In this document: piece after piece, positions 1 through 38,642 of the stretch | How positions within the stretch are numbered: position 1 is the first letter of the stretch | Layout of the letters: each line of letters starts with the position of its first letter | Assembly: GCA_022841645.1 (NCBI GenBank) | Contig: JALHRC010000013.1 | Span: 1 to 38,642 of the forward strand | Direction of reading: 5' to 3' | Length of the DNA: 38,642 nt | Source: Minisyncoccota bacterium | GTDB lineage: Bacteria; Patescibacteriota; Minisyncoccia; Phycocordibacterales; UBA918 | Translations under genes and position numbers: made by a program | The notes under the pieces: generated by a model | Told to the model about the DNA's origin: nothing | What the model saw: only the letters and a program-made list of their open reading frames with translations | Databases searched by the model: none

Positions 1-391
1 AGGTGGTATATGAATAACGTTTTGTTATGTGGTTTTTTAATATGCTGCGGTTTCCCCTCCATGACTGCCTAGCATAACAAAATTTCCCCCGATGCAAGCA
101 TGCGGGGAAAAGATTGATTATATCGGAATCGACATTACCTTTCTTTGTACCCAACATTGCTGAGTTATGTTCACGAAAAACAAGTATAAAACCTGCTGCC
201 TGTACTTCCTCGTAAAGCTTTTCGTAGTTGGTACCATTCTGGACGTAACCTAAATAGTAGTACGCCTTTGTTACACTATATTTTCTTTCTAGATACACTC
301 GAAAGCGGGCCAAGTCTATTACCCATACAGGGTCACGCTTAGTAGTCCCCATATGCAGATTCTGCCCATCGACGTACGCAATATTTCCCAT
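1..391 (-). CDS. NYN-domain (LabA/DUF88-like, PIN-fold) putative nuclease, truncated by window edge; C-terminal half looks atypical
   Basis: Own translation from ATG at 391: MGNIAYVDGQNLHMGTTKRDPVWVIDLARFRVYLERKYSVTKAYYYLGYVQNGTNYEKLYEEVQAAGFILVFREHNSAMLGTKKGNVDSDI... Open to the window edge with no stop. VDGQNL and KGNVDSDI are typical NYN signatures. Not in the ORF track because it has no stop. Confidence 0.65.
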   Translation of the reverse strand, partial: MGNIAYVDGQNLHMGTTKRDPVWVIDLARFRVYLERKYSVTKAYYYLGYVQNGTNYEKLYEEVQAAGFILVFREHNSAMLGTKKGNVDSDIINLFPACLHRGKFCYARQSWRGNRSILKNHITKRYSYTT

Positions 392-410
392 TACAAAAAG
401 TATATCAACG

Positions 411-440
411 AAAGCCGCACACCGTAAGGTGTGCGGCTTT
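411..440. terminator. Hairpin, probable terminator
   Basis: Perfect 13-bp inverted repeat AAAGCCGCACACC-GTAA-GGTGTGCGGCTTT between the toxin stop (481) and the NYN start (391). Confidence 0.75.
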
Positions 441-480
441 CTACCAGGACGAACCTCTACCGAAGGTCCGGCCTCCGGAG

Positions 481-828
481 TTAGTCGAGCTCCCTTCTAA
501 TTGCTTCGATACGATGTTTATCCTCGTTTGCCTGGTCAGCTTTGTGATAAAGCTCGATATGGTAAAACGTTACAGTGTTTTTATGATAAGCATAAATCAG
601 TCGCAGGGCGCGTTCACCTCGCAGGGCGCGACATGCTAAACGTGCCTTTACTACTAGATATGTTTCGGAAGCATGGAGGGTAACAAAATTTGTTCCTATG
701 CCCTCCGGAGTATCTAGTAGGACCTTTTCAATAGTGTCGATATCGTTTTCTAAAGTACGAAACTTTTTAATTAGTTTCTTTAGGTCGCGCTCAAATTCTG
801 GCGTCCTCTTAAAGTGGTCCATAATCAC
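481..828 (-). CDS. RelE/ParE-like toxin (type II TA)
   Basis: 115 aa, FKRTPEFERDLKKLIKKF...LRLIYAYHKNTVTFYHIELYHKADQANEDKHRI, a RelE-like pattern. Starts at GTG 828 or ATG 822 and overlaps the 3' end of the upstream antitoxin ORF. Confidence 0.7.
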   Translation of the reverse strand: MIMDHFKRTPEFERDLKKLIKKFRTLENDIDTIEKVLLDTPEGIGTNFVTLHASETYLVVKARLACRALRGERALRLIYAYHKNTVTFYHIELYHKADQANEDKHRIEAIRRELD

Positions 829-1540
829 GGACAGACGTCTCGCTAGGACGGTAGAATACGTGCTCGTAATTTAGGACATCTTTCTCTCCAGCCACTCGCC
901 ACGGGGTATCGATGTGCGACAGGTCAGATAACTCTTTCCCCGAGAGGTGCGCCAAGCGCGCTAGCTCATCATCAATATGCTTGAGCTCCTGTCCGGTAAG
1001 AAGAGAGACGTCTGGCTCCGTAGTCGCCATATAGCGCGTTTGGTCATGGCCAAAGTACTTACTTTTCACTTCAACCACCTCGCCAGTCAGCTTCATATCA
1101 CGAATAACTTTTGCAAACGATACCGGGGTCGGCCCAAACTTATTTTTAATGTAGGTAGCACCAATAAGCTGTCGTTCGTACTTCTCGTAAAAATCAAAGT
1201 CAATGAAGTAGAGCAATTTATACAAGGCCATTTGCCCAATGTTTGGTCGATTTCCTACTTTGCTAAGGATATAAAGGAATGTCTGGCGAAACTTCAGGGC
1301 GTTTTCCTTAGGAATTTCGCGTATTTCTACTGGTTCCTTTACTTCGGGGATAGTGCTGTGGCGGTCTAGGGCGGCGGCCTCCGTTTGAAGGGCACGGGAG
1401 AGCAGCGCCCGCTCTTGCGGAGTTGGCTTACGCTCGCCTTTTTCAAGCGCTACATAGGTTGGCCGTGATACGCCAAGGGCCTGTGCTACCTCAGTCTGCG
1501 ACAACCCGAGCGCCTCACGCTTATCTTGTATCCAAGTCAT
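809..1540 (-). CDS. XRE-type HTH plus Panacea (DUF4065/SocA-like) antitoxin
   Basis: N-term HTH MTWIQDKREALGLSQTEVAQALGVSRPTYVALEKGERKPT. C-term Panacea-like LYKLLYFIDFDFYEKYERQLIGATYIKNKFGPTPVSFAKVIRDM. The track start at 1558 is a TTG; ATG 1540 is preferred. Confidence 0.75.
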   Translation of the reverse strand: MTWIQDKREALGLSQTEVAQALGVSRPTYVALEKGERKPTPQERALLSRALQTEAAALDRHSTIPEVKEPVEIREIPKENALKFRQTFLYILSKVGNRPNIGQMALYKLLYFIDFDFYEKYERQLIGATYIKNKFGPTPVSFAKVIRDMKLTGEVVEVKSKYFGHDQTRYMATTEPDVSLLTGQELKHIDDELARLAHLSGKELSDLSHIDTPWRVAGEKDVLNYEHVFYRPSETSVRDYGPL

Positions 1541-1659
1541 AAAGCCATTATGGCACAAAATTACTACTATTACAATATTACTGTGTATAATGTAAAGATG
1601 TAATATCTGCCTATCAGCCGCTCCACGTTGATCATTACTACTTAATCTAAATTGAACCT

Positions 1660-1791
1660 ATGGCCCAACGAAAGACGAGTGCGAGTGCTGGTCGTGCTGC
1701 TAGTCGCGTACTGCGCAACGGTCGTACCAGCAAAGACTCAAAGAAGGCTGCCGGCAGTGCCCTATCCCAGCGGGCACCCAAGAGAAGGTAA
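1660..1791 (+). CDS. Small basic protein (43 aa), conserved-looking
   Basis: Own translation: MAQRKTSASAGRAASRVLRNGRTSKDSKKAAGSALSQRAPKRR*. Divergent from the TA operon and followed directly by a hairpin. Below the 60-aa cutoff of the supplied track. Confidence 0.55.
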   Translation: MAQRKTSASAGRAASRVLRNGRTSKDSKKAAGSALSQRAPKRR

Positions 1792-1796
1792 CAGAC

Positions 1797-1828
1797 ACAA
1801 AACAACCACCGCGAGGTGGTTGTTTTGT
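1797..1828. terminator. Bidirectional A/T-flanked terminator hairpin
   Basis: ACAAAACAACCACC-GCGA-GGTGGTTGTTTTGT, 14-bp perfect stem, between convergent ORFs 1660-1791(+) and 1843-2367(-). Confidence 0.85.
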
Positions 1829-1842
1829 AACGCAGTCATAGT

Positions 1843-2367
1843 CTATCGACTGTGGCGCGGTGCATGATTGATTGTGTGTACCAAAAGTTGTAATGCTTCC
1901 TCCACATCTTCAACCGTGCATGCTCGAGCGTTTCGTTGTCTAAGATGTACCGAATTTCGCATTCTCGCTAGTTCAGTAATTCGCGCTGCTGTTTGAGGAG
2001 TAAGCACAGTACCCTCCATCATTTGAACAAGTTCTCTGAGATTAATTTCTGATTCTGTTTTAGCAACTTTACATTCTACTGCCATAATGACAGGGCCTTC
2101 CGTATTACGACTTTTGTATGCACTATTGATAGTGATCTTATCTTTGTATTCCACCTTGGTTATCTCATCACCACGTAACTCACGAATATAATGCAAAATC
2201 GCCTCAATAATTGAGACGATGTACAAAATGATTACCCGATAGGTTTCTGTGCGGTAGGAATCGTTTCGTTGCTCATTCTTTGATTCTTCGTAAAGAGCGT
2301 AGATATAGCCAATTGCGTCGTCAATTCGTTGTCGCAAGATGGTGTCTCTAACGAAATCCAGCTCCAT
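1843..2367 (-). CDS. HEPN-like domain protein (putative RNase/toxin)
   Basis: 174-aa predicted helical protein with C-terminal TELARMRNSVHLRQ, compatible with a HEPN R-x(4-6)-H motif. Sits 1 nt downstream of a 56-aa ORF. Confidence 0.45.
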   Translation of the reverse strand: MELDFVRDTILRQRIDDAIGYIYALYEESKNEQRNDSYRTETYRVIILYIVSIIEAILHYIRELRGDEITKVEYKDKITINSAYKSRNTEGPVIMAVECKVAKTESEINLRELVQMMEGTVLTPQTAARITELARMRNSVHLRQRNARACTVEDVEEALQLLVHTINHAPRHSR

Positions 2368-2368
2368 G

Positions 2369-2539
2369 TTAGCGACCGGCCTTGGTCATTTTGAGCAACT
2401 TTGATAGTGAAGGGAGACCTTCATTTCGGAGTACTGTGTGTAGGTGGGCATCCGAACGATAACCAAGGTCAACCCCATATTTCTTTTCGATTGTTTTTAC
2501 GAGTGTATCCCCTCGTTTTTGGCGAAGAAGCTTTGACAT
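2369..2539 (-). CDS. Small ORF (56 aa), putative partner of the HEPN-like gene
   Basis: Own translation: MSKLLRQKRGDTLVKTIEKKYGVDLGYRSDAHLHTVLRNEGLPSLSKLLKMTKAGR*. Its TAA is separated by 1 nt from the ATG of the HEPN-like gene. Below the track cutoff. Confidence 0.6.
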   Translation of the reverse strand: MSKLLRQKRGDTLVKTIEKKYGVDLGYRSDAHLHTVLRNEGLPSLSKLLKMTKAGR

Positions 2540-2600
2540 GTAGTAATAGTACCAGTATGGATATTTGAGTCAACAGTACTGTAGTCAACTAATGCATCGA

Positions 2601-2631
2601 AACAAAACAACCACCTAGTGGTTGTTTTGTT
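2601..2631. terminator. Terminator hairpin nearly identical to the one at 1797-1828
   Basis: AACAAAACAACCAC-CTA-GTGGTTGTTTTGTT, 14-bp stem, 27 nt past the stop of the minus-strand helicase gene. Confidence 0.85.
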
Positions 2632-2657
2632 GCCATACATAGGTTTGACCTCCGGAG

Positions 2658-4675
2658 TTACAACTTTTTTACAAACACACCTAACACTTTAAACTCATCC
2701 CCCTCCACCAGTTTCCGTGGCTTATGTTCTGGATTACTTGATCGGGGCTTAAGAAGTAAACCATCACTCTCGTAATGTATTTCCTTAAGAGTTGCATCAT
2801 CTCCGATCAGGACTACAGCAACGCCACTTTCTGCAGAGTAATTCTTTCGGCAGAGAATGTAGTCCCCATCTTCAACACCTATTTCATTCATGGAGTCACC
2901 CCTCGTTAGTAGCACAAAATACTTAGCCCCTGGCCGAATCAGTGACGCTGGTACCGGGTAGGTTTCGTGAGCTACCGGATCAGCGTACATCAATTCACCG
3001 CAGCCAACTGAGTCATATAATGGTATATCAATTATCGCCTCGACATACGGTGACCGAATAGGTTCCAACTTATCATTTAGAGGTAAGTTCTCTGTGTATT
3101 TGCCTTCTGCTACCTCTTTAAAATACTTTCTGAGGTTCTCATCAACTATGTAAACATACGTACCGAGCACGCCTCGAGTAAGGAGTGTGTGGTAAATGTT
3201 TTTTATATATAACTCAAGTTCTTTTGGGTCGCTAATGCCGTTTCTACCGTTGATGTCAAAATACTTTGATCGGTCAATTACAAATTTTTTATTTATAGGA
3301 TCAAATGTAAACTCTGGTCCTATAATGACACCGACATAGTTCAGATCGTATCCTTGAACAGTATGAATGCAACCGACTTCATTTACCGCATTTGGAGAGT
3401 TAACCCAGTCGTGAGTGGTCGAATTCCACACAAGTCGCAAGCCATCAATTTCAATATCGTAATCCTGGTTTGACGTACTTTTAGGCTTGGTATGCCAGGG
3501 CCACGCATAGCCTGAAACAACCCGGGCTAGCTTATGACTACTATCTTTTGCTTTTATTGCATCGACCATCTTATGAACATCATCAAAGATTTTGAATTCA
3601 TAATTCTTAAAGGCGGTGACTTCAGGTTTACGATAGCTAAATAGTGCGCCAATAAAATCTATGAATTCATTTCCTGCTCCAATACGCATCTGGGTGGTGA
3701 GTTCAAACTCTCGTGCTTTAAGGCGTTCAAAATCTACTGGCCGGATATCAGCCGGTTTAATACTTTGATTTTCGTCATAAAGAAAGATTTGATACGTCGA
3801 AGACTGCATTATCCAATCCAACTGCGTTGCTTCTTTAGATAAAGCAAGTTGTCGATTTACATTGTCATAGCTTCCATATCCCATAATACCTTTGCGACGT
3901 TGTAGCCTATGAGACTCATCTACAATGAGTAGATCATACTTGGTTTTCACGACATCGTTAGGGCCAATGACCATGCTCGACTTTAAACCCTTAACTTTAG
4001 CAAACACGCGACTCAGTGTTCCTCGCAAGGAACTCATAGGCACAACAAAACCAATTTTCAAATGTCTAGTTTCTTGCTGATCTAGCAGGTACTTGCAAAG
4101 ATACGTACCCAAAATTGTTTTTCCTGTTCCAGGTTTGCCATGAACAATGAACGTTTGTGAAAGATTACGCGAGATTTCTTCTGCAATCGATTTTGCCACT
4201 AGTAACTGGTCATCAGTCAGCGATTTATACGGGGAATACTTAAATAAATCGGTGTTCTTAATAAAATCTAACGAGTGCTTCACCAGCCCGTTTTTGCGAA
4301 GCGTCTCCCATAAAACTTCAAATTTTGTCTGATATAGAACCTTATTGTAGTAATTATGATTTTTAAGACCACCATTACTATTCTGCAAAACGTACTTACC
4401 ATCTGCAGCGACGTACTGTATTAACCACGCTTCAATATCAAAAGCTGCTGAAAGGTTAAATTCTTCATCAGAAATTACATGAATTTGCTTTAACTTCCTA
4501 CGCTCAGGGTTTTCAAAGTGCTGTTTACTTCTTGATCCAACATTGATCGACTGACCGATGTATGCCCCCGTGAGTTTTCAAGCACGTACACCACCGGCCA
4601 GTTACGGCCAAATTTATACGCCTTGATACGGTCAAGACTATCTTTAGCGAAAGGAAAGACTTGAATCTCTGACAT
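2658..4675 (-). pseudogene. GIY-YIG nuclease - Schlafen group 3 (DUF2075) SF1 helicase/ATPase - S24 (LexA-like) peptidase fusion, interrupted by one frameshift
   Basis: Track ORFs 4490-4675 and 2658-4388 join if one G is added to the C5/G5 tract at 4565-4569: ...RNWPVVYVLENSRG|AYIGQSINVGSRSKQHFENPERRKLKQIHVISDEEFNLSAAFDIEAWLIQYVAADGKYVLQNSNGG... Walker A HGKPGTGKT, Walker B LLIVDESH, C-term RGDSMNEIGVEDGDYILCRK...DATLKEI (S24 Ser/Lys dyad pattern). May be a sequencing indel rather than a true pseudogene. Confidence 0.8.
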
Positions 4676-4677
4676 AC

Positions 4678-5025
4678 TTATAGTTCGTTGTATTTACTGG
4701 AGACGCCCTTAGCTTTTTCCACTGGATATTTTGCTTCGTTTTTGTCCATCTTTTTATCAAGCGCAGTAACAAGGTCGATGTTGTAATGGTTAGCGAGCAT
4801 AATGACCCAATATAGAACATCTGCCAGCTCGTCAGCCATCTCGGACTCCTTGCCAGGCTTCATTTTATTGTCCTTTGTCCACTGGAACAGCTCGAGTACC
4901 TCGGCCGCTTCTAACTGAAGAGAAATAGCCAAATTTTTAGGGTCGTGAAATTGTGACCAATCCCGGGCCTTGCAGAAAGCACTGATTCTTTGCACCAGGG
5001 CTTTATACCTATCATTATCTTCCAT
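4678..5025 (-). CDS. MazG-like nucleotide pyrophosphohydrolase
   Basis: 115 aa: FCKARDWSQFHDPKNLAISLQLEAAEVLELFQW...EMADELADVLYWVIMLANHYNIDLVTALDKKMDKNEAKYPVEKAKG. Its stop lies 2 nt before the ATG of the GIY-YIG ORF. Confidence 0.9.
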   Translation of the reverse strand: MEDNDRYKALVQRISAFCKARDWSQFHDPKNLAISLQLEAAEVLELFQWTKDNKMKPGKESEMADELADVLYWVIMLANHYNIDLVTALDKKMDKNEAKYPVEKAKGVSSKYNEL

Positions 5026-5079
5026 GTCAAAACAGTAGCATTTTAAGGCTTTTTTACAACACAGTAGGAAGGCGGAGCA

Positions 5080-5253
5080 CTACCCCTTCCAATCCTCAAT
5101 CACCACCTTACTTCCCTTCTGCACCACGCGCACCTTTTGTCGTTCCCTCCAGCCCAGGGCGCGGATAATATCGATAGGGATAATAACGCCCATACTGCGT
5201 CCGGCCCCGCTGCGGGTTAATTTGCGAACGTTGCTGTCGGAGCGCGGTTTCAT
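5080..5253 (-). CDS. AbrB/SpoVT (MazE-type) swapped-hairpin DNA-binding protein
   Basis: Own translation: MKPRSDSNVRKLTRSGAGRSMGVIIPIDIIRALGWRERQKVRVVQKGSKVVIEDWKG*, AbrB-like (GVIIPIDIIRALGW...VRVV...VVIEDW). The track's 5108-5290 ORF is the wrong frame. Confidence 0.7.
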   Translation of the reverse strand: MKPRSDSNVRKLTRSGAGRSMGVIIPIDIIRALGWRERQKVRVVQKGSKVVIEDWKG

Positions 5254-5266
5254 TATTGAAAGTGAT

Positions 5267-5300
5267 GCTACTGAGCGTGCTCCGGAGCATGCTCAGTAGC
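5267..5300. terminator. Long GC-rich hairpin downstream of the transketolase operon
   Basis: GCTACTGAGCGTGCTCCGGAGCATGCTCAGTAGC, 34-nt near-perfect palindrome (one G/T opposition). Confidence 0.7.
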
Positions 5301-5305
5301 AGAAG

Positions 5306-6295
5306 TTATGTAGCAATTGCAGCGGCAGCGCGCACAATGGCGGCCGTGTCCATGCCGTAATGAGCGACGAGTTCGTCGGGCTCACCAGATTGACCAAACT
5401 GGTCACGAACGCCAATGCGCGCAATCTTGGTGGGGCGTACTTCAGACAGATACTCGGCCACCGCACTCCCGAGGCCGCCAGCTACTTGGTGCTCTTCCAC
5501 CGTCACGAGCACCCCATGTTCTTCCGCAAAGGCGCTGAGTGCTCCCGTATCAAGTGGTTTGATGGTCGCCATGTGAAGCACTCCGGTACCGATGCTGTGC
5601 TGCTCACTCAGTTCCTTGGCTGCCATAAGCGCGTTGTGGGCGAGGGTACCTGTGACTACAATGCCAACACGCTTCTCGTGTGCCTCATCACGAAAGGCAA
5701 GCTGCTCGGCCTTGCCAATAGTAAAGGGTGACTCTGGTGTTGTGACCACCGGCGTGTTGCTGCGGCCGATGCGGATATAGACGGGGCCAGCGTGGCCGGC
5801 AGCAGCCAGCGTTGCCTTGCGCGCCTCGTGGTAGTCGGCAGGGGCAATCACTATCATATTAGGCATTACGCGCATGATAGCGATGTCTTCGATGGCTTGG
5901 TGCGTAGCACCATCGGGGCCGACCGAGACACCGGCGTGGGCGCCAATAATTTTTACGTTACTGTCGTTGTAGGCAATGGTAGTACGGATCTGCTCCCAGT
6001 TACGGCCTGGGGAGAACATAGCGTACGAAGCAATAAACGGCACCTTCCCCATCATGGCCATACCAGCAGCAACCGAAGCCATGTTTTGTTCGGTGATACC
6101 GACCTGCACAAAACGCTTGGGAAACTTTTCGGCAAACGGCAGCGTACGGGTGGACTCGGTGAGGTCGGCCGAAAGAGCGACCACACGCTCGTCGCGCGTA
6201 GCGGCTTCCACCAAGCCATCCCCGTAGCCATTGCGGCTCGGTACCTGCTCGATGTCCTTGGTTCCCACGCGGGGGTCTAGGTGTGATGCAAACAT
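5306..6295 (-). CDS. Transketolase, C-terminal subunit
   Basis: 329 aa; ADLTESTRT..., GITEQNMASVAAGMA, FSPGRNWEQIR, transketolase pyrimidine/C-terminal domain signatures. Confidence 0.93.
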   Translation of the reverse strand: MFASHLDPRVGTKDIEQVPSRNGYGDGLVEAATRDERVVALSADLTESTRTLPFAEKFPKRFVQVGITEQNMASVAAGMAMMGKVPFIASYAMFSPGRNWEQIRTTIAYNDSNVKIIGAHAGVSVGPDGATHQAIEDIAIMRVMPNMIVIAPADYHEARKATLAAAGHAGPVYIRIGRSNTPVVTTPESPFTIGKAEQLAFRDEAHEKRVGIVVTGTLAHNALMAAKELSEQHSIGTGVLHMATIKPLDTGALSAFAEEHGVLVTVEEHQVAGGLGSAVAEYLSEVRPTKIARIGVRDQFGQSGEPDELVAHYGMDTAAIVRAAAAIAT

Positions 6296-6298
6296 AAT

Positions 6299-7189
6299 TT
6301 AAGAACCCTTTTCAATAAGGCCAGCGAGCGTGCGTAATTTCTCGAGTGCCACTTTCGCCTGCTCGCTTTTTGGAACACGATCCTCCGGCCCCTTCCCGGG
6401 CGGGTTGCCATGCCAGCGGAAGTCGCGCTCGAAAACATCGACACCCTTGCTCGCAATCGTGTGAGCAATAATCAGTGACGGCTGACTATAGACAGCTTGG
6501 GCTTTACCAATGGCGTCATTCACCGACCGAATATTATGACCGTCGACTTCCTGTACATCGAAATTAAATGCTTCAAATTTTGCCGCCAGTGGCTCGAGCG
6601 GCATCACGTCCTTGGTGTAGCCGTCGATCTGGATGCCATTTCTGTCGACAATGACGATGAGGTTGTGGAGTTTCTCTTTGCCTGCGAGGAGAGCCGCCTC
6701 CCAGATTTGCCCTTCATTCAGTTCCCCGTCGCCAGTAAGGCAGTAAATATATTTTGAGGAGTACGGGTTGTCGATGCGTTCTGCAAGTGCCATCCCCACT
6801 GCCTGCGAAAGGCCGGAGCCCAAGGGACCAGAGGTAGTCTCAAGCCCGGGCAGAGCGGTGCGGTGCGGGTGGCCCTGGAGGCGGGTACCAAACTTACGTA
6901 AGGTGAGCAGTTCTTCGATCGGGAAATACCCGGCGTGGGCGAGCGTGGCGTAGAGCACTGGAGCAATGTGTCCATTACTAAGAATTAGTCGGTCGCGCTC
7001 TGACCAAGTGGGGTTTTTGGGATCGTGGCGGAGAACATGGAAATAAAGGAGGGTGAAAATATCGGCCATCCCTAAAGGACCAGCCGTGTGGCCACTCCCG
7101 GCCGCTGTCAGCATTTCGATAATACTTTGTCGAATGGCGTTAGCCTGAAGCTCTAAAGAACGCACCTGATGCGAGGCGAGATACTGCAT
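6299..7189 (-). CDS. Transketolase, N-terminal (TPP-binding) subunit
   Basis: 296 aa; GSGHTAGPLGMADIFTLLYF, LSNGHIAPVLYATLA, GPLGSGLSQAVGMALAERI, CLTGDGELNEGQIWEAALLA. Confidence 0.95.
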   Translation of the reverse strand: MQYLASHQVRSLELQANAIRQSIIEMLTAAGSGHTAGPLGMADIFTLLYFHVLRHDPKNPTWSERDRLILSNGHIAPVLYATLAHAGYFPIEELLTLRKFGTRLQGHPHRTALPGLETTSGPLGSGLSQAVGMALAERIDNPYSSKYIYCLTGDGELNEGQIWEAALLAGKEKLHNLIVIVDRNGIQIDGYTKDVMPLEPLAAKFEAFNFDVQEVDGHNIRSVNDAIGKAQAVYSQPSLIIAHTIASKGVDVFERDFRWHGNPPGKGPEDRVPKSEQAKVALEKLRTLAGLIEKGS

Positions 7190-7241
7190 GATGAGCGTAG
7201 TATAACAAACGTCTGCGGAAGCGAGCGTCCCTCACTGTTAG

Positions 7242-7889
7242 TTACGCGAATGCTGCGAGCGAAGCGTGTGCCTCTTTAGGATTTTGAGCACCAACAATCG
7301 CTGAGCCAACAATAAATCGACTAGCGCCTGCCGCCCGCAAACGCGGAAGCGTGGCTTCGTTGATACTGCCGTCAACTGAAATGAGAAGTCCGGGGTAGCG
7401 CTCACTGAGTGCCCGTACGCGGGAAAGCGACCGTTCGTCAAAAGGTTGTCCTTGCGCCCCGATCTTCGCGATACACATCACCTGTACGTAGTCCGCCTCA
7501 GAAATGTACGGGGCGAGTACCTCATCTGGTGTATCAAGGAGGGCAGAAACGCCAATAGAAAGACGTAGTTCGTCGGCGATGTCGCGCAACTCCCCTGGTG
7601 TAAGCGTCTCTACGTGAAAGACCAACATATCGGCGCCCGCCTGTGCCCACACCCGTGCCGCTGGCAGTGGGTCAGCCACCATCAAGTCCACTTCGAGGGT
7701 AAAACGATTTGTAGCTGCCTCCACTTCACTTGGAGTACCCGACGGACTATAGGGCCACGAGGTATAGGGCACGAACTGTCCATCCACCACATCAAGATGT
7801 AGTTCAAGCGAAAACCCTAGCTTGGCGGCTTGGGCGTGCACATGCGCCGCGGCGGTAGGTATGAGTGCCGGTACTACGGGAGATGACAT
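7242..7889 (-). CDS. rpe: Ribulose-phosphate 3-epimerase
   Basis: 215 aa; LHLDVVDGQFVP, VDLMVADPLP, FHVETL, SVDGSINEATLPRLRAAGASRFIVGSAI. Confidence 0.9.
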   Translation of the reverse strand: MSSPVVPALIPTAAAHVHAQAAKLGFSLELHLDVVDGQFVPYTSWPYSPSGTPSEVEAATNRFTLEVDLMVADPLPAARVWAQAGADMLVFHVETLTPGELRDIADELRLSIGVSALLDTPDEVLAPYISEADYVQVMCIAKIGAQGQPFDERSLSRVRALSERYPGLLISVDGSINEATLPRLRAAGASRFIVGSAIVGAQNPKEAHASLAAFA

Positions 7890-7897
7890 GAAAAGCT

Positions 7898-8389
7898 CTA
7901 AATGCGCTTAACAAAGCGCGTGATGGTCTCGATCTTTTGATTGCGCCGATCGTACTTGGGCGCTCGCTCAGCCGGGCTATGCAGCCAATCCCAGATCACG
8001 CGCTTCGCTTCATCGACATTCACAAAGCGAGCGCCGATCGAGAGTACATTGGCGTCGTTATGCTCGCGAGAGAGCCTCACGATCTCGTCGGGACCACCAT
8101 AAAACACTGTGGCGCGCACTCCAGAAAAACGATTGGCCACCATTGCCTCGCCCTGCCCTGAGCCACCGAATATAAGTCCCTTACTGTTCATGGGGCGCGC
8201 ACTTACGGCGACGGCAGCCAGCGCGATGAAGTCAGGGAAATCGTCCTCGGGGTCATGATAGGCAGCCCCGTGATCAACCACAGAGAATCCTTCAGCCAAA
8301 AGCCACTGCCGCACCGCTTCTTTGTGAGCAAAGCCCGCATGGTCGGCAGCTAGATGTACGGTGAGTTCCGGGGTGAGGGTGGCGTTCAT
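7898..8389 (-). CDS. rpiB: Ribose-5-phosphate isomerase B
   Basis: 163 aa; LAADHAGFAHKEAVRQWL, GLIFGGSGQGEAMVANRFSGVRATVFYG, REHNDANVLSIGARFV. Confidence 0.92.
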   Translation of the reverse strand: MNATLTPELTVHLAADHAGFAHKEAVRQWLLAEGFSVVDHGAAYHDPEDDFPDFIALAAVAVSARPMNSKGLIFGGSGQGEAMVANRFSGVRATVFYGGPDEIVRLSREHNDANVLSIGARFVNVDEAKRVIWDWLHSPAERAPKYDRRNQKIETITRFVKRI

Positions 8390-8395
8390 GGAGGG

Positions 8396-9406
8396 TCACA
8401 AGAGCTTGCTGACCGCACGCACGTGCTCGACGAGCGTCTGGGTGTAGCTGGTTTCGTTGTCGTACCAGGCGAGCACCTTGACGAGGTTGCCACCCACTAC
8501 TTTCGTAAAGCCCAAGTCAGCAATTGAACCCACGCGCGCACCCACGATATCGCTCGACACAATTGGTTCATCGGTAACTGCAAACAGATTGGCCCAGCGC
8601 GGATCTTTGGCAGCGTCAGTAAGAATACTATTCACCTCTTCTTCACTCGTCGGGCGAGCGGCAATAAACGTGACGTCAACTATTGAACCCACAGGAACCG
8701 GCACACGCATCGAGATGCCGTCAAAGAGTCCCTTGAGTTCAGGGTGAGCGAGCGTGGTTGCGATAGCCGCGCCGGTGGTCGAAGGTACGATATTGATGGC
8801 GGCAGCCCGACCACCACGAAGGTCTTTTTTGCTCGGACCATCAACGAGGGTCTGCGAAGCAGTGTACGCATGCACGGTATTAAGGAGCGCTTTCTCGATA
8901 CCGATTTTTTCTTTGAGGATCGCGATAAGCGGACTCGTCGCGTTGGTGGTACAGGAGGCGTTTGAGGTAACCGCACATCCTTTAAGTGCCTCTTCATTTA
9001 CCCCCATCAGCACTGTCGTCCCTTCCCCACCATCATCTTTAGCGGGTGCTGAAATAACTACGCGCTTAGTGCCACCGGTGATGTGAGCGGCGGCGGCTTT
9101 GAAGCCGGTGAAAAAACCCGTCGACTCTACTACTACGTCAACACCATGCTCGCCCCACGGGAGCTTCGCCGGATCTTTCTCTTGAAAAAAAGAAATTGCG
9201 CGGCCGTCTACCGTAAGTACACCGTCCTTAAGCTCTACCTCAAACTGGCTACGACCATACACCGAGTCGTATTTGAGCAGATAGGCGAGATTCTCTAGTT
9301 CACCAAGGTCGTTGATCGCTACCACCTGAAAATCAGGATCGTTGTATGCCAAACGAAAAAACGTCCGTCCAATGCGACCAAATCCATTAATGCCGACTTT
9401 AACCAT
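8396..9406 (-). CDS. gap: Glyceraldehyde-3-phosphate dehydrogenase, type I
   Basis: 336 aa; VGINGFGRIGR, SNASCTTNATSPL active site, WYDNETSYTQTLVEHV. Confidence 0.97.
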   Translation of the reverse strand: MVKVGINGFGRIGRTFFRLAYNDPDFQVVAINDLGELENLAYLLKYDSVYGRSQFEVELKDGVLTVDGRAISFFQEKDPAKLPWGEHGVDVVVESTGFFTGFKAAAAHITGGTKRVVISAPAKDDGGEGTTVLMGVNEEALKGCAVTSNASCTTNATSPLIAILKEKIGIEKALLNTVHAYTASQTLVDGPSKKDLRGGRAAAINIVPSTTGAAIATTLAHPELKGLFDGISMRVPVPVGSIVDVTFIAARPTSEEEVNSILTDAAKDPRWANLFAVTDEPIVSSDIVGARVGSIADLGFTKVVGGNLVKVLAWYDNETSYTQTLVEHVRAVSKLL

Positions 9407-9484
9407 AAAAACTACTGATGAACGTTAGCGCTATTTAATAACTATCGTTAGTATAGCGAACTTCCGGGCATAGTTCTCGTGTGG

Positions 9485-11083
9485 TTATCCAGACCTGGGC
9501 GCATGGCGGGAAGTGTTTGCCTCCTCCCGTGTACGACGCCAGAATAAAAGTAATATAACGATGAGGAAAATGAAAAGCAGAAAGCCACCCGTCAGAAGCG
9601 GGTGCAGTAAAAACCAGTCGGGGAAAATCACGGTTGGCGTCTCTGCCGGCGCAGTGGTGAACGTCAGTCGCTTTCCATAACGACCAACTACCTGCGTTTC
9701 AAAATCGTAGACCTCAATGAGCAGGTAAGAAGGACCAGCGGCCGCGACTGGCGCGAGGGTAGTTTCGTAGGCATCACCGGCGGCAGTAAGGCGGAGCAAA
9801 AAAGCATGACTCTTCCCTGGATCACGTGGGTCGTACAGCGTGACGATTATAGACTTTAAGTGCTGAGGCAAAGCGCCGTAGGGGATCCTTAGGGTAAACG
9901 GCTTGTGGGCATCGAGTACGATGGCCTCATCGGCGAAGGTCGAGTGCTCGGCGCCTTGTCGCAGCTCGATAGCCGAAAGCGGTAGGGTGCGGAGTGGTAG
10001 ATCAGGTAGCGTCGGGGGAAAGGTAGGCGACGTCGTGGTAGGAGGTCCGGGCTGTGTTCCACCCGAAAAGCGGTCTGCACGCACTACTGCACCGGTCGAG
10101 ATCGCACCACCTTCACCAATCACAAACACTGTGTAGTACTGGGTTCCGTATCGTAGCAAGGCCTCGGTGTCGAGAAGGGAGCCCCCACTCCCTTGGTAGA
10201 CAATCATGCCATTGAGTGGATCAAGGGGGTACCCCAAGTGACTGCGCACTACCCGCACCTCATACGCGGGAGAGGCCACCGGAAGTTCCCATGACAATCT
10301 CACATCACTCCCTGTCACCGTGGCCATTAAACGCGCGACGTTCGGTGGGCGCACTTCGCCTGGGGGCATAGTGGTGGAAAACTGGCCACGTACTAAAAGT
10401 TGTGGGATGTCGTTTGCGGCATTAAATCCCTCAATCTCGTAGTAATAGGTAGTGCCGGGCGTGAGGTCGCCGAGCGTTGTCTCGTGCCGTTCACTAAGTC
10501 GATCTGAGGTCACGTAGCCGAGCTCGTAGGAGTCGGTGCGGCCAAAGCGCACCACGTAGCGAGATGGCCGATTGGTCTGCCAAAGAAACGCTGCGGTGGT
10601 CCCCGTTGGTGTCACGACCTCGTCGCCTACAAGACGCAGACGGCCCGAGGCGCTAGTGCCGCTGCTGCTTGACGTCGCCGTTTCAGTCGGTGGCGGCGAG
10701 GGTGGCGTCTCTAAGGTCGTGGTGGAGAGGGCGTTTGAGGTCGTCGAAAGATTACCCATCCAGTCGAAGGCAGTGACTTCGTACTCGTAGGTGGTGGAGG
10801 CGGTAAGACCAGTGTCTGAGTAACTGGTGAGGGTGGTCGTCGCGATATGCAAACCGTCGCGCCGTACCGTGTAGCCAGACAATTCAAAATCGTCGGTCGA
10901 GGCTGACCACGTGAGGTTAATCTGGCTGGTCGAGATTGGCGTAGCCGTAAGGAGCGTCGGGGTCGTAGGCGGTGAGGTGTCACTACCTACCTGGGTACGC
11001 ACCACCACCTCGTCGGTCACTGCACTAGCAAAAAAAGGTACGAGAAGGAGCAGGCCGCAATAGACAAGCAGGCAACGAGACAT
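9485..11083 (-). CDS. Secreted, membrane-anchored fibronectin type III domain protein
   Basis: Signal-like N-term; FN3 pattern PPTTPTLLTATPISTSQINLTWSASTDDFELSGYTVRRDG...SYSDTGLTASTTYEYEVTAFD; C-term TM GGFLLFIFLIVILLLFWRR. Confidence 0.85.
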   Translation of the reverse strand: MSRCLLVYCGLLLLVPFFASAVTDEVVVRTQVGSDTSPPTTPTLLTATPISTSQINLTWSASTDDFELSGYTVRRDGLHIATTTLTSYSDTGLTASTTYEYEVTAFDWMGNLSTTSNALSTTTLETPPSPPPTETATSSSSGTSASGRLRLVGDEVVTPTGTTAAFLWQTNRPSRYVVRFGRTDSYELGYVTSDRLSERHETTLGDLTPGTTYYYEIEGFNAANDIPQLLVRGQFSTTMPPGEVRPPNVARLMATVTGSDVRLSWELPVASPAYEVRVVRSHLGYPLDPLNGMIVYQGSGGSLLDTEALLRYGTQYYTVFVIGEGGAISTGAVVRADRFSGGTQPGPPTTTSPTFPPTLPDLPLRTLPLSAIELRQGAEHSTFADEAIVLDAHKPFTLRIPYGALPQHLKSIIVTLYDPRDPGKSHAFLLRLTAAGDAYETTLAPVAAAGPSYLLIEVYDFETQVVGRYGKRLTFTTAPAETPTVIFPDWFLLHPLLTGGFLLFIFLIVILLLFWRRTREEANTSRHAPRSG

Positions 11084-11086
11084 GAA

Positions 11087-11857
11087 TTAGAGTGGAATGG
11101 CGGTGAGCGTGGTGGTGGCTACGTAGGTACCCGGTGGCACACCTACGCTCCCACCAATTCCTACTTTGAATTGTAACGCGGTATCCGTACCAACGGGGTG
11201 GTTTGCCCCCGCCCCCACCGCAATCACCTCACTCGAAGTTGATAGTCCTGCAAAACAACGCAGTAGGGTGGAAGAACTTCCTTCGCCACAGCTATCGCCG
11301 TCATTTAAAAAGCGCAGCACGACGTCCTCCCCCTGAGGCGAGAAGCCAAAGTGCGCTTCCGTCGGAGCTGTCGTAAACACAAAGTCAGCATTAGGGGTGC
11401 TATCGGGTACGTAATCGGCGATGGTATCGGAACCCTTCTGCATCGCCGGCGCCGCCTCAGCCGTGATAGAAAGCTGGTAGCCAGAGGGGCTGTCGGTAAC
11501 CACCGTCACCGTAGTTGAGCCGTTTGATTCCCCACCCGTAATACCCCCAAGCGTCCCCTCGAGCGTCACCGTATCCGGAGTAGTAACACTGATAAACACT
11601 TCTTGCATTTGCTGATAGCCCGCTCGCAAGCGGTATGAGCTACTATCACTCTCGCCAGTGCCTACCTCCCCAAACGTACTCTCCTGAGTATAAGAACTTG
11701 AAGTACTACGCCCACCACCAAAATTGATACTATCGCTCTGAAGCTGGTAGCTCGGGCTCGTGCGCACTTGGGCATGACCTACGACCAAAGACGCCAGGAC
11801 TACTGTTGTTACCACTACTGACTCGACTACAATCCGCGCAAAGAACAAGGAACGCAT
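11087..11857 (-). CDS. Secreted protein, paralogue of the 12956-13669 product
   Basis: 256 aa; signal peptide, VTLEGTLGGITGGE...VTDSPSGYQLSI, FLNDGDSCGEGSSSTLLRCF, C-term GTYVATTTLTAIPL. Confidence 0.7.
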   Translation of the reverse strand: MRSLFFARIVVESVVVTTVVLASLVVGHAQVRTSPSYQLQSDSINFGGGRSTSSSYTQESTFGEVGTGESDSSSYRLRAGYQQMQEVFISVTTPDTVTLEGTLGGITGGESNGSTTVTVVTDSPSGYQLSITAEAAPAMQKGSDTIADYVPDSTPNADFVFTTAPTEAHFGFSPQGEDVVLRFLNDGDSCGEGSSSTLLRCFAGLSTSSEVIAVGAGANHPVGTDTALQFKVGIGGSVGVPPGTYVATTTLTAIPL

Positions 11858-11863
11858 GTCATT

Positions 11864-12937
11864 TTACGAGCGACGCTTAAATTCAAATCTACGGAAAAAT
11901 GTTCGCAACAGGAAAACCAGGACAAAAATCACCGCGAAGGTACTCCCGACAATCTTCCACGGCAAGACCCAGAAGGTGACCGAATATTCGTCGATAACAT
12001 CTTCGTCTTGATAACCGCGGTTGATGAGCGCAGTTGCGGTGTAGCGTCCTAAAAGAAACTCGCGGTCCCATGATATCTCCCGAGTACGCAAAGAACGCGG
12101 CAAGACAAACCACGGTGACAGCTCCAAAAATCCGACTTCCTCACCAAACATGTTAGTGATGCGCACCTCGCCGTAGGGATTGAGGTGCACCGAGCCAGTA
12201 TTTTCATAACTCACACCAAACTCAATTGGTCCTTTTTCATACCACCACGGCTGACGGATAAGACCAAGACTGGTGAGTTTGCCCTCGTAGGTGATATCAC
12301 CGGGTACGGTCACAAAAAACAACACGCCAATGCGGGCGATGACTGGTGAGCGAGCACCTGGCATCCCATCCTCGACACCCACCCCCTCGTTGCGCACTGT
12401 CGTTATAAATACGCCACCGTATTTACCTCCGGGTTCAGCATCTGGTGGAATTGAGATAGTAACTGGTATACGTGCACGCTCCCCTAAAGCCAGCGTGATG
12501 CGCTGCCTCGGAAACGAGATGTAATCTTTGAGCGTGTAGGGACCACGGACACTACCTAGAAATTGAACCGACGCTCCGTTTACTCCACCTGTAACGTCCT
12601 CCACTACAAATTCAAAAGTACGGCCTTCGCTAATGCGGTTAGTAAGGGTAATTTCCCGAGTTACTGTTTCCCCTGGCTTTAGGATCACTTCTACCCTCCC
12701 AGGCCCAACCACAAAGTCGCCCTGATCTATTCCTTCTCCACTTACAAAATCGCTCGCATACCACGCGTCATTATCGGAAGCTTGTGTGCTGGTGGCGACG
12801 CTGATTTCTAGAAGAGTGCTCGTAGCTGAAGCCGTAGTCGCACCTACCTGTGCATGTGCGGTATTGCCGGGGAGGAGTACCAATCCGAAAAGAAGTAACG
12901 ACCAAACAGCATTTTGAGTACAGGCACGTGCAGCCAT
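11864..12937 (-). CDS. DUF916/WxL-associated-like surface protein with C-terminal TM
   Basis: 357 aa; signal peptide, VEVILKPGETVTREITLTNRISEGRTFEFVVED, ISIPPDAEPGGKYGGVFIT, C-term TM and RRFEFKRRS. Confidence 0.65.
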   Translation of the reverse strand: MAARACTQNAVWSLLLFGLVLLPGNTAHAQVGATTASATSTLLEISVATSTQASDNDAWYASDFVSGEGIDQGDFVVGPGRVEVILKPGETVTREITLTNRISEGRTFEFVVEDVTGGVNGASVQFLGSVRGPYTLKDYISFPRQRITLALGERARIPVTISIPPDAEPGGKYGGVFITTVRNEGVGVEDGMPGARSPVIARIGVLFFVTVPGDITYEGKLTSLGLIRQPWWYEKGPIEFGVSYENTGSVHLNPYGEVRITNMFGEEVGFLELSPWFVLPRSLRTREISWDREFLLGRYTATALINRGYQDEDVIDEYSVTFWVLPWKIVGSTFAVIFVLVFLLRTFFRRFEFKRRS

Positions 12938-12955
12938 ATTGACTACCAGGGTACC

Positions 12956-13669
12956 TTACTGGTTTGAGGCTGACAAGGTGGCGGTCGCAGTATAGAAGCC
13001 GGCATCAACACCAGGATTTGGGTTACTAGGAATATAGACACGAAACTTCACTGTTGTCGTCGAACCTTGTGGTGCCGAGTCACCACTGTCAATAATGCGA
13101 TAGGTAGTGGTCGCCGGCTGCATCCAGCAAATGTCTGCTGTGGTGTTTGAGCCGACACCGCAAAGAGTTGAACCGTTGTTGAGGAAGTTTTGCGCTATAG
13201 CGTTGGTATCGGAGGCAGTCACCGTGTAGGCAAACATGGCTGCTGTGCTGGCAGTTGAGAAGCCGTACGTGGGCACCACCATCGGCACACTGGTCGTCGC
13301 GTAGTTACGAATTGATCCGCTACTGCTACCACCAGCATCACGCCGCATAATGATAGAGTCACTATCCGAATCTGCAAAAGAAATATCCATATAATAGCCG
13401 CCTGCGCTGTTGGTGCGTACTACGGCTTGTGTGGTACCGGTTGCATTACCACCAGTAAGACCGTTGAGTGTACCAGCCATTGTGACATTGGCCGCCTCTA
13501 CCAAGAAAGAGATTTCTTGACCCACCTCTTGGCGAATGGAAAATGGCCCGCTGTTAACTGCCCGACCCACTTGTGGTTCCACCACAAAGTATGCCGACGC
13601 AAGAAGGGCTACAACAACCACTCCCGAGAGAGCCGCCAATTGAATGTTCTTTAGAACTACGGTGGTCAT
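12956..13669 (-). CDS. Secreted protein, paralogue of the 11087-11857 product
   Basis: 237 aa; N-term TM/signal; VTMAGTLNGLTGGN...VRTNSAGGYYMDI; FLNNGSTLCGVGSNTTADICW; C-term GFYTATATLSASNQ. Confidence 0.7.
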   Translation of the reverse strand: MTTVVLKNIQLAALSGVVVVALLASAYFVVEPQVGRAVNSGPFSIRQEVGQEISFLVEAANVTMAGTLNGLTGGNATGTTQAVVRTNSAGGYYMDISFADSDSDSIIMRRDAGGSSSGSIRNYATTSVPMVVPTYGFSTASTAAMFAYTVTASDTNAIAQNFLNNGSTLCGVGSNTTADICWMQPATTTYRIIDSGDSAPQGSTTTVKFRVYIPSNPNPGVDAGFYTATATLSASNQ

Positions 13670-13770
13670 ACGTATAGTAAGGAATATTTAATGTTCACTG
13701 GTAATTATACGGTGTCGTGTCTTTGCCACAACCGGCCCCGGACAGGTGATGTGCATAAGTTCAAGTGCCT

Positions 13771-13854
13771 CCCCTCACCACATAATCAGCCTTCTCACTC
13801 GGGCTTCGGCTACGTCTCTCTGAGTCGTTCGAACGCTGATTATGTGGTGAGGGG
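13771..13854. repeat. 20-bp perfect inverted repeat with 44-nt loop
   Basis: CCCCTCACCACATAATCAGC (13771-13790) ... GCTGATTATGTGGTGAGGGG (13835-13854), intergenic. Confidence 0.9.
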
Positions 13855-13895
13855 CAAGGTGAGCATAAATTATAATCAACATCGTCTGATTCAGA

Positions 13896-16800
13896 CTAGA
13901 TTTCGCCTCCGCCACCCCCTCCGCCGCCGGTCGCCGTGTGATAGACTCGTACCTCCAGGGCATCAAGGCGAACGGTATTTGAAGACGGCTGAGCGGTCAC
14001 ACGTACCCGGAAGTTGGTGTCGTTTAGTTCTGCTGGCGTCCAAGCTCGGCCCCAGGTAGTGGTTTGTCCACCCACCACATATACAACGTCTGAGCCACTA
14101 AGTGTCGGTGTGACTTCGGTTGTAGTAGTAGAGATACCACCGTCCCAGGAGAGAGCAATTTCAATAGCTCCTGCCGCCGTACTGCCGCTGCCGTCAACTT
14201 TCACAATAATTCCTTGAACAGTATTCCCGCCCGGTAGTTCAAAACCAAAACCACCGTAGGTCTGGCGCAGTCCCGCGCTACCAGCGGTGGCGTAGCTGCC
14301 GTCACTTTGGTAAGCATTACCAGGATTCGTCCATTCGTTATGTGGAGAACCATTATTACTCGGACGGAAGAAATCTGGATCAGGTGCAATATTTGCACCG
14401 TCGGCCACCTGTCCGATTTCCTGCCCGACTGGAATACCGGTGCCCGATGAACCACCGCTGCGTACACCGGCACCAGTCGGTGCATCGCCACCAATGGGGG
14501 CACGGAATTCTACTAAAATCGGTCCTCGTGCGTGCTGTAGTTCACTCACCGATCCATTTACCACGAGCGACATGAGGGACGTCACACCCACGGCGTCGAC
14601 ATCGATCCCTACAAGATCGATACGTAACGAGTCATTATTTTTAATTGCCACTGTGTTACCAATCAAAATATAGTTTGTACTGGTGGTACCCGTGGTCATG
14701 GTGGTACTGAATGCAATAGTGCCGGTTTGATTAGTGATCGTTAGAATTCCGGTTCCCATCACCGCCACATCACCGCCGTCAAAGGCACCATCGTTATTGG
14801 TGTCTCGGTAGAGGCGAAGACTGGTGAGCTTGGTGGTATCAATGCCATTTACTCCAGCCAGCGAAAACGTGAGTGTATTTACACTTACCGTTTCGGTGGC
14901 AGCAGTGAGTGAAAAGGCATACAAAGGGATATCAGTTTTGTTATTGAATGAAAACTCATTCTCAGCCTGACCAGCACTATGTTCACCGATAGTAAGTGAC
15001 CCAACGTCTATATTGATAGTCGCTTCACCGACTGCGTAGAACTGGGTCGTCGTGCTTTGATTATGATATTCAGTAAGAAACCAAGCTGTTGATAACGTCG
15101 TGGTCGAGATGCGAAGGCTATCCATTCGCCCATTAAGCGGCCACGGATTACCGTCGATATTAGTTGAACGACGACCAATGCCAAGGTTGACGTCGGTCAG
15201 CATAGTGTTTGATCCAAGGTTGTTACTGATAGAACTGGTGCTCATCCGTTGACCGTTAAGATAAACGTTCATACCAGCCGATTCGCCGTTGCCATTATAC
15301 GTCCAGGCTACGTGGTGCCAACTCCCCACACTAACACTTCCTCCCGACACTTCAGCTTGTACACCAACACCGAAGGTACTGATACCACGAAAACGAAGAG
15401 CTCCAGAAGTATTTGTGTAGAATTCCCATCCTCGATATGGGGCAGTAGTTTGAAGTTTTGAGACAAAGATCTGAGTATCGGGGGCCAGAGTATCGAGATT
15501 AATCCATAAAGATCCACTAAACGGCTGAGTACTTTCAAAGTCGTACGAGCTATCCGGAGCAGTAAGATAATCGTTATTACTTCCGTCAAGGTCAACCGCT
15601 CGACCAACTTTGCCGGTAACGGTGTTGGAACTACTAACTGAAAAACCAGTAGCGTGAGCTCCGCCAGGTGTTGCATCTCGGAAAGCCCCTTGAGTAGTGG
15701 TGGCTTCTTGACTCAAGTGATGAACGCTATAGAAAGTGCCAGACCAAACATTTTGTGAACCGTAGGGACTGGTGGAGGCATAGCCTGTTGCGGTGGGATT
15801 AGCAAAGTAAAGGTAGAAGGTTGAGGTAGAAGTAATCGATAAACGATTAGCTAAGAAATGGAGCTCTCCAGTGCTGCTCGCGGTATCAATATTCACCACC
15901 TCAAGCGGGGTTTCGGTTTCTCCGTCGCTTTGGGTGACTCGGATGTCATCGCCGTCAGACTGAACATTGGACCAGAACTCGCTAGGCAGATCGGCGAGAT
16001 TGACGTAGACAGGAAAGTTGGTAAGAGGACCTGTCGATCCGCCAACCTTACTGGGTACAATATCAAGGGGGAGACGCCCAGAAAAATCGTTATCATACCA
16101 ACTAGGTTCTACGTAGGTTTCAAGTGTCGGTGTCGCGTAGAACGTGTCTGGATCATTTTGGTTATTGAATTCGGTAAGGAGCCAACCTGCATCACGAGCA
16201 ACATTCGACAATCGTCCATAGTCAAGGAGGCCGTTGAAGTGTCGTCCTCCACCTTCAGCATCCCGGGCAAAATTGAGTGCATCAATGCGAGAACTGGGCT
16301 TTGTATAAATGTGATTCGCGCTCGTTATACTACTCGACGAGTGAACATAGAGGGTTGCATTAGCCTGTGTTGCCACCATTGTCACGAGTACCCAATCGCC
16401 CAAGGGAAAATGGAGGTTGCTATTCCATATATAAGTATTGAAATCGTTGTTCCAGGTATAGCTTAATTGAGTATCAGAATTGCCATAAAGAGTGATCCCA
16501 GTCGCATTACCACGGGAAAACATGATGCCTGCCCAGTCACCCTGCGTACCGGTAGCGTACAACCACGTTGACCACGTAGACGTGGTGACTGTTTGATCAA
16601 CTGTCGTAGTAATGTATTCGTTCGTACCGTCGAACTGAATGGCCCTTCCCACCTTACCATTCACACGATCGGATGCCTCTAAGTTTTGTGCGGAGCCCGT
16701 TACCGCACGAGTACTGTCTCTAAATTGTGGCGAGCTGCCGCTTGGATCTTCATCAAGATGGAACACACTTACATACCCATTGGTCCACACATTCCGGGAT

Positions 16801-17246
16801 CCGTAGAGACTGGTTGACGCGTAACCAGTGGCCGTCGGATTGCCGAAGTACAGGTAGAACGTAGAAGTCGAGGTAGTGGCAAGACTAGGTGCAAGAAAAT
16901 GCAACTCTCCGGTGCTACTGGCAGTATTGATGTTCACCACTTCAAACGGCGTTTCGGTCTCTCCGTCACTTTGAGTGACTCTTATGTCGTCACCGTCACT
17001 TTGTACATTCGACCAAAATCCACTTGGAAGATCAGCTAGATTGACATACACTGGAAAATTAGTGATCGCACTAGTGGTACCAACCTTACTAGGAACAATT
17101 TCTAGTAACACGCGATATTCATATGACCGATGGAGCCACGCGGCACTCGTTTCAGCCGGCCAGATTAGTCCGCACAGTGCCCCACCACCAATGACTAGTG
17201 GTAGCAGTAAACGGAATACATGAGTGTGGTAGTTCGACAAAGTCAT
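13896..17246 (-). CDS. Large surface protein with two tandem DUF2341 + LamG-like modules
   Basis: 1116 aa; repeated ...VPSKVG...TNFPVYVNLADLPS(G/E)FWSNVQSDGDDIRVTQSDGETETP(F/L)EVVNI(N/D)TASSTGELHFLA... and concanavalin-like segments (FDGTNEYITTTVDQTVTTSTWS; DLDGSNNDYLTAPDSSYDFESTQPFSGSLWINL). Confidence 0.85.
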   Translation of the reverse strand: MTLSNYHTHVFRLLLPLVIGGGALCGLIWPAETSAAWLHRSYEYRVLLEIVPSKVGTTSAITNFPVYVNLADLPSGFWSNVQSDGDDIRVTQSDGETETPFEVVNINTASSTGELHFLAPSLATTSTSTFYLYFGNPTATGYASTSLYGSRNVWTNGYVSVFHLDEDPSGSSPQFRDSTRAVTGSAQNLEASDRVNGKVGRAIQFDGTNEYITTTVDQTVTTSTWSTWLYATGTQGDWAGIMFSRGNATGITLYGNSDTQLSYTWNNDFNTYIWNSNLHFPLGDWVLVTMVATQANATLYVHSSSSITSANHIYTKPSSRIDALNFARDAEGGGRHFNGLLDYGRLSNVARDAGWLLTEFNNQNDPDTFYATPTLETYVEPSWYDNDFSGRLPLDIVPSKVGGSTGPLTNFPVYVNLADLPSEFWSNVQSDGDDIRVTQSDGETETPLEVVNIDTASSTGELHFLANRLSITSTSTFYLYFANPTATGYASTSPYGSQNVWSGTFYSVHHLSQEATTTQGAFRDATPGGAHATGFSVSSSNTVTGKVGRAVDLDGSNNDYLTAPDSSYDFESTQPFSGSLWINLDTLAPDTQIFVSKLQTTAPYRGWEFYTNTSGALRFRGISTFGVGVQAEVSGGSVSVGSWHHVAWTYNGNGESAGMNVYLNGQRMSTSSISNNLGSNTMLTDVNLGIGRRSTNIDGNPWPLNGRMDSLRISTTTLSTAWFLTEYHNQSTTTQFYAVGEATINIDVGSLTIGEHSAGQAENEFSFNNKTDIPLYAFSLTAATETVSVNTLTFSLAGVNGIDTTKLTSLRLYRDTNNDGAFDGGDVAVMGTGILTITNQTGTIAFSTTMTTGTTSTNYILIGNTVAIKNNDSLRIDLVGIDVDAVGVTSLMSLVVNGSVSELQHARGPILVEFRAPIGGDAPTGAGVRSGGSSGTGIPVGQEIGQVADGANIAPDPDFFRPSNNGSPHNEWTNPGNAYQSDGSYATAGSAGLRQTYGGFGFELPGGNTVQGIIVKVDGSGSTAAGAIEIALSWDGGISTTTTEVTPTLSGSDVVYVVGGQTTTWGRAWTPAELNDTNFRVRVTAQPSSNTVRLDALEVRVYHTATGGGGGGGGEI

Positions 17247-17255
17247 ACCTTAATT

Positions 17256-20200
17256 TTATGGTGTATCTAGTAATACCGGGTCGGGCGCGGCCGGCACTCC
17301 TTCCTGTTCTTCTTCGGCAGACAATTCTTCTACTGAAGGAGAACCGTCTTCCATAGCACCGGCCTCTACACTGTTGTCTTCAAAAATAGGCTCTTGAGGA
17401 GGCGGTGCCGAGGCATCATTTTCTGCACTCCCCACTGCCACATCTGGCAACAGTAATTCTGTAGAGGTTGTGCCGGTCGAAGGGGTCTCAGGCGTAGTGG
17501 TTGCTGAGGATTCGTCAGGTATCGGATCATCGACCACGAGAGGCGGCTCTTCCGCCGGTTCTTCTTCGGGCACACTGCTACCCGCCGCTTGCTCTAGCAA
17601 CTTCTGCAGTGCCGCCCCATCAACACAGGTAGTACCCACACAGAGCTTATCGGTTTGTACTTCTTGTGTATCAAGCTTGATGATGCGCAAGACACCATCA
17701 ACAAAACTCTCAGCCAAAGCAATAATTCGGTCGACGAGCCGCTCCCCTTCCTGTGGCTCAGTGGTTGGGGTGGCCATGAGAGCAGCAAGCATATTCGTCG
17801 TTCCCTCGTCGAGATACCGATAATCGTGCTTAACAAACATGACAATCTGCCCAACTTTCACCGAACGATTGTCACCCAGAGTGACCGTCTCACTGTTGGT
17901 GGCTCCTAACTCTGCGAGCGCGCGACGCTTGGCCTCGGCCGCCGCTAGGGCTTCGGCTTCCCGAGCTTGGTCATCCGATGTAGTTGCCTGGAGCGGCACA
18001 CACGGCGTCTCACCCAAAGCACCACCACCACCAAAGTAACACCCATCACTGATACGTGGGTCATTCGGTACAAACGGTGGGTACTCTGGCTCGATCAGGT
18101 TTTCGCCAAACTGGTTGATGAAGATTTCTGAGTAGGCGCGTGATTCATCAAAATCTTCCAAGGCAATACCTACGATCACCCCAGTTGAAGTGGCTTTCAT
18201 GCCAACACCAGGAAGTGAAGAGAGCATAATCTGGTCGCCCTTCTTGATGGGGCCGTTTTCATTTGAGAGACGGATCGGGACGCGTCCAGAAAGCGCAATC
18301 GGGAAGGCGCGTTCGCCAGCGCGGAGGGAGGCATCGTCCGCACCAAGTGTAAGCCCCGGCTGCGTAGAAACCACACCAATCACGTTCTCTCTGGAAGCGG
18401 TGTTAGCGAGTTCGATACTCAGTCCACTCTTGAGTGACACAATTTCTCCTGCCCTTAAAGGCTGATAGGAGAAATACATTTCGGCCAAGTCAGAGTTGCC
18501 GGTGTGGTATTCAGTGGCACTGATACGGCCACTGGTTGACGCGGTACACGAACCGTCGCTGTCGACACACAGGCCCCCGCGCCCGATCTGAAGGCCGGCG
18601 GCATTGGTACCATCACCAATGGTGACCGTGCCCGAGGCGTTTACAAAGAAACGTGAAGTGCCCGCAACCTTAAAGTCGAGGAAACGCGACGTCGTCGAGC
18701 TAAAGCTGCCGGTTGTATTACCGAAGTTCATGAGAAGCCCGGTACCAGCAAATGCCGAGGTGTCTTGGAAAAGTGAAAGCAGGGAGGCGGTCGTAATCGA
18801 GGATGAGTACCCACGAATGGCATTGCCCTGGGTGGTACCACGCGTCTCACCGTAAACACCGGCTGGCTCAAATACGGCGCCCGCGTCACCCTCGGTTGTA
18901 CCGCGGACGCCAAAGGTGCGACCAAAGCCAGAGATGGCGGTGTTTTCACCCAGCGTATTAATGCCGCGCTGTGCCTGCACTTCAAGACCACGGAGCGTAT
19001 TACCATAGCTCGTACTATCGGTAATACGGAAAATGCTCCCTACAATAGTAGTAGTGGCGGTGTTGGTTGTCACCATCGTTAGGCGATTTCCAAATTGCGT
19101 TGCTGCATTGGTAGCATTGGCAAGACCGATGTATTGATCAATACCGACAGTGGACGTACCAGTAATACCTTCACGACGCATAGACAATTGACCTTCTGGG
19201 GTGGTACTACCAAGTCCTAGAAGTCCCGCCTGAGTAAGAGTAAGCAGCTGTGTACCAGTCGACGACGCCACCACAAATGGGTTGGTGCCGGCGGTACCCG
19301 TGACCGCCAAGCTTGCTACCGGGGACGTGGTACCAATTCCCAGCGATCCACTCAAATATGTCGTACCTGACAGTGTCGTGGAAGAGAGCGTCGCGCCGGT
19401 ACCAAAGACACTCGCTCCGGTACCAGTTTCGTCGGAGAGGAGCGCCGCGAGAGCAGCCGAGTTGGTGAACGACGCAGACAGCCCCAGCGACCCTGTCGCC
19501 ACCTGACTCCAAGTATTCCCCGCTCCGCCGATGAGAAGTTGGTTCTGGGTAATGGTGGAGAGGCCGGTGCCGCCACGGGTAGCGGCGAGGGTGCCAGTGG
19601 TGTCGGAGAGGGCGATGGCGAGGGAGGAGGTACTAGCCCACTGCGTGCCCGTAGCAGTAGCACGGAGTATCTGTCCCACCGAGCCGGTACTCGACGAAGC
19701 ATCAACAAGGAGACCGGTGAGGCGGAGGTCGCCCTGGACGGTGAGCTTGTGGGTGGGCGAAGTGGTGCCGATGCCGACCGAGCCCGCGAAGTAATTCTGC
19801 CACTCTTCAACTGTCTGATATACTCCGTAAGTATCATTTGCAGCCGATGAAAAACCGTCGAGGTGCAGTGCGTAGTAATTTGTCGTTGATGATGTGGGAT
19901 TTCCGTAAATTGAGATTCCGTACACATTCTGAGCAGAGGTCACACTAGAGATTCCGGTATTTATTCGACTACCAAAAAGATCGCCGAGCACTGACCCCGC
20001 ATCAAACTCCAGATCAATTCTTTGCCCCATGACTTCAGCAGCAGTACGCTGCTCGCCGGATACTCCTATATTCATACCCAAGATGCTACCGGTGGTTGAG
20101 CCTAGCGCCGTAACCTGAACACCTACACCAACAGCCCCTAAGGCACCATCGATATTTTGTAGAGTCAGCATATTTTGATTGCCAGTAACGGAAAAGAAAA

Positions 20201-22916
20201 AATCTGCCGGCGTCCCCCCATCAATATTCAATTCGCTGTATTGACCATACCCACCGGTGCCTACATCAGCTGCTGTGGCGGTGAAGGCGGATTGTGTGCT
20301 AAAAAAGCGCTGGCTACTATCAAAGCCTGTTCCATCATGGAGACTTAATGCAGTCCCCGCACCACCATCAGCATAGACACTCAGCAACGGATTATTAGAT
20401 GAGGCTTGGACAGTGAGGCGCGAAAGCGGAGTAGTCGTACCGACACCCACATTGCCACTCGTTGCTATCGTCATAGCGACAGTGTTATTAGTCTCAAATT
20501 GCAGTGCGTTGCTATCGTTAGTGCCTAAAATGGCAGACGCCGCATACGAATTACCGCCCTGAGCAAAAAAACCAGCACCGAGGCCAAGGGTAGACGTCGC
20601 TACCGAAAGTGCACTACCACTTACAACCAGCCCAGTGCCAGTAAGGTCAGTCAGCGAGTCGCCCCCCATATTTAAGCGCGTGAGTCCCAGGTTTGATGAG
20701 GTGGCACTGGCGATGGTCGCATCAGCAAAGATAGTTGTCCCAGTAAAAGTCGGTGAGTTTGCGCGCACAAAGCCTCCGCTCGTGCCCATCTCATCAGTCA
20801 GAATAGCGGCGAGCTCGGTCGAGGTGTCTATATCCGTGGTAGATAAAAGACCAAGAGTGGACGTACTCACCCACTGCGTTCCGGTTGCTGTCGCGCGCAG
20901 CATTTGTCCAACAGAACCAGTGGACGATGAAGCGTCAACAAACATTCCGGTGAGGCGTAGGTCACCCTGGACGGTGAGTTTGGCGGTGGGTGAGGTGGTG
21001 CCGATGCCGACATTACCGCGCGCACTGGCGAGGAGCACGTCACCGTTCACGCCACCCCCTCCACCACCAACGCCCCCGTCAACAAAAACATCACCCCCAG
21101 CGTTGGCACTAGTTGCGTTACCACCCACTAAACTAATACTCCCACCAAAATTGCCGTTACCAGCAGTCAGCGAAATACCACCCCCTGATATACCGGCGCC
21201 AGTAAGCAAAAGCGTGCTCGGTGTGGCTGAGGTCGGAAAAATTGTTCCGCCTGTAAAGGCGCCACTTGTGATAGTGACATTGCCACCATTACCACCATAA
21301 AAATCATTGTTATTTCCCCCTCGGCCAGCTGACAAAAAAATGTCGCCGCCGGTGCCTGCCAAGTTAAAACCGCCCGTGGTATTATCGCCGCCTCGACCAG
21401 CAATAATAGTCACCGCACCACCATTGGCAGCTGCTGAAAAGCCACTTGTAGCATCGCCGCCCCGGCCGGCCACCATTTCGACGAGACTTCCTCTACCTGG
21501 GGCTGTTCCATCACCGCCGCGCCCCCCGCGCAACACAAATGCCGGAGTCGCGAGACTGTTGGCAGAAGCATCAGGGGTATGAACACTAAAAAACGCTGCC
21601 GGTGAGGTGCTACCAATACCTAGTCTACCCTCCTGCGTCAGCGTAAGGAGCTGCGTACCGGTCGAAGAGGCCACCACAAATGGATTGGTACCAGCAGTAC
21701 CGGCCACCGCGAGGCTCGCCGCTGGTGAGGTAGTACCAATACCAACATTTCCACTCATATACGTAATACCAGAAAGCGTAGTGGAAGAAAGCGTCGCCCC
21801 TGTACCAAACACAGTTAGGCCGGTGCCAGTTTCATCGGAAAGAAGTGCAGCGAGCTGAGCGGAGTTACTAAAAGAGGCCGAGAGACCGAGTGATCCCGTT
21901 GCAATCTGCGTCCATGTATCTCCTGCTCCGCCGATGAGGAGTTGGTTTTGGGTGATGGTGGAGAGACCAGTACCACCACGGGTGGCAGCGAGGGTGCCAG
22001 TGGTGTCCGAGAGAGCGATGGCAAGGCCAGAGGTAGCAAAGTTCACCCACTGTGAACCGTTGTATGAAAGTATTTGACCAGCGGCGGAGCCACTTAAGGT
22101 GACATCGGTGAGGTCGTCGAGAGCGGCGACGTTAGAGCTACCAAAACCAAGTGACGAAGTGGCCATCCACCGCGTGGTAGTACCGGTAGCTTGAAGCACC
22201 ATGCCACTTGTACCACTGGCATTTGTGCCATCGAACAACGCCCCAGTGATCCGCGTATTACCGGCCACAGTAAATTGGTGTGACGGTGTGGAGGTACCGA
22301 TACCCACGTTGCCATTCCCCAAGATGGTAAACACTTCGGTCACCCCACTAAAGAAGCGTGCAATGGCGCCAGCACCGTCCTGGACGAGCGTTAGGAGCGA
22401 ATTACTTGAAGTGGCTCGCATCGTGTCTGCTTCATCGCTGCGCAAAAACGAGGAAGACGCTACTCCATCAAGCCGTCGCGCCTCAAAGGCCGCCGGCACC
22501 GTGCCCAGCACTTTACGTGGACTCATTTCACCATCCCATACCGGCGAGGTTGTCGTACTACCGATTTCAACCCCGAGATAGAGTTCTTGATTAAAATCTA
22601 CTCCAACAAGTGGGGAGCTCGAACCGAGCATGACTGAGAAAAGTCCGTTAGTCACTTGGACCCGATTCACTCCGGTGAGGCTTTCCGTCCACACTGCCGA
22701 AGTGGTAGCAATCGACGGACTGGTGAGCAGCCAAAAACGCATGTTGTAGGTGCCATCAGGAACCGCCAGTCCGCTACTGTCAGTGAGCTTTCCTTGATAG
22801 TTAATCTCGGGATTAGCTGCTCCCCAAGCGTTACCTGGCACAATTAGTACAGCCATCACAACACACACCAAAAGCGTGTGTGCGAGGAACCTGAGCTGTA
22901 GCAAGCGAGTCAACAT
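17256..22916 (-). CDS. Giant tail-fibre-like surface protein (1886 aa)
   Basis: Signal peptide; repeated (V/L)GIGTTSPxxxLTVxG units; glycine-rich insertion; C-terminal YHTGNSDLAEMYFSYQPLRAGEIVSLKSG...GVVSTQPGL...PIALSGRVPIRLSNENGPIKKGDQIMLSS module; acidic Pro/Glu-rich tail. Confidence 0.85.
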   Translation of the reverse strand: MLTRLLQLRFLAHTLLVCVVMAVLIVPGNAWGAANPEINYQGKLTDSSGLAVPDGTYNMRFWLLTSPSIATTSAVWTESLTGVNRVQVTNGLFSVMLGSSSPLVGVDFNQELYLGVEIGSTTTSPVWDGEMSPRKVLGTVPAAFEARRLDGVASSSFLRSDEADTMRATSSNSLLTLVQDGAGAIARFFSGVTEVFTILGNGNVGIGTSTPSHQFTVAGNTRITGALFDGTNASGTSGMVLQATGTTTRWMATSSLGFGSSNVAALDDLTDVTLSGSAAGQILSYNGSQWVNFATSGLAIALSDTTGTLAATRGGTGLSTITQNQLLIGGAGDTWTQIATGSLGLSASFSNSAQLAALLSDETGTGLTVFGTGATLSSTTLSGITYMSGNVGIGTTSPAASLAVAGTAGTNPFVVASSTGTQLLTLTQEGRLGIGSTSPAAFFSVHTPDASANSLATPAFVLRGGRGGDGTAPGRGSLVEMVAGRGGDATSGFSAAANGGAVTIIAGRGGDNTTGGFNLAGTGGDIFLSAGRGGNNNDFYGGNGGNVTITSGAFTGGTIFPTSATPSTLLLTGAGISGGGISLTAGNGNFGGSISLVGGNATSANAGGDVFVDGGVGGGGGGVNGDVLLASARGNVGIGTTSPTAKLTVQGDLRLTGMFVDASSSTGSVGQMLRATATGTQWVSTSTLGLLSTTDIDTSTELAAILTDEMGTSGGFVRANSPTFTGTTIFADATIASATSSNLGLTRLNMGGDSLTDLTGTGLVVSGSALSVATSTLGLGAGFFAQGGNSYAASAILGTNDSNALQFETNNTVAMTIATSGNVGVGTTTPLSRLTVQASSNNPLLSVYADGGAGTALSLHDGTGFDSSQRFFSTQSAFTATAADVGTGGYGQYSELNIDGGTPADFFFSVTGNQNMLTLQNIDGALGAVGVGVQVTALGSTTGSILGMNIGVSGEQRTAAEVMGQRIDLEFDAGSVLGDLFGSRINTGISSVTSAQNVYGISIYGNPTSSTTNYYALHLDGFSSAANDTYGVYQTVEEWQNYFAGSVGIGTTSPTHKLTVQGDLRLTGLLVDASSSTGSVGQILRATATGTQWASTSSLAIALSDTTGTLAATRGGTGLSTITQNQLLIGGAGNTWSQVATGSLGLSASFTNSAALAALLSDETGTGASVFGTGATLSSTTLSGTTYLSGSLGIGTTSPVASLAVTGTAGTNPFVVASSTGTQLLTLTQAGLLGLGSTTPEGQLSMRREGITGTSTVGIDQYIGLANATNAATQFGNRLTMVTTNTATTTIVGSIFRITDSTSYGNTLRGLEVQAQRGINTLGENTAISGFGRTFGVRGTTEGDAGAVFEPAGVYGETRGTTQGNAIRGYSSSITTASLLSLFQDTSAFAGTGLLMNFGNTTGSFSSTTSRFLDFKVAGTSRFFVNASGTVTIGDGTNAAGLQIGRGGLCVDSDGSCTASTSGRISATEYHTGNSDLAEMYFSYQPLRAGEIVSLKSGLSIELANTASRENVIGVVSTQPGLTLGADDASLRAGERAFPIALSGRVPIRLSNENGPIKKGDQIMLSSLPGVGMKATSTGVIVGIALEDFDESRAYSEIFINQFGENLIEPEYPPFVPNDPRISDGCYFGGGGALGETPCVPLQATTSDDQAREAEALAAAEAKRRALAELGATNSETVTLGDNRSVKVGQIVMFVKHDYRYLDEGTTNMLAALMATPTTEPQEGERLVDRIIALAESFVDGVLRIIKLDTQEVQTDKLCVGTTCVDGAALQKLLEQAAGSSVPEEEPAEEPPLVVDDPIPDESSATTTPETPSTGTTSTELLLPDVAVGSAENDASAPPPQEPIFEDNSVEAGAMEDGSPSVEELSAEEEQEGVPAAPDPVLLDTP
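21030..21545 (-). repeat. Glycine-rich protein repeat region within the giant protein
   Basis: GGRGGDGTAPGRG...AGRGGDATSGFSAAANGGAVTII-AGRGGDNTTGGFNLAGTGGDIFLS-AGRGGNNNDFYGGNGGNVTITS, imperfect units of about 22-24 aa. Coordinates approximate. Confidence 0.75.
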
Positions 22917-22922
22917 ATCTGG

Positions 22923-23714
22923 TTACGGGATATTCTCGCTACGTTCTGATACTGGTGCGGGAACAGTGAGAAATGGTACGGACACCAGCTCCCCTTCCAC
23001 AGCACCGCGATAGGTAATTTCACCAACCCCTGGTGAACGAAATACCACTTCCACCGGATCGGAAAATAACGCCGCGATTTCTTCGGTCGTGCTCACAGAA
23101 CTACCAACAGGTAGTACGAGCACCCCGGTACTTTGATCATGAAAACGACGTGCTTCGACTGTATCAACAAAGACGGGCTGCTCGCTTAGCGCTGTTTCTA
23201 TCACTGTTTCTGGGAGCGCAATTGGTGGCACAGCTTTTGTCTCACCCATCGCATCGCCGGTACCAAGCGCTACCCGACTTAGCTCGCCAACCAAAAAACC
23301 TGCCTTCACCGCAAGTGCCTCCAGCGACACTCGTTCAGGCAGGTAGTAAAACGAAAAACCAGAGAGAAGACCGCAGCAAAGTACAAGCGCAGTTGCGCAG
23401 AGAGCGCGGGCTCTTGAGTAGCGGGGTCGTTCCAAAATCTTCGCCACCCGCTCACTAGCAACCACCTTAAGATCTCGCTCACGTCGTCGTTCACGACTTA
23501 AGTGCCGACGACGAACATCGGCCTCAAGCTCACTGAGAGCGGAAAAATTTTGGAGCGACTCTTCATCAATAAACCACTGTCGCCCCACCTGCGCTCCAGC
23601 GATTACACCTTCACGGGCAAGCTTCGCAATGTAATCGCGAGTATAGCGAGTACGACCTACAACCTCCTTTATCGGGAGGAGCGTTTTGCCATTTATGGAA
23701 AGAGCACTGCTCAT
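22923..23714 (-). CDS. Membrane-anchored protein with N-terminal excisionase/MerR-like HTH
   Basis: LLPIKEVVGRTRYTRDYIAKLAREGVIAGAQVGRQWFIDEESL, then TM ALCATALVLCCGLLSGFSFYYL, then extracytoplasmic part. Confidence 0.7.
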   Translation of the reverse strand: MSSALSINGKTLLPIKEVVGRTRYTRDYIAKLAREGVIAGAQVGRQWFIDEESLQNFSALSELEADVRRRHLSRERRRERDLKVVASERVAKILERPRYSRARALCATALVLCCGLLSGFSFYYLPERVSLEALAVKAGFLVGELSRVALGTGDAMGETKAVPPIALPETVIETALSEQPVFVDTVEARRFHDQSTGVLVLPVGSSVSTTEEIAALFSDPVEVVFRSPGVGEITYRGAVEGELVSVPFLTVPAPVSERSENIP

Positions 23715-23782
23715 GGCGATGTGGCTTTAATTATAAAGCTACATCGTGAAAAATATGCTTGCTAACTGTGCACAAGAAAAAG

Positions 23783-24775
23783 CTATTCGCCATCCAAAAT
23801 CGAAGTCACCGAAGCGCTGTTGAGACGAAGTGTCGATCCCTCATCCGTGACTCCCACTGTCGTTACAGATTCAAGCATTAAGAGTGCTCCAGCGATCACT
23901 GCCACGAGGACCACGGTAGCTGGTGCAATTACGAGGCGGAAGAATAACGTGGTCTCAGGATCACCACTACTAGGTGGCAGGGACGATTTAACAAGTTTAA
24001 GTGATTCTACTGAACTATCGGTAGACACTTTACGATCAGAACTATGTAGAATCCTCGTCTTGCCAGGCAAATGACTCCGCGAGTGCGCTGGTCTCGTCGA
24101 GGTGTCACTGCGGTGCAATTCTACTGAGTAGGTGTGCTTATCCGTGTGAGCGCGAGTAGGAACATCCGCTGACATCGGGGTCTCTTCACTTTCGATGTAA
24201 CTAGATTTATCAACAGTATTATCACTTTCTTCAGAGTCAAAATTGGGGGCAAAATTAAGGACCTTTAGTGTCCCCGCCAAGGCCACTGCTGGCATTGGCT
24301 CACTAACCAGCGCTACGTTGTCTGAGCCAGCAGTTACATCAATTCTTTCACTTTCAGCGAGATGTATGGGCATTTCTTGCTCAAATTTCCTACTTTCACT
24401 GCCCTTTGCTGTACTTGGAATCAAATCTGAGCCGTCATTTTCATATTTTGGCATCTTCCAAAAGATACGCTCGGCAAATCGTGGTGGCTGCGACCTTAGT
24501 GTATTCTTTGAAATCGGTTTATTCACGTTTACCCGAGAAGATGTTTTTTCTGAAGCTACTATAGACCTTTTCTCGTTTGAACGAAGTTCTGCATAGCGCG
24601 TATTTTTGTGTCCGTCGAGGGTAGCTGGGTAAACGTACCAGGTGCGACCCACCAGATGTGCGTCGACCTTACCGCCACGGCACAGCTGCCCGATATAGTC
24701 GGTCGTATAGCCATGCTGCTTGGCTAAAACTGACGCGCGTACGTACGCCACACCGTCGATAGTCACCGTATCCAT
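23783..24775 (-). CDS. HTH-TM protein (N-terminal excisionase-like HTH, C-terminal TM)
   Basis: DGVAYVRASVLAKQHGYTTDYIGQLCRGGKVDAHLVGRTWYVYPATLDGH; C-term TM LVIAPATVVLVAVIAGALLML. Confidence 0.7.
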   Translation of the reverse strand: MDTVTIDGVAYVRASVLAKQHGYTTDYIGQLCRGGKVDAHLVGRTWYVYPATLDGHKNTRYAELRSNEKRSIVASEKTSSRVNVNKPISKNTLRSQPPRFAERIFWKMPKYENDGSDLIPSTAKGSESRKFEQEMPIHLAESERIDVTAGSDNVALVSEPMPAVALAGTLKVLNFAPNFDSEESDNTVDKSSYIESEETPMSADVPTRAHTDKHTYSVELHRSDTSTRPAHSRSHLPGKTRILHSSDRKVSTDSSVESLKLVKSSLPPSSGDPETTLFFRLVIAPATVVLVAVIAGALLMLESVTTVGVTDEGSTLRLNSASVTSILDGE

Positions 24776-24784
24776 GTTGTGTTT

Positions 24785-24790
24785 AGTATA
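24785..24790 (-). promoter_or_regulatory. Extended -10 (TG C TATACT) 9 nt upstream of ATG 24775
   Basis: Minus-strand read TGCTATACT-AAACACAAC-ATG. Confidence 0.6.
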
Positions 24791-24840
24791 GCAAAGAGCA
24801 CCTCCTCGATTCGGCTACCCGAGAAAATCTGTGAATAATA

Positions 24841-26262
24841 CTACTTGGAGTCTAAGCCAGCCAACAGTGCTTCCTTAAGTAGAGCCGGGTCAGCTGTCCC
24901 ACGACTTTTCTTCATCGCTTGTCCTATCAAAAACTGCAGTGAGGCCAGCTTTCCAGACCGATACTCAGAGACTACCTGTGGGTTCTCTCCCATAATCTCA
25001 GCAACTAGTGCACCAAGTGACGCCATATCCGTGCTCCGTAGGAGGCTATGCCCTTCTGCATAGGCACGCGGTGACTCATTGCTCACAAGAACAGCCGCCA
25101 GTACGTCTTTCGCTACCCGGGAGGTAATTTTATCTTCAGTAACCAGGTCTATGAGTTCTATATAGTGCTCTACTGACAGCCCCATGGACGCGCCTGAAGC
25201 AAGATGAGAGAGAACATCCGACGTCAGATAATTGGCGGCAGTCTGAAAGAACGATTTGTCTCGACCGATTCGAGAAGCCTCTTGGTAAAATTCAGCAAAG
25301 AAGGTATCGATGTCTGGGCTGCTAATTATGATCTCAGTTTGTTTTATCGGTAAATCGATTTCACTATATTTTACACGCTTTTTATCAGGTAGGTTATTTA
25401 TTCTCTCGTTTACTCGAGAAAATGTTCCTTCACGAGAAATGTCCATCTTTGGTATGTCTGGGTCTGGAAAATAGCGATAGTCCTTAGCGGTTTCTTTGCT
25501 CCGCTGCACATACGTACGCTGCTTTACCTCGTCCCAGCCGCGTGTTTCCTGAACGACTTCCCCGCCAGCCTCCAGTAGCGTTGTCTGGCGCAAAATTTCG
25601 TACTCAATAGCAGCCTCTACGGACCGGAAAGAATTGAGATTCTTGACCTCGACTTTGGTCCCCAGGTTTTTGTCAGCACTTACTGACACATTTGCCTCAA
25701 CACGCATCTCCCCCCGCTCCATCTGGGCCTCTGCTATACGTAGGGTACGTAAGATAAGCTGAAGCTCTCGCGCAAAAGCACCGGCTGTTTTAGCATCATG
25801 AATTACCGGCTCGGTAACCAATTCCATGAGGGGCACCCCTGCCCGATTGAAGTCAACAAGGCTGTAGTTACCCTTATCGTGTTGGTTACGAGCAGTGTCT
25901 TCCTCAAGGTGTACCCGCGTAATCGAAATACCATTGATCATTCCACCAGTAAGGAGTGGGTAGGCGTACTGACTGATCTGATATGCCTTGGGGATGTCTG
26001 GGTAAAAATAGTGTTTACGATCAAATTCTGAAAAGGTGGCGTGATCGGCGCGAGTAGCCTCTCCAAATTGCAGCACAAAAGATATTGCTTCTTGATTCGG
26101 TACCGGTAGAGTCCCCGGGTGTGCGAGGCAGACCGGACAAACATTCTGATTCGGTTCACTGTCATGTGGGGCATTCTTGCAACCGCAAAACATTTTACTC
26201 TTGGTCGCGAGCTCGACATGGACTTCAAGGCCAATGGTCGGAGTGTAGTCGAGCTTTGACAT
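24841..26262 (-). CDS. gatB: Asp/Glu-tRNA(Asn/Gln) amidotransferase subunit B
   Basis: 473 aa; IGLEVHVELATKSKMFCGC, VCLAHPGTLPVPN, FDRKHYFYPDIPKAYQISQ, YRYFPDPDIP. Confidence 0.97.
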   Translation of the reverse strand: MSKLDYTPTIGLEVHVELATKSKMFCGCKNAPHDSEPNQNVCPVCLAHPGTLPVPNQEAISFVLQFGEATRADHATFSEFDRKHYFYPDIPKAYQISQYAYPLLTGGMINGISITRVHLEEDTARNQHDKGNYSLVDFNRAGVPLMELVTEPVIHDAKTAGAFARELQLILRTLRIAEAQMERGEMRVEANVSVSADKNLGTKVEVKNLNSFRSVEAAIEYEILRQTTLLEAGGEVVQETRGWDEVKQRTYVQRSKETAKDYRYFPDPDIPKMDISREGTFSRVNERINNLPDKKRVKYSEIDLPIKQTEIIISSPDIDTFFAEFYQEASRIGRDKSFFQTAANYLTSDVLSHLASGASMGLSVEHYIELIDLVTEDKITSRVAKDVLAAVLVSNESPRAYAEGHSLLRSTDMASLGALVAEIMGENPQVVSEYRSGKLASLQFLIGQAMKKSRGTADPALLKEALLAGLDSK

Positions 26263-26314
26263 GCAGAGCGATGAAAATTACGAGATAAATGAGTGGCCAC
26301 TACCTACGCAGTGT

Positions 26315-27301
26315 TCACTTTTCTGCGTCATTGTACGGCTGTGTTAAGCGACGAGCAAGCGCTGACTGTAGTTTTGCCACGCCTTCCCCACTTTTTACAG
26401 ACAAAACAAAGACACGATCTTCATTTACGTCAAGCTGCTTTATGAGAGCTTCAATATAACCATCTTTTACAAGATCAGATTTATTGAAAATAATCCACTC
26501 TTCCCTATCACTTAAGCTTTTTTCGTAGCTAGAGAGCTCATTCCGTATGGTGTAGTAGTCCCGGAGCGGGTCTTCGCTAGCACTATCCACCACGTGGAGA
26601 AGCATTTTGGTGCGGCTAATGTGACGCAAAAAACGGTGTCCAAGACCCTTCCCCAAAGCAGCTCCTTCAATCAGCCCCGGAATGTCAGCGAGCACGTAGC
26701 CGTAGAAGTCACCGAGCTGTGGGTACTTGGTAGTAAAGGCGTAGTCACCCACTTTCGACCCAGCATTGGTGAGCACATTGATGAGTGAAGATTTTCCTAC
26801 ATTGGGCATGCCTACAAACCCAGCGTCAACGACCAGTGATAGCTCTATGGTTACTGTGCCAGACTCACCGCGCTGCCCTTTGGTAGACTTGATCGGAGCA
26901 CGCGAGACCGAAGACTTGTAGTGTTCATTGCCACGACCACCATTCCCACCTTTATAAAAACGAACCGACTCACCTTCTGTAAGTAATTCAACCGATCGAT
27001 GATTTTCACTATCAGTTACACGCGCACCAATAGGCACATCCACAATTAGGTCGTCACCCCGTTTTCCGTGCTTACTTCCGCCCTGACCAGCCTCACCCGA
27101 GGGAGCAGACAGAGACGACACACCCACGTAACGGCCGAGCGCAGCAATATCGCGCACGGCACGAAACACCACGTCTCCCCCACGCCCACCATTACCGCCC
27201 GCCGGCCCGGCCTGGGGCTTAAATTTTTCGTGGCGCCAACGCACCACCCCGTCTCCACCATTGCCCGCACTGATCGCTAGGCGCACTTCGTCAACAAACA
27301 T
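26315..27301 (-). CDS. obg: GTPase ObgE/CgtA
   Basis: 328 aa; FVDEVRLAISAGNGGDGVVRWRHEKF, GGNGGRGGDVVF, GFVGMPNVGKSSLINVLTNA, LADIPGLIEGA. Confidence 0.97.
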   Translation of the reverse strand: MFVDEVRLAISAGNGGDGVVRWRHEKFKPQAGPAGGNGGRGGDVVFRAVRDIAALGRYVGVSSLSAPSGEAGQGGSKHGKRGDDLIVDVPIGARVTDSENHRSVELLTEGESVRFYKGGNGGRGNEHYKSSVSRAPIKSTKGQRGESGTVTIELSLVVDAGFVGMPNVGKSSLINVLTNAGSKVGDYAFTTKYPQLGDFYGYVLADIPGLIEGAALGKGLGHRFLRHISRTKMLLHVVDSASEDPLRDYYTIRNELSSYEKSLSDREEWIIFNKSDLVKDGYIEALIKQLDVNEDRVFVLSVKSGEGVAKLQSALARRLTQPYNDAEK

Positions 27302-27544
27302 AGTGTGGAGACAATACTACAAAAATGACGATCTGTACAGATGTTGTCAGCGTCAGGCTCCTACACCTAACCTGCCCTTTACCACCTGAGCGATCTCATA
27401 CCGGAGCGACTTTCAAAAACACTACACCTGGCTACCCGGGCAGATCAGCGGTATTCATTATGAGGACCATGAGCCACTGGTGCGACACGCAAAAATTGCA
27501 TTCAAGGGCGCTATGTCTCCGACATGACTAGGTTTATAGGCTCC

Positions 27545-27907
27545 TTAGCGCCAGAGGCGATTACCCAGATAACCCGCTGCTGATGCAATAAGAGCAATCA
27601 AAAAGGCAGTAAGGAAATTTTCCACGTCAACGCCAGGGACGAGAGCTGCAGCAATAATCACACACAGCGTATTAATAACGAGGAGGAAGAGGCCAAGGGT
27701 GAGGATGGTGACAGGGATGGTGAGTAGGACAAGCACGGGCCTCACAGTCACATTGATAAGACCCAGTACAACGACCATGAAGAAGGCGCTCAGAAGGCCA
27801 CCCGCGCTAAAACCAGGCAGCCAACGCTCGGCCAGTAAGAAGGCCAGGGTGGTGAGGAGGAGCTTGCCAACAAAACGCATAGTATTAGTCAACGCGCCGC
27901 CATCCAC
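27545..27907 (-). CDS. Phage holin family (4-TM, DUF360-like) membrane protein
   Basis: 120 aa; FFMVVVLGLINVTVRPVLVLLTIPVTILTLGLFLLVINTLCVIIAAALVPG. Confidence 0.85.
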   Translation of the reverse strand: MDGGALTNTMRFVGKLLLTTLAFLLAERWLPGFSAGGLLSAFFMVVVLGLINVTVRPVLVLLTIPVTILTLGLFLLVINTLCVIIAAALVPGVDVENFLTAFLIALIASAAGYLGNRLWR

Positions 27908-30407
27908 CTGACGCGAGCAGTGCTTCGGCCTTTTTATACTTCAGAGTTTTAGTGTCGGTTCCGTTGGTGATCGTCACGAGGTCATTTCGACCAGGACCAT
28001 CAGTGGCTGTTACTGGTGTACGCGCTGCGTTCTTGGCAGCCTCCACCTCGCCAGCTGCTGCCTGGGCGCGCACAGCCGCTTCCTTCATCGCCGCCTCTTC
28101 AACGGCCACTACTCGTGGCTGGAGTTGGGGAATCAGATTAGCTACCCGAAGATACACCGCTTGCTGCATTTCCTTAAACAGACGCGTTCCCTCTTTACGG
28201 TATTCAATCAGGGGATCGCGTTGACCGTACGCGCGCAAGTTAACGCTCGAGCGTGTGTAGTTCATTACTTCGAGATGTTCGACCCATAGCGAATCGATCA
28301 TCTGAAGCACCATGCGCCGGAAAAGATCGCGTAGCACGTCAGCACCCAGTTCGTTGCGTTTCTCCAACAACACCGGGGACACCTCAGGCAGAGCCGCCAC
28401 GAGCTCGCTCTCGACCGACTCTACCTCTTCACCTTCATTGAGGAGTAACCGGCGGCGACGGGCGTAGATCACCATGCGCTGTTGGTTGAGCACATCGTCG
28501 TAGGCAAGTACCTGCTTGCGGGCATCAAAGTGAAAACCTTCAATACGTGTTTGGGCTGTTTCGAGAGTTGATGAAAGGAGACGCATCTCAATCGGTTGAT
28601 CTTCGGGAATCCCAAAGGTGCCCATCAAACTTTTCACTCGTTCCCCACCGAACACACGCATCAGACTATCATCCATTGAAACAAAGAATTGAGTGGCGCC
28701 AGGATCACCTTGTCGGCCAGAACGACCGCGTAGCTGGTTGTCGATACGCCTGGCTTCGTGGCGCTCGGTACCCAACACAAAGAGACCACCGAGACTACGA
28801 ATTTCGTCGGCCTCTTCTGGCGTAGCGTCGGGTCCACCGAGTTTGATGTCGACACCGCGACCAGCCATGTTGGTAGCGAGCGTGACCGACCCCTTCCGTC
28901 CAGCGGCGGCGATAATTTCACCCTCACGCTCGTGGTTTTTAGCGTTGAGCATTTGGTGCGGTACCTGAGCTGCCGCCAGAGCTGCTGAGAGCCGTTCGTT
29001 TGTTTCGATAGACGCTGTACCAATGAGGAGTGGTTGGCCGGTCTCGTGTACCGCTTTTACTTTGGCTACGATCGCCGCAAATTTCCCACGTTCGTTTTGA
29101 AAGATGAGGTCATTATGGTCAGTGCGGCGTATAGGACGATGAGTCGGGATAGGTACCACTTCAAGCTTGTAGACAGTGTAGAACTCTTCTTGTGAGGTAA
29201 GAGCGGTACCGGTCATACCTGCGAGCTTATCGTAGAGACGGAAAAAGTTTTGGTAGGTAATTGAGGCGTAGGTTTTGGTCTCGCGCTGAATCGCCACTCC
29301 TTCCTTGGCTTCAATAGCCTGATGGAGACCGTCCGACCAGCGGCGTCCAGGCTGCATGCGACCAGTAAACTCGTCGACGATCACCACCTCACCATCACGC
29401 ACGACGTATTCTTTGTCGCGCGTAAACAGGGCGGCAGCGCGCACGGCCGTCTCGAGATGGTGTACATATTTTATGCCTCGGTCAGTGTAAATGTTATCAA
29501 TACCAAGAAGTTTTTCAGCTGTCTCGATGCCGATGTCAGTGAGGGCAATGCTCTTGAGCTTTTCATCTACGGCGTAATCACGCTCAGGAATGAGCGCGCG
29601 CGCCACGGCGGCACACTGGTGGTAGAGCTCTTCCCCACCCTCGGCGGGGGCAGAAATAATAAGCGGTGTCCGTGCCTCGTCGATCAAAATTGAATCGATT
29701 TCGTCGACAATAGCAAAGGCGTGGTGGCGTTGGCGAATCTGGTTAGGGTCGAATTCAATATTGTCACGCAAGTAGTCAAACCCAAACTCACTGTTTGTAC
29801 CGTACGTGATGTCAGCTCGGTACGCCTCTTGCCTAGTAGCTGGGCGCAAGAAATCGTAAACAATTTTGTATGAGCCTTGCTCGTCGCGCTGTGCGTCTTG
29901 CTCAAGGTGCGCAGGATCATACAAATACGAAGCGTCGTGATTGATGACTCCTACCGACAACCCGAGGGCTGCATAAATCTGGCCCATCCAGACAGCGTCA
30001 CGCCGCGCCAGATAGTCATTCACTGTCACTACGTGTACACCCTTCTCTATAAGAGCATTGAGCGCAGCCGGCAGTGTCCCTACCAGCGTCTTGCCTTCGC
30101 CGGTGCGCATCTCAGTGATTTTGCCGCGATGCAGCATCACGCCACCAATGAGCTGCACATCAAAGTGCCGCATGGACAGAGTGCGGCGCGCTGACTCGCG
30201 CGTCAGGGCAAAGGTTTCTACGAGAACATCGTCCAGAGTTGCACCTGCCCCTACCCGCTCGCGCAGCGCATGAAAGCGCTCCGGAAGAGCAGCGTCTGCT
30301 AATTCCATGAGGGTGGGCTCGAGTGCGCCAATGGCAGCAACCAGTGGCGCTATTCCCTTAAGCTCCTTTTCATAGCTTTGGCCAAACCAACGATCTAAAA
30401 ATGACAT
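27885..30407 (-). CDS. secA: Preprotein translocase ATPase SecA
   Basis: 840 aa; EMRTGEGKTLVGTLPAALNAL, VHVVTVNDYLARRDA, DEIDSILIDEARTPLIIS, GRSGRQGDPGATQFFVSMDD. No obvious C-terminal Cys-rich zinc tail. Confidence 0.98.
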   Translation of the reverse strand: MSFLDRWFGQSYEKELKGIAPLVAAIGALEPTLMELADAALPERFHALRERVGAGATLDDVLVETFALTRESARRTLSMRHFDVQLIGGVMLHRGKITEMRTGEGKTLVGTLPAALNALIEKGVHVVTVNDYLARRDAVWMGQIYAALGLSVGVINHDASYLYDPAHLEQDAQRDEQGSYKIVYDFLRPATRQEAYRADITYGTNSEFGFDYLRDNIEFDPNQIRQRHHAFAIVDEIDSILIDEARTPLIISAPAEGGEELYHQCAAVARALIPERDYAVDEKLKSIALTDIGIETAEKLLGIDNIYTDRGIKYVHHLETAVRAAALFTRDKEYVVRDGEVVIVDEFTGRMQPGRRWSDGLHQAIEAKEGVAIQRETKTYASITYQNFFRLYDKLAGMTGTALTSQEEFYTVYKLEVVPIPTHRPIRRTDHNDLIFQNERGKFAAIVAKVKAVHETGQPLLIGTASIETNERLSAALAAAQVPHQMLNAKNHEREGEIIAAAGRKGSVTLATNMAGRGVDIKLGGPDATPEEADEIRSLGGLFVLGTERHEARRIDNQLRGRSGRQGDPGATQFFVSMDDSLMRVFGGERVKSLMGTFGIPEDQPIEMRLLSSTLETAQTRIEGFHFDARKQVLAYDDVLNQQRMVIYARRRRLLLNEGEEVESVESELVAALPEVSPVLLEKRNELGADVLRDLFRRMVLQMIDSLWVEHLEVMNYTRSSVNLRAYGQRDPLIEYRKEGTRLFKEMQQAVYLRVANLIPQLQPRVVAVEEAAMKEAAVRAQAAAGEVEAAKNAARTPVTATDGPGRNDLVTITNGTDTKTLKYKKAEALLASGGWRRVD

Positions 30408-30416
30408 AGCGGGTCA

Positions 30417-30422
30417 AGTATA
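30417..30422 (-). promoter_or_regulatory. -10 (TATACT) 9 nt upstream of secA ATG
   Basis: Minus-strand read TATACT-TGACCCGCT-ATG. Confidence 0.5.
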
Positions 30423-30453
30423 TACGCGTCCGCCCGGAAACACAAAAAAGCAA

Positions 30454-30475
30454 AATCGCCCGTGGAGGGGCGATT
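30454..30475 (-). terminator. Rho-independent terminator
   Basis: AATCGCCC-GTGGAG-GGGCGATT; minus strand continues TTGCTTTTTTGTG (T-tract). Confidence 0.8.
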
Positions 30476-30520
30476 ATGCAATCAGTTTGATGCGAAGGTG
30501 ACGAGCACCACTCGCATCGG

Positions 30521-30619
30521 TTAGCGCTTTTTTGCGGTGCGCTTTGCAGCCTTCTTAACCGTCTTCTTGACGGTCTTCTTTGCTGCTTTCTTGACTGTCT
30601 TTCGCTTTGCTACTGCCAT
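30521..30619 (-). CDS. Histone H1-like Lys/Ala-rich mini-protein (32 aa)
   Basis: Own translation: MAVAKRKTVKKAAKKTVKKTVKKAAKRTAKKR*. Followed by an intrinsic terminator. Below the track cutoff. Confidence 0.6.
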   Translation of the reverse strand: MAVAKRKTVKKAAKKTVKKTVKKAAKRTAKKR

Positions 30620-30792
30620 AGTGATGAGAGCTTTGTGGTGATAAATTCGACCGCCAGACTTTCATCGATGCGAGCATCGAGAAGAAAATGTCTGCTTAAA
30701 ACTATTATCACGAGTAATGAAAATTTCGACAACAATGTTTTGGCAAAATTTGTGGATAAGAAAAAAATATTTTTGTTGCACTTTTTCATGTT

Positions 30793-30834
30793 CACGACGC
30801 AAAAAACTTTTTTTAAAAAGTTTTTTGCGTCGTG
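30793..30834. terminator. Very strong hairpin terminator after murB
   Basis: CACGACGCAAAAAACTTTTT-TT-AAAAAGTTTTTTGCGTCGTG, 20-bp perfect stem, 4 nt beyond the murB stop. Confidence 0.85.
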
Positions 30835-30838
30835 ATTG

Positions 30839-31870
30839 CTACTTTTGTGCAGTGAGTGTTGTCACTTCACGTTCGATCACAATCCCAGTGAGGTCTCTTA
30901 CACGTGACGTAATGTCATTCGCAAACGCATCTATTTCCTTTGCCGTGCTGCCAGGGAGAGCTGTGAGTACAAGCGCTTGCTCCTTGTATAGACAGACAGG
31001 GCCTACACAAAAGCCACGCAGGCCGCACAATTTGTCGAGAATAAACCCAAGTGAACACTTAACGTGGTGCTCTTCATGAGGAAACATTGGTATATCAGGA
31101 TGTCGCTCGTGTAGCTCGGCAGCCTCTACTTTCGTGATGATGGGGTTTTTAAAAAATGATCCAGCGGTACCGATAGAGCGCCAGTCGGGAAATTTCTTTG
31201 ACCGTATAGCGATTACAGCTGCGCGGATGTCGGCCAGTTCGGGTACGGACACAGAAGCAAATGCGCGCGTAAGGTCGGCATAGGAAAGACGTGGACGAGC
31301 AATGTTATGGAGACGGAACGTAACCGCCGTTACAATAAACTGCCGACCCAGTGACGATTTAAAAAACGAATTACGATAGCCAAACGTGCAATCGATATTT
31401 TTAAATACGTGTGCCTCCCCGGTTTCTCGATTGATGGTCTCTACGAGTTCAATCAGTTCAGATACCTCCACCCCATAGGCTCCGACATTTTGTATCGGCG
31501 TCCCTCCAACCGTACCCGGAATATGAGAAAGGTTTTCTAGGCCCCAGAGGCCACGCTCTACCGCACCCGCTACCACATCATCAAATACCACACCAGCACC
31601 AGCCCGGACCACAACCTCACCGTCACGTTCTTCGGTATAGGAAATGCCACCGATGCCCATCTCGATAACCAAACCGCTTACCCCTTCGTCGGGCACCACT
31701 ACATTTGATCCGCCACCGAGAATAGCTACCGGCAGGTCGCGTGCTTTGCCGTACGCCAGTGCAGCAGTAAGTTCTGCCTCAGTCTTCACTTTCACAAAAT
31801 GTGCCGCCCCGCCCCCTACACCAAGAGTGGTACGGAACGCGAGCGGCACATTAATCTCTACCTGGATCAT
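30839..31870 (-). CDS. murB: UDP-N-acetylmuramate dehydrogenase
   Basis: 343 aa; AFRTTLGVGGGAAHF, PVAILGGGSNVVVPDEGVSGLVIEM, GLENLSHIPGTVGGTPIQNVGAYG, CTFGYRNSFFK, SIGTAGSFFKNPI. Confidence 0.96.
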   Translation of the reverse strand: MIQVEINVPLAFRTTLGVGGGAAHFVKVKTEAELTAALAYGKARDLPVAILGGGSNVVVPDEGVSGLVIEMGIGGISYTEERDGEVVVRAGAGVVFDDVVAGAVERGLWGLENLSHIPGTVGGTPIQNVGAYGVEVSELIELVETINRETGEAHVFKNIDCTFGYRNSFFKSSLGRQFIVTAVTFRLHNIARPRLSYADLTRAFASVSVPELADIRAAVIAIRSKKFPDWRSIGTAGSFFKNPIITKVEAAELHERHPDIPMFPHEEHHVKCSLGFILDKLCGLRGFCVGPVCLYKEQALVLTALPGSTAKEIDAFANDITSRVRDLTGIVIEREVTTLTAQK

Positions 31871-34077
31871 GAAGCTGCTGGTGTACAGTCGGCGGCGGGC
31901 TCTCGGCCATTTTTGATATTTTCGCTCACGCAGGTGGCTGTCTCACGGAAACTGGGGATCTGCTGTCCCCCTTCAGCGAGCACCTCTAGCGAACGCTCTT
32001 TGTTCCCGAGTTGGTAATACACAAACGCCAGTGACGCCCAGTTTTGTGCAGCGGTAGGATCTTTTTGGGTGCGGATCTCGTAGAGTTCGGCCAAGAAGGA
32101 AAGGTCACCTGAGGCATTAACACTATTGATGAGGAAGTTATTTTGTGCGAAGCGTTCTTTCATCGCCTCGTCCTCTACGAGCGCCCGCGCCGCCTCTGGC
32201 TCGCCGTTAAAGAAAAGTGCGGAGACGTAGTACTCCCGAGCTTCAGTGTTACGCTCATCCAGTTCAAACGCTACCTTGAAGTAGTCACGCGCAGCCACGT
32301 AATCATTTCGCGACAGTTCAATGATGCCTTGCTGAGCGATGATTGCTTGCTTTTTAGGAGAGAGCGTCCGAGCAATTTTAAACTGCTTATCAGCCTCATC
32401 AAGATTCCCGATCGAACGGTAAAACGTTCCCATAAAGACATGGAGTCGAGCATCGCCCGGTTTTTCCTTCACGTACGCCACCAGGGCCGCTTCGGCTTTG
32501 CTCACATAGTCGGCCCGTACGGCCTCGGGGACATTTTCATTGCGCACTATGTTCATCGCCTGCTGGGCAAATTGCTCGACTATTTCCTGCGCAGCAAACG
32601 AATTGCGCGACAGCGCACGTTCAAACGAGGCGAGCTGTGCCTCGGGAGAGGGTGAGCGATAGCTATCAATGATGTCGGCTGCAGCCTGCATATTAGGGAG
32701 ATGGAGCGTGTAAATAACAGCCCCCACCACTACGGCTGTGATCGGCGCAGCAATCTGCACCACCAAACGGCGATCGATAACCAAAGCATTGAGGCGCGGC
32801 ATCGCCACCGCTACCCGAGAATGGATGAGTGCCAGAATTACTGCAAAGAAAATATAGCTCACGATGTTATCGAAGACGACGAGATTGTGAGTGAGGTATC
32901 CAGCCAAAATACCGAGAAGCACCGCCCGTTCGAGCACGTTAAAGGTTTCGTCCCCATACCGCCACGGTCGCCAGAGTAGGTAATAGAGGGCCGCAACAAA
33001 CAAACTGCTGTACGCGAGAAAACCAAGCACGCCGCCCGCAATCAGCCAGTCGAGCACAATGTTGTGCACCCGATCAAACCACTGCTCCTGCCCCCACAAG
33101 TACGGGTCGTAGTAGGTGTTAAAAACAAAATTGAAATTGCCTTGCCCCCACCCAAGAAGTGGTCGGTCCTTCACGCCCTGTAAGGCCATTCCCCAAATAA
33201 CTCCACGCACATCGAGCTGCGCCACGATGTTACTCACACTGGTGAGGCTAGCAATACGCGCGAGGTTTGGATTATCACTCACAAAGGCACTGTCGCGAGC
33301 TGCTGCGAGCCCTACGGTCATGAGCACAATGACGGCAATGGCTCCAATGGCATAGGTGCGGAAACGAGCAAACTGTTTCCCAAAAAGGGCGACATAGCCC
33401 ACCATTACCACCGCTCCCACAATGAACCCGAGAGCGGTTCCGCGTGTACCCGTCTCTACCAAAGTAAATATGAACATCACAGACAGCAGCCCAAGGAGAC
33501 TGCGCACCAACGTGGATTTGCTCTCCACAAACATCCAGAAGGCAAAGAAGATGTGGAAGAGCATGTAAATGGCCATGTACGCCGCGTTGCCAAGCTGTCC
33601 ATCAATACGGCCCCGATACCCCTCAATTACGCCGGCGTACTGTGCGAGGCCATGGAGCGAGACAAAGAAGGCGACCGCGAGGGTCGTGTAGAGATAGGCG
33701 TGCCACTGACGCTTTTCGGTAAAGACACTGCCCAACACGAGAACGTACAAGAAGACGTGCGCGAGGGTGATGAAACCATCCATACGCTCGAAATTACTAA
33801 AGAAGCTTGTCGAGGGATGCTCCCCTAAAAGACTGGAGAAGAACATCACCACTATGAGTACGGAGAACCCTGACAGTAACCACGAGAACTTCGGTCGATA
33901 CTTGGCATCGAGGAGTGCCAGGAGTGCCCAGGCGGCTACGATGAGCTCAACAATAATTCGAAAAGCGAAATTTTTGCCGGTAATGAAGGGAAAGAAGTAA
34001 TCGTTTTCAACGTAGAGGGTTAAAAAAGGGATGGTAAACAGGCCGATATAGACGAGTGTCTTTAGAAAATCTTTCAT
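31867..34077 (-). CDS. Wzy/O-antigen ligase-like polytopic membrane protein with C-terminal TPR repeats
   Basis: 736 aa; many TM segments, PLLGWGQGNFNFVFNTYYDPYLWGQEQWFDRVHNIVLDWLIAGG, then TPR-like repeats. Overlaps murB by 4 nt. Confidence 0.88.
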   Translation of the reverse strand: MKDFLKTLVYIGLFTIPFLTLYVENDYFFPFITGKNFAFRIIVELIVAAWALLALLDAKYRPKFSWLLSGFSVLIVVMFFSSLLGEHPSTSFFSNFERMDGFITLAHVFLYVLVLGSVFTEKRQWHAYLYTTLAVAFFVSLHGLAQYAGVIEGYRGRIDGQLGNAAYMAIYMLFHIFFAFWMFVESKSTLVRSLLGLLSVMFIFTLVETGTRGTALGFIVGAVVMVGYVALFGKQFARFRTYAIGAIAVIVLMTVGLAAARDSAFVSDNPNLARIASLTSVSNIVAQLDVRGVIWGMALQGVKDRPLLGWGQGNFNFVFNTYYDPYLWGQEQWFDRVHNIVLDWLIAGGVLGFLAYSSLFVAALYYLLWRPWRYGDETFNVLERAVLLGILAGYLTHNLVVFDNIVSYIFFAVILALIHSRVAVAMPRLNALVIDRRLVVQIAAPITAVVVGAVIYTLHLPNMQAAADIIDSYRSPSPEAQLASFERALSRNSFAAQEIVEQFAQQAMNIVRNENVPEAVRADYVSKAEAALVAYVKEKPGDARLHVFMGTFYRSIGNLDEADKQFKIARTLSPKKQAIIAQQGIIELSRNDYVAARDYFKVAFELDERNTEAREYYVSALFFNGEPEAARALVEDEAMKERFAQNNFLINSVNASGDLSFLAELYEIRTQKDPTAAQNWASLAFVYYQLGNKERSLEVLAEGGQQIPSFRETATCVSENIKNGREPAADCTPAAS

Positions 34078-34086
34078 ATGGGCACC

Positions 34087-34095
34087 ACTATAACA
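34087..34095 (-). promoter_or_regulatory. Extended -10 (TG T TATAGT) 9 nt upstream of ATG 34077
   Basis: Minus-strand read TGTTATAGT-GGTGCCCAT-ATG. Confidence 0.6.
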
Positions 34096-34228
34096 TAAGC
34101 CAAAGTACGCGAAACCTGGACTAGCTAACCCCGCCGAGGTCTGACCGCGAACGAGGATAGGTGCGTAACAAATCCTTATCTGGGGCGGTTACAGCTGAAT
34201 ATCACCGCCGTGCGTTTGTATAAAGCCA

Positions 34229-34237
34229 TGCTACTAT
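34229..34237 (+). promoter_or_regulatory. Extended -10 (TG C TACTAT) 7 nt upstream of gmd ATG
   Basis: TGCTACTAT-AAGCCCC-ATG. Confidence 0.55.
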
Positions 34238-34244
34238 AAGCCCC

Positions 34245-35303
34245 ATGAAAAAAGCCCTCATTACCGGCATTACCGGCCAAGATGGTTCGTACCTCGCTGA
34301 GCTCCTCCTCGAGAAAGGCTACGAGGTGCATGGCATCGTGCGACCCTCGAGCTCTATTCGCACCGCGCGCATCCGACACCTTATTAAGGACGAGGCGGTA
34401 TTCAATCGTTCCCTCTTCCTCCACGAAGGCGACGTCACCGACACGACAAACATCACTACCCTTATCCGTGAGATTGCGCCCGACGAGGTGTACAACATTG
34501 CGGCGCAGAGCGATGTGCGGGTGTCCTTTGATCTACCCGAATTCACGGCCCAAACCGACGCTGTGGCTACCCTCACCCTCCTTGAATCAATCCGCAAGCA
34601 AGGGCTCTCCAACACCACCAAGTTCTACCAAGCCTCGACCTCCGAGCTCTACGGCAAGGTGCAAGAAACGCCGCAGCGCGAGACCACTCCCTTCTACCCG
34701 CGCAGCCCCTACGGTATCGCCAAGCTCTATAGTTACTGGGTTGTAAAAAACTACCGCGAGGCCTACAACATGTTTGCCGTCAACGGTATTCTGTTCAACC
34801 ACGAAAGCGAGCGGCGGGGTCACAACTTCGTCACGCGCAAAATTACCGTGGGACTTTCACGCATCAAACTCGGACAGCAAAAGTTTCTCGAGCTCGGCAA
34901 CCTCGACGCCAAGCGCGACTGGGGCTACGCCAAGGAATATGTCGACGCGATGTGGCGGATGCTGCAGCACGAGCGCCCCGACGACTTTGTGATCGCCACC
35001 GGCGAAACGCACAGTGTGCGCGAGTTTGTCGAAGCCTGCGCTGAGGAACTGGGGATGGATCTCGTATGGGAAGGCACTGGCCTTGGTGAGGTCGGTATCG
35101 ATAAAAAGACCGGCAGCACCATCATAAAAATTAATCCGCACTTCTTCCGCCCCACCGAAGTGGACATTCTCCTTGGCGACCCAAGCAAGGCCAAAGAAAA
35201 GCTGGGCTGGGAAGCTAAAATAAAATTTTCTGATCTTGCTAAGCTGATGGTAAAGAGCGACTTTGAACTCCTACAAAAAACTGACGGCGAGATTTTGTTT
35301 TAA
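34245..35303 (+). CDS. gmd: GDP-mannose 4,6-dehydratase
   Basis: 352 aa; [105 protein letters not shown]. Confidence 0.97.
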
Positions 35304-35356
35304 AAGATTAAAAAAACCGCATAGCCAGCCGTAGCCAACAATGCGTTTCCTCGTTC

Positions 35357-35383
35357 GGGAGCGGCGCCGGCGGCGCCGCTCCC
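35357..35383. terminator. GC-rich terminator hairpin
   Basis: GGGAGCGGCGCC-GGC-GGCGCCGCTCCC followed on + by CTTCTTTTGTTCTG; lies between converging gmd and 35409-36206. Confidence 0.8.
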
Positions 35384-35408
35384 CTTCTTTTGTTCTGTGG
35401 CAGGCGAA

Positions 35409-36206
35409 TCAGATCGCCATGCCGCCACCGCTGCCCGGGAAGAACTGGCCGAGCTTGATCGGCTCGGTGCCGACGATGAGCGCGGAGCCAACGGCGGTCT
35501 CGCCGCGCTTGAAGAACCGATCGAGCACGCCCCAGAGCACGTCGCTCTGCGCCATCGAATCGCGCGTACCGGGCTTGCGCTGCTCGACGAGGATGCCGAG
35601 CCAACCCTTGTCCGGCCGCGGCTCGAGATTGACGGTGAAGCGCCGGGCACGTGTCGACACGCCATCCACATGCTCCTCATCGACCAGACGACCGGCATCC
35701 CGAAGCGCCTGGACAAGCTCTGGCGACATCGGATCGCCGGCCTTGAGGGCGGCGATGATCTCGGGCTTGAGCTTGAAGCCGGTGACCTGCAGTTCGCTGT
35801 AGGCCTCGACCGGCACGTTCTGGCCGATCGCCGAAACGAACTCGGTGCCACGGAGGATCGGGAAGTCGAGAACCGCCCACCGGCAGCTCTTGATGCTCGC
35901 CATCTCCTGGCCGAAACGGAAGTGCGGACCGGCGGCGTGCCAGAATCCAAACTGCACCGGGTCCGCGCTGCCGAGCTCGAAGAGTCCCCACGGCGAGTTC
36001 GCGTCGGCGTTATGCGCGACGAACGCCGTGCGCAGCGGCACGTCGAGCTGTCGGCACAGCTCGTACATATCGTTGAACTTCTTGATCGCCCCCCACTCCA
36101 GCGGAACGCCGGAGAAGAGGACGCAATGACCGATATCGTGGCCACCCGCATTCTCAACGAGACCGTCATAGAAGTGGGCCCCCTTGAGCATTCGCTCGTG
36201 CATCAT
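35409..36206 (-). CDS. Hypothetical protein (265 aa), GC-rich, foreign appearance
   Basis: High GC3 codons in this frame (e.g. GAG CTG TGC CGA CAG CTC GAC GTG CCG CTG CGC ACG GCG TTC GTC GCG), SD-like CTGGAG upstream and a consensus promoter at 36255-36283. No family recognised. Confidence 0.65.
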   Translation of the reverse strand: MMHERMLKGAHFYDGLVENAGGHDIGHCVLFSGVPLEWGAIKKFNDMYELCRQLDVPLRTAFVAHNADANSPWGLFELGSADPVQFGFWHAAGPHFRFGQEMASIKSCRWAVLDFPILRGTEFVSAIGQNVPVEAYSELQVTGFKLKPEIIAALKAGDPMSPELVQALRDAGRLVDEEHVDGVSTRARRFTVNLEPRPDKGWLGILVEQRKPGTRDSMAQSDVLWGVLDRFFKRGETAVGSALIVGTEPIKLGQFFPGSGGGMAI

Positions 36207-36254
36207 GAGAAAGTTCTCCAGCAGATTAGCTTGATTGCCTTACCTGCTTCTAAT

Positions 36255-36283
36255 ATTATAGCATAGTTTAACTTAAATTGCAA
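36255..36283 (-). promoter_or_regulatory. Sigma70-type promoter, TTGCAA-17-TATAAT
   Basis: Minus-strand read TTGCAA-TTTAAGTTAAACTATGC-TATAAT, 17-bp spacer, upstream of ORF 35409-36206. Confidence 0.75.
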
Positions 36284-36399
36284 GCTATTGTATGGCTCTG
36301 TGCATTCTCCGTTTGGCTGCCCTGCGCCACCTTCTCTTCCTCCACTCAGTTATATGAACATGCTACAGTGTTGGCACTAATCACCCGTAATCAATTTTT

Positions 36400-37338
36400 A
36401 TGGAAACCACTGCCAAAATTTTTGTCGCCGGCCACCGCGGTCTCGCGGGATCAGCCATTGTGCGCGCTCTCACAGCCGCAGGCTTTACGAATATCCTAAC
36501 GCGCACGAGGCAGGAGCTTGACCTCCTCGACCAACAATCCGTCACAAACTTTTTTGCCACCGAAAAACCGGAGTACGTATTTCTGGCGGCTGCCAAAGTG
36601 GGAGGCATCAAAGCAAACCAGACCTCCCCCGCTGACTTCATTTACCAAAACCTTCAGATTCAAAACAACGTCATCCATAACGCCCACGTACACGGGGTAA
36701 AAAAATTACTCTTCCTCGGCACATCATGCATTTACCCCAAACTGGCGCCGCAACCGCTGAAAGAAGAATATCTTCTGACAGGACCCCTCGAGCCCTCAAA
36801 TGATGCATACGCCTTAGCAAAGATTGCTGGTCTCAAGATGTGCGAAAGCTACCACCGTCAGTATGGCTGCAATTTTGTGAGTGTGATGCCACCAAATCTC
36901 TACGGTCCCGGTGACAACTTTGATTTGGCCACTTCTCATGTGTTTGGTGCTCTTATTTTCCGCTTCCATGAAGCGAAGGAAACGAACGCCCCATCCGTCA
37001 CCCTGTGGGGGACCGGGACACAAAGGCGTGAACATATGCATGTGGATGACATGGCTGCAGGCTGCCTCTATATCATGGAACACTACAACGATCCACAGTG
37101 GATTAATCTCGGCACTGGTGAAGAACAGACAGTGAAAGAGCTGGCGGAAATGGTGTCTGGAATCATCGGCTATACAGGCACCATCGCCTGGGATCCTACC
37201 AAACCCGAAGGCACTCCACGCAAACTCCTTGATGTGTCAAAGCTCCATGCCCTTGGCTTTCGCCATTCCATTTCGATCGAAGAAGGCATCCGCCGCACCT
37301 ACGAGTGGTACCAGGCGCAATCAACCACCCAGGGATAG
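36400..37338 (+). CDS. fcl: GDP-L-fucose synthase
   Basis: 312 aa; IFVAGHRGLAGSAIVRAL, YVFLAAAKVGGIKANQTSPADFIYQNLQIQNNVIHNAH, FLGTSCIYPKLAPQPLKEEYLLTGPLEPSNDAYALAKIAGLKMCESYHRQYG. Confidence 0.97.
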   Translation: METTAKIFVAGHRGLAGSAIVRALTAAGFTNILTRTRQELDLLDQQSVTNFFATEKPEYVFLAAAKVGGIKANQTSPADFIYQNLQIQNNVIHNAHVHGVKKLLFLGTSCIYPKLAPQPLKEEYLLTGPLEPSNDAYALAKIAGLKMCESYHRQYGCNFVSVMPPNLYGPGDNFDLATSHVFGALIFRFHEAKETNAPSVTLWGTGTQRREHMHVDDMAAGCLYIMEHYNDPQWINLGTGEEQTVKELAEMVSGIIGYTGTIAWDPTKPEGTPRKLLDVSKLHALGFRHSISIEEGIRRTYEWYQAQSTTQG

Positions 37339-37349
37339 AATCCCTGGGT
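37327..37349. terminator. Hairpin overlapping the fcl stop codon
   Basis: ACCCAGGGAT-AGA-ATCCCTGGGT, 10-bp stem; TAG at 37336-37338 lies inside it. Confidence 0.65.
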
Positions 37350-37462
37350 ATGGCCTCGTGCATGAGCCTTAGAGCGGGCGGAGTTGGTGGTGTCCTTTAA
37401 CCAAGCTCATGCTCTCAGTCTAAATGAAAACCTTAGGTTTTCATACTTTCCGAAGCGAAAGA

Positions 37463-37483
37463 CCCCGCGGTAGAACCGCGGGG
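37463..37483. terminator. GC-rich hairpin downstream of the IMPase-like gene
   Basis: CCCCGCGGT-AGA-ACCGCGGGG, 9-bp stem. Confidence 0.65.
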
Positions 37484-37563
37484 AATTGGGGGATTAAAAA
37501 ATTACGGTCTTTTCACGATATGAATGGGGGGCCCGCGCTCACGCAGACCCCCCGAAACAGCCA

Positions 37564-38487
37564 TCAGGAACTGGGGGCGTCGAAGCGATGCATCGCGGTG
37601 GCCAGCTCGAGCAGATGCCGAGTCACAACCTCGCTGCAGCCCGAGATGAGGCAGTTGTAGCTGAAGACATCCAGCGGATCAGCCGAGCGGATAGAGCCTC
37701 CGTGTGTCGTGAACGCACGGAGGTGCCCACCTGCCTCATGAACAAGCAGACCCGGCGCCACGTCCCACTCACCGCCCTTGGACTTGGTGACCCCACCCAC
37801 CACACCGTGGCCACCATTGGCCACCAGGGCGTGATGCAGGCCATTGGATCCGAGAAGGGACACCCCTGTGCACTTCATCACTTCCGCCATGAAGCCGAGT
37901 TTGGCTTCGAACGAGACGGCCGGGAAGCCGTCCAGATTGAACGTCGGGGAGTAGTCGACATACACCGTATTCTTGGGAGCCAACCCCCCTTCCCACACCC
38001 GGCACTGCCGTGCCGAACGCAGATCTTGCTCGAGGTTCCCGCTGTGGTGGAAAACCCACGTCCCCTTGCCCAGGGTGGCAAACCACACCCGCCCCAGCAT
38101 ATCCGCCACCACACAGCGAGTGACCTTCTTCAGGTCCTTGCTGTAGGTGGCAACGATGATAGTGGACGTCGGAGCACCCTGCATGAAGGCGCGAGTGCCA
38201 TCAAGCGGGTCGAAGAGGATAACCTCTCGCTCCATCGCTCCCGAAGGAGCGCCAGACTCGCCTGCCTCCTCGGAAAAGACGGTCAGGCCGGTCCCCGTGA
38301 GGAACGGCATGGCCGCCGCTTCGGCAGCCAGATCAATCTGTGTGACGTAGGTCACATCAGGCTTGATCTTCGCGTCGAGAGGAACACCGCCCAGCAACGC
38401 CTGCACGACCACCCCTTGTGCGGCCAAACCACCGCGAATGAGGGCTCTCAGGTCACCATCATCCAGGAACCACATTTCGCCTGTCAC
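37564..38487 (-). CDS. Inositol monophosphatase (IMPase)-family phosphatase, GC-rich
   Basis: VTQIDLAAE, FSEEAGESG, LFDPLDGTRAF, GGEWDVAPGLLVHEAGG. GTG start at 38487 preferred (GGAGGAG-CAGAC-GTG) over the track start at 38580, which reads into the adjacent IS-like sequence. Confidence 0.85.
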   Translation of the reverse strand: MTGEMWFLDDGDLRALIRGGLAAQGVVVQALLGGVPLDAKIKPDVTYVTQIDLAAEAAAMPFLTGTGLTVFSEEAGESGAPSGAMEREVILFDPLDGTRAFMQGAPTSTIIVATYSKDLKKVTRCVVADMLGRVWFATLGKGTWVFHHSGNLEQDLRSARQCRVWEGGLAPKNTVYVDYSPTFNLDGFPAVSFEAKLGFMAEVMKCTGVSLLGSNGLHHALVANGGHGVVGGVTKSKGGEWDVAPGLLVHEAGGHLRAFTTHGGSIRSADPLDVFSYNCLISGCSEVVTRHLLELATAMHRFDAPSS

Positions 38488-38566
38488 GTCTGCTCCTCCG
38501 CTCCAATTGCGATAAGGAAGCTGCCCTCCCGTCACCTTTGAAGTAGGACAGCTAAGATAGTTGTCT

Positions 38567-38642
38567 ATGAACACGTACAAGCATGTAAGTTTTGAGGAGC
38601 GCTTTATGATTGAGAAGTTATGGCAAGGAAAGAGAGCGATTC
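38567..38642 (+). mobile_element. IS30-family-like transposase, N-terminal fragment at window edge
   Basis: Own translation: MNTYKHVSFEERFMIEKLWQGKRAI..., matching the IS30 transposase N-terminal pattern (Y-K-H-L/V-S/T-x-E-E-R). Open to the window edge. Confidence 0.65.

Follow-up and report, generated by a model that had tools for sequence, protein, structure and literature searches.

Two of the systems that come closest to the locus analysed here have been studied for what sets them off: Nhi is listed among the systems activated by phage SSB, and the nuclease/helicase AbpAB is activated by phage replication proteins or by host DNA damage, reportedly in a manner independent of RecA and LexA (PMC10732053). 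MazG, in turn, figures as a predicted but unvalidated defence domain in a 2026 study (PMC13092281).

Here we analyse a stretch of 38,642 nucleotides from a Minisyncoccota bacterium (contig JALHRC010000013.1), which is called the window throughout. Its source genome is 1.12 Mb in size and 98% complete, and the genomes of its relatives range from about 0.4 to 1.7 Mb. An earlier note on this DNA had proposed that a MazG-like pyrophosphohydrolase, together with a fusion of a GIY-YIG nuclease, an SLFN-g3 helicase and an S24 protease domain, forms a self-contained abortive-infection device gated by the SOS response. Our own tentative reading, which we hold to be slightly short of evenly probable, is that the locus represents an undescribed nuclease-helicase immunity module that in one lineage has come under RecA-triggered self-cleavage, with cleavage turning the enzyme on.

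A MazG-like gene precedes an interrupted GIY-YIG/SLFN-g3/S24 gene

The arrangement noticed earlier, two minus-strand genes separated by 2 nt with MazG first, holds, and the second gene is split into two open reading frames (Table 1). In the MazG-like protein, the catalytic EXXE (LEAAE) and EXXD (DELAD) motifs are both present, and E39, E42, E66 and D69 are invariant among homologues (alignment A2). Profile match and motifs together place it among the MazG-type NTP pyrophosphohydrolases, and the solved structures nearest to it are the pyrophosphatase 4qgp (2.7e-27) and dCTP pyrophosphatase 1 (5e-26).

Table 1. Features of the locus and its surroundings, in window coordinates
Feature	Position	Strand	Remarks
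Putative toxin partner of the Panacea gene, 115 aa	481..828	-	RelE/HigB-like by eye; no Pfam match
HTH + SocA/Panacea antitoxin-like gene	809..1558	-	PF13274 2.8e-15, PF01381 4.3e-13
GIY-YIG / SLFN-g3 helicase / S24 gene	2658..4675	-	Net one-base frameshift; intact homologues L022, L024, L028, L050
C-terminal LexA/UmuD-type S24 domain	2670..3023	-	PF00717 5.9e-19; alignment of L028 to LexA
S24 Lys (TLKEI)	2778-2795	-	
S24 Ser (GDSM)	2886-2900	-	
S24 scissile Cys-Gly	2997-3002	-	
SLFN-g3 (DUF2075) SF1-type helicase domain	3141..4157	-	PF09848 1e-63
Helicase motif GYDLN	3339-3353	-	
Helicase Walker B (VDESH)	3909-3923	-	
Helicase Walker A (GKPGTGKT)	4116-4139	-	
GIY-YIG nuclease domain	4371..4675	-	VVY, YIG, catalytic Glu (FDIEAW 4425-4442), Asn (LQNSNG 4371-4388)
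Frameshift zone	4565..4577	-	Between GIY (VVY, 4586-4594) and YIG (4548-4562) halves; net one-base shift about 4565-4570
MazG-like all-alpha NTP pyrophosphohydrolase gene	4678..5025	-	Intact, 115 aa; PF12643 E=2.3e-19

All four of the domains named in the earlier note could be recovered, MazG, SLFN-g3 and S24 directly by Pfam and GIY-YIG by way of a homologue profile. The helicase domain matches PF09848 with 216 bits against a cut-off of 24, covering positions 2-354 of the 354-position profile, and its Walker A and B motifs are in place and conserved among homologues. The nuclease domain was not detected in the Pfam scan of the broken window copy; a profile built from homologues finds both of its halves (E=1.6e-24 and 2.9e-11), and PF01541 is matched by 15 of 16 homologue N-termini (best 1.4e-11). 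In the window the GIY and YIG motifs lie in different frames. In the homologues the motif positions and the catalytic R, E and N are complete: Y26, Y35, G37, R45, E78 and N95 are invariant in all 16. We rejected chance domain matches because the E-values are strong for every domain except GIY-YIG, which required the homologue profiles.

The PDB matches of the GIY-YIG part, all weak, include T4 endonuclease II, I-TevI and UvrC among the best. In an AlphaFold model computed from 5 sequences (pLDDT 62, with the S24 region below 55, too weak for placing S24 on the helicase), the GIY-YIG part has the expected beta-beta-alpha-beta-alpha order. The helicase part appears closest in fold to SARS-CoV-2 nsp13, RecD2, SLFN11 and Upf1, as judged from the weak model of homologue L028.

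The interruption of the second gene leaves one open reading frame (4490-4675) for the first 61 codons with the VVY half and another (2658-4577) for YIG and the remainder, and it lies beside five consecutive G of the minus strand (4565-4569). Intact four-domain homologues were found in the same genus (L022), in two genomes of the same order (L024, L050) and on one contig of the genome_contigs set (L028). Because the same-genus and same-order genes read straight through the site, the frameshift is particular to the window copy, by mutation or by assembly, and for the same reason we judged programmed frameshifting to be unlikely. The window copy is thus interrupted, broken or mis-assembled, and may be a pseudogene or inactive. 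That the copy in the window has decayed or been mis-assembled and has no function, and that only relatives have a working module, we regard as an evenly balanced proposition. The frameshift separates the GIY from the YIG half, the other long genes of the window are open, and a second homologue, L025, is frameshifted at another place and has lost MazG, all of which would fit decay. A one-base break beside a G run is, however, a common place for consensus errors; any decay would also have to be very recent, since MazG and the remainder of the 639-codon frame are open.

MazG recurs beside SLFN-g3 helicases

The earlier note had looked to a neighbourhood survey for recurrent MazG linkage, and such linkage was found. 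In loci picked by similarity to the GIY-YIG/SLFN-g3 family rather than at random, with a small survey outside the phylum, MazG adjoins 14 of the 16 full-length GIY-YIG/SLFN-g3 genes from genomes (the window, L022-L024, L028-L031 and L050-L055, by a MazG profile run over the loci; no MazG lies beside L025 or L056), 9 of 10 SLFN-g3 genes without GIY-YIG from the same phylum, and 4 of 11 full-length hits from plasmid or phage records, among which L065 has MazG downstream, in reversed order. Against these adjacencies in genomes stands the rarity of the domain itself, PF12643 scoring above its cut-off in just 10 of 59 related genomes, and we therefore rejected linkage by coincidence. The loci belong to Patescibacteria-like genomes, one Bacteroidales contig, one Erysipelotrichaceae contig (Bacillota) and plasmids of Lactobacillales. 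Within the phylum, full-length family members are sparse (about 8 of 381 genomes).

Because MazG also adjoins SLFN-g3 helicases that lack GIY-YIG, the pair is a real and widespread module, often amid restriction genes. The idea of one self-contained device survives in part: the fusion and MazG are not a fixed unit, but the pairing of MazG with an SLFN-g3 helicase, with or without GIY-YIG, is widespread.

The SLFN-g3 helicases of L040, L042-L048, L057 and L058, likewise paired with MazG, differ at the N-terminus, where about 230 aa have no Pfam name (PADLOC PDC-S41).

Defence genes surround many of the loci

The defence-gene setting suspected earlier is evident in many loci. L028 is flanked by a DpnI-like methyl-directed restriction endonuclease and a type II methyltransferase, L024 by RhuM-Fic (PADLOC PDC-S23), L031 and L063 by SauUSI-like type IV restriction endonucleases, L065 and L108 by type I restriction-modification genes, L106 by restriction endonuclease and DUF262 genes, and L107 by a type III CRISPR system. 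Such recurrent location with defence genes (restriction-modification, type IV restriction, RhuM-Fic, CRISPR and Panacea) is what would be expected of an anti-phage system. The GC content of 480-5253 is 43.6%, as against 53% in the remainder of the window, and this deviation suggests acquisition from elsewhere.

These observations bear on the possibility that the pair serves DNA repair or the house-cleaning of nucleotide pools rather than defence, with S24 as its link to the response of the host to DNA damage. Such a role would suit the classification of the MazG relatives DCTPP1 and 4qgp as pyrophosphatases and the occurrence of the GIY-YIG fold in the repair nuclease UvrC. The patchy distribution in the phylum, the deviant GC and the carriage on plasmids argue against it, as do neighbourhoods rich in restriction, CRISPR, RhuM and toxin-antitoxin genes, and we consider a role in repair or house-cleaning very improbable.

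Three further features of the surroundings deserve mention. Downstream of the module, both the window (481-1558, minus strand) and L022 (3217-4386) have an HTH-Panacea antitoxin-like gene accompanied by a small gene for a putative toxin. In L022 the Panacea gene (PF13274, 6.5e-19) follows the pair directly and a similar small open reading frame is found at 4156-4386; two small open reading frames intervene in the window. On an L. plantarum plasmid (L063, 1249-6644), a NUDIX-type pyrophosphohydrolase (PDC-S07), a SauUSI-like type IV enzyme, MazG and GIY-YIG/SLFN-g3 stand in one row, an island in which two nucleotide hydrolases adjoin two nucleases. Finally, the window contains on its minus strand (13896-22922) two very long open reading frames of 1117 and 1888 aa with N-termini resembling secretion signals, which are probable surface proteins.

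The S24 tail retains a candidate self-cleavage site

The serine and lysine positions of the S24 domain are where the earlier note had placed them, and to these our analysis adds a Cys-Gly dipeptide at the scissile position of LexA and UmuD (Table 1). UmuD is cut at a Cys-Gly. When the L028 tail is aligned to E. coli LexA, its Cys-Gly falls on Ala84-Gly85, with Ser and Lys in place. The CG, GDSM and T[LI]K motifs are kept in all six tailed proteins, which fall into two S24 subtypes only 34-42% identical; each thus has the Ser-Lys dyad of a self-cleaving S24 protease and, before the domain, a Cys-Gly in the place of the Ala/Cys-Gly dipeptide at which such proteases are cut. In S24, non-synonymous divergence per site (pN) is 0.09-0.27 and synonymous sites are at or close to saturation, which indicates that the tails are under purifying selection. 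RecA was found in the window's genome, and the tail is a candidate for RecA-stimulated autocleavage.

One may instead suppose that the tail is no longer a protease and has become a module for dimerisation or for docking to RecA filaments, bringing the nuclease-helicase to ssDNA. The S24 domains of UmuD and LexA dimerise and bind RecA filaments, as such a role would require. A pure docking module needs no cleavage site, however, and the retention of Cys-Gly, Ser and Lys in six of six proteins across both subtypes makes this reading quite unlikely in our view.

The tail is carried by the window's protein and by those of L022, L024, L025, L028 and L050, and L023, L029-L031 and L051-L056 lack it; it is confined to the window's order and one genome_contigs contig. 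This contig (L028) is 4.7 kb long, is labelled Cryomorphaceae and is perhaps mis-binned. In the sample of 381 genomes of the phylum, the sole full-length S24-tailed match beyond the window's own genome was G222 (the source of L050), of the same order. Among phages and plasmids no full-length S24-tailed relatives were found, the phage S24 matches being ordinary CI/UmuD-like proteins, and one profile scan of viral contigs gave no match. Since most homologues lack S24, it is not essential for the core function.

Identities of helicase core and tail run in opposite directions in two pairs of proteins: 71% for the core versus 40% for the tail between the window and L025, and 55% versus 85% between L024 and L050. 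The trees of S24 and of the helicase conflict, and the simplest account is that tails were exchanged between helicases. The tail thus appears, from these comparisons, to be a lineage-specific add-on that has moved from helicase to helicase. In the tree of S24 domains, the tails of the nuclease-helicases form a group with the LexA-like genes of L089 and L104, and this group sits next to methyltransferase fusions, apart from ordinary UmuD-like genes.

Other S24 proteins of the lineage

The LexA DNA-binding domain PF01726 has no match in the nuclease-helicase protein or in the window's genome, which sets the protein apart from the LexA repressors. The window's genome does encode a UmuD-like S24 protein of about 150 aa (G000:C17, L097), and similar genes occur in L070, L073, L088 and L096. 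In the window's genus the UmuD-like genes sit between CAP/SCP-type and GH18-like genes (identified by eye), an odd and conserved neighbourhood.

Elsewhere in the same order, LexA (PF01726 + PF00717) is fused to the N-terminus of DNA methyltransferases: L067/L103, L069/L100, L077/L101, L082/L102, L098, which is from the window's genus, and L099, where the fusion was assigned from the similarity of the S24 part and the length of the open reading frame alone. The methyltransferases are of N6/N4, Eco57I-like N6 and C5 types, and in L067 and L069 the fusion adjoins a restriction endonuclease-like open reading frame of about 190 aa. It is possible that these fusions represent damage-controlled restriction-modification. 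At L089 (443-2155), a LexA-like gene whose S24 domain has a Cys-Gly scissile site immediately precedes the gene of a CBASS-type oligonucleotide cyclase. Taken together, the exchanged helicase tails, the N-terminal halves of the methyltransferases and the regulator beside CBASS raise the thought that in this lineage the LexA/UmuD self-cleaving domain is a transferable damage sensor, by which RecA filaments would switch defence enzymes through proteolysis rather than transcription, a generalisation that we put forward as somewhat unlikely.

Proposed mechanism

In the reading we prefer, with cleavage as the activating step, the SLFN-g3 SF1 helicase would travel along phage replication or recombination DNA, and the N-terminal GIY-YIG domain would nick the DNA during this travel. 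MazG would meanwhile strip the canonical or modified nucleotides required for DNA refilling. In the tailed versions, RecA filaments assembled on phage-derived or damaged ssDNA would lead S24 to cut the linker chain at Cys-Gly, and the nuclease-helicase, rid of S24-mediated dimerisation or inhibition, would become active. We infer the defence function, the DNA substrate, the RecA trigger and the direction of the switch (ON, not OFF) from the comparisons above, and an abortive-infection device, as the earlier note had it, is a plausible reading of the same sequences.

The direction of the switch could also be the reverse. As an OFF switch or timer, S24 would leave the intact chain active, and RecA-stimulated cleavage upon host damage would disarm the nuclease and spare the chromosome. 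The conserved scissile site and dyad are compatible with either direction, and homologues with the same GIY-YIG, helicase and MazG but without S24 are common, so the tail is dispensable and could restrain as well as release. Yet these tail-less homologues keep all catalytic residues, and if they are active elsewhere, the tail-less form made by cleavage should be active too. This favours cleavage as activation, and we consider an OFF switch unlikely. Against our preferred reading counts the reported damage activation of AbpAB without RecA or LexA, which implies that damage sensing can do without S24.

If activation by cleavage is correct, the SOS signal would be coupled post-translationally to an immune nuclease in a bacterium in which the LexA DNA-binding domain was not detected. 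MazG would gain a testable role as a defence domain, and MazG with GIY-YIG/SLFN-g3 would constitute a widespread undescribed two-gene module of Patescibacteria-like genomes, Bacteroidota and Bacillota. In the S24-tailed version, the scissile Cys-Gly, the serine and the lysine provide clean mutation sites for deciding between ON and OFF.

Comparison with known systems

A search of openly accessible journal papers found no paper that joins GIY-YIG and DUF2075 and no such system, which is weak evidence of novelty; within that search, the earlier statement that no described system has this exact architecture stands. The Nhi and AbiO helicases (PADLOC PDLC02372 and PDLC02350) match the SF1-type helicase region with E of about 1e-15, and Nhi resembles the protein studied here in having nuclease and helicase in a single chain. 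The match is limited, however, to the helicase region (residues 106-349 of the window piece); for Nhi it covers 171-376 of the 470 profile positions and leaves out the nuclease part. What distinguishes the present module from Nhi and AbiO is the kind of nuclease (GIY-YIG, at the N-terminus), the linked MazG gene and the additional S24 tail. Two PADLOC candidates come close to single parts: PDC-S41 matches the helicase (1.8e-10 for L022, 7.5e-22 for L057, which lacks GIY-YIG) and PDC-S14 the GIY-YIG part (4.1e-9), but both are single-gene candidates whose models include neither the MazG pairing nor the S24 tail.

AbpAB likewise joins a nuclease to a helicase, but the two are separate proteins and belong to other families. 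The GIY-YIG domain is also turned against phage DNA by SNIPE and further defence nucleases of this kind (PMC13190303); SNIPE, however, is a DUF4041-containing membrane protein and is described without mention of a helicase (PMC13190303). With Schlafen group 3 (SLFN11 and its relatives) the protein shares the PF09848 helicase family and, as modelled, the fold, but it carries GIY-YIG at its N-terminus and has no Schlafen-core RNase domain. To LexA and UmuD it is linked by the S24 fold match, the Ser-Lys dyad and the scissile position on LexA Ala84-Gly85; here, in contrast, S24 is C-terminal to a nuclease-helicase rather than part of a repressor or a polymerase accessory protein, and there is no winged-helix domain. 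The module would be a variant of nuclease-helicase immunity that is neither Nhi nor a LexA repressor.
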